From: Tachypleus tridentatus
Taxonomy: Eukaryota > Arthropoda > Merostomata > Xiphosura > Limulidae
NCBI RefSeq assembly: GCF_004210375.1
Contig: NC_134837.1
Span: 159,133,310 to 159,197,309, forward strand
DNA length: 64,000 nt
Direction of reading: 5' to 3'
The position numbers were made by a program, and so were the translations under genes. The notes below the pieces were generated by a model, which saw nothing but the letters and a program-made list of their open reading frames with translations, was not told where the DNA came from and searched no databases. Within the stretch, counting starts at the first letter, position 1, and each line of letters begins with the position of its first letter. Positions 1 to 64,000 of the stretch are shown here, in pieces.

Positions 1-3000
1 ATTTACAGCTGTAAACAGATTTTATACATTACTAACATTATTCTGCTATTAAACTACCAATATAATATGTGTTATTAAAACTCTCAATATCCGTTTATGT
101 AGAACAAAATCAAGAAACTTTCTGAGTAACAATCTTAAACTACTTATTATTTTCTAAAGTACTTTTAAACTGTTTTACGTGACCTTATCTTAGAAACCAT
201 TATCCCCAAATACACATCTTTGAGGACACTCGGTTTAGCTTCTTTATTTAACCTAGCTTCTTCAACGTAAATCTGAGCCACCTTTCACACCAGCTTTCAT
301 GTTACTGGTATAAACAACTTGCACATACTCTTGTGAATGGAATGAAATAAGAGCTGTCTCTGAAATTAAAAAAAATGGCAGGTTTTAATACGCGTACAGT
401 GGATAAAAATGCGAGTACCAGAATTAAAAACGTATAAGAGAGAACGTCCTAAGCTAGCAATGTGTTATTATTTGAATATCAAAAATCGTTTGAATTTTGT
501 TTTTGTCAGAAAAATTTGAGCACACATTTAACGAGGCATCAGGTCTATTTGTTGTAGCTAGTAAGTTTATTCTTTGTAACTCTTGCCCAAAAGCACCAAT
601 TAACATAAAAATCAAATTAAAGACTGGAACGTTCTGGACTCTAAAAAATTTACTTGGAGAAAAGCTAAAAAGGGGACCACAAATCAATTATAAAAACAAC
701 AAAGTTTTTGCAAGGTGGTTTTCAGGGAATTTTCTCGGTGTCTCGTTATATCAGTCTACGTTCGGTTAAAGAATAAAATACAATATTTTTTAAAATTGAT
801 TTTTGATAACAAGTGCATTATGGGTATAGGAAAAATAAATATAAAATGAAATAAATAAATAAAGGCGGAAAAACAAGGACTTAAGTAAACATAATAGTCT
901 TAAAGGGTGAATAACGAACGTATTTTAATCAGTTAGTTTAAAATGTTCAGATACAGAAAACATGAAGTTAAAGAAAAACCAGTTTCTTGGCTTCAAAGCT
1001 AAATGCTACAAACTGAATAAATAGCTAAGTAAATAGCCATAAAATATTTAGGGCAAGTAACAGACTGCATCTGGTGATGTTAAGATGTATGAAAAAGCAT
1101 CTTTGCACAAATATAAAGACAATAACGAAAGTAAAAGTTAGAACTTTCTTATTTCCTTCTTTGTTTGTTTTTCAGTAATACCAACTTTACAGAGCTTCCG
1201 AACGACACGTTTAAAAACATGTTAGCACTATTAAGAACACCAATGACTTTCAACTGTTCTGTACCTTTGGTAGCAGATATTTTGGCTACCATTAATGTTT
1301 ACCTTTTGGCAATACTTACGATAAATATGTTCACGTAAATAATAAAATTAAAAAGTGATTATTATAAGTGAAAGTGTTTGATTGCTTCACTAACTTAGCT
1401 ACCTATGTGGTAAAAAAATAAAATGTAAGAGGTTTGTAAAGAAAAATTTGTTTGTCCTGTTTAAGAAGACATCTTTGATATGTACTGCTTACTTGATGTA
1501 TTTCATTTTTAATGCAAAATATAAAAACTTGGGCCTAAATACAAAAAAAAATTAGCGTGTGTTAAGCTAATAAAGCTATATTGAAACAGTAATAGCTGCT
1601 TAATTTACGTGGTTTTTATATTTTAGCTTCCTAATGCGCAATCACATTTTGAAAACATGTCCATGTTCGGTAATCAGTTAATACTAACAGAGAGTAATTT
1701 AACAGCTTATTTATTTGTGTTAAAGAGTAATTCAGTCTTACGAATAGTTGTTGAGTAAATCCACCAGAAAACTGGATTTGTGCAGCAATACTCAAGATTC
1801 AAAACACACATACACATGATTCCTGAAACTATTATTTGATGAAATTTATAAACACGTAGGTTCATAAGTGTGGTATCAATATTGTCCTTACACACTTAAA
1901 GTAACACTTAATGGGAACCATTCAATATCATGACTATAAAAAGGGCCTCTGAGTAGTCGTAGATTGACACTCAAGCCATTCAGGTATTGTTTTGTTGCTA
2001 GTATAGTGAAAGTTATAGAAACTGAGAATACATTTATTGGTAAATTGTTTAGAGAATAAAAGAGTTAGTTATTTCTTTATACGTATCGCTAGCTAGTCCT
2101 ACTGAAAGTGCTGTGTACAGCTTTAACCTCTGAGAAATAATATAAATTTATTGTAAAGGATAAAAAGAGGAATGCTAGGAAAACTGCAAGAATGAAAGGG
2201 GTATTATTTTATAGATAGGTTCAGGTCTTTAGATATTTTTTTCTTCAGAAAAGAAGGTAACAAGTGATCTTAATGAGGTTCAGAAGATTATTTTGAGGGA
2301 TCGACAGACCTTTAACTTCTATGTGCTGAATTCTGAAAACAATAGGATGAGAGGTCACAAGTTTAAGAGTGGGAAGAGGCATGTTTGGCTTCAGGGCAGA
2401 TTTATTTTGCTGACAAGTCATTAGCTTATGGAATAAGTTACTATTAGCAGTAGGAACTGTTTGGGGGGCATTAGATGGTTTTCTGAAAATAAGGGAAGGG
2501 GTTAATTATATTTTTTGTTAGAGTTGATAAGCAGGAGAGCTTCTTAGGGGATCAAATGACTTGCTATCAGGGACTTTGATTTACTAACTTATTAGTCTAT
2601 ACTTTGAGATACGTTAACTACTCATACACTATGATCTGTTTTCACTTATCATTAAAATAATAGGTTTGAACAACAACAACAAAAACGTTGCCACTCGACA
2701 CTGAGGTAATCCGACTATTGATAAATTGTACTATTTAAATAAAAAGTTGTGAAAAAAACTCTTTGGAAATTTGCCAAGTCGAGTTTGTACTGATTGGACA
2801 AATTGATCGCACACGTCACGAACGGAATATGGAACGTCAGTTCATTCTGAACTTTCGTGGAGCTCATCATTCCTTAACTCTAGAATTACCGATGAGATTC
2901 AGACCTGTCAGCTGGTTTCATTGCACTTTTCGAAACTATTTCTGCACTAAATTGCTTACTCTTGCTTGTTAAATACATTTTGGTCTTAGTTACAGGGACA

Positions 3001-3504
3001 TTAATATCTCATAGTCACACAAAAAATATAAACAAAAGTACCAACATTATTTTCAAATTATCCCACTAATGACTGCCAAGACTCGCTGTGTATTTCACAT
3101 AGAGAATGAAAAAGTCTTACACAGTCTGTTTACCTGAGTGTTTACACACGCAAAAACATAAGTTAGTAAGTACGATGTAACACTAGTAATGAACAATACA
3201 AAAACAAGACAATGATTAATTGGTGAATTGTTCTTAGTTATTAGGGCGAGTTGTTATTCTGCAACAACTATTTAGGAAAGAAAACTACAGAAAGTGATAA
3301 CTGTTTCTAGTTCTCGAGAGAGCCAAAAGTTTAGACGCATAAGAATATATATTCTCAAAGAACTCTAAAACAGTTCACACACACACGCACTAATGCCAGA
3401 AATAAACGTTCTTATAACTCCAAAATGTTGTTATTATGTAATTAAACACACGACGTTTCGCTTTACAGTTTTAATTTCAAGAGCGTTCAATTAAACGTAA
3501 ACTA
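1..3504. other. No gene seen
   Basis: AT-rich DNA. Short open frames (for example 497-769 and 2763-2972) have no recognisable domain. The stretch 2160-2560 is purine-rich on the plus strand and may be an old repeat I cannot name. Confidence 0.5.
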
Positions 3505-3566
3505 AAACTGACAATACAAAGGTTTAAAAACTGCTTCAAACTCTTGAAGCTTCGTATTGTCAGTTT
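3505..3566. repeat. Nested inverted repeat
   Basis: AAACTGACAATAC (3505-3517) and GTATTGTCAGTTT (3554-3566) are perfectly complementary. The 36 bp between contain a second hairpin, GCTTCAA and TTGAAGC around ACTC. Confidence 0.7.
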
Positions 3567-3668
3567 CAGCTTGTTGTTTAGTGAAAGCTTTTCAAAGTAA
3601 AGCTCTAAACTAAAACATTGAGTGGCTAATTATATAAAAACAACATTTTAGTGTTATAAGATTGTTTA

Positions 3669-3949
3669 GGCCCAACATGGCCAGGTGGTTAGGCCGTACG
3701 ACTCATAATCTAAGGGTCGCGGGTTCGAATCCCTGTTACACCAAAGATGCTCGCCCTTTCAGCCGTAGAGGCCTTGTAATGTTACGGTCAATTTCACTAA
3801 TTGTTGGTAAAAGAGTAGTCCAAGAGTTTGCGGTGGGTACTGATGACTAACTGCCTTCCCTCTATCCTTACACTGCTAAATTAGGGATGATTAGCGCAGA
3901 TAGTTCTCTTGTAGTTTGGCGGGAAAATTCAAATCAAACAAAAAAACAA
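3669..3949 (+). repeat. SINE-1 copy
   Basis: tRNA-headed SINE. Box A-like TGGCCAGGTGGTTAGG and box B GGTTCGAATCC are in the first 75 bp, followed by the body AAGAGTAG(T/C)CCAAGAG and CTTCCCTCTA, and the shared tail GCGCAGATAG...GTAG.TTTG. Nearly full length and moderately diverged. Confidence 0.9.
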
Positions 3950-4405
3950 GTTCGTTTATTTCTAGTATTAATGTCTTCTATATACAAATATGCATTACAG
4001 AAATTAAATAAATATGAGCATAGTGTTCAACGTCTATAAGTGCTCAAGTGGCTTGAGTGATTCTAGATTTATAATATATTTGTGATAGCCATGCACCAAA
4101 GCAGTTTTCTCTCGTGTCGACTAGTCAGACTTTCAAAATGACAATTCAATTTAAGTAATCGCGTTATTTCCATCCAAAACGCCTCCTCTTTCTTCCCAGT
4201 GGATCAAGGGGAAGTTTACAGACTTTCAACGTTAATATTAAGAGTTTGATTTCCGTGGTGAAAAGAACGAAGACGGCCTATTGTGCAGCTTTACACTAAA
4301 ACAAATAAGCAAGCTATCTCGCGTGTATTTCTTTCCATACTTGTTACTACCTAAGATATACCTAAATACTTGTCTTGCGTGACTTAGTTTTTCTTGTGCT
4401 ATTGG

Positions 4406-4683
4406 TTCGATTTGTTTTGAATTTCGCTCAAAGCTACACGAGGGCTATCTGCGCTAGCCGTCTCTAATATAGCAGTTTAAGACTAGAGGGAAGGCAGCTA
4501 GTCATCACTACCCACCGCCAAGTCTTGAGCTACTCTTTTACCATCGAATAGTGGGATTGACCGTCACATTATAACTTCCCCACGGCTGAAAGGGCGAGCA
4601 TGTTTGGTGTGATGGGGATTCGAACCCGTGGCCCTCGGAGTACAAGCCGAATGCCTTATCAACCTGGCCATGCTGGGCCGTTT
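4406..4683 (-). repeat. SINE-1 copy with target duplication
   Basis: Full-length copy on the minus strand, from GGCCCAGCATGGCCAGG (at 4680) to the T-rich end at 4406. Flanked by GTGCTATTGG (4396-4405) and GTGCTACTGG (4684-4693), 9 of 10 identical, so the insertion boundaries are clear. Confidence 0.92.
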
Positions 4684-4882
4684 GTGCTACTGGAGAACCA
4701 TTGTTTATCCCTAAACTACATGTTATTGTCCTACATAGAGTATATTTCGACGTTACAGTAAAAGGGGAAAAATTACAGTTAGATTAACACTCATTACCGA
4801 AAGCCTAATAAATGTTTTTGTTTATAGATACTTAAGTGACAGTCTATTAATAGGTTCCTTTGTTTTTCTTCCATTAACAATT

Positions 4883-5147
4883 GGTCGGGCATAGCCACGC
4901 GGTTTAAGGCGTTCAACTCGTAATCTGAGGGTAACGGGTTCGAATCCCCGTTCCATCAAAGATGCTCGCTCTTTTAGCCGTGGGACGATATAATGTGACG
5001 GTTAATCCCACTTTTCGTTGATAAAAGAGTAGCCCAAGAGTTGGCGGTGGGTGGTGATGACTAACTGGCTTCCCTCTGGTCTTACACTGCTAAATTAGGA
5101 ACGGCTAGTACAATAGCCCTCGTATAGCTTTGCGCGAAATTCAAAAT
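4883..5147 (+). repeat. SINE-1 copy
   Basis: Plus-strand copy with the tRNA-like head GGTCGGGCATAGCCACG..., box B GGTTCGAATCCC, the body, and the tail GTATAGCTTTGCGCGAAATTC followed by AATAATAAT. Only about 200 bp from the previous copy and in opposite orientation. Confidence 0.9.
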
Positions 5148-5465
5148 AATAATAATCTCCATTGATCATTTTAAAATAAATTCAAGATTGCTACTCGGTG
5201 TATTATTGCAAGTTTGATTTTACGAGCTTTCATCCCTAACCGTTAATTTCAAAAGAAAAATCATTCATGATCAATTGTTTTAATTATTGTTTTTGAGCCA
5301 TTTGATATTACAATCAAATGTACTTGTTACCACACAAGTTACCACAAAATCATTAACGATCAATTTAGTCATCTGGTATAACGATCAAATGTACTTGTTA
5401 CCACCATTTTTGTTTAATTTTTGTGCCATTAAAAAATGCTATACAAAAATTATATAAGCAAATAA

Positions 5466-5590
5466 TGCTCTGCAGTTGTACGACTGTATGTTGGTGGACT
5501 TATAGCGCTAAAAATCATGTTTCGGTACTTTAGATGGGGAGAGCCCAGATAACCATTACCTTGCTTTGTGTTTAACTACAAGCAAAGAAA
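5466..5590 (+). repeat. SINE-2 copy, diverged
   Basis: GGTGGACTTATAGCGCTAAAAATCATG, TTTCGGTAC and GAGCCCAGATAACC, then GCTTTGTGTTTAACTACAAGC: the SINE-2 order with poor box A. Confidence 0.65.
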
Positions 5591-5901
5591 TAATTTTAAC
5601 ATTGGGCATCCATGTTATCGAAGACGTATATAATTATATGTAAAAGTCGTCCAGCGTTTTTTATTTTATTAGTTAATTAATTTCAACGAAAAAACTGAAA
5701 ATAATTTTCATTTCACACATGAGGAGATAACCATAATTGTTGTTGAAAGTTAAAAACAACAGTGGTTATGTATGCTGTTCATTTGAAGTCGATTATGCAT
5801 TTGCCTAACGATTTACACTTTGAAAACACTTTAATTAATAAAGGAGGCAAACAGAATTTCAAGTTGATTTCTGAATAACGAATAAACATAACAAAACGTT
5901 A

Positions 5902-6110
5902 GACACGGAATGGCCAGGTATTTAGGACGCTTGACTTGTAATCTTAGAGTCGCGGGTTTAAATTCCCGTCGCAACAAACATGCTAGCCCTTCCAGCCGTT
6001 GAAACAATATAAAGTTTCAACCAATTCCCTCTAGTCTTTCACCGCTAAATTATGGATGGCTAGCGGAGGTAGATCTCGTGTAGCTTTGTGTTAACTTTTG
6101 AAGAAACTAA
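5902..6110 (+). repeat. SINE-1 copy, internally deleted
   Basis: Head ACGGAATGGCCAGG with box B GGTTTAAATTCCC, then a deletion of much of the middle (the AAGAGTAGCCCAAGAG segment is missing), then CTCTAGTCTTTCACCGC and the tail GTGTAGCTTTGTG. Confidence 0.85.
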
Positions 6111-6261
6111 ACCAAGCAAAACTTTAATTTTTATTAATGTCTTTCCAAAACAATAAAAGTCGAACATTGTTTGAAAAACACACAAATTTGTTTCGTATTA
6201 GAGGGTAAGAAATATCCTGGTCACCATAGACTCTCTTATATTAAATATTGTTAATAAGAGT

Positions 6262-6415
6262 TATGGAGTTTGAGTCCATATATAGTGAAGTAAAACCAAC
6301 CCTAAACTCCATAAATATTATATACCTTTATAAGAGGCCTAACGGTATTTATTTAGTTTGCTTACCCAAGCATGCTGTACTGATGAGCCTTGATAGGCGA
6401 AACTGCACTCCATAG
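6262..6415 (+). ncRNA. Hammerhead-ribozyme-like core (possible type III)
   Basis: CTGATGA (6380-6386), a perfect 3-bp helix II GCC/GGC with loop TTGATA (6387-6398), then GAAAC (6399-6403): a complete hammerhead catalytic core. For helix III, ACT and ACTCCATA (6402-6404, 6407-6414) can pair with TATGGAGT and AGT (6262-6269, 6273-6275), placing GTC with C at 6276 as the cleavage site. Helix I between them is about 100 nt long and its closing pairs are weak, so the outer folding is uncertain. A competing hairpin exists: TTATGGAGTTT (6261-6271) with AAACTCCATAA (6304-6314). Confidence 0.42.
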
Positions 6416-6456
6416 AAAGAATACGGTTAATCAAAGAATACATTAATTAGGCCTCT
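6333..6456. repeat. Inverted repeat around the hammerhead-like core
   Basis: AGAGGCCTAA (6333-6342) and TTAGGCCTCT (6447-6456) are perfectly complementary. TAACGGTATT (6340-6349) and AATACGGTTA (6420-6429) pair at 9 of 10 positions. The catalytic-core sequence lies in the enclosed loop. Confidence 0.6.
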
Positions 6457-7098
6457 ATGTCAAGTCTCTTTTTCAATTCCACCTCTGGTTAAAAATAAGA
6501 GAAATCTTTAACATATATACAATTTGTTATTTTAAATTTAAAAAATAAATTAAGTATTTATAAACTTTATTTTAAAATAAAATCGCCTATAGAATAAAAA
6601 AACCCACTTTAACTTAACCTTGTGTTTTAGTCATGAGAAGTCAATGTAAAAGTGATATTAAACTAATATGTATATTTTTAATGATTTCCTGTGAACCAAA
6701 CCCATTAATTCCAAGAGGAACTCGTATGTTAGCATTAAAACTTAATATACATCCACGAGACTTCGCATCAGCTTATCTTTAATTATTACTTCAACAGAGA
6801 GACAATACCGGTCAGAGATGCCAGCCTGGAATGATAAAAGTATAGCAGAGGTTATTTATTTATTGGGAGCGATACAGTTATATTGTTTTATATCGTGTAC
6901 AAACTCTTTCAATATCTGTTACAATACAAATGGTTTTCTTAGTAGCTTGAAGATCCAATCAGCGTTTTAAACATTCTAATATATAACTATTTACTAAGAT
7001 GTAAATTATGAAAAAAAAAGGAACTGTTCAGTATAATAAAAGGTGTATGTAAAGGTAATTGTCACTAGATGTCGCTTTTGCATTGATGGAGGTGCATA

Positions 7099-7214
7099 GT
7101 TTGTTTGTTCAGAAGTTAAGCACTAAGCTACACAATAGGCTAACTGTGTTCTGCCTACCAGGGATATCGAAACAGGTTTCTAGCAGTGTAAGTCCTCGGA
7201 CACACCCCTCTGCC
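7099..7214 (-). repeat. SINE-2 copy (tail A)
   Basis: Minus-strand copy: TTAAGCACTAAGCTACACAAT tail, CTGCCTACCAGGGATATCGAAAC box B area, and CCACAGAGGGG at the head end. Confidence 0.8.
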
Positions 7215-8042
7215 ACAGAGGGGTTTGTGTTTATATTAAGGATCATTATGCTGTGTAATAGGTTCAACCTCGCACTCACTAAGATGCCCCGCGCATCATT
7301 CAAGTTCGTTTAGAACTCTACTTACCTAATTTCACATGTGAATATTCTAGATAAGTGGTTTAATAGCTTTAAGCACCTTTAGATTTACCTTTAAATTTTA
7401 TAAATATTGTACATTCAAGTACAAAATGCCATAACCGAGAAATGTTTGGTACGCAAAACACAAATTTTCCTCCTAGTATTTATTGCAATTATATTATTCT
7501 GTTGGTGAAGATTAACAAATAAAATAGATGGGCACAGAAATAAACCACAGTGGTCAGACATTGTTAGAGTCGTATACTTGTACAACGAATACCACAAATA
7601 AATAGATATCTAAGTGTCTTTTCCATTGATTGAGAACAATAATATGAAGCGTCATCTATGGGCGAAAACATACACCATATTGATCTAACACTAATGTTAG
7701 CATATGATGTACAAAGTTTATTAAGAATAATAATTATGTACTCTGAGATGACTGCTGCAAAATGATAATTAACTATTACAAAACTAAAGAAAGTCTCAAT
7801 TTCTAAGATGTGTATCATTGAACGGTCTGACACGATAAATGTAGAGAAGAAAATATCAATTGGGTTCCAAAGTGTGCATTCATCCTAACAATGTCTCCCA
7901 ATAATTTTGAGCTTTCAAAATTTTTGTTTGTTGGAGTTAAGTTTTTACGTTTAGTAATAAGAGAGAGGGTAAGAATAATGTTACCGTTGTGTGTCATCTT
8001 ATATCTCGATAGTAGGGAAGCAGCTTTCATCTTATGAATGAC

Positions 8043-8146
8043 GTAAGTCTTTGCATTTACAACGCTAAAATCAGGGGTTCGATTTATCTCGGTAAATACA
8101 GCAGATAGCCCGATGTGGCTTTGCTATAGGAACAAAACACAAACAC
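8043..8146 (+). repeat. SINE-2 copy (tail B)
   Basis: Head partly missing. CATTTACAACGCTAAAATCAG, GGTTCGATTTATC, then CAGCAGATAGCCCGATGTGG and CTTTGCTATAGG. Confidence 0.8.
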
Positions 8147-8692
8147 TTATGAATGATATAGTAACCATAGCGATATTTCAGTGAATTTCAAATATTAGTG
8201 CTTTCACTCATTCTTATGGTGTTTAGCATGCCCTCTGTCGTTGTGGATAATCTCATCATGTCTAACCAAATTTGGATATTGAGTTTGACCTGAAATCCCC
8301 ATGTCTTCTATATTTGTTTCACTCTATAGTATTTAGAGTGACAAGAATTTGTTCGTAAGTAGGATTACACAGACGGGTTTGGAGAATGGCCGAGGTCGTT
8401 ATGTAAAAAATTTACTGGACACAAATGTACATATTGCATGAATAACCGTGTTAACTAGTATACAAATCATGGCTTTCTCTCAAACGTTACCAAAAGACAG
8501 TTCTCACATAAAGACACAAATATTATATATATTATATATATGAGGAAATATTACAATTAATGAAATATTCTCTACTTCTACTTATCTTTATTATTTTCTA
8601 GTGGTTTCGTAACTTCAAAGGTCACTCTTCAGGATGTAGTTTGATATAACCTTTAATAAAAATGCTTAAAAGACATTTTCCAATAAATATAA

Positions 8693-8977
8693 GGCCCGGC
8701 ATGGCCAAGCGCGTTATGGCGTGCGACTCGTAATCCGAGGGTCGCGGGTTCGCATCCCCGTCGCGCCAAACATGCTCGCCCTTTCAGCCGTGGGGGCGTT
8801 ATTATGTGACGGTCAATCCCACAATTCGTTGGTAAAAGAGTAGCCCAAGAGTTGGCGGTGGGTGGTGATGACTAGCTGCCTTCCCTCTAGTCTTAGACTG
8901 CAAAATTAGGGACGGCTAGCATAGATAGCCCTCGAGTAGCTTTGTGCGAAATTAAAAAAACAAACAAAAAACAAACC
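8693..8977 (+). repeat. SINE-1 copy, young, with 11-bp target duplication
   Basis: Near-consensus copy: GGCCCGGCATGGCCAAGCG head, GGTCGCGGGTTCGCATCCCC, the complete body, and the tail ending in (CAAA)-rich sequence. AATAAATATAA directly precedes (8682-8692) and follows it (8978-8988), a perfect duplication that shows retrotransposition and a recent date. Confidence 0.95.
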
Positions 8978-9778
8978 AATAAATATAAATACATAAGACT
9001 GAACTAAATACACTCTTATTAATGTGTACAAAAATAACATACAATTTTATATTACATATGTTAAAATATACTCAAAATAACTTAGTTTAGGCTAGTCCAA
9101 GATATTTTTAACTTTTCTTGCTCCTTTATTATTTTTTTATTTTAAAAAATCAAAATTGTTCTAATTATACTTTCTTCTGTTATTATTATAGAAAAACAGC
9201 CCATTTCCATAATCTTTAATAGTTTAACACAACTATACCTTTTCATGCATTATTTACCTTTTCCTGAATCAATGTATTAGTTTTTACCGTTTCACAGTTC
9301 CAACTAATCTTATTCAACTACAAGAAGCTTTTATGTGCTTTGGTTTAATATATATTTTTAAAACTTGAGGTAACCCTACTTTGTGTGGTCATGAACTGAA
9401 AATAATACGGGATGGATTTTATGATAAACAATACAACAAACCCTATTTTGCACACAATTTATTCATAACAAAAGATGTACTATTACAGCATTTTCATCAC
9501 CTCACTAAAAGTGTTGTATAAGCTTTAAAAACTCAACGCACATCTACGTAAAATATAGTATGCATTGTGTGATGATCAGATTGACTTAGAAAGAAGGTGT
9601 AACAGCTAACGTTGTGGCAGCAGGTGTGTTTTCTGTTACCCACTTTCAACATCCAGCTCTTAATGCTATTCTACAGTATTTCACGTGATTAATTAATTGA
9701 CGGCCATTAGCCGTAGGAGTATCTTACGGGTCGAAGTTGAAAGGTCACGGACCAAAGCAGAAAATGAGTGTAACTAAT

Positions 9779-9945
9779 GTATAATACACAAACTCAACTA
9801 AATTTTCTACTCCAATAGCTACAATAATGCTGATATGAAGAGCCATTTCTTAGGTTATGATATAGCCAGCACATATAATTAGCATATTTCGTCATCTTAC
9901 TTGTAACATTTTCTATTATAAATAAGTTACCAATATTAACAAGTC
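9779..9945. repeat. Dispersed repeat Q, copy 1
   Basis: Block A (9779-9860) matches 12032-12114 in the same direction, and block B (9878-9945) matches 12114-12188 in the opposite direction. No protein or known family recognised. Confidence 0.75.
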
Positions 9946-10127
9946 TTCATTTTTAAAAAAAACTTGATAAATATTGCTGTTACTGACTACATTTATAAAA
10001 TTAGTACATAAAACTCAGATAAATTCAGTGTTAATTTAAACATGTGGCTGATTAGGTGTGTGATATTATATTTTGTTTATTCTGACATTCAATTACTAGC
10101 AGTTACATAAAGTAACGAAATCCCAGG

Positions 10128-10185
10128 AGCACAGCGATATATCTGCGGACTTATACTGCTAGAAACCGGATTTCGAAAACTGGTG
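10128..10185 (+). repeat. SINE-2 head fragment
   Basis: AGCACAGCGATATATCTGCGG and ACTTATACTGCTAGAAACCGG followed by ATTTCG. It ends before the tail and adjoins a SINE-1. Confidence 0.65.
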
Positions 10186-10191
10186 GGAAGT

Positions 10192-10439
10192 TTGGTTTGT
10201 TTTTGAATTTCGCGCAAAGCTACACGAGGGCTGTCTGCTCTAGCCGTCCCTGATTTAGCAGTGCAAGACTAGAGGGAAAGCAGCTAGTCATCACCACCCT
10301 CTGCCAACGTTTTAGCTACTCTTTTGCCAACGAATAGTGGGATTGACCTTCATATTATAACATTCTCATGGCTGAAACAACGAGCATGTTTGATGTGATG
10401 GAGATTCGAACCCGTGGCCCTCGGAGTACGAGTCGAGGG
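10192..10439 (-). repeat. SINE-1 copy, head truncated
   Basis: Minus-strand copy with the tail TTTGAATTTCGCGCAAAGCT, body, and box B (GATTCGAACCC). It stops inside the tRNA-like head after TACGAGTCGAG, so the first 35 or so bases are missing. Confidence 0.9.
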
Positions 10440-10594
10440 GTGGTGGCCAGAAAACATATAGTTCTTTGTATAGGTGTGTGCTTAACAACAAACAACACGA
10501 CAACATAAAATTAATTTATGAAACCTAAATATAGGGACATTTACTTTGCTTTACATTTTTGTCAGTGTAAAGTTGCATAATATGATATATGAAT

Positions 10595-10650
10595 TCTGTT
10601 CACCACGAGGAATTAAACCTTGGATTTAGCGCTGTAAGTTTGCAAACGTA
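10595..10650 (-). repeat. SINE-2 fragment
   Basis: CACGAGGAATTAAACC and TTAGCGCTGTAAGTTTGC match the middle of the unit in minus orientation. Nothing clear on either side. Confidence 0.45.
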
Positions 10651-10784
10651 ACACTGACTTATTAGAAGATGTCGGTTAACTTAAGAGTTGTATTAGGATC
10701 TCAAATTACACAGAATAACATGGACCGTACACGAAACAAAAAAAATTTCCAACCAATCTTATTTTATTGCAATGGATTCACGTT

Positions 10785-11058
10785 TATTTTCATTGAATTT
10801 TACGCAAAGCTACGCGAGGGCTATTCACGCAAGCCGTCGCAAATGTTGAAGTGATACATTATGAGAAAGACATATAGTCAGCACTGCTCACCGCCATCTC
10901 TTACTATGTCCTTTACCAACATATGTTGCTGTTGATTGTCACATTACAATCTGTCCAAAGAAAAGAAAATGAAGGGACAATAATGTCGGGGACAGGTTTC
11001 GATCCCACGGCCCTCAGGTCGCGATTCAAGCGCTCTAATCAAGGTCATGCCAGATCTT
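10785..11058 (-). repeat. SINE-1 copy, strongly diverged
   Basis: Old minus-strand copy: TTTTACGCAAAGCTACGCGAGGGC tail, weak middle, TTTCGATCCCACGGCCCTCAG box B area and a TCATGCCAGATC head remnant. Confidence 0.7.
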
Positions 11059-12633
11059 AACAATGTACTTGTACTAGCTTAAAACGGCAAGATTTATTTT
11101 TAATGAATAATTATTTCAAAGTTCACATAAAATGACTTTGGAGGCTCAACACGAAAATGTATTCCATGTTCCTGAACACATAAGCTCAATCACTACATTA
11201 TTTTTTGTAAATTGATAGAACATCTTATTACATTTATGTTTTTCATTTTAATACATCGAAGGTCACGAGCATTCTTGGCATTATCGTAACAACATCTGTG
11301 ATAAGGATTTTAGCGTCTTATTGATGGCTACCAGTAACAGACTGTCTCTGTTTTCACATGTTATTGCTTCCTCCTTCTTCTATCTTAATGTTCCAACATT
11401 TTGTGTAAATATAGAGTTGTCTTAAACTATTTACTTAAATTATTACAGCTAGTAACGTGCAACAGTTGAATCTTTTCAGCCTTTACTGTGTACTGTTAGT
11501 TGAAATTTTGTAGCTCTTTAATTATTAGTTGAGACTTCACAATCATTTAAGATACCACAAACGAATTCAAAATCAGTAATATCCACCCACGTATAACTTG
11601 AATCCCTTCTTTTATTTTATTTTTACTAAACTGTTCTCTGCCTAATTAGTCTTCATTTAACCGGTTTCATAGCGTCACATATGTCTGTTTAAAGCGTTGT
11701 TTGGTCCTCATCTAAATATACTTAGGACGTTGGGCCAACTGCAACAAAACCTTGCAACATGATAATGTGTGGCACAGGGTATGTTAGCGATTGTTTTACA
11801 AACCATCCACTACCGCTTTTGATGTTATTGAGCATTTATTAAGTTTTATGTTAGTTAATGTTAAGTATATTCATAGATGGCGATACGTTCTCACACTACA
11901 ACATTTTATTTTATTTTTCATAACACAAGGCCCACATCATGTAGAGCACAGCACAAACGTTTTATATATCTTAGAGGGTACAGTAAAACTATCTGTGGAC
12001 AAATGAAATGAAAAAGAATGACCTCCACTATTGTATAATACACAAATTCAACTAATTTGTTTACTCCAATATCCATAATAATGTTGATATGAAGAGCCAT
12101 TTCTTAGGTTATGACTTGTTAATATTGGTAACTTATTTATAATAGAAAATAAAATGATGTTACAAGTGAGGTGATGAAATATGCTAATTCTATACGTTGG
12201 CTACATCATTGAACAAATCTATAGCCTCAAGCCTTTCATTGGAAATTTTGTACACGAATTGATTCGCAATAATTAATCTTTTTCTTTTTTCATTGTTGTG
12301 AAATTGGAAAATAATAAAACAGCGAAACAAGGAAATATAAAAGTAGTTGGATCGCGAAAAGCTTCTAATTCTGAAGAAATACTCAAATCGGTGCGAAAGC
12401 GTGATTAAATAGAATTTTGAACTCCAGATGTTATTTTTATCTCCACAGAGGGCGGTAAATGTAGACTTCTTGCTTTCAGAGCAGCGTAAAGTGTCAAAGA
12501 TTGAAACTTGTTTAAGGCCTAGAATTTCCAAGGATACTCAACTCGCAACCAGCAAGTCGCAGATTGAAATACTCATTTACACCCCAAAAAAAAGCATGTT
12601 CATCCTTTCATCTTTTAATTCTAATGTAATATT
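11059..12633. other. Intergenic apart from repeat Q copy 2
   Basis: The 113-codon minus-strand frame at 12190-12531 and overlapping plus-strand frames are not recognisable and lie in AT-rich sequence next to repeat fragments; not called as a gene. Confidence 0.5.
12032..12188. repeat. Dispersed repeat Q, copy 2, second half inverted
   Basis: Shares GATATGAAGAGCCATTTCTT and GGTTATGA with copy 1 in direct order, then switches at about 12114 to the reverse complement of copy 1 (ACTTGTTAATATTGGTAAC... to ATATGCTAATT). Confidence 0.75.
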
Positions 12634-12775
12634 GAATCCCACTATTCATTGGAAAGAGTAGCCCAAGAGTTGGCAGTGGTTATTGATGACTAGCTGCCTT
12701 CTCTCTTTCACTGCTAAATTATGGATGATTAATGCAGGTAGCCCTCGTGTAGCTTTGCGCAAAATTAAAAAGAAA
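12634..12775 (+). repeat. SINE-1 fragment (3' half)
   Basis: Starts at AATCCCACTATTCATTGG without the tRNA-like head and runs through GAGTAGCCCAAGAGTTGGCAG to GTAGCTTTGCGCAAAATT. Confidence 0.85.
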
Positions 12776-13108
12776 CCAAGTTATTAAAAAAACACACACG
12801 TAAGACCTGAAAACCGATTATGAGAAAATACTAAAGAAAAATAACGAAGTATTGTGAAATGAAAACTAAATTTCACAAATTAAAATAAGAAATAAATTAT
12901 GCACATTTTTGTGTGTAAAAGTATATGATTTTTAATGAATGATATAATCTGATTATTCCAAAATTTTTTAAATGTTACATTATAAACTGACACACGAATA
13001 CAAATACTGCTTAATTGGTGAATGAGATAATTTAAGTATTTCAAATATTCTGCACATTAAATTGTCATATGGTAACAAAGATCTATGTTGTTTAGTCCTT
13101 AACATTTG

Positions 13109-13229
13109 GTTTTTTAGAATTACGCACAAAACTACAAAAGAAGATATTTTTGCTCTGGCCACGACGAGTATCAAAACTTGGCTTTTAGCGGTGAGAGTCC
13201 GCAGACATGCTACTGTGCCACCGGGGGCC
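13109..13229 (-). repeat. SINE-2 copy (tail A), diverged
   Basis: TTTAGAATTACGCACAAAACTAC, GCTCTGGCCACGACG, TTTTAGCGGTGAGAGTCCGC and GTGCCACCGGGGG in minus orientation. Confidence 0.78.
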
Positions 13230-14865
13230 GTTGTAGAAATAAATATATATTTACTACAATTTCTATAGAGCAGTTGTTTATGTACGAGGAAATTGGGTAG
13301 ATTTTAACTAACTCATCAATTAGCTTTTTTCTTTTTACTTTTATTTACTTGCCTTCATAGTGTAAAACAAAAAGTAAACAATTTGTAAACCAGAACAACA
13401 TTGTGTGGAAAATTCGAAGCCATATTTAAAATGTGACGAAGATCGTAATGTTACTTAATTTATATCACACTGCAAATAATATTCAGAGGCAGAATTTTGC
13501 TGTCAATCTTTCTTGTTACATTTTTACTTTGTCTTATATGTGTCAGTATTTCACAGTAAAGCTACTTTGGCTATCTGCCGCTGTCCATAGTTTTGAATTA
13601 CAGACCAGAAGCGAAGACTGACAGATAACAGCACTGCATCACGAACCATAAACACTAAAGAATTTACTGTCCCTCTTATAACGCACGCATAGCTTTAAAC
13701 TGTGGAGAATCTTTTGTGGTTTTAAATTTTGGCTCGCCAGCTTAGAAATACAGAGCTCCAGGTCAGGGCCAGCCCGCGGCTGGTGTTTCAGAAAGGAGTT
13801 TTGAATACTTCTGTCTAATTTATAGAATGATATGAGTTACAGATACGTGTAAAATGTTTCTGCTGCTTTTCACTTATCTGTAAAATTGTTAAAACTCTGA
13901 TATTTTAAAAATATATATCTCTTTGTATAATTCTGTTAACAATGTCTGCACGCGTCTATAGTTTGCGCTAGAGTTTTGCCAAGGCTTTCACATGAGGTGG
14001 CTGTTCTTCCCGTTTTCAGTAAGACGGTACTGACTTACATAGGTGTGTTTGGTAATGTCAGATACTTTATACGGGACACTTACTTGTCCTGTTTTCATAT
14101 ACACGATCAATAAAACAGCAGTATTCTCTAATTCAAAATATATAAAATAAACTGCCACGCCATATTTGTGTGTGTCTGGCATGTAAACATTTATAAGACT
14201 GTCCCTGTTAAATTGTATGTCAGCAACTGGAATATGTTTTTTTACGTAAATTTTGTGATTTTTTTTTCATGTTCTATGCTCGTTGAGGTTCAGTGTGGTT
14301 TAAAATTACAACAGTAATATGAGACTTCTTGATAGAAACAGGAATCGTGTTTTTGATAAAAATATATATTTTTCATTTCATAAGAAATTGAAATTCCTTT
14401 GTACTGGTCACTGAAACATAATATTTTTGGAAATGTTACGTAGAGTGTTTTGGGGTTTGATAACTAATACGATTTTTTGATTAACGTGAGATATAACGTT
14501 TCGTTTCTAAAAAAGAAAAAGGGTATATTTTTCCTAAGTTAAATTAAAATAACCACCTTTTTGAGATTGAACAAATTTTGTTTGGAGGGAACTGTAGAAA
14601 AGTAATATAATTTATATTAACCGATTTACAAAACACTAAAGTAGGCCACTGGGAGACGTCAAACCAAAGTATCAAATGTTTAGTGCCCGTATTAAAAGAA
14701 CTCGAGATTAAAAGTTTTAATGCATTCAATAGACAACTTTGCCATTCACGACAACAACCAAAAAACAAACCAATAAAACAACAACAAGAGAAATCATCAC
14801 TGTGATACTGCTATTCCAGTATATGGTGTTTCAAAACTCTAAATAGGTTTACCGACAAGTTAAGG
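13230..14865. other. No gene seen
   Basis: AT-rich. A weak SINE-like patch (CTATCTGCCGCTGTCC, about 13570) is too poor to call. Confidence 0.5.
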
Positions 14866-15121
14866 TTTGGTTTGTTTTGAATTTCGCGCATAGCTACATG
14901 AGAGCTATCTGCTCTGGCCGTCCCTAGAGGGAGGATAGCTAGTCATCACTACCCACCACCAACTCTTGAGCTACCCTTTTACCAGCCAAGAGGGGGATTG
15001 ATAGTCACAATATAAGACCCCCACGACTGAAATAGTGAACATGCTTAGTGTGAGGGAGATTCAAACCCACAACCCCAGATTGCGAGTTGAATGCCTTTAA
15101 CTACCAAACCATGCCGAGCCC
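14866..15121 (-). repeat. SINE-1 copy
   Basis: Minus-strand copy with all modules from GGGCTCGGCATGGTTTGG (right end) to the TTTGGTTTGTTTTGAATTTC end. A short deletion is seen around the GACTAGAGGG segment. Confidence 0.88.
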
Positions 15122-15827
15122 AAAATAACTATATAGAAAATTACACAATAAACACAATTAAACATTAACTGATAAACACGATTCTAAAACGTATAGAAAG
15201 AATTTCGTTTCTTGAATTTAATTTTATTAATGTTTTAACTTATTGCTTATGTTATTTTTATCTGCTTAAATATTATAATTCTTTTTAGACTATTTTAACA
15301 GTTAAAATATACCTAGTAAAACTGTATTTCAATAAGGTGTTTGGATTCAAATTGAACGATGTATGATGTATTTATTGATTGAATTATTACAACAAAACTA
15401 CTTAAACATGAAAATTGTAAAATACTTGTGTTTTCTGATTTTGTTTTTCTGTTTGTGTAACAGTAAAATCAAGTATTGTGTTCCACATTTCAACTTTATT
15501 TCTAAACTGTTTCAACTGCAAGAAGCAGTGACAGTTTAGAAGTATAATTCGATAAACTAAAAGTTTAAAGAAAACTTGTAAGTACTAAATTTTGATGGGA
15601 ATATTAAATGGGATTGTTATACAAGGTAGAGATTGTATTACATTAACTGTTTTCAACTTTTGAAATTATTTTATGTGTTGAGTGATTACATTTATTTTAA
15701 ACAAGTGTTATAATTTTAATCTTATTTTTATTCTTATCCGACAAGTTGAACTTACACAGATTCATACAAATAAAATATCACAAATACATTGAGTTAGAAA
15801 AAAAACACTGTGATTTGAAAATAATGT

Positions 15828-15987
15828 TTGGTCAGTTTGAATTTCATACAAAGCTGTATAAGAGGTACTCTACAACCAAGAAATTGTAGGAGGGATGGTC
15901 ACATTATAACGATCCACGGTTGAAAGGACTAGCATTCGAACACGCTCCCCTCAGATTGGGAGTCAAGTACCACCTGGCTTTCTTCAG
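15828..15987 (-). repeat. SINE-1 copy, diverged, large internal deletion
   Basis: Tail TTTGAATTTCATACAAAGCTG joined to GGTCACATTATAACG and a head part CCCTCAGATTGGGAGTCAAGT. About 120 bp of the middle are missing. Confidence 0.65.
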
Positions 15988-16330
15988 TTTGTTACATGAA
16001 AGAACAATTTTATTGACAGATGTCCTCAAATTTTTTCTTTTAATTTTTAATTCAGTAATTTCAACTTTTGGTTTTGCTTTTTCTCTCCAATTCCATTTTC
16101 TTTATAGCTATCCTTGTATTCTCCATTTTATGTTTCCTAACAACGTCTACTTTTTTTTTGTTTTAAACCTATGTCTTTAGCTTTCTTCTTTTTTGTCATT
16201 TAAAAAAAATAAATCCTAAGCTTATATATTTAGGACCAAGTATTTGTGTTTGAAGTTTAGAAAATCAATATTTCATTTCGCTTTTTTAATAACAATACAT
16301 AAACTTTTTTTTGATTTTACTAAATATTGT

Positions 16331-16397
16331 ATCAAAATACAATAATTATTAGACAATCAAGCATCAAAATACAATAATTATTAGACAATCAAGCATC
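16331..16397. repeat. 32-bp tandem duplication
   Basis: Two identical 32-bp units that begin ATCAAAATACAATAATTATT (16331 and 16363), followed by ATC of a third. Confidence 0.9.
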
Positions 16398-18388
16398 TCG
16401 AGTAAACGTTTCACGTTTTTATTTTAACAAGTATAATCTCGCCAGTGCATCAAGAGATTTCCAAATGAACGTATCTAAAGCTGATATGTGTCTGAAGGCT
16501 AGAGATCCAGGAATCAGTTCCAAATGTAAAGGGTAGGAGACTAGTCTTACACTAGTTAAACTATTAATTTCTATTTAATAAATTGATAACTTGTATGACT
16601 GCACTGTGCTACCACAGTGAGTTGGCGTCTACCTCTGTAGGACTTCATCTTATACAAATAAAAACTGTTTTAGTTCCACTACGTGTATTTGCTACATATA
16701 ATTATTCATATTTGTATATTATAGGGTGTAATTTTTGACAAGCAATTTTTTTTTCAGTACCCTTATTCAACGCTTATTGGCAGCTGTACGTTAATTCTTC
16801 ATAATATATGAATTCATACATTGACCGTTGAAAAATTAAAAACAAACATGGGATGTGTTTCAATTATGGGATTTACTTTAAAACATTTTAAATCACTATT
16901 TTTATTTTGTTTTGTTCAAGATGAATTTTGTCTTTCAAAGATTAATAATGGTATTTATGACCTTGTCGACTTGATTTCAATAACTTTAACAAAATCTAGT
17001 AATTTGATCAACAGAGTGCGCTTTATGTATTAATCTCCATTGTTTTAACTCCAGTTTCTGACCCGTGTCTCCAAAATTGATAACAAGTAAATCACGATAA
17101 AAAAAGAAAAACTTCTAGCAGATAGCAAGAGTGGCAGTAGAATCACCGTCACCAGTCCATATGTTGGCTTCCCAGCTTGAGAGGTTGGACAAAGGGAAGG
17201 GTTGATGATAATAGAATGAAACATATGTTCATCGTACTTTTAACGGGAAGTTCTCCAAGTCTTTCGTTAAGGTTGTGTGTCTGATATGCATGCTCCGCCC
17301 ACCATGCCTTGCCACTGTTGGGCTATCTTCACGATCTGACTTAGAACTGTTCTTAGAGTTCTACTTCATTGCCTAAAGTTTTTCATTACCATTTATCACT
17401 TAATAAATATGATAACACCAACATGGAACGCTGTATGTTACGTGGATATAATATGATTGTGACCTGAATTTCCATACTTTGTGCTTGTAGGCGTCACCAA
17501 GAGAACAGACTCCGCAGCGGTGACAGTGGCTCCTCTCGGAGGTGCCGCTCACGGAAGTGTTAACTTTCCTAACTTTAAAGTGTTTACCATCTCTAGCTAG
17601 AATTCTGAAGGACGTGTCGCCAGTGATGTATGCCTGTGTGTAAGCGATATGTCATAGAAGTCCTCTCAGTTCGATTGCTCTTTAAATAAATTGACGTCAA
17701 CCATAAGTGCTTGACTACTCAGAATACAGAACCGATGGCAGCTACCATGTTCGGACCTCTTCATATGAGTCACAGATACCTAACAGATGACTTCCTAACC
17801 AGCAGATGAATGGCCTTACTTCCCCTTTTGTGCTGCTCTGGATTTTATTTTGTTCTTTAACCCTTTAATGATTACCTGTGTACAGATTAGAGCTGAAAAT
17901 TTATAACCAGACCATCTAACATGTACACTACTCCCTCGGCAGGCAGCGTTTGCAAAAGGCAAAAAGAGCCCTCCACGCACCGTCCTGCAATACAAGAATA
18001 GAAAGTATATTATTGCAGTAGGCTTTGGTTATCGTTTTTATAACATATGAAGTACCCCTTTGGTTCCCAATAAGATGACTAAGCAGGTGCACTTTCTGAC
18101 TATTTTCTCGAACTCAACCAATCTGTTGTCCGGATATTTCTTTAGGGAGATCACAAAAATACGAACAGAAGAAACAGAGTCCTGTCACGTACGTAACAGT
18201 GTTATTCATCTAACTACATTTTCACTCTCGTGATGAACATATTGTTAGTACGTGCAAGTCTCTGCGATCCCTTTGTTTTTCTCGATACGTCGGCAGCGTC
18301 CCATCCTATTAACTACATTAAAATAATTATTTAAAATTAATACATCCATGTACATATCATGAGAACTACAACTGGGCTTGAGAAGTGT
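16398..18388. other. Intergenic; contains a G+C-richer patch with minus-strand coding-like stretch
   Basis: 17100-17900 is richer in G+C than its surroundings. On the minus strand about 17660-17430 reads open for some 75 codons (SFRILARDGKHFKVRK, then HCHRCGVC) without an ATG near its start. No family recognised. A TGACGTCA palindrome is at 17692-17699. Confidence 0.3.
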
Positions 18389-18511
18389 TTGTTTGGGAAT
18401 AAGCACAAAGCTACGCAATGGGCTTTCTGTGCTCTGCCCACTACGGGCATCTAAACCCAATTTCTAGCTCTCTGAGTTCCGCAGACATACCGATATGCCA
18501 CTGGGAGGTCA
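18389..18511 (-). repeat. SINE-2 copy (tail A)
   Basis: Minus-strand copy with AAGCACAAAGCTACGCAATGG, TGCTCTGCCCACTACGGGC and CATACCGATATGCCACTGGG. Confidence 0.85.
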
Positions 18512-19013
18512 GGGCTTGGAAAAAAAGTGTTTCTGGTGTGACACCATCTCGTAGACAACTGCGTTAAAACTATATTTATAACTGCTTCTTAATTTATTGT
18601 AAAACGTAAAAATATTTAACTTACTTTTAAAGCATTTTCAGCAGCTATAAAACTGGAGAGATTGTATTAAATTTTAAAGTACAACTAATTATAAATTCAA
18701 ACAACAAAAGTTACAAAAATCTCTACGAACTATAGAGCTCTTCAAAATAATAAATAAATAAATAATAATAATGAAAATGCCACAAATAAAACAGAAGTCT
18801 AGCCACCTGTGTAATTTAAACAAAATGCAAGAAATGATTGGAAAACATCTTTGTATGTTACTCCGTATTTTATTATACAGCTTTTGACAAATGTCAGTTT
18901 TTTATATAATAAAATAAAGGAAACAGAATCTTTTTATTGGACATTAATATATGGAAACATAGTTGTTTAATTTAATTTAATTCAGCCTAATAACGAAGTA
19001 ATCACATATACTG

Positions 19014-19234
19014 GTTTGTTTTGAATTTCGCGTGGTGTAAGACAAGAGGGAAGGCAGCTAGTCATCACCACCCACCGCCAACGCTTGGGGCTACTCTTTT
19101 ACCAACGAATAGTGGTTTTGTCCGTCACATTATAACGCCTTGGTGTTATAACATGTTTGGTATGAGGGGATTCGAACCCGTGACCCTCAGATTACGAGTC
19201 GAACGCCTTAAACCACCTGGCCATGCCGGGCCTT
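19014..19234 (-). repeat. SINE-1 copy, internally deleted
   Basis: GGCCCGGCATGGCCAGGTGG at the right end (minus strand), the body complete to GACAAGAGGGAAGGCAG, then a jump to GAATTTCGCG that removes most of the shared tail. Confidence 0.88.
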
Positions 19235-19638
19235 TGCTATAAGAAAACACACACACATACATGTTTAGCGTGAAAAAGCCTTTAGTCTTATCTCAGACCA
19301 ACCGGTTATTTATGAAACATTTAAATTGAAAAACACATTACTCAATTACTTTTATTTCAGGATCACTGGATGTAAGATTTTTTTATTAAACAACACATAA
19401 TTGGCTTGTTAGATCTATTGTATAGTTGTCATGTATCATTTACATACCTTCAAATTGAGACATAGTAATTTTGGAGGAAGATTCATTCGTCATGCTCATG
19501 CATTTAATTTTTTTTATTTTATCTGAATTGAGAAGTGTCAGCGAAAACCACTTTTAATGAGGTTGACAGTAATTAATTAAACTTGTTAACGCCTAAGAAA
19601 TTCAATGAAGGTAATTAGAAATAAATTTACCTTTAATT

Positions 19639-19708
19639 TGGAATTTCACACAAAGTTACTTGAGGGCTATCTGTGCTCGCCTTAACACGCTTGGCCATGC
19701 CGGACCTC
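19639..19708 (-). repeat. SINE-1 remnant (tail joined to head)
   Basis: GGAATTTCACACAAAGTTAC...CTATCTGTGCT joined directly to CGCCTTAACACGCTTGGCC. The whole body is missing. Confidence 0.75.
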
Positions 19709-19883
19709 AATATTTTGAACCACAACTGTAATAAATACATATATTAAAAATAATGAAAACTGTTCCTCGCATACATAATCATTGATGATCTTCAGAATTG
19801 TGTCAATTATTGTGTTAATAAAGTAACAAATCTATGAAGCATGAGCCTATCGTAATATATTTAGTACCTTATATTGAAGTGTT

Positions 19884-19978
19884 TTCTTATAGTCAAGCCA
19901 CATTGGACTATCTGCTGTGTCTACTGAAAGGAATCAAACCCCTAATTTTGGCGTTGTAAATCCGAAGACTGGGGTTTA
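19884..19978 (-). repeat. SINE-2 copy (tail B), diverged
   Basis: AAGCCACATTGGACTATCTGC, GAATCAAACCCCTAATTTTG and GCGTTGTAAATCCGAAGAC in minus orientation. Confidence 0.7.
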
Positions 19979-22900
19979 GTCATTGTAATTAAGTTAATAA
20001 CATCTTCACAGTAAAGCTTTCAAGGCTGGTAAACGTTGATGTATATGCTGTGGCTGAGGTATTAATGTATAAGATAATTTATCTTGAAAAGGTTATTACA
20101 TTCGGTAAGTAGGATCCATATTCCAGTTAAAATGCTATAACAACTTCTCTATATAAAAACTCTAAGAATCACAAAATGTTAGACACCATTCTTGTAGTCA
20201 GTCATAGAGAAATTAAATGGCTTATAAAGGCCGTGTAAGAACTCCAGATGGGATAAGTGCTAAGATAGACGAGGATTTATATTGTTGTTAGTTTACATTT
20301 TAATACACGTATTTCTAATGACCACTGCTGATAATTACTTGAAATGAAATGCAGGTATCAACAGATGGTACATTGAAGATAGCACGAGAAACAAAGTTAT
20401 TAATTAAAAATATTTAATTAGGTAATTACATTTATCTAGATTTATTAGTTGTTGAAATTTCTTAAACTATATAAAGACAGAATACAATCTTTTTACTTCA
20501 AATACTTTAGAAGATTAATCGTTTCATGAACCGTTTATGGTACTCGTAATGTGTGTTAGATGTTGTCACTTCTAAAATTATTTAACTGAAACTTAATAAC
20601 TGGTCGAAATAAATCGGTGTTATCATCACCAATATTCGCCATTTGTTAACAACGAAATGTTAGAGCTTTAACCAAAAAATGTTTGAGGTCTAGCTAACAA
20701 TTTTAAGATGAAATGTTAATTTTGAAATGAAATTGTTCTATATTATATTATTACAGTTTTCGTTGAATATTTATTCTTTGTTTCTGAATTCATTTAACCA
20801 CTTTAATCTAATTAATATTAAAACTTTTTAATTCAAAACTGAAATTCGAATTTTCGGGAGACGTGAAATGCTAATAAAAAAAAGGCATAAAGAAGCCACG
20901 TGATCATGTTCTATTTCACGTGTATTCTAAGTTTAAAGGCAGTATTTCGACAATTAGATACCAATTCATTGCAAATAGATAGATGGAGAGAAGGAGGAAA
21001 ATCGAATCTCCACGAAACTACTTGCTTACAAATGAAATAAAATATTAAAATCGGCAAACATATTCACTAACTTCACGTTGGGAAGTTGAACCAGAGCAGC
21101 AGTGAGAAAAATAAATCATATAATAAGATCAAGTTCACAGGGTATGTCGAACATCTGACCCGTTCTGATAATAAACCATTATTAACTTGGTTAAATGCAG
21201 CATAATTTCTGATAATTAACCACCTGTCCATGTAAGATTCGTACTAGTTCAAAATCTCTTGAAAACAGTATTTTTTTTAGAAAAGAATCAAACTACGCTG
21301 TCAAATTAATAGTTATTAATTAATCTTTACAAACGTTTTCTCCTTTTGAAAGACTTATAATTGAAAGAATTTCTAAAATAAAAACATTTAACTGTAGAAT
21401 GTGAAAATACGACATAAAATTATTAATTTGTATCTGATAAATGTTAATCGATATAAGAAAATATACCTTGTGTTTTTCATGCTTTTTTGTACATAAGGTT
21501 GAACTAAGTCTATGGTATTCAGGTTAATGCTCAAACGAATGCACTGCTTAATATTCAGTTATTGATAAAGACTGGTATGTCAAGACTGGTATAGTTTTAA
21601 CTCAAATGAAACATTCAGAAAAGTGTTGAGTTAAATTTTTTAAGTTACTAGTTTCCTATCCGAAACTACTAAAAAATACAAAAATATGTATATCAGCAGA
21701 CACTCAAACGGAATCGTATTCATTACTGAGTTAGTTATATACTGATACTTATGTTTATTATCTCATTCAGGAGTGTTTTATGTTTGTATTTGTAAATGAA
21801 GTCTTTACTCATTAGCAAACAGTTTCTCACAGCAGAAAAAGAAAGTGCTTTTTCTAATTTCATTTCATTTGTTTTTATTTTATCTAGATATTTAAAAATA
21901 GCTGTTTTTACTCGAAATAGCTGAAGTATTTGCGCTTTAAAAGGTTTAAATGTATGTAAATTTAGTAGTTTCGTTTGAAAATGAACCAATCAGAAATGGA
22001 CTAACATTATATATCGGAAAATACTTTCATTGTGGACCGAGAAAGAGATTTCCGAAGAAATGCTATAAAATAATTAGTTCAGTTTCATTGTAATAGCTCA
22101 ACAGAATGTAGAATTGAAGTACCAAATTTATTTGTGATTTTAGGAAACCCTTTTCTCCATACGCGGAAGTTCAACATGAAACATATTCGATCTTTTAATT
22201 CAGTGTAAATTGTACCTTTGTACCCAAGCAAATAACCATCATTATCCATCTTCTATTTTTTGTCTTAAACGAAACAAAAGTCATTAAAAACTTTTAGTAC
22301 TTCATCTATTGTCCAAACTTACCTATTCCTCTTCTTAAGATGATCAATGGAGGTGTTATGCGTTGAATATTTCTGTCTCAAAAATATTTTAATTTACTTT
22401 ATATACATAATCCAGACTTAGACTTCTTGTCACTTCTATATTGATCAATAAATATAGCACTTGTTAACTCATATTGTATAAAAAGATGCAGCATTTATTA
22501 GATCCTTTAATCATTTTATCAAAAAGTCAGAATTATCCTTATCTTTTTTTAACTCAAAGAAACAGAAATTATTGGCTGATTTTCTGATCTCATCCAAAAA
22601 AACAGGACAAATAGAATTGTTCTTTCTGTTTATGAAAGAAGACAGTACATCTACATCTTGGCCATGGATTACACTATTGTTTTACTTTTTCTGATTATTT
22701 TGATAATCAATAGCCTTGCCACAATATGATACTTGGAGGATTAATTATTTTTTTTCATTATTATGATATGATGGATTTAGATTAATGTTTATTCGATCGT
22801 CTTGCGAAACAACTATGCTAATGTGCTATTTTATCTGAACGTTGTTTTCCCTCAAAAGCATATACGATTGTTTCTAATTCAATGTTATAGTATAGAAGTG

Positions 22901-24175
22901 CCATTGCTCTTGAAGCTAGAACTTTGCAAACATAAAAATTATTTTTCCAGCCTCGAAAGTGCAAATCACTATAGGACAAGAAATAATCCTGGAACAGACA
23001 ACCAAAATACGAATGCTATTAGTCTCGAAATTAGAACTTTAACAGTACAAGAGTACTACCAGTTCTGAGATAAAAAAATCAAGCATAAGGCTTTGATTGT
23101 GAAAGAAAAAGTATATTTTGATGAACAATAACATAATTTTGGAAAACGTCAATATGTGTGCGATATATTATAGTGGTTGTTTGAAATTGCGTATCATTCG
23201 ATATTATATTCTCTACCATAAAATGGTTGTAACATAAAATTTTGATTAAAGATAAATAAGGTAATTTAACAAATGAAGAAAGAAAGACCTCGTCCAATAA
23301 AGTTTTTATTGCATATATAGTTCGTTTACACATACACATTGTTTCCTGCCCAATCATTTTTTTGTTCACCAATAGTCTATGCTATTATATTAAAAAAATC
23401 TGACAATGTATTAGATCACGGCAATATGTTATCGTAATATAATACGTTAGCACTTACTTGTTATAATTCTTCTTCTACTTGTTAAAGCTATGTAACTTGT
23501 TTAGGCGTATATCCTAAAAAAATAAGTTGTTATACCATAAACTTTGTTATTCTAAAAATTCATATGTTATACCACACATTTTATACGAGTCCACACTTAA
23601 TATATAATATAGGTGTTTCAATTTACTTGTTTTTTAAAAGCTTCATATTATTTACTAGTTTCACACTTGTGTACATGTAAGTGCATTTTGAATTTTTCTG
23701 TGGATAAAAGCAAGAAAGTTAAGTAATCTTAAAATGTTTACTAAAAATCATTAGACCAAAATCTGAGCTGAGACTAACAATCACACTAAACTTACATTTA
23801 GTTTATGGTGTTCAATGTATCTTTTTGAGGCTTAGGAATATATAATCTTTGATAATTACAATTCATCAAAAATATTTATTATCTTTTGAAGATTGCTGTC
23901 TCAGAATTTGTGCAACGATTTCTTTTCCTGATCTATTAAATTATAATGAGATATAATGTAAAAAGAAACAATTTTTAATGTTTATTCGCAGATTTTGATT
24001 TCCAACTAAGTTTTAATCACTGACACAACGTAAAAAAATAACGTTTTTGAAATATTTTCACATATTTTGTAATATCTAATAGAAATATAGAAATAACGTG
24101 AACCAAATAATCCCAAATATCACAAAACATGAAATCTTTTCGGAGTACTATTTTAAACAGTCCACTGTTCTCTGT
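19979..24175. other. Region 3' of Gsx, no gene seen
   Basis: Over 4 kb without a SINE or recognisable coding sequence, which is unusual for this window. Frames at 21735, 22802 and 23079 are short and low-complexity. It may hold the Gsx 3' UTR near its right end. Confidence 0.5.
23981..23986 (-). other. Candidate Gsx polyadenylation signal
   Basis: AATAAA on the minus strand, about 190 bp past the Gsx stop codon. Another AATAAA lies about 100 bp further on. In AT-rich DNA such hexamers are common, so this is only positional evidence. Confidence 0.3.
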
Positions 24176-24615
24176 TTAATAGCCTTCGTTGTTTTTCGTA
24201 GACGAACAGCAGTTTGTAAATGCTGAGTTGTTAGTTTCTGGACTTAAGCAAGAAGATGCTCTCGATTTCAAAGTGGGTGATCCTATTGTGTTATTCTCCC
24301 ATCTCATGTTTCTAGACATCTCATCTTCACAGTTCGAGCCTTCTTTGGAACGGTTAGAAGTGCACGTGCGACCACAGGGACAGCTATGACGAGTGATGCT
24401 TCCTTTCTTATATTTTACTCGACGATTCTGGAACCATATTTTCACTTGTTTTTCTGATAGATTTAAATATGTAGCAATTTCGATGCGACGAAGACGAGAT
24501 AAATACATGTTGGCTGAAAATTCTCGCTCCAGTTCTAACAGTTGAATGCTGGTGAATGCTGTACGTATTCTTTTGCTGCTGATGAGATCATCAGGAGAAG
24601 CTTTTGTGATGGCAT
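24176..24615 (-). CDS. Gsx: Gsx homeobox gene, coding exon 2 with homeodomain
   Basis: Second and last coding exon. The acceptor AG is at 24617-24616 behind a T-rich tract, and the exon opens in phase 1, completing an Asp codon with exon 1. The homeodomain occupies about residues 188-247 of the joined protein. The recognition helix reads [13 protein letters not shown], with W48, F49, Q50, N51 and R53 all present. Helix 1 ([12 protein letters not shown]) and the following [18 protein letters not shown] are diagnostic of Gsx/ind rather than Hox, Xlox or Cdx. The linker just before it ([11 protein letters not shown]) is also Gsx-like. The C-terminal tail of about 73 residues is rich in Ser, Asn and Cys and holds a Cys-rich patch (CPCGRTC). 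The stop TAA is at 24178-24176. No other ParaHox gene is visible in the window, so no cluster is shown. Horseshoe crabs may carry paralogues from genome duplications, so which copy this is cannot be said. Confidence 0.93.
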
Positions 24616-25435
24616 CTTTATTGATAAAAAAATTATACATCAATATCAATAAGTCAAATGGTATAATACGTGAATAAGAAACTTTATAATTCCACTTTTA
24701 TTATTACTGTTTACCTTCAGAACATTTTTGTTGATATAGTTTGGCGATTTGTCATAATTGTTTCTTTAGAAACTGCTACTCCATTTAGAATTACCATTTT
24801 ACGTTGCTATAAATTAATTTTCTATACTGTAAGCTAATACATCTACAAATGAGGCTTTTACAATTTTCTACGCTAGATTTTTTATAATGTTTTAAGCTGT
24901 TTCGTAAGCTAGTAAGTTGTATTAACTTGGAATTTATAATCACCCTAAAACATTTTGCAAAAACAAAAAAGGAATTATACTCTCACAATAATTTGAGACT
25001 AAATTGTCTTTGTATTAAACTGAGATGTTAGAGCTGTTTTATAATACAACTCAGATAAAATAAATTAAGAAAAATCTCGGATCCCAGGATTGTGTATTAC
25101 TAAGATTAAGTAATATGAACATAAATAACTTAGTTAACCTGCAGGTACACAACACTAAAATGTCTCGTTATGGACAAAGCGCAGATAATTCAATGTATAG
25201 CTTTACGATAAAAAAGTGTATTTCGCTTTATGTACAAATATTGTAGGAAAGAAAACTAAGGAAGTTTCTACGTCACTACGGTCAACCAAGCATAATTTTA
25301 TTTTTCTAGGAAGAAGAACGTTTCCAACGAAACGTTAAGCAGACTGCTTTAATTTTTTACCCTTGTTGGTGGTTTTTCATCTCTGCACCAGATGGTCATG
25401 AAGCCACATCTTTACAGGGGTCTAATTATTAAAAC

Positions 25436-25768
25436 GGCCCGGCATGGCCAAGCGCGTTAAGGCGTGCGACTCGTAATCCGAGGGTCGCGGATACGCGCCC
25501 GCGTCGCGCCAAACATGCTCGCCCTCCCAGCCGTGGGGGCGTTATTAGTGACGGTCAATCCCACTATTCGTTGGTAAAAGAGTAGCCCAAGAGTTGGCGG
25601 TGGGTGGTGATGACTAGCTGCCTTCCCTCTAATCTTACACTGCTAAATTAGGGACGGCTCGGTGCAGTGGGCTAACAACCTACTCACTTAAAAACCTGTT
25701 GAAGAATCCGCAAGTGATTGCGGCCCTATGTTCCTCGATGGAATCGAGTGGTGAATGAATGAATGGTG
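25436..25768 (+). repeat. Chimeric SINE: SINE-1 body with a foreign 3' tail
   Basis: 25436-25660 is a near-consensus SINE-1 from GGCCCGGCATGGCCAAGCG to TTAGGGACGGCT. Instead of the normal tail (AGCGCAGATAGCCC...GTAGCTTTG) there follow about 108 bp of unrelated sequence starting CGGTGCAGTGGGCTAACAACC and ending in a GAAT-type repeat (GAATGAATGAATGG). AATTATTAAAAC lies on both outer sides (25424-25435 and 25769-25780), so the whole chimera was inserted as one unit. The tail looks like a LINE 3' end, but I cannot assign it. Lies in the Gsx intron, antisense to the gene. Confidence 0.85.
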
Positions 25769-25889
25769 AATTATTAAAACTCACAATATTAAACTGTTAA
25801 ACTTATTTGATTGAATGATTCAGATTGTTTATAGGATGATTATTATTCCAACGTAATTAAGTAAAGAATTAAGGATTATAAATTTTTAA

Positions 25890-26024
25890 GGGTGAAGTAA
25901 TGTATTAATATCAACTTAAAACAATTACTGTAGAAATTATTTTAATACAATATTTTCAAGGTTAAAGTAATGTATTAATATCAACTTAAAACAATTACTG
26001 TAGAAATTACTTTAATACAATAAT
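25890..26024. repeat. 70-bp tandem duplication in Gsx intron
   Basis: AAGTAATGTATTAATATCAA begins at 25895 and again at 25965. The units differ at few positions. Confidence 0.88.
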
Positions 26025-28159
26025 TTATTTAATTGCATTTTTGTAATTTTTAGCCCTTTTATCTATGACTATAGTATTAGCGCAAAATGTATGGAGTTCC
26101 AACCATTACTAAGACTTATTCTCACTAAAAGAAGAGAATAGATAAACGCTTGATATAAATATATATATGTGTAACCGCAGGCGAACAGAATTAAATTTTT
26201 CGAAATTTTATTTTTTAAAAAAGTAGTACATCATCCTGTTTCTACTTGCAGTATACTCCATAATTAATGTGATGCTGAACAAACGTTCTTAGAAGAGAAA
26301 TACAAGCATGTCTTCAGTGATAACATTACGCGAATAACGATATAGTCGTTCATATTAACGAAAACAAACAGATTAAACAATGTGGAAAGTATTCTTTCTT
26401 TCTAAATATCCTGTAAACAGTATCTTAGTGGAACACGAAATTAATTTATCTTTCAAACTAGCAATTACTCTTTTGCTGTAAGAACAATTCTATAATAAAA
26501 AAAATACACTGTTACGATTCTGATACAACGAAAGTGACGCATAACGCTTCTTTAATTTTAATTAGATTTTATAATTTAATGTAGCAATTATTTGGAATTT
26601 TAAAAATCTGAGCCTACTTCTTCACTAGAAAATGAAATGCATATTGAGTTATTAAATACATTTTTGCATTTATTTAACGTCGTTAGAAATGTACATCAAG
26701 TAACAACTAACTTTAATGATGTCACAGGTATTGTAAACTATTTTAAAAAAATTTGACTACGCAATTATTTAGTGTTTTTTTGTCTTAGACCAGTGAAATG
26801 AAAATCGATAATGATATAAATCGATACTGACAACTTTACAACTAAGCTGTTGTTATTTTGTTGAATTCCAGTGAAATCTAGAAATTCATTTGTTTAACAA
26901 TATACAATGTTACAGAACCTGTATAGTATTTAATTTTACATATAAGGAATATCGGAAAATATTTACTGTTTATTTAAGCAATAGAAAAGAGCAACTAAAC
27001 TGTAACCGAAGATATTTTAAATATAAAAAGAAAAACAGAAATATTTCTACGTTGCTAGGATTTGCTATCCTAAATTTAAACAGCTGATGTCTTTCAAAAT
27101 CTCATAGTTGACACATTCTAAGCGAAGGTTCATAATTCACACGATTTGGAAACTTCAAATTGTTTTAAAAATATATTAATGAAAGTTCGTTAACCACTGA
27201 TCGAATAATTTCTAAAAATAAATTTCAAATCCACCTACTATTATTTTATATATTTGATTTAAAGTAGTTTAGGAATAGCACATAATTCATGCCACTGAAA
27301 CAAACTAAGTAATTCAAACACGTCACAACAATTTTGTGTTTCACCAGAAAGATTTAATTCTTGTTCAAAAACAAATCTATCTTTCCCAAAACATGTTTAG
27401 TCTAAATATCTCTTCCAATATTTCAACAACAATGTTCTAAATAGAGCTAATTTAGCTTTCCTTGAAATTCATTTGTTCTTCGTTACAAAATAATTATTGG
27501 ATTAAGGTTTTAGTCTTTCTTTTTTAAAGAAAAACAAACGAAAAAATAACTGATAAAATAACTAATTCCATATTTAATGGTATAAATCAGCTACGAGGAA
27601 AGCACGGTTTGTGTTCATTTCATGAAACATTCCCTACGAAAAACATAATCACAGATTTTTGGAATGTTTCAACTGATGCATATTCTATACACGTGAAAAT
27701 TTGCACTACAATAACTTATAGTGAAATCTAAAAGTTAGTGGTATTTATTCGTGATTTAATGAAAAAAAAAACACCACTGTTCCTGTTTTGTAAAACTATA
27801 CTAATGAATTTCAGTTTTTCACATAGTCGTTACATATAAAATATTAGTACAGCTCGTTTTGAAAAGAAAACGCTTGAAATCAAGGAAATATTTTGAACTG
27901 AGACAAATTTGTATTTTCCAACTTTGTGGAAACTAAAAACATTTTTCACGTTCTTCAAAATATTTACTAGATATATAAGAGAAGAGGAAAGCAGCTCTAA
28001 TGATGTACGCGGTAACTTAAACTCTACGAATCCATTAATCTCTTCGGACTATTTATATTTGTGTGTGTAAAAAAACTAATTAACGTTATTTTTTTTAGTT
28101 TAACGAGTTTAGATTAAAACATTTTGGGGATCATCCGTATTTGTTCGTAATACTTTAAG

Positions 28160-28421
28160 TTTGGTTGGGTTTGAATTTCGTGCATAACTACACGAGGACT
28201 ATCTGCGCTAGCTTTCCTTAATTTAGCAGTAAAAAACTAGAGGAGAGGCAGCTAGTCATCACCACCTACCATCAACTCTTAAAAGATGAATAGTTGGATT
28301 GACCGTAAAATTATAACGTCCCCACTACTGAAAGGACTAGCAGGTGTGATGGAACGAGGATTCGAACCAACGAAGCTTTAATTAGGAGTCAAGCTTCCTA
28401 ACCACGTGGTCATGCCTCGTC
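28160..28421 (-). repeat. SINE-1 copy with target duplication, in Gsx intron
   Basis: Minus-strand copy, diverged. Flanked by AATACTTTAAG (28149-28159) and AATACTTAAAG (28422-28432). It lies about 310 bp inside the intron from exon 1, in the same direction as Gsx. Confidence 0.88.
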
Positions 28422-28730
28422 AATACTTAAAGAATCTTTTTTCTTCAGAATCAAGTAATCATTTAGTTAAACAACCTCAAACATTTGAAATAACAATTCG
28501 AATGTACACTGAAAAATACTTAATCAATTAGTTGGTACGTTTCTTTTAGCTTACAAATCGCCATGCAATACTTAATTACATATTTAAACATGTCATTCAT
28601 TCCCCTTTTATATATATACGTATCAAGCCAGTCTTTGAACTACGAATTTGTAAGCACACATTTTTAGTCAATTGTTTCAATTAAATGTTGAAATAATACA
28701 TTTAGTTTTTGTGTGGGGAACTAGTCTTAC

Positions 28731-29253
28731 CTTTAACCGAAGAAAGTGGAAAGGGCCGACGTTCTGATGACTGGTTGTACCGCGAAAGGCGAAGCATGGA
28801 TGCCCGGTGTTGACCATCAAGAGATGCGGTGGCACAATCTAGATGGCGTGCAAGTCTCGTGTCAACTAGAGGCAAGATAGAAAATGGTTCTACGCATGTG
28901 ACAGGAACAACAGGTTTGAAAGAGGAAGTTTTTCCAAAGTTTAATAGAGAACCCGACGTTGGTCCGAGTCCATATGTGGAATAGCAATAACTTCGACTGA
29001 CATCCAGGTCAGACAAAACCCCCAACTTCCGGTAATATCCTCTATGTCTTTCGGCCTTCACACTGTCCACCTGCAGATGAGTAGAGAAACTTAACTTCTC
29101 AGAAGACAAAGGTCTGATAGAGTTTCTATGGCCACCTATACCCCATCCTACCGTAGTGTAACTGGATTTGTTTCTGGAAGAATTTTCCACTTCCGGATGC
29201 ATATTACTAGTTTGTGTATTAAGAAGAGAATCCATTGAAAAAGAATGCGACAT
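28731..29253 (-). CDS. Gsx: Gsx homeobox gene, coding exon 1
   Basis: First coding exon of a ParaHox transcription factor of the Gsx/ind family, a nuclear DNA-binding protein used in neural patterning. It encodes residues 1-174 plus one base of codon 175. The protein starts MSHSFSMDSLL, which matches the short conserved N-terminal motif of Gsx proteins (MS-x-SF-x-x-DSL) and fixes the start. The ATG is preceded by AAG, so there is an A at -3. The rest is serine-rich and low in recognisable domains, as in other Gsx N-termini. The exon ends AAAG followed by GTAAGA on the minus strand (intron begins at 28730), a strong donor in phase 1. Reading on past the donor gives only a short tail to a stop. 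Joined to the exon at 24615-24176 it gives 320 residues. Start and splice are inferred from sequence; no transcript was seen. Confidence 0.88.
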
Positions 29254-30129
29254 CTTGAAAATAGTAGAAATATTAAAACAAAGGCTTTTAAATTCTACTC
29301 GAAATTGTTTCGGTTTAGTTTTCTTCAGTAAAAGATGTAAGACACACGAGTTTCAGAAAAACGTAGACTAGTTATACACAGTGTACATTCTTACGAAGCT
29401 CTACTAACACTAGGTGAAAAATACATCGTAAGTTCAACAACAGAACAACTGACCGCTAACTCAAGTTTAGCATCAAATAACCATTAAAAAAAACAACTTT
29501 GAGCAGATACACTTTTCTCTATTAGAAAACAGTTATTATTTCTGATTCAATAGGCCAATAACGAGCTCAGAATCCCAAAAACTAGATAAAAATATAACTA
29601 ATAGGGGCTGGAAATGGATTGACCCTTCTCATAAATTCACCAATCTAACGATCCATGCTATTTCGCTTGCCGACCCAAGCTTGTTTGGCTTACGAGCGCG
29701 GGCTCTGGTAATAAATATCGGGGCCACTTATATGTTAACGATGCTTTCCGACATTCCACGTACTAGCGAGAGAGGCGGAGCTAGTATGTTTTACAGATAC
29801 CAAAGTCATAAGCATTCTCATTTAAATATATATATAGAGAGAGGGGGCTTATATATCTTCATATAGCGTCCAAACCTATGGATACGTTATAAAAATGCAT
29901 TATTAGTTACTTTGTATATGATACACAAAAATGTAATTGTTATCTCAATACTTCAGAATAAAATGTAACTACCACTATAACTTTTAACTTGAATGGCAAT
30001 ACACTTAAATTTCTTGTAAACGTTTGCTGCTTAATTTATAAGGCAGTTTCAATTTTTAAATATGGGTAAAAAAAGATGAAAAAATTCAAAGCAATGTGGT
30101 CGTATTAACACTAAAAAACCTTGAGGGTC
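29254..30129 (-). promoter_or_regulatory. Upstream region of Gsx, probable 5' UTR and promoter
   Basis: Sequence directly upstream of the Gsx start codon. It has no coding gene. A patch at about 29550-29800 is clearly richer in G+C and CpG than its surroundings and holds a small inverted repeat (ACTAGC ... GCTAGT, about 29760-29785). Such a local island next to a developmental gene is plausible promoter sequence, but no core promoter element is clear enough to name. Confidence 0.3.
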
Positions 30130-31150
30130 TTTTTACAAATAACAAATTGGAAATTTAAAAACTTACAAATCGTAAAAAAGTAACAAACAAGATATTATGT
30201 ATTCAAACTACAAGCCCCTATTTTGGCTCCATACTGTTACCTAGAATGACATTTTTTTACGATCCCTCTTTGTAGCTTTTGTATTTATTTTCTTTACTGT
30301 TTTTTATGATCGATTATGGGCAAAACATTTTTTTTGAAACGGTAGCTAGCTTTATAAATTGTAATGATAGGGAACAGCTAGTTGTTAGCTTATAAGGTTC
30401 ATAATGATTTATAGTAGCTACTGATTATTTAATCGCATTAGTTCGAGATGGACAATGTTAAGCTGCAGCTAGAGATTTGTTTGAGAATATAGTGAGCATT
30501 TACAGTTTCTGTGTATCTGAAACCTCTATACACAATGTGTAGCAATGGACAAATGTACGCCTAGACTAAGACACAACCCCATAAAACGCAAACAAAATTT
30601 TACTAGTAGAAAAGCAGCCCTTTCAAACAAAACATAGCTTTAAATAAACCTTCGTGTATTTTAAAGTAATTATTCTACAACGTGTGCAATAAAGTTTAAT
30701 ATTATGTGTATCGATTTTGTTTTACTACTATACTACACACACAGTATAAGGGTTCCCTAAAGACACCATTTGTAGAGTGTACAAAGTATTGAGTAACCAT
30801 ACGTCACAGTCATTTAGTCCTCATCTATTATTATTCGCTCTTAATTCTTGTGTTTATCCTGTATGTTTTTAAAGGAACACCGGTTATTTGTTAAAAAACT
30901 AATTTCAAGGGATAATAATAACATCATTTATACTATAATTATGATGTTTTTTAGCTTATTTAAAATAGAAAAGAAACAAATCGACTTTTCAATACTCATA
31001 CGACCTTTGCAGTACGTTACTTAGTAGCAATATACCAAAAGTGGTAAAAGAAAAGTAATAACAAAAGGAAGATTTACAAACAAGCCGTTTTGACGAGATT
31101 CTGTTTTCCTTGTCTAACATGCGTGGGATTTGTTCATTTTTATATGGGTG
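30130..31150. repeat. Dispersed ~1-kb repeat R, copy 1 (empty site)
   Basis: Non-coding sequence that aligns, diverged but colinear, with 54990-55856 plus 58583-58930. Anchors include TTTGTTTGAGAATATAGTGA at 30477, GCCTAGACTAAGACACAACC at 30569 and TTTTTAAAGGAACACC at 30866. At the place where copy 2 holds the DNA transposon, this copy is continuous (about 30826-30850). It lies 0.9-1.9 kb upstream of the Gsx start codon. The nature of the repeat is unknown: no termini or protein were found. Confidence 0.7.
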
Positions 31151-33141
31151 CAGCCTCAACAGTTCATAGTAAAGATCTTGAAACATTGTATGAACTGTTC
31201 CTTTACTGTTTAATGTGCTTTTATTTCGAAAGTTCTATTACTGTTTTGTGCAATTCCTTGCGGTCCCAATTATATGACATAAACCATTATCGTGGTTCAT
31301 GGTAATTTGGCTAAGGCGTCATCCATTTTAATTCAGATTAATAAATATTATTTAGTTAGCTTAGTACACATAGCTGATATTATTATATACTACAAAATAT
31401 TTTTGTTTGTTTGTTTATTGTTAAATATATAAAGCTACACAATGTTTTTCGTATTATAAGTGTCATATTGATTTATCTCAGTATGCTAAAAAACTTTACG
31501 CATATAACATTATTTGTCTATTATAACTGCGTAAACTATTAACTACCTTTCATAAACTTTTTTTTTTTTACATAACCAGTGTCTATCGTAGTCATTTCGT
31601 ATATGTTTTTATGATTTCATGTTTAGGATCGTTTAAAATAAAATGAGCTAATATGATATGATTAATACCTAAATATGTTGAATAAACAATTATTAAAAAC
31701 GTCATTTTACATGAGTTTTTATAATGTTGTTATTAACAACGTAATTTACCAGTAGATGATTATTATATTACTAACAGTTAGAAAGAAACCTCTAATTAGC
31801 ACCATGTGCACACATTTGAGTTTGAAAAAAAAAATATGCTAAAAGCTACGAGACAAAATGTTGAGATAAACCATGTCTTTATTACCCACCTAAGCTTATC
31901 CGTCACCGACACATAATCGCTAGCAAGATTACCTGTAGTAAAATATCCCATTCTGCCTAATTTATTTGCAAGCAGTCATCTCAGGTTTCGGCTATTAAAG
32001 CTAACTGTAATGCACTCGGTCTGTCCCTAAGTAGTAATGGCTAGATCGACATTACTACTCCCCTGTAGTTCTAAATAATTGTCTTGACTAGTCGCTTTCC
32101 GGTGATACAATAACGCTAATGGCTATTAGAAGAGGGAAACGAACCGCTCTAAATCGATATATCATACTTTCATTCAAAGAATATTATGGTTTGTTAATTT
32201 GTGTTGTGTTTGGCAAATGTTTTATTTTAGGAAACAAAGAACAAATGTCTGAACGTTTCTCCATTCCATATTCGTTAATTTCTCTATTATAGCCTAGCAT
32301 AGAAATACAACTTACAGAAATTACTATATGAATTTATCTTGAATAGTGCGATTGAACTTTTCAGAAAATTATATATTATTATATCATTTAGTTACTACGC
32401 AGATGAAAGAGACCCTTGAGGTAAGAAAATGAGCTAGTAACTTGGAAATGGATAATTCATTTAACCTGGGGGCTCGTTCTGTGACATTTATCATCTAGTT
32501 TATGAAAACGTTTCATATTTCATCATGTGTGGTAGCGACTACATAATGTAACACAGAGTTTGATCAGATTGCTCGTTTATACCAGGAGATAAATTCCGCA
32601 CTAGTCTTTTAAACGTTGCCACAGACTTTTAAGCTCTGGGTTTCGTTCATTAGTGCAGAAATAATTCTGAGACAAAAGTTATTTTCGAATAATTTCTTCT
32701 TTACAGTGAATTTGGATTGTCAACACTAACTGTTTGTCACTTCGCAATCTCAAGTTAGATAATTTGAAACAGCATTCTACCAATTAATTTGTTTGATTTT
32801 TGAAAAGACAAAAGTTAATGCGACATTAAGATCTACATAATATATTTTATTTACAATCGTGAAGACATTCGTGTACAGGATGATATTCCAGTTTTACCAT
32901 TTATCTGAAATTTTAATTTTTGTAATACAGTGTACTCATGTAAAAGTCTTGTTTACATTCAGTGAGTTGTAATTTAATTTTTATTTCAATGAATTAGAAT
33001 ATTTCACTACTTCTTTTATTCTACTGTAAAAATTAATACAATTATGAAATTGAAAATATGGGAGTTATCTAATCGATTCCATCACAATCGTATAAATTAA
33101 TGTTGAAACTGGAACTTAAAAGATATATTTAGATTTGATCT
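31151..33141. other. Far upstream of Gsx, no gene seen
   Basis: Mostly AT-rich. The block 31860-32180 is of more balanced composition and has several TAATGG/CTAAT and TAATC cores of the kind homeodomain proteins bind. No conservation data, so enhancer function is only a guess. Confidence 0.35.
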
Positions 33142-33405
33142 GGTCCGGCATGAACAGGTGGTTAAAGCGCTCGACTCCTAATCTGAGGGCCGCGAGTTCA
33201 AATTTCCCGTAGCACCAAACATGTTCTCTCTCTCAGCCGTGAGGGCGTGATAATGTTACGATCAATTCCATTTTTCGTTGGTAAAAGAGTAGCCCCAGAA
33301 TTGCTGGTGGGTGGTGATGACTAGCTGCCTTCCCTCTAGTCTTACACTGCTAAATTAGGGACGGTTAGCGGAGAGAGCCTTCGTGTAGCTTTGTGCGAAA
33401 TTCAA
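33142..33405 (+). repeat. SINE-1 copy
   Basis: Full plus-strand copy from GGTCCGGCATGAACAGG through GAGTTCAAATTTCCC (box B with an extra base) to GTGTAGCTTTGTGCGAAATTC. Confidence 0.9.
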
Positions 33406-33909
33406 AGAAAACAAGTTTCTACTCCATACGCAAGTGCTGTTAACAACAGCTCTCATGAAGTTAACGAATGTTTTAAAACTAAAAACTAGCAACTGGCTTT
33501 ACCGTCTGTAATAAAGTTGTATCAATCAATAGTTAACTAGTCGAAGTGTGGGCATGCGTATGTCAGATGTAAAGTTGATAAGGCATGCGACTTTCGTTTC
33601 AACAATATGTCGTACGACATTAATTTGGAAATAAGAAACAGGAATACTTGGATATATTTCAGTTTAAGTCAATACTTAAGACTGTTGATATTCTTCGGTC
33701 AAGAAAATATGATAATTACACGGTCGATAAATTCGTAGAGAAAACATTTTTATCAATGATAACACAATAACACTACGTATGTGGCAAATCTTGAAGAGAA
33801 TGCTATTTTATGTATAGCATCAAAAGTCTGCCGCAATGATTCTTGAACAATATAAAGAAAAGAAAACATTTACACTTAAGTAGATGAATCATTGTTTTAA
33901 CTATCATGC

Positions 33910-33965
33910 TGTCTACCTATCTACCTATCTACCTGTCTACCTATCTACCTGTCTACCTATCCTAC
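33910..33965. repeat. Tetranucleotide microsatellite (CTAC/CTAT/CTGT)
   Basis: Interrupted run of CTAC, CTAT and CTGT units with higher-order alternation (CTGT-CTAC-CTAT-CTAC). Confidence 0.95.
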
Positions 33966-34571
33966 TTCCAAAATTGTATAAAGAGTTTCTTTTCTGAGTG
34001 ATTCTACTCTTATGATTTGACTATCAATTACGTACTCTCTTGGCGATGGTTTCCACAAGGTAATTGTTAACTGGTCTTATGCTTTGTTCTAAACATGAAA
34101 GCTGGTGATAAAGGTTTATTTCGTGTGATTATTGCCTTCATATAGGTTCCTGTCTGTAAAACGCAAATATTTCATTTAATCATATGACATGAATAAACAT
34201 ATTTAAAAAGTTTTACGAGTTACTTATTTTTCCATCTTTGATGGTTCCAAGCTCATTGTTTGTACTTATTGATTCCACTTCCGAACCCAGCTTGTTTGTG
34301 TGTGAAAACTAATTTATAACACGTTAAAGACGAATATTAAAAAAAAATATTTCTTGTTTATTCTGGATATTTTTAAGTTATTTCTGGTCTAATGCGATTT
34401 GTTTCAAACATTTACATTATTGCTGAAATTAAAATAATATAAATGTAAAGAAATGAAAGTTGTTACTTACTAAAGCTTTTTATTAAAGTTTACCGTAACA
34501 TTGTAGCTGATATAGACACAGTTTTCTAATTAAAACCACTAAAGGTAAGAATGTTTGTGTATTTCAGATTT

Positions 34572-34822
34572 TAGTGTGAAGCCACACAAGAACAGTCTAC
34601 ATTAGACGTCTCTAATTTTGAAACCTTACACTCGAGATAAAACAGTCAACAGCACACAGTGTCACCTCTTGAGGAACTCTTTGTTTTACCGAATAGTGGA
34701 ATATTATTATCACTCTTGTAGCTCATCTATTTCTAAAGAGCGAAGAAAGCGTGTTTCTGAGCAACAATAGATAAAACACGAATCCTCAGGTTAACACTCC
34801 AAACTAGCTAACTACTAGGTCA
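34572..34822 (-). repeat. Possible ancient SINE-1-like copy
   Basis: GTGAAGCCACACAAG, CCGAATAGTGGAATATTA and a GAATCCTCAGGTTAACACTCC-like box B area lie in the order of a minus-strand SINE-1, but matches between them are weak. Confidence 0.4.
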
Positions 34823-36102
34823 CGCGCACCCGTATCAGTATCATAGAATAGTCAAAGTTTATAGCTGTAGGTATTTCATATTTATTTGAAAAAACAAGAA
34901 CCAAAAACAGTCACACCTGTTTCAAAAATATTAAAATCTGTTATTTATTCTCGTTACAGACAGTATTCGACGCTCACTTTGTTTTGTCTTACTCTAACAA
35001 TGCATTACTTAAGCCGAACTTGTTTTGTTAAAATACTCTGCAAGTAGCAGAAGTTACCACAATATCGACAGAAGTTTGACCTCTATTCTACTTTACGTGA
35101 TTATCATGCATATTTTTTGTATTATGTCTACACTAGTGAGTATTAAATGTATGTTTATTCAAAATTAAGTATTTACACGTATTTAAATTATAGTGTTGTT
35201 AACCCTAACAATAGAATATTACAAATTCTAAAGTTGTTTTTCATTCAGATTTTGAAGTATACATTTTGTGATTTCTACCGTAAGTATTGTTTCAAGGCAC
35301 CTGGCAATTAACTTATAGAAAGTAGGATAGAAAATGGGAGGTTTTTACAAAAAAGGAATTCAAAAGGAAACAGAAAATATGCTAGTTTTATGGGGAGCTA
35401 CAGACAAGTACGAAAGGTAAGGCCGTTAGAAGATTGTTTTTTAAATGGATTGTAATATCAAATATTTTCAAAGAGTTAGGTGGCTTTTCTAAATTAATTG
35501 TTCAGCTTATTTCAGAAACAATAAATTTTAGAAGCACCTAAATTTTTATTTTTCAAGTAGAAGTGTTACTAGTTTTTTTATAAAGAGTAATTTATTAAAA
35601 AAAATACAATTTTTAAAGATATTATACCCTTTCAAAATATGCTTGTAAACTATTTTAAGTTCCTAAACACTTACTACACTACTTACCCTCGGATTTGCAG
35701 TTCACCTTAAGGAAAAACTTACACCATTGAATAATATATTGAAAATAAAATTACAGTCGTTTTTCCACACATACTTCATAGTTATAATTTATTCTATAAT
35801 TTTTTTATGAATTAAAATTTATACATGATAATGCAAGAGTTACAAATTTTAATTGTGGGTAGATTTCAGAGCTTTCCCAGCACATTAATTGGTGCTTGTG
35901 ATTATTTTTGTTTAATGTGAAACGTGTAGCCACCTAAGAGGAAGTTCGTTACAACTGTGAACAAGTAGTATTCATTAATTAGTCTTTTTTAAATTTGAAT
36001 AAAAATGTAGTTTTATAGATTTTTAGCTAATCACTTTATTTTTCTTAACCTTCGCTGTCATGACATGTCAATAGTCTATAGCCGAGAGATTGCTAATTGT
36101 TT
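34823..36102. other. No gene seen
   Basis: AT-rich sequence with long A and T runs; no repeat family recognised. Confidence 0.5.
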
Positions 36103-36334
36103 GTTTGGTTGCTTTTTTTTAATTTCGCTCAAAGCTACACGAGAGCTATCTGCGCTAGCCGTTCCTAATGAAACAGTGTAATACTAGAGGTAAAGCAGCT
36201 AGTCATCATCACCCATTAACTCTTGGGCTACTCTTTTATCAACGAATAGTGGGATTGTTTGGTGTTATGCTGATTTAAATCCGTAACCCTCAGATTACGA
36301 GTCGAGCGCTCTAAGTTCTTGACCATACCGGGCC
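36103..36334 (-). repeat. SINE-1 copy, internally deleted
   Basis: Minus-strand copy from GGCCCGGTATGGTCAAG (right end) to AATTTCGCTCAAAGCTAC. The segment around the GTCACATTATAACG block is missing, so GGGATTGTTTGGTG joins the two parts. Confidence 0.88.
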
Positions 36335-36721
36335 TATTGGCAATAACATGTATTTCCGTTCGTTGCATCTGTAAAAGCCAAACATTCACTAATTTCAATG
36401 AGTAATCGTCCAGAGATTAAAAAAAAAAAGTGATAGAAGCTTATCTTGGTGATAAGTTGCTACATGAAATGTTTGTCAACAGTTACAAAATTGATTGTTT
36501 TATTTTTGAAGCTTGCATAAACCATGATTTATTATTCTGTACCTTATTTGAATTATGGTATTGAAGTACGATAGAAACATAATTTTTTTTTTCTTAATGA
36601 ACATGAGGTAGGCTTAGTTGAATAATTTTGAATTCAAATGTATCAAATTTCGTTACCTTGATACGGTTCTTGTGTTCGGCTTAGTTTGCTTAAGTAATTA
36701 GTTTCCCAATGGAATATCTTT

Positions 36722-36818
36722 AAGTCTAAGGACTACAATGCTAAATTTCAAGGTTCGATTTCTGGCTATGGGCACAGCAAATAGGTTAATGTGGCTTTGG
36801 TAAACATAACACATAAAC
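36722..36818 (+). repeat. SINE-2 copy (tail B), diverged
   Basis: AAGGACTACAATGCTAAATTTC, GGTTCGATTTCTGGC, CACAGCAAATAGG and ATGTGGCTTTGG. Confidence 0.7.
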
Positions 36819-37341
36819 AAGTCTAACTAATTACTTGCTTCCATGTCCAAAGAAAACAACTGAAAAATAATATACAGTGGAAAACTAGGTTTATTCATAA
36901 TTTAGAAATAGTAATAAAAAAAGGTTATTTTTATTGCACCCCACTGATCATACAAAGAAAGAAAGTGTGTGCGTTGTTTTTCAAATCGAAACAAAGATAA
37001 AATTGAAAGTTTTATAAATTAATAATTTGACTAGTAAAGTATACAAGAAGGAAAACAATGGTGTTGTCCAGAGCATGCGCGTGTTTTTGAGAATAGCTAG
37101 AGCTGATGCTGGCTCGTTGATAATTAGGGTATTACAAAATACGTAAAGTATTAATTAAATCATTCCATATCTTTGAAAGCTAAAAGAATGTTTCTTCACG
37201 ATGATGTGGAGGCAGAGTTACTACACCTGTAACTTTGATTCGCTAGACGGTAAACAAAATAATAATGGCGTACGCAGCTGTGAGAAGAGCGGTGTTGTAT
37301 CACGCATGCGCATTTGTGAACCCAAGCACTAAAATAAGAGA

Positions 37342-37464
37342 GTTGTTGTTTTGAATTAAGCACAAAGCTACACACTGGGCTATCTGTGCTCTGGCCACCA
37401 CGGGTATCGAAACCCAGATTTTAGCGTTGTAAGTCCGCATACATACCGCTGAGCCGCTGGGGGG
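37342..37464 (-). repeat. SINE-2 copy (tail A)
   Basis: Near-consensus minus-strand copy from GTTGTTGTTTTGAATTAAGC to CCGCTGAGCCGCTGGGGGG. Short AAATAAGA on both flanks may be the target duplication. Confidence 0.9.
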
Positions 37465-37640
37465 CAAATAAGATAAACACAAACAAACGAAATAACAGGC
37501 TGAACCAATGCTATAACTGATTACATTACAAAATATAATATCCTCACACTGTAGAGCCTTAGATTAAATAAACAAAGTAAGAAACACATTAGAATCTTAC
37601 CTGACCGTACGGAAACAGAAAAAAAATTAGTTTATGCTTT

Positions 37641-38400
37641 TACGTTAACAAACAACGCACATCAACTCAAAAATAAAATGAAACGAAAAATCTAATTTGA
37701 CATCAAAGATGTCACTGTGAAAGTGTTTATACGTTGTTAAAATATGGAGGCGAGCTTTATCAATCGAGGCGTACCTCCGGAAGGTAAAGTAGTGAACAAA
37801 TCGCTTGTACATGTCTACAATTTGTTTTTGGCTTAATTTCTTATTCTGAGCTCGAGTCACAGCACACGAGGCAAACACATCTGAATTCCCCTCAACAACG
37901 ACATCATCCTTAGATGAAACAGTGATCAGCTCACTAACCATTTTGGGTTCGGCAACAACTTTCCCCCGAACAAAGTCGCTTCCCAACAATAATGATACAA
38001 CCTTAATTGTCAAGTTAGGCCTTACCCAAATAAAACTGTTCCCGAAACCAGGTATGATGCTAAATAATTGTTATGGACAGGAATATTAACAAAGCCACCC
38101 TCAATATACTTAGCAATAACAGACTTACCAGTTGCAGTTCTCGAATCTAAAGGCAGTATACCTTCTCAAAACAATGACTGAGTCGCCCCAGTATCACGTG
38201 GGATACGTATGGTTATGGTGTTGGCAGTGCTATTGGTCAAAGACATAGGAACAACAAACACAGAAGGTCTACCTTTCTCCCTGAGTACATTAGGTTTTAT
38301 ATCAGTGGCCAAAGCAACAACATCGGTTGGACACATTGTTAATTCGTACACTCGAGAATCTTTTTGCAACTTTAGTAACTTGGCGTGAATTTCGCTGTAT
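37641..38400 (-). pseudogene. Gypsy-type LTR retroelement protease region, broken
   Basis: Fragment of a gypsy-like Pol polyprotein on the minus strand. The first segment (38369-38166) ends in an aspartic protease active-site motif, DTGATQS, which is directly followed by a premature stop. Similarity continues past the stop to about 38030, where a frameshift moves it to the segment 38013-37645 (containing VSLLLGSDF, then KVVAEP and CAVTRAQ, the usual sequence between protease and reverse transcriptase in this group). Neither LTRs, RT nor gag were found, so it is an isolated relic. It is an old genomic copy and cannot be expressed as a polyprotein. Confidence 0.65.
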
Positions 38401-38680
38401 AGATTTAAGAATATAAATTACTCCCGTTTCTAAATATATATTTAACTGAAACAAATATCGATATTAAAATAAATATTTATATATTAGTAAAATGGTCATC
38501 ATAGCTTTATGATCAAACAAACGAACACATTTCCCGTCATCTAACATAATTCAAATTCGAAGAAGGTTGGGTAAAAAAAGAAAAGGTTCCAGCATCTCCG
38601 ACTTTTGCGCACAACCTAATCAACAGCAATATTTTATGTATGACATATCTGTATACAGACGTTTTGGAATATTTATAAAA

Positions 38681-38958
38681 AGGCCGACATGGCCAAGTGG
38701 TTAGGGTGCTCGACTCGTAATATAAGAGGTTCGAGTTCGAATCCTTGTCACACTAAACGTGCTTACCCTTTCAGACGTGGGGCGTTATAATGTTTCAGTC
38801 AATCCCATTATTCATAGGAAAAAGAGTTAGCCCAAAAATCGACGGTGGGTGGTGATGACTAGCTGTCTTCTCTCTAGCCTTCAACTGTTAAATTAGGGAC
38901 GGCTAGCGCAAATAGACCTCTTGTAGCTTTGCGCGAATTAAAAAATAAACAAACAAAA
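38681..38958 (+). repeat. SINE-1 copy
   Basis: Full plus-strand copy from AGGCCGACATGGCCAAGTGG through GAGTTCGAATCCTTG to GTAGCTTTGCGCGAATT and an A-rich end. It lies about 0.3 kb from the gypsy relic. Confidence 0.9.
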
Positions 38959-39507
38959 ACAATCGTGATCTGGTACCCTTCAGCACGGTGGCATTTATTT
39001 CATGAAAGGTGGGGTAAGATTACTTACTAAATTTTGTATGCAAGTTTTATGAGATGAAATGGAAAAGTAAAAGATTTTAAAATTATAAATCTCCTGAATT
39101 GAATAGATTTTTTCTTGCGGTTGAGCTTTCAAGATTTGGAAAAACAGATCCACTCTAACTCATGACAACTTCAATATAAAATAAATGGTACATTTGGCAA
39201 CTGTATTTTAATTCACTTAAATCATAATTTAAAAGCTATTTGCGTTTAATGAAAAGGACGTGCGCCGTGCGAAAATTGCGCAGTTTTTAAAATACTTGCT
39301 CAGTAGAACATGAGAAGCAATGTGAGACAATAACACACATTGAAATCGAAAGTTGTTATGAGATTATCATAATCATGTGGGAAGACGGACCCATTGTAGA
39401 GTAGAAAGGGTGTAATATATTAAGCCACTTATCGCAAAGCAATTACACTTTAGAAAAAAAATAAGTCAACTGTTTTGCTTTTATATTATATTTCGCTATC
39501 TATAATC

Positions 39508-39627
39508 TGCCCCCCGCTAGTACAGCGGCATGTCTCCGGATTTACAACGCTAAAATCAGCGGTTCGATTCCCTCGGTGGGCTGAGCAGATAGCCCGATGT
39601 GGCTTTGCTATAAGAAAAACACACACG
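39508..39627 (+). repeat. SINE-2 copy (tail B) with target duplication
   Basis: GCCCCCCGCTAGTACAGCGG head, GCGGTTCGATTCCCTCGG, GCAGATAGCCCGATGTGGC, and an ACACAC end. TCTATAATC lies on both sides (39499-39507, 39628-39636). The head folds as a tRNA-like acceptor and T arm but continues straight into the SINE tail. Confidence 0.92.
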
Positions 39628-39636
39628 TCTATAATC

Positions 39637-42129
39637 GCTTAATATTTGAAATCACCTATGTGAAATATCTATTTTATCACCATTAGAAGTTCAAAGTGCT
39701 TATTGAAATCAAGGGTTTTCGGAACCAGAAAATAAGTTTTACTTTGTTCACTTTTATTCTGGCCAAATGAAGATATACAGGAGTGGCCGTCTTACCTTAC
39801 TTCCCTCAAGTAATTACTTATCTGCCAGCCTAATCCTTCATTTTCCTTGTTAGTGTGGTTGTAACTTACCTATGCGTCTGTTCGCTAAACCTGGATACAC
39901 CAACCAAAACATTTAGTGGGGCGTTGTTATGTTTATGCCTCTCTAGTGCTCGTTACTGACACTTATACAGATGAAAAGGTCAATGTGACTTGGTATTATC
40001 TGAGTGGCAACACTAGAGATATTTAATGGTGGTTTTCAAATACAAAATTTAATAAATATGAATATATAATTATTTAGTAGTTTGCACCGTTTAATGCCCC
40101 AGAAAATTCAAAATTTCAGTATCATTAACTAGTAGAGATTTGAAATGGATAACTTAAAGTTAATTTTAACTTTTCTGCTGTAACTCTAGAGCTTGTAAAC
40201 GAGACCGTGAAGACGTTAGCTACTGTTATGTGAAACACTAGCATTGTACTGTAATTAAACGGATTTCAAATACGATTAATTTATAATTCATTAGTTTTTA
40301 TGAATGACAGTGAGTACCATTTGGTTGTATAGCTGTGTTGCTGTGCAAAACATAGTCCAGGAAAATAGCATAATGCAGAAAGTTTCCGGATAATTTAGTG
40401 GAGAATCATTAACAAAATATATAATGGATACTTTATAAGATAATAATTTAAACGCATTAGTCGACAAAATGATGTATGATTTATGTTACAGTAATTTAAA
40501 ACATGAACGAAAATTTCTCTCATCTTGAAAGTGTATGAAATGTTTTATGATCAGTCGTAAATCAGTGGATTTCGGAGTACTGTTGCACATAAATACACTA
40601 AAATAATTAGCGGTTTTATTTATATTTTTTTTCTGTACCATAATTAAAGTCTTCCTTACCTTTGTATTCACATTGTGCGTTTTAACACAGCTTTAATGGT
40701 TGTTCTATAGTTCTGACAGTTTTTGTATATATATATGTATATACGTACAAGAGGTTTCCATTGTAGTAAAATACAGATTTATATTTACCTATCAGCGATA
40801 TAGTATAGTGACAAAATGTAACTTACGTTAAAAATCGGTGCTAACAGCAATTTGAGAAGACCATTAAATTTTATTGCGAGTTTTAGAAGTAATATTGCTT
40901 CTATTACTATACTTCTAAAATAAGACTGTAACTAGCTTATTTTTATCAGTTAAAAGTATTGAAGTATATTAGAGACAGCCTGCGTTTAATATGAAACAAA
41001 TTTAAGAAGCTTTCCAAAGTTCCTATATTAGCGATTTTTCAGATATACATCGATTCTTTTAGAGAATATTGAAGCACGTTAGTCTAATGACTAGATCATT
41101 GACAAAACTTTTATCTATTATTCTGAGTAATTTGTATCTAACCTGTAGCCTTATAGCTTTTCGATTCGAGAGTAATTTCATGGACAGATAAACACCACAC
41201 AATCGCGCTTCGTCGGCTCATAGGTGCTTGTAGCTGTTCCATTCACTGCTCGCGAACGATTAAGGCCCTTTCCCAGGAAAACCCTACTCACCATTGAAGT
41301 CTATTAACGTTCGTTATAAATGCTGCCTTAATCGCGCAATTCAGTTAGCTGTTCGATTCATGAAGCGAGCTGGCCACGTGCTGCGTGCACAGGAGCACGT
41401 GGATCAGAGAGTTTAACGCCGGAAATGGTAGCAGTAATCACGATCAAATGTATTATGTATATAGCTTTTCGGCTTTTTTCGGAAACGAAGGCATTGTGAT
41501 TGATTTAGATCAAGAATTTTTCTGTGAAATGTTGGGAAAAATAAATAGAAGCGCCTGAAACAATAATTCGGAACGTAGCTTTAAGAGAAAGTGCCCGATT
41601 GTGCAAAGGAAACCAAAAAGGGCGTTACAACCGACATGCTCCCCGACACTTCGCACAAAGAAACATGTAATCGACTTTTTGCTCGCTTTTGAAAAAAAAA
41701 AAGGAAAATCCGATAATTCTGACTCTGAGCGAACATATGAGTATTTTGGTAAGAAGCCGTATATTTATAGAATCAGGAAACGTTTATTTTGTCGCTGTCT
41801 TTATATCCACCTAACAGTGAGATAGAAGACAAACGTTATTTTGGAACGTAAATAACGGCGTTTACAGACCGTCATTCAACGACCTCAGTCGTCTGGTGTT
41901 TTTAAACGACTTAATATTTACTCTAATTAATCACTCTAGGTTTTTATTTATTTGTTTTCGGATAATCACATAAAGCTACAATAAGCTAGCTTCCTCTACT
42001 TTTTGAACCACAGAATAGATGGATCGCAACCAGTCAAACGAAACTACTAGAGTTGACCGTCGTCTGCTTTATGGCGCGGTAGTTGCAAAAAGTCTAATGG
42101 TCTTCACTATTATTTGCTGTAGTAGTGTG
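39637..42129. other. Intergenic, no recognised gene
   Basis: AT-rich up to 41180, then a G+C-richer patch with the E-box hairpin. The 74-codon frame at 41601-41825 is basic and has an acidic-serine patch (KSDNSDSERTYEYFGKK) but matches nothing I know; it could be the remnant of a transposon gene. Confidence 0.35.
41374..41402. repeat. Hairpin with paired E-boxes
   Basis: CCACGTGCT (41374-41382) and AGCACGTGG (41394-41402) form a perfect 9-bp stem with an 11-base loop. Each arm contains CACGTG. It lies in a locally G+C-richer patch (about 41180-41430) with no gene recognised. Confidence 0.65.
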
Positions 42130-42252
42130 CCCCCCAGTGGCTCAGCGGTATGTCTGCGGACTTACAACGCTAAAAACCGGGTTTCGATACCCGTGGTGGG
42201 CAGAGCACAGATAGCCCATTGTCTAGCTTTGTGCTTAATTCAAAACAACAAC
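42130..42252 (+). repeat. SINE-2 copy (tail A)
   Basis: Near-consensus: GCCCCCCAGTGGCTCAGCGG, CTTACAACGCTAAAAACCGG, TTTCGATACCCG, GCACAGATAGCCCATTG and GCTTTGTGCTTAATTCAAAA. Confidence 0.92.
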
Positions 42253-43108
42253 TAACAAGTATAAAAAAATGTTAAGTAATACGGGTTATGCGATGATGAT
42301 ATAATTTTGTTAAAACGTTGTACATTTATAGTAAAGTTTTCTTCATTACTTATTCAGCCGTTTACAATCTTTTAAATTAATTATTGAGCGTATGATATGG
42401 TAATATTTTGAGTATTGTGATACCTGAAACCGTAGACATAGAATATTTAAAAAACATATTTAATCCGTACTAAAACCTTCTACAATTATAATAAATTTGT
42501 TAACGACTGATGTAAGCTACTTGTGTTGATCTTGCTTTTCATTTTGTGTGACATACTTTCCCAACAACAATGGCGGATTTAGAAGTGTGTATAGCTAATA
42601 ACACATTTTCAAAATATATCATTGTTTAAAAACAATATAAAAAGGGAGCAACTAGCCACCCTAGCTATCCTCCCTAAATCCATCATTGAAATTTTATAAT
42701 CAGTACTGTATCCTTTGTGTATTTCTGATAACGTGGTATTACACGATATATTCTTAAAAAGTGATCTCTAGCTTTAGGTTTTCCTACTCAAAACTCCGTT
42801 AAAAGATAACCCGTAAATTTAATATCTATTTGAAAAACTGGAAGTGATGCTTTTTATTTTATTTATGCAGTTTGACCATAAAGTAATCCTGAACACTTGA
42901 CAACATAAAATTGCAGAACAACAAAATATATGAGGAATATTCTGTCACACTTACAAAGTGGAAAAAACAAACAAACCTGAATAACGTTTTTTATACTATG
43001 AATTTAACGAGAAATTTGAAACTCAGCTGGAAATGATATATATTTAAATAAAATGTTATATGAAGCGATTGCTTTATGAATATTATATATTTCATTGTTT
43101 TTCCATAA

Positions 43109-44239
43109 AAAATATCATCACTGGAACATTCCAATATAACGCAATATAACCAATTAGCAACCCTCATAGAATTCACCACGATAAAGATTAACTTCATGTT
43201 CAACAACCAAAACTATATACAAACAAATGGCCCTAAGCATGGGCAACCCAGTATCACCAGTTCTAGCCAATATTTTTATGACACAAGTTGAAACACAAAC
43301 AATTAACACAGCATTACATCCACCACTATACTGGTACAGATATGTAGATGACACGGTTGCGGGATTCACATCTACAGAACACATACTTAATTTTTTCAAT
43401 CACATTAACTCTATACATCCCAACATTAACTTTACATGTGAACAGGAAGAAAGCAATCAAATATCATTTCTTAACCTCAAAATTACAAGAACTGATACAC
43501 AATTTAAAACAGAAATCCACCGAAAAATCACCCATACTGGACTATACATTCCTTGGGACTCAGCACATGAAACAAAACAAAAACTCAACATACTAAGAAA
43601 CCAAATAAACACAGCCATAAAACTATGCTCACCAGATAATATTAACGACGAATTAGAAAAAATAAAACAATACTTCATCAACATCAATAAGTTTCCTCCA
43701 CAAACCGTAGAAAACGTTATACGCACACATCTAGACAGAAAGCAAAATCAACCAACAAAAGTAAATATATCTCACGAATCAAAAAATCACAAAACCCTAT
43801 ACTGCTGCATACCATATATTCCTGACATCAGCAGAAAAATAACCAACATTTGGCAAAAATTAGTAACAAAATATGACATTCCAGTTAATACCAAATTTAT
43901 TCAAAAACCAGGCATAAAACTGAGGTCTATACTATGTAAAAACTACCGTGACAAACACCACACCAACATTATTTATAAAATACAATGTGATGACTGCCAC
44001 GACTTCTATATTGGAGAAACAAGTAGAAAAAGGGAAACCAGATTTAAAAAACATAAAAGTCACCTTCACACGTTTTCGAACACTGCAAGTCAAATAAACA
44101 CAACGTAACCATAGAAAACACTCAAATACTAAATAAAGAAACAAACATAAACAAACGCAAAATTAAAGAAGCCTTACTTATACAACAACTTAAACCCAAA
44201 ATAAACCAATATAAAGGAACGCCTTTATACCTATATTAA
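43109..44239 (+). pseudogene. Penelope RT / GIY-YIG endonuclease, broken
   Basis: Single-ORF protein of a Penelope-like element that copies RNA into DNA and cuts the target with a GIY-YIG nuclease. From 43109 the frame shows FNNQNYIQTNG, the strand before the catalytic core. A one-base shift at about 43229 moves it to the frame of 43227-44108 (293 codons). That frame has SMGNPVSPVLANIFM and then YVDD at residues 39-42, the catalytic box of motif C. The endonuclease follows at about residues 249-275: IYKI, the CxxC pair CDDC, YIGETS and an Arg for catalysis. A second frameshift at about 44093 moves the last 45 or so residues, including the expected Glu-containing helix, into another frame that stops at 44239. 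The N-terminal half of the RT is missing. Family identity is sure; activity is excluded by the breaks. Confidence 0.88.
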
Positions 44240-44360
44240 TATAATAAAATAAATAAAATTATATATTCAAACATTTAACACCGCCCTTTACGTTCCGACA
44301 CTCAGTTGCACAACCCCTTTCAAACATGTGGTCAGCTTCCGGTCAGTCACCTCTTTCTTT

Positions 44361-44406
44361 GTGAACATGACGATGACCGAAGAAGGTCGAACGAAACGTT
44401 GTTCGC
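44361..44406 (+). ncRNA. Degraded hammerhead-like motif in PLE-1 pLTR
   Basis: Same place as the motif at 50880-50921 but the core begins ATGACGA instead of CTGACGA, four bases are added near GGTCGAACGAAAC, and the second helix I strand reads GTTCGC. It is probably inactive, and serves as a comparison for the better-preserved copy. Confidence 0.35.
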
Positions 44407-45043
44407 TCTTCTATGTAAAATATTTTTTCAACCCAAACGAGCCGTTTTTGCATATATAATAATGTGTTTATATTGACATTGGGGTTCAGAAATTACTTAG
44501 GTTCATTTATTTACACTGGGGAGAACGAGGGTGGAGAAAACAACAAACAAATAACATCTTTGTGTTTATGAAGTAAATGGAAACACATGCAGACAATTTC
44601 AAACCAAACAATGGGAATCACACTTTATTAATACCAGTACTTCTGTATACCCACAATTTTCGGTGTTGTATGTCGTTAGATACTCTTCACAATAGTATGC
44701 ATAAAAAAGTGTTGAATACATTTGTTATTGGTTACCGTATTCTATAAGAAACCATTGTCATACATTGTAACTTTTGTTGCATACACATGCCTCAATGTGC
44801 TGATGTTTATATACACATTATGTTATAATTTTTTCCTGTTGAAATTTGAACCTGCTCGGTTCCAGAGTTTAATGGTGCATCTAATATAGAGATAATAAGC
44901 TTTTTCTAACAACCTCGCATTCTTTTTAATTAACTTAAGTTGTGATGTTTATCTACTGCATTCAGTTTATTTTAGTTGTTCGTTCGAAACGGTTAATGAA
45001 TGTTATTTATAGAATATGTCTAACAATTCAGTTGTTATTTTCT

Positions 45044-45169
45044 GCCCCCCCCCAGTAGCTTAGCGGTATGTTTGCGGACTTACAACGCTAAAAATCGGGG
45101 TTTCGATACCTGTGGTGGGCAGAGCACAGATAGCCCACTGTGTAGCTTTGTGCTTAATTCAAAACAACA
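45044..45169 (+). repeat. SINE-2 copy (tail A)
   Basis: Near-consensus, with CCCCCCCCCAGTAGCTTAGCGG head, TTTCGATACCTGTGG, and GCACAGATAGCCCACTGTG tail. Confidence 0.92.
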
Positions 45170-45655
45170 ACTAATTTTGTAAAAATATCTACTTTGACGT
45201 TCATTGGATATTCTTGTAAGCACAATGGAATAATTCGATACTGATGAAATTTAAAGCGAGTTATTTATTATATACATTTTAACAGTGTATAATTACGAGA
45301 TAGGTATATAGAGATAAATAGATTACTCTATGTTCTGATACAATAACTTGTGTTTCTTTATAGCTTCCCGAAGTGTCATGTTTTTATTTCGCGTGTCACA
45401 TCTAAAGCGACTATATACACTCTATGCCTGATACATTATTCTGATACTAATACACTTATGATATTGAACTTGATGTTCCGAACTCTAATTACCAAACATA
45501 TTTCACGAGTTTGAATATTTCAGAAACAAGCTTTTTAAAACAATACGATCTGGTTGTTTTAATACGTGTGTGTGTGTATGTTAACGTGATCCTTTAAAAT
45601 GAATTTTTAACATTTGTATTTGTGGCATAGCTTGTAAGATAACTTATTATCGTAC

Positions 45656-45835
45656 TTGTGTTTGAGCTACTGGTCAGAGGGAAAGCAGCCAGTCGATATC
45701 ACCCCACCATCCATCATCCGTGTTGAGGGATTGACTATCAACTCTTATAACACATCCGCAGCACAGTTTATAGTACTGAGAAGGTTTTATAATATTATAA
45801 AGATTCAAACCCAATTCGCTAACTTTGAAATTCAG
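45656..45835 (-). repeat. Possible ancient SINE-1-like copy
   Basis: AGAGGGAAAGCAGCCAGTC, GGGATTGACTATCAAC and GATTCAAACCC occur in SINE-1 order but with poor matches between. It directly abuts the clear copy at 45849. Confidence 0.4.
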
Positions 45836-45848
45836 AGCTCTCCATACC

Positions 45849-46073
45849 GTCCCTAACCTAATTTAGCAGTGTAAGACTAGAGGGAAGGCAGCTAGTCATC
45901 ACCACCCAGCGCCAACTCTTGGGCTATGCTTTTACCAACGAATAGTGGGATTGACCGTCCAATTATAACGCCCACACGGCTGAAATGGCGAGCATGTTCG
46001 GTGTAGCGGGGATTCGAACCCTCGACCTTTGGATTACGAGTGGAGTTTCTTAACCACGTGACCATGCCGAGCC
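45849..46073 (-). repeat. SINE-1 copy, tail missing
   Basis: Minus-strand copy starting within GTCCCTAACCTAATTTAGCAG (the shared tail module is absent) and running to GGCTCGGCATGGTCACG at the right end. Confidence 0.88.
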
Positions 46074-46827
46074 AGCTCACTGTGTTAGAGATTATTTTTA
46101 TACAACAAAAGTTATGCATGTATGCTAATATATCATTATCTAATAGTTAAAAAATACATATAAGTTAATATGTATTTCAACTAGTTCTTTACTAAATAAC
46201 CTGTATTTTTTTAACAGAATGCACATAACTGTTCAATTTCTGTGTGTTAAACCGCAGACCACCTAACTTTGACACACATTTTAAACTCGAGCGTGAAATC
46301 ATGATTAGAGAACATTGATGCTGACGTAAAAGTCCAGGATTCCAGGTAAAGTATACAACTGAATGAGCTACATAATTTTAATCCCGTTATTTATTCTATT
46401 ATTAAAGAAAACATGAAAGCAGTGGATATTGCTGACTAGTTCCCTTTTATTGGGACAATGTTTTTATTAGACATCGCGATACATGAACCTTGGGATTTCT
46501 GACGTGGGCGTTTGTTGAATGGGATGTCATTCAAGTTTAAAATATTAAATACGACATAAAATTTTTCTGAGCATTACGTTTTAATTTGTTCTGTGATGAA
46601 CTAGCTCTTTGCTGATATGTTTACTAGTTTTCAAGTACTTCACTTAGCGACAAATGTATTATTTATTTGTACGTGTTCTTACTAGAAAGTTAGCATTTCT
46701 AATATATTGCTTCTGTCTGCTTTTTAAGTAATACAACATTTCAGTTTTAGCAAACAAAAAACAAACAAACAAAAAAAACGTCAACCTGAACACTCAGACA
46801 ACATATTAGAAATTCCAATCCAATAAA

Positions 46828-47106
46828 GGCCCAGCATGACCAGTTGGGTTAAGTCGTTCGACTCGTAATCTAAGGATGGCGGGTTCGAATCCCCGTTGCA
46901 TCAAACATGCTCGTCCTTTCAGCCGTGGGGGACTCATAGTGTAACGGTCAATCACACTATTCATTGGTAAAAGTGTAGCCCAATAGTTGGCGATGGGTAG
47001 TGATGACTAGCTGCCCTCCGTCTAGCCTTACACTGCTAAATTATGGACGGTTAGCGCAGATGATCCTCGTGTAGCTTTGCGCGAAAGTAAAAAGAAAACA
47101 AAAAAC
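46828..47106 (+). repeat. SINE-1 copy
   Basis: Full plus-strand copy from GGCCCAGCATGACCAG through GGGTTCGAATCCCCG to GTGTAGCTTTGCGCGAAAG and an A-rich end. Confidence 0.9.
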
Positions 47107-48598
47107 AACCGTATAATATTCTTATGTTTTAATAAAAAAAGATCAAATACTAAATCAGAAGGTTGGGAATAAATAAACAAGTAGTAATATTCCATTTTAA
47201 TAAGGTAATTTTTAAATTTAATATAATAAATACAATACTGAAAAAACAATATTATAATATTGTTTATATCGTAAGTTATTGTTTTTGTGCATACGATTAC
47301 GAAATTAGTGATAATTTTTTCATTTTCTTATTTGTGGTAAGATTTAGTCAAATTTCAAAAAGTCTATTGTTATTTATATGCTGCACAACATTTATATGGG
47401 CTCCTTATTTAGCTATCGCCCTATAAAATGTTTAAAATACGTTTTTACTGATTTTATTAATTGGCGCTATCATAATGTTTTACTTTTGTAAAAGTGTGGA
47501 CTATAATGTCTAATTTATTTAGTGATGGTGCTGCCATCTGTTGTTTGATACTGTTTAAATTGTGTACGCTTTCATTGATTGTAATATTGTCTCCAACAGG
47601 ACCATTTACGCTACAGCAATCCGTCTCGTCATGAAAGTGTCAAAAAATGTAAAGTTATATTTCATTACATAACTCTTTTATCATTCATAGCGTATTCATA
47701 TATATATAATGATATATTTATATTACGTATTACAAATTAAAACTAAATTTATATGTCTCGGTATCACGATCCAGGAGTGCACTTAACAGTGTTTGGGGAG
47801 TATTTCAAGTCAGCAGTAATTTGTCAGAACGTCCAAACCAGTATCACGAAATGGTTTACTTTCTTTGCTTTACTGACAATTCTCTACGCTTTCTGGGTCG
47901 TGGCATATCATCAAAACTTAATATATAGTATTAAACATTGTTCTTATCAAGGTTTATTTATGGAGTGCTTTTAATTTGCTACCTCCTTGTTAACTTCTTT
48001 CTACGTACGTAAGATACTGCATGGGGTACCACGGCAGTTATTTCAAGCCCTAACTTGTATCAGTATGTTCATTCGAACAGAACCTTTATGATATGCCATT
48101 GGTAGAAGGAATGACAAGTATTCTCAATATGGCTCATTAGATTGTCAATAGGGATCAGTGAAGCGTTGCTATGGTATTGAAATTTTCATTCTGTTGTGGT
48201 ATAAAAGAATCACCCCCATAAAATGGAAAGAATAACAAAATATATGGTATACTGTTGTTATTGCAGATAAGTAATAGATGTAATATTTACTTAAGATAAG
48301 AATACTTTATTAACTTATTTTAAACATCACTGTTGCAATACAAAACAATTTATTGTATTCATTAAAATAAAGTCGCCACCGATAAAGAGGTAAGATTTTC
48401 CTTCCATTTATTCCACACAATTAGTTGAGTCAACTTAAGGATATCTTAAGAAGGGCGAATTACATGAATGACAAAACAATGCTCGTTATAACTGAAGGTA
48501 GATTCTGCACCAGTCAATAAACAAATTTGATTTTAGAAAGAAAAAAGTTCGATACATGCGAAAATTCTGTCTACAGTTGTCGTCTCTCATTTGATAGT
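47107..48598. other. No gene seen
   Basis: AT-rich. Short frames at 47163-47426 and 47753-47974 have hydrophobic stretches due to base composition and no family signature. Confidence 0.5.
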
Positions 48599-48868
48599 GG
48601 CCTGGGATGGCCAAGCGTATTAAGGCGTGCGACTCGTCATCTGAGGGTCACGGGCTCGCATCCCCATCGCGCCAAACATGCTTGCCTTTTCAGCCGTGGG
48701 AGCGTTATAATGTGACGGTCAATCCCACTATTCGATGATAAAGAGTAGCCCAAGAGTTGGCGGTGGGTGGTGATGACTAGCTACCTTCCCTCTAGTCTTA
48801 CACTACTAAATTAGGGACGACTAGCACAGATAGCGCTCGAGTAGCTTTGTGCGAAATTCCAAAACAAA
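48599..48868 (+). repeat. SINE-1 copy
   Basis: Near-consensus plus-strand copy from GGCCTGGGATGGCCAAGCG to GAGTAGCTTTGTGCGAAATTC followed by CAAAACAAACAAAG. Confidence 0.92.
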
Positions 48869-50602
48869 CAAAGAAACACTTGAATAACCTTCAGATTTTT
48901 CTTTTTGTTAAAACGAAGTTTGTCCCTATGTAATTTACCGGTGCTTTCATTTTTCTAGATTTCAAACTTACAGATTCTCAAAAACTGTAGAACATTTATT
49001 TCAATTACAAAATATCTCAAGTGATCAAGTGACCTTTAGGAAACTTATTTAACGTAATGCATGTTTTCTACGGTTGCTACGATAAATTTGTTAATAGGTT
49101 GCGCTAAGTTCAAAATGCACGCGTCCTTTGAAATATAAATAACATATATACTTAGAGAGAGGTGGGAGGAATTAGCGTATAACATTTCAATATGTCGGTA
49201 GCTAACTTGATGATTGGATCCATCTAACACACCACCAAGTTCGTGTTATATTTATAATTCATGTTTTAAATCTATAAATTTGAAAATAATAGTGTTTTTT
49301 AAATTGTTTCAAACTTTGTTGGGCAACAGCATACTTTTAAATTCGTTGATAAATTTATATTTTGATTCTGACTTAAATATTTTGGTCTTTATCTGTTTTA
49401 TGTTGGTCTTAAATAAAAATTAGAAATTTTTGAGCAAGATGTGATTCGCCAAAATTATATTCAAATTTAAGTAAAAATCAAGTTTAAATAGAAGTAACGC
49501 TGCTACTCAGTCTTACCAGCCAATGACAGTTAAGCATAACAAATGAATTATTATGTAACTATACCAATAAGTGCGGAGACTATATTTTCATAAAAAGTAT
49601 TTTACTCATATGAAACAGCCACGTTTTAAAGACAGCCACAGCATTGTTCACTCTTAGCTACACACTTCATGCTCCAAACTAAGCAAAAGCAGAAAGCCAT
49701 AATTGAACAAAAAAAATCGAAAGAAATTATGATGTAAAATATTTGCAATTAAACTTGACCAGGATTTGGATTAGTAAAACCAAATTCTAAAGAAGTTGAT
49801 TGCCACGACCCCTATATCGATAATATTGGTTAAGCTAAAGAGAAATAAGTATTAAACTAAAAGAAAGCTCACACCAACACTTACAAGTTTGTGAATATGC
49901 CAAAAGAAATTACAGTCGTTTTTTTTTTTTTTGTATATTTACGTTGAATATTTCATTTCTTTTCCAACCGAACATTATTCACATATATAGATTAATTTTG
50001 GTCTAAATACGGTAAAGTAAATAAAATGGAGTCAAAACTCCAGGATTGTTTATTTGTTGTTTTATTTTTTTTTAATTTTCGTATTCTTAATCTGTAGTCA
50101 ACTTCAACTGTTAATCTGATATTAATTTCCCTTAGTTTTTATTTTTTCTCTATCTCCAACAAGGTGAGGCAAAAAGCTAATGTTACTTGGATGTTCCTAT
50201 CTTATAAACAAATATCTATCATGTTTAATATTATTTCTCTTGCAGTATAATAAACGTAGTTTCTCAAAGACACTTTCCTCATACTTCAACGTATTTGTCC
50301 AGATGATGTAAAGCACTCTGATATAAAGTCCTCTATGATAAAGTTTATGTACCTCTCTTCACCCTCAAAATATAAAGGTACTCCTACTTTCTCCGCGAGT
50401 GGATAATGCTTCGTACGGGTGAAGTGATTGGTTGTCTAGTAAGAAAGCTTGACAGCAAAAGAAATTGAATGTGCAGAGGATAACAGGAAAAAGAAACAAA
50501 GATGTCTCTCCATCGAAGTAAAGTTCATATTGTTAACTAACAAAGTATTTTTTATGTGTTATTGGAGAAGTTTATTCCATAAGTAATGCAGTTCATCAGG
50601 CG
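48869..50602. other. No gene seen
   Basis: AT-rich, with T runs at 49919 and 50066. No repeat recognised up to the Penelope inverted arm. Confidence 0.5.
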
Positions 50603-50984
50603 TATATATATCTAAAAATGGTTCGTTTTGGTTTGAGAATTTTTTTTTTTTTTTACGTAGAGGAGTGAACAATGTTTTAACCAATACAAAGGAACACCTT
50701 TATACCTATATTAAAATATGTATAATAAATAATATTAACAAAATATAAAATAAATAAATAAATAAATAATATAAATTGTATATTCAACATCTAAGCCCGC
50801 CCCCTACATTCCGACACTCATTACACAACCCCTTTCAAACATGTGGTCAGCTTTCGGTCAGTTACCTCTCTCTTTCTTTGTGAACCTGACGATGACCGAA
50901 GAAGGTCGAAACGTTGTTCACTCCTCTACGTAAAAAAAAAAAAAAAAAATTTCTCAATCCAAACGAGCCGGTTTTACATATATA
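50603..50984 (+). mobile_element. Penelope-like element 3' fragment with inverted terminal arm (PLE-2)
   Basis: Second, heavily 5'-truncated Penelope copy. From about 50677 it carries the last codons of the endonuclease (reading NQYKGTPLYLY then stop), a 3' UTR and a pLTR part that closely matches 44281-44459. Immediately before it, 50603-50676 is an inverted copy of 50905-50982: GTTCACTCCTCTACGT recurs as ACGTAGAGGAGTGAAC and the A-run recurs as a T-run. Inverted, truncated terminal arms are typical of Penelope insertions. The element is interrupted at a TA by the mariner at 50985-51891 and seems to resume to about 51935. Confidence 0.75.
50880..50921 (+). ncRNA. Hammerhead-ribozyme-like motif in Penelope pLTR
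   Basis: GTGAAC (50880-50885) and GTTCAC (50916-50921) can form helix I. Between them are CTGACGA (CUGANGA core), a GACC/GGTC helix II with GAAGAA loop, GAAA, and the minimal self-complementary helix III ACGT followed by T (50915) at the expected cleavage position. One unpaired T (50893) sits between core and helix II, which is not canonical. Penelope-like elements are known to carry hammerheads with very short helix III. The equivalent at 44361-44406 has lost the core C and has extra bases before the second strand. Activity is not claimed. Confidence 0.45.
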
Positions 50985-51891
50985 CGAGGGCTGTTTAAAA
51001 AATACGCGGACTGACGTCATAAAACAAAATGTACTTTATTTAGAAGTTACAGGTCTGCGACTCCTTCAAAGTACTCTCCTCCCCAACGCACACACTTATC
51101 CCAACGGTTTTTCCACTTGTTGAAACAGTCCTGGTACGCTTCTTTTGTAATGTCCTCCAGCTCCTTCGTCGCATTTGCCTTAATCTCGGGAATCGTCTCA
51201 AATCTTCTTCCTTTCAAGGGTCTTTTGAGTTTGGGGAACAAGAAAAAATCGTAAGGAGCAAGGTCAGGTGAGTAGGGGAGTGGGGAAGAACAGTGATAGA
51301 GTGTTTGGCCAAAAACTCACGAGTTCTGAGGGCTGAATTTCGCAGCAACGCGGTGCATCTTCAATTTTGCGGTCAAAATCTCGTAACAAGATCCAACTGA
51401 TATCCCACACTCTTCAGCAAGCTCCCTGACAGTCAGACGTCGATTTGCCCGCACCAGGGTGTTGATTTTGTCGACGTGTGGGTCGTCAGTTGACGTGGAA
51501 GGACGTCCAGGACGCTCATCATCTTCAATGGACTGTCGACCATCCTTAAAACGTTCATGTTACTTGAAACATGCCGTACGCTTCATAGCAACATCACCGT
51601 AAGCCGTGTTAAGCATAGCAAAAGTTTCAGTCGCAGATTTTCCAAGTTTAACACAAAATTTCACAGCAAGTCGTTGCTCCTTCAGGTCATTCATTCTGAA
51701 ATCCGCCAAACGAAAAAATCGCACTTCACTTAAAACCGCGTAGCTAATACACAAATGAAGATATCTGCAATCGGGAAATGGCGTCGTAATCAGCTGATCT
51801 GTGCGAACCTAGCGACACCAAGCGGATTCCCCTGGAACCAATTAGAGCCGCGCAATTCAAACAGTCCGCGTATTTTTTTGAATAGTCCTCG
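50985..51891 (-). mobile_element. Mariner transposon, internally deleted (907 bp)
   Basis: Tc1/mariner element flanked by TA on both sides (50983-50984 and 51892-51893). Inverted termini of about 30 bp begin CGAGGGCTGTTTAAAAAATA on the left and CGAGGACTATTCAAAAAAAT on the right (read inward), both followed by ACGCGGACTG. A full mariner is about 1.3 kb; here about 0.4 kb of the middle is lost. It is inserted in the Penelope fragment, so it is younger than that insertion. Confidence 0.9.
51047..51694 (-). pseudogene. Mariner transposase remnant
   Basis: Cut-and-paste DDD transposase, broken. The start is at 51694 (MNDLKEQRLAVKFC), with the N-terminal helix-turn-helix domain running to a stop at 51560. 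Coding similarity continues in the same frame beyond the stop (a second helix-turn-helix segment, about 51550-51350). Near 51345 the sequence jumps from the end of the DNA-binding region to the end of the catalytic domain, so the first two catalytic Asp motifs are absent. The third Asp region (PDLAPYDFFLF) and the C-terminus (KLKRPLKGRRFET to the stop at 51047) remain, with one more frameshift near 51290. It cannot make a working enzyme, but both termini are intact, so it could have been mobilised in trans. Confidence 0.88.
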
Positions 51892-51935
51892 TATTTCTCT
51901 ACAAGTGGGTTTTCTCGACATCACTGATTATTAGC

Positions 51936-52946
51936 TGATCAGGCGTGTTCTTATAGGATCTGAAGTCATCATGGAACATTGATTTCTGAGGCATAACGTC
52001 TTCAGAAAGTACTTTGTCAAGTCTATACAAATCGCATTCACTTAAGAGTTACGCACCACAGTAACTATAAAGGGAAATGTTGTACAAGAGCAGAAAAATG
52101 TGCCAAGATGATAAAAGACAGTCATTTAACATTAAGATATTTGGAATGTTCTTGGCACCACCAAAGAAGTAAAATGTCACTCGGATAGGATTGAGCTGAC
52201 CACCATCTAATACAGTTTCTGAATTACAAAGAGCGAAATATTCCAGTGAGTATTTTGCATATCTCTGCAGCTTTAACAAAGACTATTACTACAATGGCTA
52301 GATCGAAGATCGCCAACTAAATAAATTGGAATCGATAATAACATACTATATTCTAAGCATCAGGTGAATGTCGACCCTGAGCATAAAGAGTAGGATTTTC
52401 CTAGATATGAAAGATAGGTTTGAGAAAAACAAGACTATAATTGTTGATTAAGAAATACTTCAGGTTATGAAAGAACTGGAAACTGTTATGACTGTGATTA
52501 AACAAAGATATTGAGGCATCGATTTAAATAACAGTGATGATAGAGACCGAACATGAATTACGTTCTGATCAATGATATCGAATAATAATAGTTTGTTCGA
52601 TATCTGAGGAATAGAAGCGTGTATTGTGTATTACAGTGAGGCGCAATTAGTCGTGTCATATATTGTCAACAATATTTAATTCTCTGTTTGGATACGAGTC
52701 CACCTTTGGTTTACTTCGTCTTCAAAGACTGTAACATTAGATGTTCAGGTTCTTTGAAAATTTTAAGCATCAGTTATGCTCTGTTTATTCTGTTTGTAGC
52801 AGTACAGGTTAATTTTACAATTTATTATGGACTTTAAGGCTCACCTTAGTGGAGAACGTGCTTAAATCATATTATTTTTCTAGTCAAATTCACAGATGGC
52901 GCTAAAGCATCACTGGGAACATTTTGAATTTCGGTCAAATTTGTCA
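51936..52946. other. Unassigned sequence after the Penelope fragment
   Basis: A minus-strand frame at 52279-52049 (ending before a TAA, with LDGGQLNPIRVTFYFFGG) looks more protein-like than random AT-rich sequence, and a further open stretch follows on the same strand to about 51930. I do not recognise it. It may be a decayed gene or element. Confidence 0.25.
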
Positions 52947-53070
52947 GACAACATCCTGTGGACTCAACGTCAAGTGTGAAGGCTAACGCTCAAAGACCAG
53001 TTTCGATACCAATTGTGGAGAAGACACTCATAGCCTACCATGTAGCTTTGTGCCTAGCAATAAAAAGACA
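52947..53070 (+). repeat. SINE-2 copy (tail A), diverged
   Basis: CAGTTTCGATACCAATTGTGG, ACACTCATAGCCTACCATG and TAGCTTTGTGCCTAGCAA in SINE-2 order. The head is hardly recognisable. Confidence 0.7.
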
Positions 53071-53176
53071 TAATTGCCGAAAAACGTATTTATTTTTTTA
53101 TGCCTTTCTAAAAGGCTCACAAATGGTTGTTGCTAGGCGTCATTATGAACTGTTAGGTTGCATTTCTAGTAGTTTG

Positions 53177-53303
53177 GTCCCTCGCTGGAACAGCGGTAAG
53201 GCTACGGAATTACAATGCTAAAATCACGGATTCGATACTCGTCTGTGAACACAGCAGATAGCCCGATGTGGTTTTGTTATAAGAAAACACACACACACAC
53301 TAA
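53177..53303 (+). repeat. SINE-2 copy (tail B)
   Basis: TCCCTCGCTGGAACAGCGG, ACAATGCTAAAATCACGG, CAGCAGATAGCCCGATGTGG and a long ACAC end. Confidence 0.88.
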
Positions 53304-53740
53304 TAGCTTGATTTCTTTCCATTGTTTGTTTTATTTTATATTGTTATTGAGAGATACATGAGATGATTATTGTTAACCTCAAACCTAAATTAACTCTTCA
53401 CATCATCTATCTAAAATAGGGGATTTCTCTCTTCTTCTTTTTAAATATGTTTATTGTGGTGTTAACTTGAAATAAACATTTACATTTGCTGTCGCTGCAT
53501 TAGTTGTGACTTTCAGAGATGAATGGATATACTAAACTTTTAGTAAGTGTCACAAACAGTGTTAGGCTGATATGAGCTCTTTTCTCATTACCCCGGGTGG
53601 TGAAGGGATGCTCGGTCCGGTTGGCAAAAAAACTGCAACAATTTATTGGAGACAGTTGAGAATAATATCAGTCTTGAATTAATAAAAAAATGCTCTTCTG
53701 AAATAATTAACCTAAAAAAATAAAATTTCTTTTAACTCGA

Positions 53741-53850
53741 CCCCAGTGGCACAACGGTATATCTGCAAACTTACAACGCTAGCTTCGATACTTGTGGCGG
53801 GCAGAACACATATGGCCCATTGTGTTGCTTTGTGTTTAACTGCTAACTAA
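53741..53850 (+). repeat. SINE-2 copy (tail A)
   Basis: GACCCCAGTGGCACAACGG, a 12-base deletion after ACAACGCTA, GCTTCGATACTTGTGG and GCCCATTGTGTTGCTTTGTG. Confidence 0.85.
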
Positions 53851-54343
53851 CAAACAATACTTTTAACTCTGCTAGTGAGCTTCCCAGAAGTTTGGCTGGT
53901 CTAACAATGAATCAGCCTTATTTGAGTCTGATCTGATCAACATTGGAATACAAAGACTAGGAGAAAACTCATAGAAAAGGAACTACCAGAATCCTAAATG
54001 TTAGGTATTAGTCGTCAAAGTTCTGTTTATTCCTATACTACGACATCATTAACTGTCTCTCATGGACAAACAAAACAGTAAGGGATGGGGATTGATGATT
54101 ATGGTGAAGAGATACTTCCAAAACAATGAGCTAGAGTAGGGATGATTTAGGAGTTATTTGTAATTAATATTTATCATATATCATTGGTAAAATACCACTA
54201 TATAATATTTGCTAGAGATGGAAAATTAATTGTTGGGCGGCTCTAAATAAGGTCTCGTAGCAATTTAGCATTACTTATAGAAAAAAAATCATTTGTTGGT
54301 GGTAATTTCCAATCTGGAACGTAAAACCAGTGGTTATACAGAC

Positions 54344-54556
54344 AATTCCAGATATACTTCAGGATTAAAGATGGTAACGTGTAACACCAGATATACATTA
54401 GGATTAAAGATGGTAACGTGTAACACCAGATATACATTAGGATTAAAGACGGTACCATGTAACACCAGATATACTTTAGGATTAAAGATGATAACATGTA
54501 ACACCAGATATACATCAGGATTAAAGATGGTAACGTATAACAATAGATATATTTCA
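54344..54556. repeat. 39-bp minisatellite, five full units
   Basis: Units start at 54344, 54383, 54422, 54461 and 54500, with a partial unit from 54539. Each reads like AACACCAGATATACATTAGG then ATTAAAGATGGTAACGTGT. Because 39 is a multiple of 3, several frames stay open on both strands, giving repetitive 13-residue ORFs that need not be coding. Confidence 0.93.
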
Positions 54557-55696
54557 TTTTGTTATGGGAAAATACAATATCAGAAATAAAGATTTGATCT
54601 GCAGTTTCCTTTCTTTGCAACCTTGTCACAATTTGCACTTCACGTTAACATAATCTTTTTCTACCTGTGCGAAATATAATTTCCCAGTTAATTGGACAGT
54701 ATCCAAAATGCTATAACAATAACTGATTAAGCTCAGTAGTTTTGATAAATGTCACGTTGGGCTGTAATTTGATTTTCAACTTTCTTTTAATTAAGGATTA
54801 AGTAGGTAAAAAAAAAAAATCAGATTTACCTTTTATTTGTCCCAGATTACTGTCTAGGAGATATTTCACATATTACCAGGAATGGTCAGGTGGTCTGGAC
54901 CATGATGGAAGCCAATCGTTTATCTGTAATGATACTTATATGAAGTACGAACATTTCAGTGTTGTGATGTTAAATTCTCAAAGCTAGCGAAGCAACTGAA
55001 AAATAAGCTTACGAGATAATAACAAATTAGGAATTAAAAAATTGCAAATAGGAATGTAGAAAAATAAGTAAACAAAGCTTCAGATACCGTAGACAGTGTC
55101 AATCGAATCCTTATTTTAATTTCATGCTGTTACCTAGAATTACACTTAGCGTATTCAAAATAGGGATTTGTAGTTTGAGTAAATAATTGCAACATTATCC
55201 CCTTATGTTGGTCTGTTTTTTATGCTCAATTATAAATAAAGATTACATGATATGGCAGCTAACTTTACATATCGTAACAATAGTAAATATAGCTAGAAAC
55301 TAGCTGATACGGGTTCATGATGATTTGCTGTAGCTATTGACTGTTTGATCACATTAGTCCGAGGTGTAAAGTGTTAAGCTGTAACTGTAAGGTTTCATAG
55401 AAATTTGTTTGAGAACATAGTGAACATTTGTAGTTCCTCTGTTACTAAATTCTCTCTATATATAATGCAAAGCAATACGCAAATATATGCCTAGACTGAG
55501 ACACAACCACAATTAAGTGCATATAAAATTCTACCAGTAGGAAAGCAGCTTTTTCAGATAAAACATATAGTCTAAAACATCAATTTACGTTAATTATTCT
55601 ATGAAGGTGTTTAATAAAATTTAATATTATGTGTATTGATTTTTTTACTCTTTCATTTCATACATAATATAGGAGCTGGCTTCCTAAAGACGACTC

Positions 55697-55790
55697 CCTC
55701 CGTAGCACAGCGGTAGTTCTATAGACATACAACGCTAGAAACCCGTGGTGAGCAAAGTTTTGTGCTTAACTACAAACAAGCCCTAAAGAC
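55697..55790 (+). repeat. SINE-2 copy, deleted, inside repeat R copy 2
   Basis: CTCCCTCCGTAGCACAGCGG head, ACAACGCTAGAAACCCGTGG (box B lost), and GTTTTGTGCTTAACTACAAAC. Copy 1 of repeat R lacks it. CTAAAGAC occurs just before and after and may be the target duplication. Confidence 0.82.
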
Positions 55791-55994
55791 ACTCACTGTA
55801 TAATGTACAAAGCATGGAATATCTAGATGGTACAGTCATCTAATGTTCATACATTACACTTTATAACACAATTTTTACTTTTTCTTATTCCTGGGCAGAA
55901 AGTGTTATTTTCCAATTGCTTATGCCTAAAGTAAATAGAAAAGACCTATTTTTCTCTTTAAACTTTACTTTTGTGATCTGGGTCACGAAATTTT

Positions 55995-56267
55995 GTTTGT
56001 TTTTTGAATGTCGCACAAAGCTACTCGAGGGCTATCTGTGCTAGCTGTCCCTAATTTAGTAGTGTAAGACTAGAAGGAAGGCAGCTAGTCATCACCACCC
56101 ACCGCAACTCTTGGGCTACTCTTTCACCAACGAATAGTGGGATTGACCGTCACATTATAACGTCTCCACGGCTGGGAGGGCGAGCATGTTTGGCACGACA
56201 GGGATGCAAACCCGCGACCCTCAGATTACGAGTCGCACGCCTTAACACGCTTGGCCATGCCGAAACC
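55995..56267 (-). repeat. SINE-1 nested in the DNA transposon, with target duplication
   Basis: Near-consensus minus-strand copy. CACGAAATTTT directly precedes (55984-55994) and follows it (56268-56278). The target lies in the left terminal inverted repeat of the transposon, so the SINE arrived after that element. Confidence 0.95.
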
Positions 56268-56499
56268 CACGAAATTTTAAAATTTACCAATTTTCCAGAA
56301 CATTCGACGTATATTCAGTGCTGAGTAGCTGATAGAAAATTTTTTCGAACTTACGAGAATCTTCAAGAACCTTTTAGAATTTCCTAGAATTTTCCATAGT
56401 AATATATATACAGGGGCTCACCGCTCACCAGTGAACGCCTAAGTGAACACATAAACCTATTTGATTTTATCAGAGGTAGTATCAAGATTCTGCAAGTAT

Positions 56500-58310
56500 T
56501 TTCCAGACGTATTCTGCTATGTATGTGGCCAATTTATCAAGACAAGAGCAAAAAGTACCCTGTGACAGCATCAGCTATAATGTGTGAAGCGTACAAGGTA
56601 TATTTCAGCATGTCTGTCGGGGATCAAGACAAACCCTGAGTACTTCATTTTACCCGCGAGTACTGGACAAAAACTCTAGAAGGTAAGACGGACAATTTTT
56701 GCTTGTTTGAATAGTTAGATTTTATATTATACAAATTTTAGACCTTTAAAAGTTTAAAAATCTTTTAATTAGTTTTTAGATTTTCAATAGTATATAAAAA
56801 TAAAAATTTTTTGCATGAGCCTCTTACATATTAGTTGTGGATGAAATAAATTTATTCTTCATAATAACAATTTTATCTTGCTCCTTTTAGGATGGTACAG
56901 AGAGGGAAAGAAAGACATGAAATTCGCTATTCCAAGAATTTGGCCTGAACCCACTGATAACTCAAGCAATTTCTACTTCTGCATAGTGAACCCTTCCAAA
57001 CGTCGGGCTGACAAGAATGCACCTGCTATATGTATCCGGACCTCTCATCATCTATCGCCCCATGCCACATTGCCCTGAGCTCCCTGTACCCACTCCACCA
57101 GAGAGAAAGCAGCCATTCTCAAAAGGGAGCAGCAAATGAGAAGAGGAGGAAGATGTTGAAGATCCAGCTTAAAATTTCAGAGGTGCAGCTGGTGAGAGAA
57201 ATCCATAATACCCGAACCGAAAAGACCTCAATGACTTGATCAGAGATCTTGGTCTAACAATGTCGAATGCCGAACACTTGACATCTAGGCTTGAGGAGTG
57301 GGATTTGTTAGATTAAAGTGTGCAAGTCGCAGTAAGAGGAAGCGTCACTAACATTTTTCAAGCTTCTTCACTCGTCAAGATGGGCTCTGCTTCTGCCACA
57401 ATGTTTCCGGCCTGAGGGAGGCAATTGGAATTGCCTCTAACCCGAACGAGTGGCGCTTCTACATTGACAGCTCATCCAGAAATCTCAAAGCTGTGCTGCT
57501 TCATAACGGGAATAAGTATCCGTCTCTTCCCCTGGCTCATTCGGTGCACCTCAAAGAGGAATACAACAGCGTCAAAACCTTGCTAAAAGCCTTGAAATAT
57601 GATGAGTATGGTTGGGAGGTTATCGGATACTTCAAAATGGTGGCGTTCCTGATGGCTCTACAAGGAAGCTTTACCAAGTTTCCTTGTTATCGTTGCCTTT
57701 GGGACCGCAGCACACTACAACAGGAAGCACAGGCTACAACGGACCAAATTCTCTGTTGGGAAGCACAATGTCAAGTGTGAGCTACTAGTGGACTTCCAGA
57801 AGGTGTTGTTTCCACCATTGCACATAAAATTGGGTCTTATGAAACAATTTGTCACAGCTCCTGATAAGGAGTCTGCAGCCTTCGAGTATCTTCGAGACTT
57901 CTTTCCTAAGCTATCTGAGGCAAATGTCAAAGCTGGTGTCTTCGTTGGACCACAAATAATGAAGATCCTGGAATGCATAGAAATCTCTAAGAAGTTCAGT
58001 AGGAAGGAAAAAAGCTTGGGGCAGCTTTGTCACAGTGGTTTGGGGCTTCTTGGGCAATCACAAGGCCAAAAATTATATGGAACTTTAGAGGCTCTGCTGA
58101 AGAACTTCGGCAAAATGGCGCTTATCTTGATATATTCAAGGAGAACATGGGAGAATACTCAGAGAAGCAAGGCGAACGCTTCCACCAAGATATACTGGAC
58201 TTAGAACGCCGCTATTAAGGAGTGTATAACGTAAACATGATGGGAGACTATATTTGGAGGGTTGATATGTGAAAGTGATTTACATTACAGCCGAAAATCT
58301 CGAAAACTAC
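56500..58310 (+). pseudogene. Unnamed invertebrate multicopy protein, carried by the TIR element; broken
   Basis: Gene-like region on the plus strand belonging to a family I recognise as widespread and multicopy among uncharacterised invertebrate proteins, but cannot name. Exon 1 (about 56500-56682) has FCYVCG and GDQDKP, with a one-base loss near 56538 and an in-frame TGA at 56637. An intron with GTAAGA and CTCCTTTTAG ends (56683-56890) joins CTAGAAG to GATGGTAC in phase. Exon 2 then runs through GWYREGKK, KFAIPRIWPEPTD, YPDL, FYIDSSSRNLKAVLLHNGN-like sequence (57460-57510), HSVHLKEEYNSVKTLL, GYFKMVAFLMALQGSFTKFP, CYRCLW, PPLHIKLGLMKQFV, AGVFVGPQIMK, FKENMG.YSE..GERFHQDI and MMGDYIWG. Several frameshifts separate these blocks. 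Paired cysteines suggest zinc binding. Its place between the TIRs suggests it is the element's own gene, perhaps the transposase; that is inference. Confidence 0.7.
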
Positions 58311-59152
58311 TCACTTCTAAACATTTTTGTTTATTTTTGTATATCTTTAGTATAAATATATGTAAATCTTGGTTCATATGTTGTTTTATTCAGACCTTAT
58401 GTGAATGAAAATGTGCAAATTTGCCCATTTTTACATAGAAAATAGGTTAATTTCTAAATTTCATTATCCAGGACACAAAAGCGAAGTTTGGAGGGAATAA
58501 TGGCCATTTTCTGTACTTTTACAACATAAGTAATTAAGAAATAACACATACTATCCAGGAAAAATTTCGTGTTACATAGTGTTATTTGCTGGTAATTCTT
58601 GTTTCACTCTGTGAGATTTTTAAAGGAACACCATGTATTAATAAAAAGGCTAATTTGAAGAGGTAATAGTAATATCGCTTACACTAGAGTTCTGGCGTTT
58701 TTAGCTCATGTAAAATTTAAAAGAAAACAAATCGGTTTTTCAACCTTTATGACCTTTTCAGTACCTTATTTGGTATTTTGCAAAAGGTTTCGGTGCAATA
58801 TACAAAACCATTTTTGTTGAAGGTTGGTAAGGGAATAATAATAAAATCACAACGTCCCTTATTGAGCGGATTTTGTTTTACTTGTACGCTTAACATGCTT
58901 GCTTTTTTGTGTTTTTTTATATGCTTTAGCTTTTGGGAAGGATATGAGACAGTCCTTTCCGACGCAAATTGCTCATTTACTCAGAACGAAGATTTATAAG
59001 TTAGAAGAATGGAATATCCCTTGTAGTTAATATCATTGGAAAACAAATGAATATGATATGGGTGAAACTGGTACGCCAGTAACGTTCAGAAAGAGACTTG
59101 TACGGAGTGGTTAGCAAAATAGTAACAGCCGTTCACATACCACAGACAACTG

Positions 59153-59362
59153 TGGCTTGGCAGTTAAGGCGTTCGAATTGCTATTTGAGAGTGGTGGGCT
59201 TGAATTTCCGTAACACCGAATATGCTCATCCCTTCAGCCTTGGGAGCGTTATAATTTAATGGTCAATTGAACTATTTGTTGATAAAAGAATAGTCACAGC
59301 TACATTACGGACGACTGGTGTAGTTAGATCTCGTATAGCTTTTAGCGAAATTGAGACCAAAC
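59153..59362 (+). repeat. SINE-1 copy, diverged
   Basis: CTTGGCAGTTAAGGCGTTCGAATTG head, GAATTTCCGTAACACC, GAGCGTTATAATTTAATGG, a deletion of the GGTGGTGATGACTAG part, and GTATAGCTTTTAGCGAAATT. Confidence 0.75.
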
Positions 59363-59689
59363 CAAAAACCCAGGCAACTGTACGCAATACAAGCAAGAAT
59401 TATTTCTATATGGAAATGAGAAGAAAGAGGTATGAGTTCCCAAGATAAGCCTTCAGCCAAAATGTAACATCATATGGATTTCTGTGTGATTAAATTGTTG
59501 AAAATGGCTCTAGGAAACTGTTATTTTTATACTTTAGGTAGATTATGGGAAGCAATTAGGGAGAGTGGTGTGTTTTGAACATGATAAAGTTGCGACAAAG
59601 TCTTTTAAAATTGAAATTGTTCTGCAGATTATCAAGATTCATGATCTTCAGTTAGAGGATTAGAGAACATGACAACATCGATTGTAATG

Positions 59690-59965
59690 TTTGTTTGTTT
59701 TTGGAATTTCGCACAAAGCTACTCGAGGGCTATCTGTGTTAGCCGTCCCTAATTTAGCAGTGTAAGACCAGAGGGAAGGCAGCTAGTCATCACCACCCAC
59801 CGCCAACTCTTGGGCTACTCTTTTACCAACGAAGAGTGGGATTGACCGTCACAATATAACGCCCCCACGGCTGGGAGGGCGAGCATGTTTGGCGCGACTC
59901 GGGCGCGAACCCGCAACCCTCAGATTACGAAGTGCACGCCTTAACGCGCTAGGCCATGCCAGGCC
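59690..59965 (-). repeat. SINE-1 copy with 11-bp target duplication
   Basis: Near-consensus minus-strand copy flanked by CGATTGTAATG on both sides (59679-59689 and 59966-59976). Confidence 0.95.
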
Positions 59966-60662
59966 CGATTGTAATGACGTAGTGAGATTCAAAATCGTCT
60001 CAGTATAGGATACTAAGCTCTCTATAACTGGACTGATTATCAAAATTATAAGACTATACGATAAAGAGCGAAAGGTTTTCTTTGGTGCTTGTGAGAGCCC
60101 TAAGAATATAGATCAGAGACAAGATAAATAAATAATATGATAACAAATCGAAACAGAATGTTATAATTCAAATTGCAAACAGTCATTGTAAGAAAGTATA
60201 ATGAAATGGACCATGATTTAGTGTCTTAATACATTTTATGATTTGTAATGTGCAATACATCATCAGTTTGGGGCACAGTGTTGATAGGAATATAAAATTT
60301 TCTGTATTGTTTTAGTTTTGTCTTCTGAGTTAACTTTTTCAGGACCGGAAGTGTGCCACTGATATCCTCGATTTCTTTCTTCTAAAATTAGCGATAATTA
60401 ACCAAATTGCACGAAACTTCGGAAAAGGTATCTAAATTCGGATAAAATATTGTAAAATTTCTAAAATGTTCTTATAAGACGTTGATTTTTTTAAAAAAAC
60501 AACAACAACATTAATATACGCAGTTTATATTGCCGATTAAAATAGTCACTACTTCGTCCATAAATCTTCAAAAATCTAAAGAATGAAACTTGAATTGGAT
60601 AAGAAATGCAAAAAGCTTTACTACTTTGGTTATGACTAAATTCACGAAATTCTGTGATTGAG

Positions 60663-60796
60663 GTTGTTGTTGTTGTTGTTTTGAATTAAGCACAAAGCTA
60701 CACAATGGGCTGTCTGTGCTCTGCCCACACGGGTATCGAAACCCCGAGTTTAGTGTTGTAAGTCCGTAGACATACCGTTAAGCCATTGGGGAGCAT
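60663..60796 (-). repeat. SINE-2 copy (tail A) with target duplication
   Basis: Near-consensus minus-strand copy, with TGTGATTGAG on both sides (60653-60662, 60797-60806) and a GTT-rich end at the tail side. Confidence 0.93.
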
Positions 60797-60806
60797 TGTG
60801 ATTGAG

Positions 60807-62244
60807 AAAAATTTTCGCGTTTACAACCTTAGTCCATGTTCTGTTTAATTTATATCAGTAAAACATAAAATTTAAGAAGAAAATAATGTTTTCAACGCTA
60901 TTTGAAAACGGCAGATTATTCACTTTGTAGGTATTTTTATTGGGCGACTAATTGCGGGTATCAAACCATGATTTCTACAACGTAAATGAAATGAACATAA
61001 CCTTCAATATTTTTGGGCGCATGTATCGGTATATGATAAAATTTGTTATTAAATTCAAAGTTACAGGATTGGCTATTTATTTTACTTACTGCTGTGCTAT
61101 TGGGAGGTGGTATATAATAGATATTTTAAAGAAATGAACAATTAGGCATATTTATTAGTGCTAGTGACTGGTTTCATTCGTTCTTTATATTTATTAAACA
61201 TTATTATGCATATAGATTATTCTTTGTTAATGTAAAAATAAGCAACTTTCTTCGAAAAATAAACTGTCTTTTCCCAGCTGTATTGGTACATTAATTAAAT
61301 GAGTAATATATTTGTGTGACTTCTTTATTTTGACGTCATAGGGTCCTTCGAGTAAAATTCCTAAAGAGGCGCTAGATATGCAATAAAGACTTATCTGTCA
61401 CACTTGTAGTTTATTGGGAAGACAAGAATTTATAGAAGCGTGTTAATTGAGATCAAAGTTTGTGGAAAATTCACTTTGCTATTGAGTTAAATTAATACAA
61501 GTGAGAAATAATAGTAATGCGTTAATAACTGGTTTTCTTTTGTGTTTGGTCGTATCTTGCTTTACTATTTCTTATTTTGAAGTGCGCAAAGTAAACAGAG
61601 TCAAACTGAGTAGTACAGAAGTAATATTTATTCAGTTGCACAGTCATACAGTACTGTACATATTATTGAATACTAATGCTGTAGTATACTACGATACTAC
61701 TTATTGTTACATTTACTGAGAATTGTAAGAGTGTAAGTTGTACTCTTTATTAACGTTGGTGCAGTTTATGCAGAATCTGCGCATCTCTATCCAGTACAAC
61801 TTACAAATACGACTGTCGTTTATTTAAATCGAGTAGTACTCGTAAGTAGTGGTAGTACTACTAGTAGTAGTAATTTCCAATAAATCGTCACTAAATAACA
61901 TTGCGATTAGTGTATTAGTAGTTAACATTTATTTAATACCAATAGTAGCTTTTCATAAGTGCTTAAGGTCTTTTAGAGCTACCTTTGGTTAGTATTTACG
62001 AATATTATAATATAAGGTCTAAGCACAATTAGCTTTTGAGTTTTATGATTCATTTTAAATCTAAAGTATGCAAAGGTGAAAGTTGAATGTGAGGGTCATT
62101 TTACTTCATCAATTTATAAGATTAATCTGTTTTCTAATTTCATATTTTACCATTGGGCCTAGATTACTTTTTAATATTTCTTACTATATTCTTACTTCTA
62201 ATTTCTTCTTCATAATGTACATTTATACATTGTTATTCTCTAAT
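60807..62244 (+). promoter_or_regulatory. Upstream region of the goliath-type gene
   Basis: No gene seen. It contains a perfect palindromic CRE/ATF site TGACGTCA at 61331-61338, about 0.9 kb before the start codon, and an AGT/ACT trinucleotide-rich patch at about 61820-61885. Other parts are AT-rich. The promoter itself is not identified. Confidence 0.35.
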
Positions 62245-62716
62245 ATGTCATGCTACTCAAACTATAAAGTGAGTAAATTATTTTGTTGGTGCTGGTGGTT
62301 TTATTTTTTTTTACTGGTGGTATTCATGGACTGTTTTGGGTCATTTGTTAATTGTGAATTCACTTATGGCTATGGAGCTCAAGAGTATACACTTGCCTTG
62401 ATTAATATTACTTACACTCATCCTGTGACTGGAAAGATACACTCAGAAAAGAGTGAAATTGGAAAATTTACCAGTGGCAAAATAGAGTCAGCAAATGGAG
62501 TGGTAGTACATGTTTCAAGTAATAACCATACCAATAATAATGGTTGTAATCCTTTTGACAGTGAAATTATTCCTCATGAACCATGGATTGCCCTGATAGA
62601 ACATGGATATTGTAGAGATAAAATTAAGTTAGAACATGCTGTGGAAAGTAATGCTTCAGCTGTTATAATTTACAGTAATGAGTTCCACTCGTTTGGACTT
62701 AGGTTGCATCATGAAG
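62245..62716 (+). CDS. gol: Goliath/RNF130-type E3 ubiquitin ligase, first coding exon (partial gene)
   Basis: N-terminal exon of a transmembrane RING E3 ligase of the goliath/RNF130/RNF150 family, which acts on endosomal and other vesicle membranes. From the ATG at 62245 the protein has a short N-terminus, a strongly hydrophobic signal segment (LFCWCWWFYFFLLVVF), then a lumenal protease-associated (PA) domain. Signatures are EYTLALINITYTHPVTGK, a Cys before PWIALIEHGYC, and NASAVIIYSNE. Asn-linked glycosylation sequons occur at NIT, NHT and NAS. The exon ends GAAG followed by GTGAGT (intron from 62717), phase 1. Upstream ATGs in frame at 62215 and downstream at 62326 are alternatives; 62245 keeps the whole signal segment with a modest n-region. 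The rest of PA, the transmembrane helix and the RING-H2 domain are not in the window. The symbol is family-level; orthology to a particular paralogue is not shown. Confidence 0.82.
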
Positions 62717-64000
62717 GTGAGTTCATATAGAGTTTGAAACCAAATTTATTTTAATGGTGTAATAATAAAGTTGGAAATCATAATTTTATTACTGATTATG
62801 AGTGTAATCTGTAGAATGTGAGATTCTGACTTTTTTTACAGTAGTTCTCAGATGTGCTCGTTGAAGGGTTTCCCTAATAGTAATACTGTACTCATATTTG
62901 TAAATTTCAGCTTATCTTTCATGTTTGTATTTTTGTATCTGCCAAGTCTATTCTGTTATCACTTTTCTTATTTCTATTTATATTTTTGTAAGTGATTTGC
63001 AATAAAAGTGGCATCTGTAATGTCAATAACTGCTAACTTAGTTGGAGGCAAAGGATCATTTGAACTGGCAGTATTTATTTTGGGTGGATATGCAAGAATA
63101 TGACATGTACTGTATAGATCTAATAACTGTTATATCATTGAGATTCCAATAGCTTCCATCAATTAGCATAATATTAATAATGTAGTAGCATGGTTAGTGA
63201 GCACTATGGTAAATGTAACAAGCTATCAGATCTAGTTACAATAGAAAAACTACGTTAAATTTATTCATCCATACTTTTCAATCTCATTGTCTTCTAGTTG
63301 GAAGGCTGATAAACAACATGTAAGTGAATCCCAAACTTCAAATTCCAGTTTAGGACACAAGAACTCTAAGCAGTTTAGTTTGAAGTGTTTTTTGGAGGTG
63401 TTGAAATTAGGCAGGCTTTTTATTAAGCAACTTTCAATGGTTCTTTTTATGTAGTTATCCATTTTTTTTTAAAATAAAATTCTTATTGATTTCTAATCAA
63501 TTTGATGGTCAACACTTGTGGTTTCTCGTATCTGACTTTTCACAAATTGGTATAGTATAATATGAATACCTTCTCTTTTATCTTCAGGTATTGTTATCTT
63601 TAAAGTTAAGGTTTTTTGGTATTTGAATATTTGTAAAGGTAAGGTTAAAGGTTGTGATATAGTAATTTTCTATTATTGTAGGAATGAATAAATAACGTAT
63701 GGTGTGAATCGTAAGTGTATTGAACTGTTTTTGTTTACATGTTCTGGAAATTTATGATAGGGTTAAATCACCTACCCTTTTTGCTATCCTCAACATTCTC
63801 AATTAGTTCAAGTAGTTGGAATTTATAGTAGTGTGGTAGATGCTATTGTCTTCCTTTCAACTGCTAGGAACTTAAAAATAAAAATCATAGTAAACAAATG
63901 AATGTATACAAAGCACAAAGAGTGCATTCTACATCACCTTAGATTTTGTCAGTTAGTAAGAATTTCTTGTATTTCTTGTAGTTCAGTGAATCCTGTGCTA
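62717..64000 (+). other. First intron of the goliath-type gene (continues past window)
   Basis: Begins GTGAGT. I searched it by eye for a phase-1 exon continuing the PA domain (a hydrophobic strand such as IIAVMI followed by a glycine-lysine segment) and found none. A TTTTATCTTCAG tract at about 63590 is a fair acceptor, but what follows does not resemble the family. AT-rich, with no repeat recognised. Confidence 0.6.

What the first reader, a model, noticed from the sequence alone, without database searches (positions are those of the whole stretch)
55857..58582. A TIR transposon with CACT ends, TTA duplication and an intron-containing gene of an unnamed invertebrate family
Seen: ends CACTTTATAACACAA and, inverted, CACTATGTAACACGAA; inward similarity of about 150 bp; TTA on both sides; between them a broken gene with a clean GTAAGA...TTTTAG intron (56683-56890) whose removal keeps the frame. 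Known: proteins with blocks such as GERFHQDI and HSVH(L/M)KE.Y..VKTLL are common as uncharacterised multicopy genes in invertebrates. Inference: such genes may be the transposase or cargo of a CACTA-like DNA transposon, which would explain their copy number.
Basis: partly seen in the sequence, partly recalled or inferred. Interest (0 to 1): 0.82.

Follow-up and report, generated by a model that had tools for sequence, protein, structure and literature searches.

The report
Dead Chapaev3 cut-and-paste DNA transposon
The stretch is a broken copy of a very abundant jumping gene of a known type (Chapaev3), and the supposedly unnamed animal gene inside it looks like the enzyme that once moved it; this is ordinary biology, neatly resolved.

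Summary
Window 55857-58581 is one copy of a TIR DNA transposon. Of 50 unique loci fetched with its gene from the same genome, 45 show the 5' end and 45 the 3' end (consensus CACTATGTAAC...GTTACATAGTG). Of the 40 with both, 32 have identical 3-bp flanks (18 TTA, 13 TAA, 1 TAG), 27 of 32 inside A-TWA-T. Unoccupied relatives of four other insertion sites fit one copy of the 3-mer; the window's own site is ambiguous. The 18-base TWA+end occurs 6,831 times, its reversed control 2. A roughly 478-bp internal-deletion derivative has spread separately. The consensus encodes a two-exon protein of about 562 aa with D..D..C(2)C..LH..H(4)H..E. This matches the published Chapaev3 group (PMC4079192): CAC/GTG ends, TWA duplication between A and T, the three motifs, and two exons in Merrow/Garfield. 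It is most likely a Chapaev3 element (CMC group), not CACTA proper, and its gene the transposase. The window copy is dead; copies look like one burst decaying neutrally. No sequence or fold comparison with a named Chapaev3 transposase could be made. New member of a known kind.

The parts
55857..58581 (+). whole transposon copy (Chapaev3-type), with a SINE inserted inside
   Evidence: 5' end recognised in 45 and 3' end in 45 of 50 unique loci
55854..55856 (.). left 3-bp flank TTA, read as target-site duplication
58582..58584 (.). right 3-bp flank TTA, read as target-site duplication
55857..55994 (+). 5' terminal region, inverted match to the 3' terminal region
58438..58581 (-). 3' terminal region, inverted match to the 5' end
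55995..56267 (.). SINE inserted into this copy; 39 of 40 two-ended unique copies lack it at this place
   Evidence: flanked by CACGAAATTTT
56476..56682 (+). exon 1 (start codon lost in this copy): Cys-rich N-terminal domain
   Evidence: alignment with consensus
56683..56890 (+). intron GTAAGA...TTTTAG
56891..58320 (+). exon 2, transposase core, broken by stops and frameshifts
57466..57468 (+). first catalytic-type D (FYIDSS), kept
   Evidence: role inferred
57628..57630 (+). place of the second catalytic-type D (consensus GDFKM), now Y
   Evidence: role inferred
57685..57696 (+). C(2)C motif, kept
57818..57823 (+). LH motif (PPLHIKL), kept
58123..58125 (+). remnant of the H(4)H motif: second H is Y here, first H lies in a deletion
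58174..58176 (+). last catalytic-type E (GERFHQDI), kept
   Evidence: role inferred
30755..31026 (+). unoccupied relative of the insertion site; shows the insertion point but not the duplication, because it reads TTATTATT
   Evidence: 201 of 274 identical with one TTA kept; keeping both TTA scores better

Best explanation
The stretch is a dead copy of a Chapaev3-type cut-and-paste DNA transposon. An intact ancestor encoded, in two exons, a transposase with a Cys-rich N-terminal domain and a DDE core of the CMC/Transib-RAG1 kind. The enzyme would bind the CACTATGTAAC ends, cut the element out and join it to a staggered cut at A-TWA-T, leaving a 3-bp TWA duplication. Shown here: ends, duplications, target preference, unoccupied sites, a star-like set of copies, an internally deleted derivative at several sites that must have been moved in trans, and the motif order in the consensus protein. 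Inferred: which acidic residues are catalytic, the fold, and the chemistry. The 50 copies examined look like decaying fossils.
For: Identical 3-bp flanks in 32 of 40 two-ended copies (shuffled pairings: mean 16.8, maximum 28 in 10,000). A before and T after the duplication in 27 of 32. Unoccupied relatives of the sites of L022, L027, L050 and L061 align better with one copy of the 3-mer than with two, in 1 of 1, 8 of 8, 9 of 9 and 1 of 1 comparisons. 6,831 exact TWA+end matches against 2. About 478-bp derivative with nearly the same internal junction in L072, L074, L075 and L076, with different flanks; 14 of 17 convergent end pairs agree in their duplications. Terminal branches 3.17, internal 0.18. 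Consensus protein with D, D, C(2)C, LH, H(4)H, E. Published Chapaev3 hallmarks: CAC/GTG ends, TWA between A and T, C(2)C, LH, H(4)H, two exons in Merrow (2,451 bp, 78+484 aa) and Garfield (2,289 bp, 78+478 aa). Here: 2,542 bp, about 70+492 aa.
Against: No sequence of a named Chapaev3 transposase could be compared. The consensus has no transposase hit in Pfam (most matches above E 0.1 are filtered out) and no convincing PDB hit (best E 0.43 and 0.27). The one structure model has pLDDT 39.3, useless. Eight of 40 two-ended copies have unlike 3-bp flanks. At the window's own site the unoccupied relative reads TTATTATT and fits better with both TTA kept, so this copy alone does not prove a duplication. 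Three of 17 end pairs disagree, all in the 477-490-bp class. Not every copy is surely independent: L021 and L056 share flanks in a tandem repeat. Most other Chapaev3 genes have one exon. The intron lies about 8 codons earlier than Merrow's published exon lengths would put it. D/D/E assignments are read by eye.
Confidence: 0.92

Rival explanations
1. It is a CACTA/EnSpm transposon proper: the ends are CAC...GTG and the duplication is 3 bp, and the gene is a divergent Tnp2-type transposase.
For: CAC..GTG ends and 3-bp duplication fit EnSpm too, and EnSpm shares C(2)C and H(3-4)H (passages of PMC12730594).
Against: No Transposase_21 match for the consensus protein (limited reach). The nearly fixed TWA inside A-TWA-T, the LH motif, the two-exon gene and its size are described for Chapaev3.
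Confidence: 0.04
2. The gene is cargo or a captured host gene, and another transposase moves the element in trans.
For: The window copy is broken and no intact full-length copy was seen; the loci were fetched with the gene itself, so its presence in them is by selection.
Against: The gene fills most of the consensus element and carries the D, D, C(2)C, LH, H(4)H, E order of a CMC transposase; the consensus leaves little room for another transposase.
Confidence: 0.02
3. It represents a separate, undescribed CMC-clade lineage that shares TWA targeting with Chapaev3 by convergence or distant descent.
For: No Pfam-A transposase model reported a match, and peptide motifs of the family are in none of the papers searched.
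Against: Of the published Chapaev3 hallmarks that could be tested clearly, all were met. A missing Pfam model says little about Repbase, where Chapaev3 is described but which is not held here.
Confidence: 0.02

Closest known systems
Chapaev3 DNA transposons, two-exon lineage (Merrow, Garfield; PMC4079192: passages, part of Table 1 and section 14 seen)
   Same: CAC/GTG ends, TWA duplication between A and T, two exons, about 556-562 aa, C(2)C, LH, H(4)H, short non-autonomous derivatives (GarfieldN1 468 bp; here about 478 bp)
   Different: host differs; 6,831 exact ends here, where the copy numbers in the table lines seen reach 281; consensus 2,542 bp against 2,289-2,455 bp for the full-length ones; intron about 8 codons earlier by the published exon lengths; sequence identity not measured
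CACTA/EnSpm
   Same: CAC..GTG termini, 3-bp duplication, C(2)C and H(3-4)H motifs (PMC12730594, passages)
   Different: no Transposase_21 match reported; nearly fixed TWA target
Transib / RAG1
   Same: D..D..C(2)C..H(3-4)H..E motif order; Chapaev3 is grouped with Transib in PMC4411706 (passages)
   Different: 5-bp duplication in Transib (recalled); no RAG1 Pfam match in the protein or in this genome (where the control genomes rang nowhere either)
Chapaev proper (DUF1280, PF06918, named so in PMC3985635, passages)
   Same: CMC clade, CAC/GTG ends
   Different: no PF06918 match in the protein or in this genome (where the control genomes rang nowhere either)

Membership tests
Chapaev3 | termini 5'-CAC ... 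GTG-3' with terminal inverted repeats | tested here: met
   consensus CACTATGTAAC...GTTACATAGTG; ends recognised in 45 and 45 of 50 loci, a number of them with a changed base in the first or last three
Chapaev3 | 3-bp TWA target-site duplication | tested here: met
   32 of 40 two-ended copies have identical flanks, 31 of those 32 TWA
Chapaev3 | A before and T after the duplication | tested here: met
   both in 27 of 32; published as always
Chapaev3 | paralogous empty sites with a single TWA | tested here: met
   L022, L027, L050, L061 fit one copy better; the window's own site does not decide it
Chapaev3 | transposase motifs D, D, C(2)C, LH, H(4)H, E | tested here: met
   present in that order in the consensus, read by eye; the window copy itself has lost D2 and H(4)H
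Chapaev3 | two-exon gene (Merrow/Garfield lineage only) | tested here: met
   one GT-AG intron whose removal joins the frame
Chapaev3 | phylogenetic placement of the transposase with named Chapaev3 proteins | not testable with these tools
   no named Chapaev3 sequence was available to compare
Chapaev3 | N-terminal Chapa zinc-finger domain | tested here: inconclusive
   Cys pairs at consensus residues 14/17, 61/64, 97/100; only a sub-threshold zf-AD hit
Chapaev3 | RNase H-type DDE fold | tested here: inconclusive
   single-sequence model of window 57352-57711 has mean pLDDT 39.3
CACTA/EnSpm | Tnp2 / Transposase_21 transposase | tested here: not met
   no match reported, at single-sequence sensitivity; the genome search for PF02992 did not complete
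Chapaev proper | DUF1280 transposase | tested here: not met
   no match reported, same limits
Transib/RAG1 | 5-bp duplication (recalled) | tested here: not met
   3-bp duplications

The most novel reading that the evidence does not exclude
The large, multicopy, 'uncharacterised' animal protein family with the block GERFHQDI (recalled, not tested), for which the Pfam copy searched reported no transposase match, is the Chapaev3 transposase throughout. This genome, with thousands of intact ends and a star-like set of copies, holds a further two-exon Chapaev3 family beside Merrow and Garfield, which may have arrived horizontally as those two are held to have done.
Probability: 0.4. Interest if true: 0.4.

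Novelty: new member of a known kind. Interest (0 to 1): 0.3.

Why it matters
It gives a likely function and a name to a gene that would otherwise be listed as an unknown, multicopy gene. It also yields ends, target site and a deletion derivative for repeat masking. Chapaev3 is grouped with Transib, from which RAG1 came (PMC4411706, passages), so a large family of this kind is useful comparative material.

Tried and rejected
Rejected: that the SINE-bearing copies (window and L002/L009) show a SINE carried along by transposition. Their SINEs sit between different short repeats a few bases apart, so these are independent insertions, found together because the query held the SINE. Judged unlikely: a cellular gene or cargo. 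Corrected on re-checking: the paralogous repeat at 30.7 kb was first read as a clean empty site with one TTA; it reads TTATTATT and fits better with both TTA kept, so it does not decide the duplication. A wider look at held sequences found four better sites.

Led nowhere: Pfam on ORF pieces and consensus; PDB sequence searches; relatives in viral contigs and phage records; peptide motifs in papers; RAG1 and DUF1280 in this genome (the control genomes rang nowhere, so absence is not shown). The structure model was too poor to search with, so no fold search was made. began exon 2 one base early; its codon results are discarded and one search replaces them. Its indel list is used.

Full report
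What is there. Window 55857-58581 begins CACTTTATAACACAATTTTT and ends GTTACATAGTG, with TTA on both sides. A SINE sits inside at 55995-56267 between two copies of CACGAAATTTT. An intron, 56683-56890, divides a broken gene. The window lies in an unnamed 2.17-Gb genome of 205 contigs.

Copies. A search with window 57000-58240 gave 46 matches from 40 scored of 5,226 first-look candidates. A search with 340 aa of the consensus gave 121 matches from 119 scored of 22,809 candidates. Thirty loci from each were kept. Of these 60, 10 were dropped because they were the same place fetched twice or shared a 60-mer with another, leaving 50. An end counted as found when the alignment to the consensus came within 15 bases of it; the place was then extrapolated. 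A 5' end was found in 45 of 50 and a 3' end in 45 of 50. Forty have both, and 32 of those 40 have identical 3-bp flanks: 18 TTA, 13 TAA, 1 TAG. Re-pairing the flanks at random gave a mean of 16.8 and never more than 28 in 10,000 trials. In 27 of the 32 the duplication is preceded by A and followed by T. L021 and L056 share flanks within a tandem repeat, so not all 32 are surely independent. The 40 run from 1,479 to 2,838 bp, so many are internally deleted. All loci were fetched with the gene and ranked by similarity, so presence of the gene and the low spread of divergence are in part by selection.

Ends across the genome. TWACACTATGTAACAMAA occurs 3,849 + 2,982 = 6,831 times, its reversed control 2 + 0 times. 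Among the first 100 places listed, 17 neighbouring pairs face each other within 3 kb; in 14 of 17 the implied duplications agree. Ten of the 17 are 477-490 bp long, and the three that disagree are among these ten. Three of the ten were fetched (L074-L076). With L072 they are one derivative that joins consensus position about 126 to about 2186-2191, with different flanks; L076 is one of the three whose flanks disagree. A short element without the gene at different sites must have been moved by an enzyme supplied in trans.

Unoccupied sites. The joined flanks of the window copy align across the junction to window 30755-31026, 201 of 274 identical with one TTA kept. This relative reads CTATTATTATTCGC, and keeping both TTA scores better (194 against 181), so it marks the insertion point but does not show a duplication there (139 against 126). 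Among sequences already held, four other copies have unoccupied relatives that fit one copy of the 3-mer better than two: L022 (1 of 1), L027 (8 of 8), L050 (9 of 9, the element having landed in the common SINE) and L061 (1 of 1). L022's own flanks are not identical (TTA and TAA). These comparisons were chosen by me from 262 spanning matches of 49 two-ended loci, duplicates included; those in the tandem repeat around L021, L026, L040 and L056, and part of the weaker L027 and L050 matches, were not scored.

The gene. The majority consensus of 30 loci, a few of them duplicates, is 2,542 bp without the trailing T. It encodes exon 1 (about 70 aa) and exon 2 (about 492 aa). The majority sequence has one frame break at a run of A whose length varies between copies, so 562 aa is a reading across that run. 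Three Cys pairs lie in exon 1 and the start of exon 2. The core carries, in order, D263, D317, C336/C339, H385 in LH, H489/H494 (H(4)H) and E511 (numbering, which leaves out a few residues at the break). In the window copy the start is lost, 7 codons of the consensus frame are stops, D317 is Y, one H of H(4)H is deleted and the other is Y. Over 50 copies these residues are kept in 41-47 of 49-50, about the average for all codons (0.865), so nothing protects them now. Substitutions from the consensus average 6.3% (5.1-8.6; window 7.6). By codon position they are 6.65, 6.10 and 7.07%, and 5.7% in the noncoding part. Variants shared by 12% or more of the copies fall 56, 39 and 55 on the three positions, a slight lack at the second. 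The tree is a star, terminal branches 3.17 against internal 0.18. I read this as a burst from one source followed by near-neutral decay.

What it is. PMC4079192 (passages, part of Table 1 and section 14 seen) describes Chapaev3 elements with CAC/GTG termini, a TWA duplication always between A and T, paralogous empty sites, and transposases with C(2)C, LH and H(4)H. Merrow and Garfield have two exons, most other Chapaev3 one; short derivatives of 468 bp (GarfieldN1) and 577 bp (MerrowN1) are listed. Merrow_PM is 2,451 bp with 78+484 aa, Garfield_BM 2,289 bp with 78+478 aa. The features that could be tested clearly are met, with some decay. PMC12730594 (passages) joins EnSpm, Mirage, Chapaev, Transib and RAG1 by C(2)C and H(3-4)H between the second D and last E. 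PMC4411706 (passages) groups Chapaev3 with Transib.

What was not shown. No named Chapaev3 protein could be compared. Pfam reported no transposase match (its filters drop most matches above E 0.1), and PDB sequence searches gave nothing convincing. The single-sequence model of the window ORF is unusable (mean pLDDT 39.3). The catalytic role of D, D and E is an inference from motif order. That the 'GERFHQDI' proteins of other invertebrates are this same family is recall, not a result. In the held library, searches for the peptide motifs (none), for Chapaev3 (4 papers, all four seen in passages) and for Chapaev with chelicerate terms (the 12 listed of 495 papers have no 'Chapaev') showed me no account of this element.

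Noticed in passing
window 55692-55790: A second short insert, 77% like window 42131-42178 over 48 bases, lies in the left flank between copies of CCTAAAGAC and is absent from the paralogous repeat at 30.7 kb; insertions are nested here.
   Followed up: partly
window-wide, e.g. 8697-8965, 48604-48869, 59693-59960: The SINE found inside the element has over a dozen other full or partial copies in the 64-kb window, from about 69 to 92% identical in the longer matches.
   Followed up: no
L070 and L071 (C1:918117 and C1:1000451): These loci are 99.6% identical over 2.5 kb in opposite orientation, with signs of a short tandem repeat beside the element: probably a recent duplication of the region, not transposition.
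   Followed up: no
C1:24.16-25.58 Mb (one search list): Nineteen consecutive listed ends are all on the minus strand and all flanked by TTA, within about 1.4 Mb, which suggests a duplicated block holding the element.
   Followed up: no
L021, L026, L040, L056 (C1:183.2 and 183.7 Mb): Copies lie in a tandem repeat with a step of about 42 bases; their shared flanks may reflect the repeat or a duplication.
   Followed up: no
L009 (C13:245027000-245034000): A copy with 5' end but no recognisable 3' end and a large internal deletion; its SINE sits a few bases from the window's SINE site, an independent insertion.
   Followed up: yes
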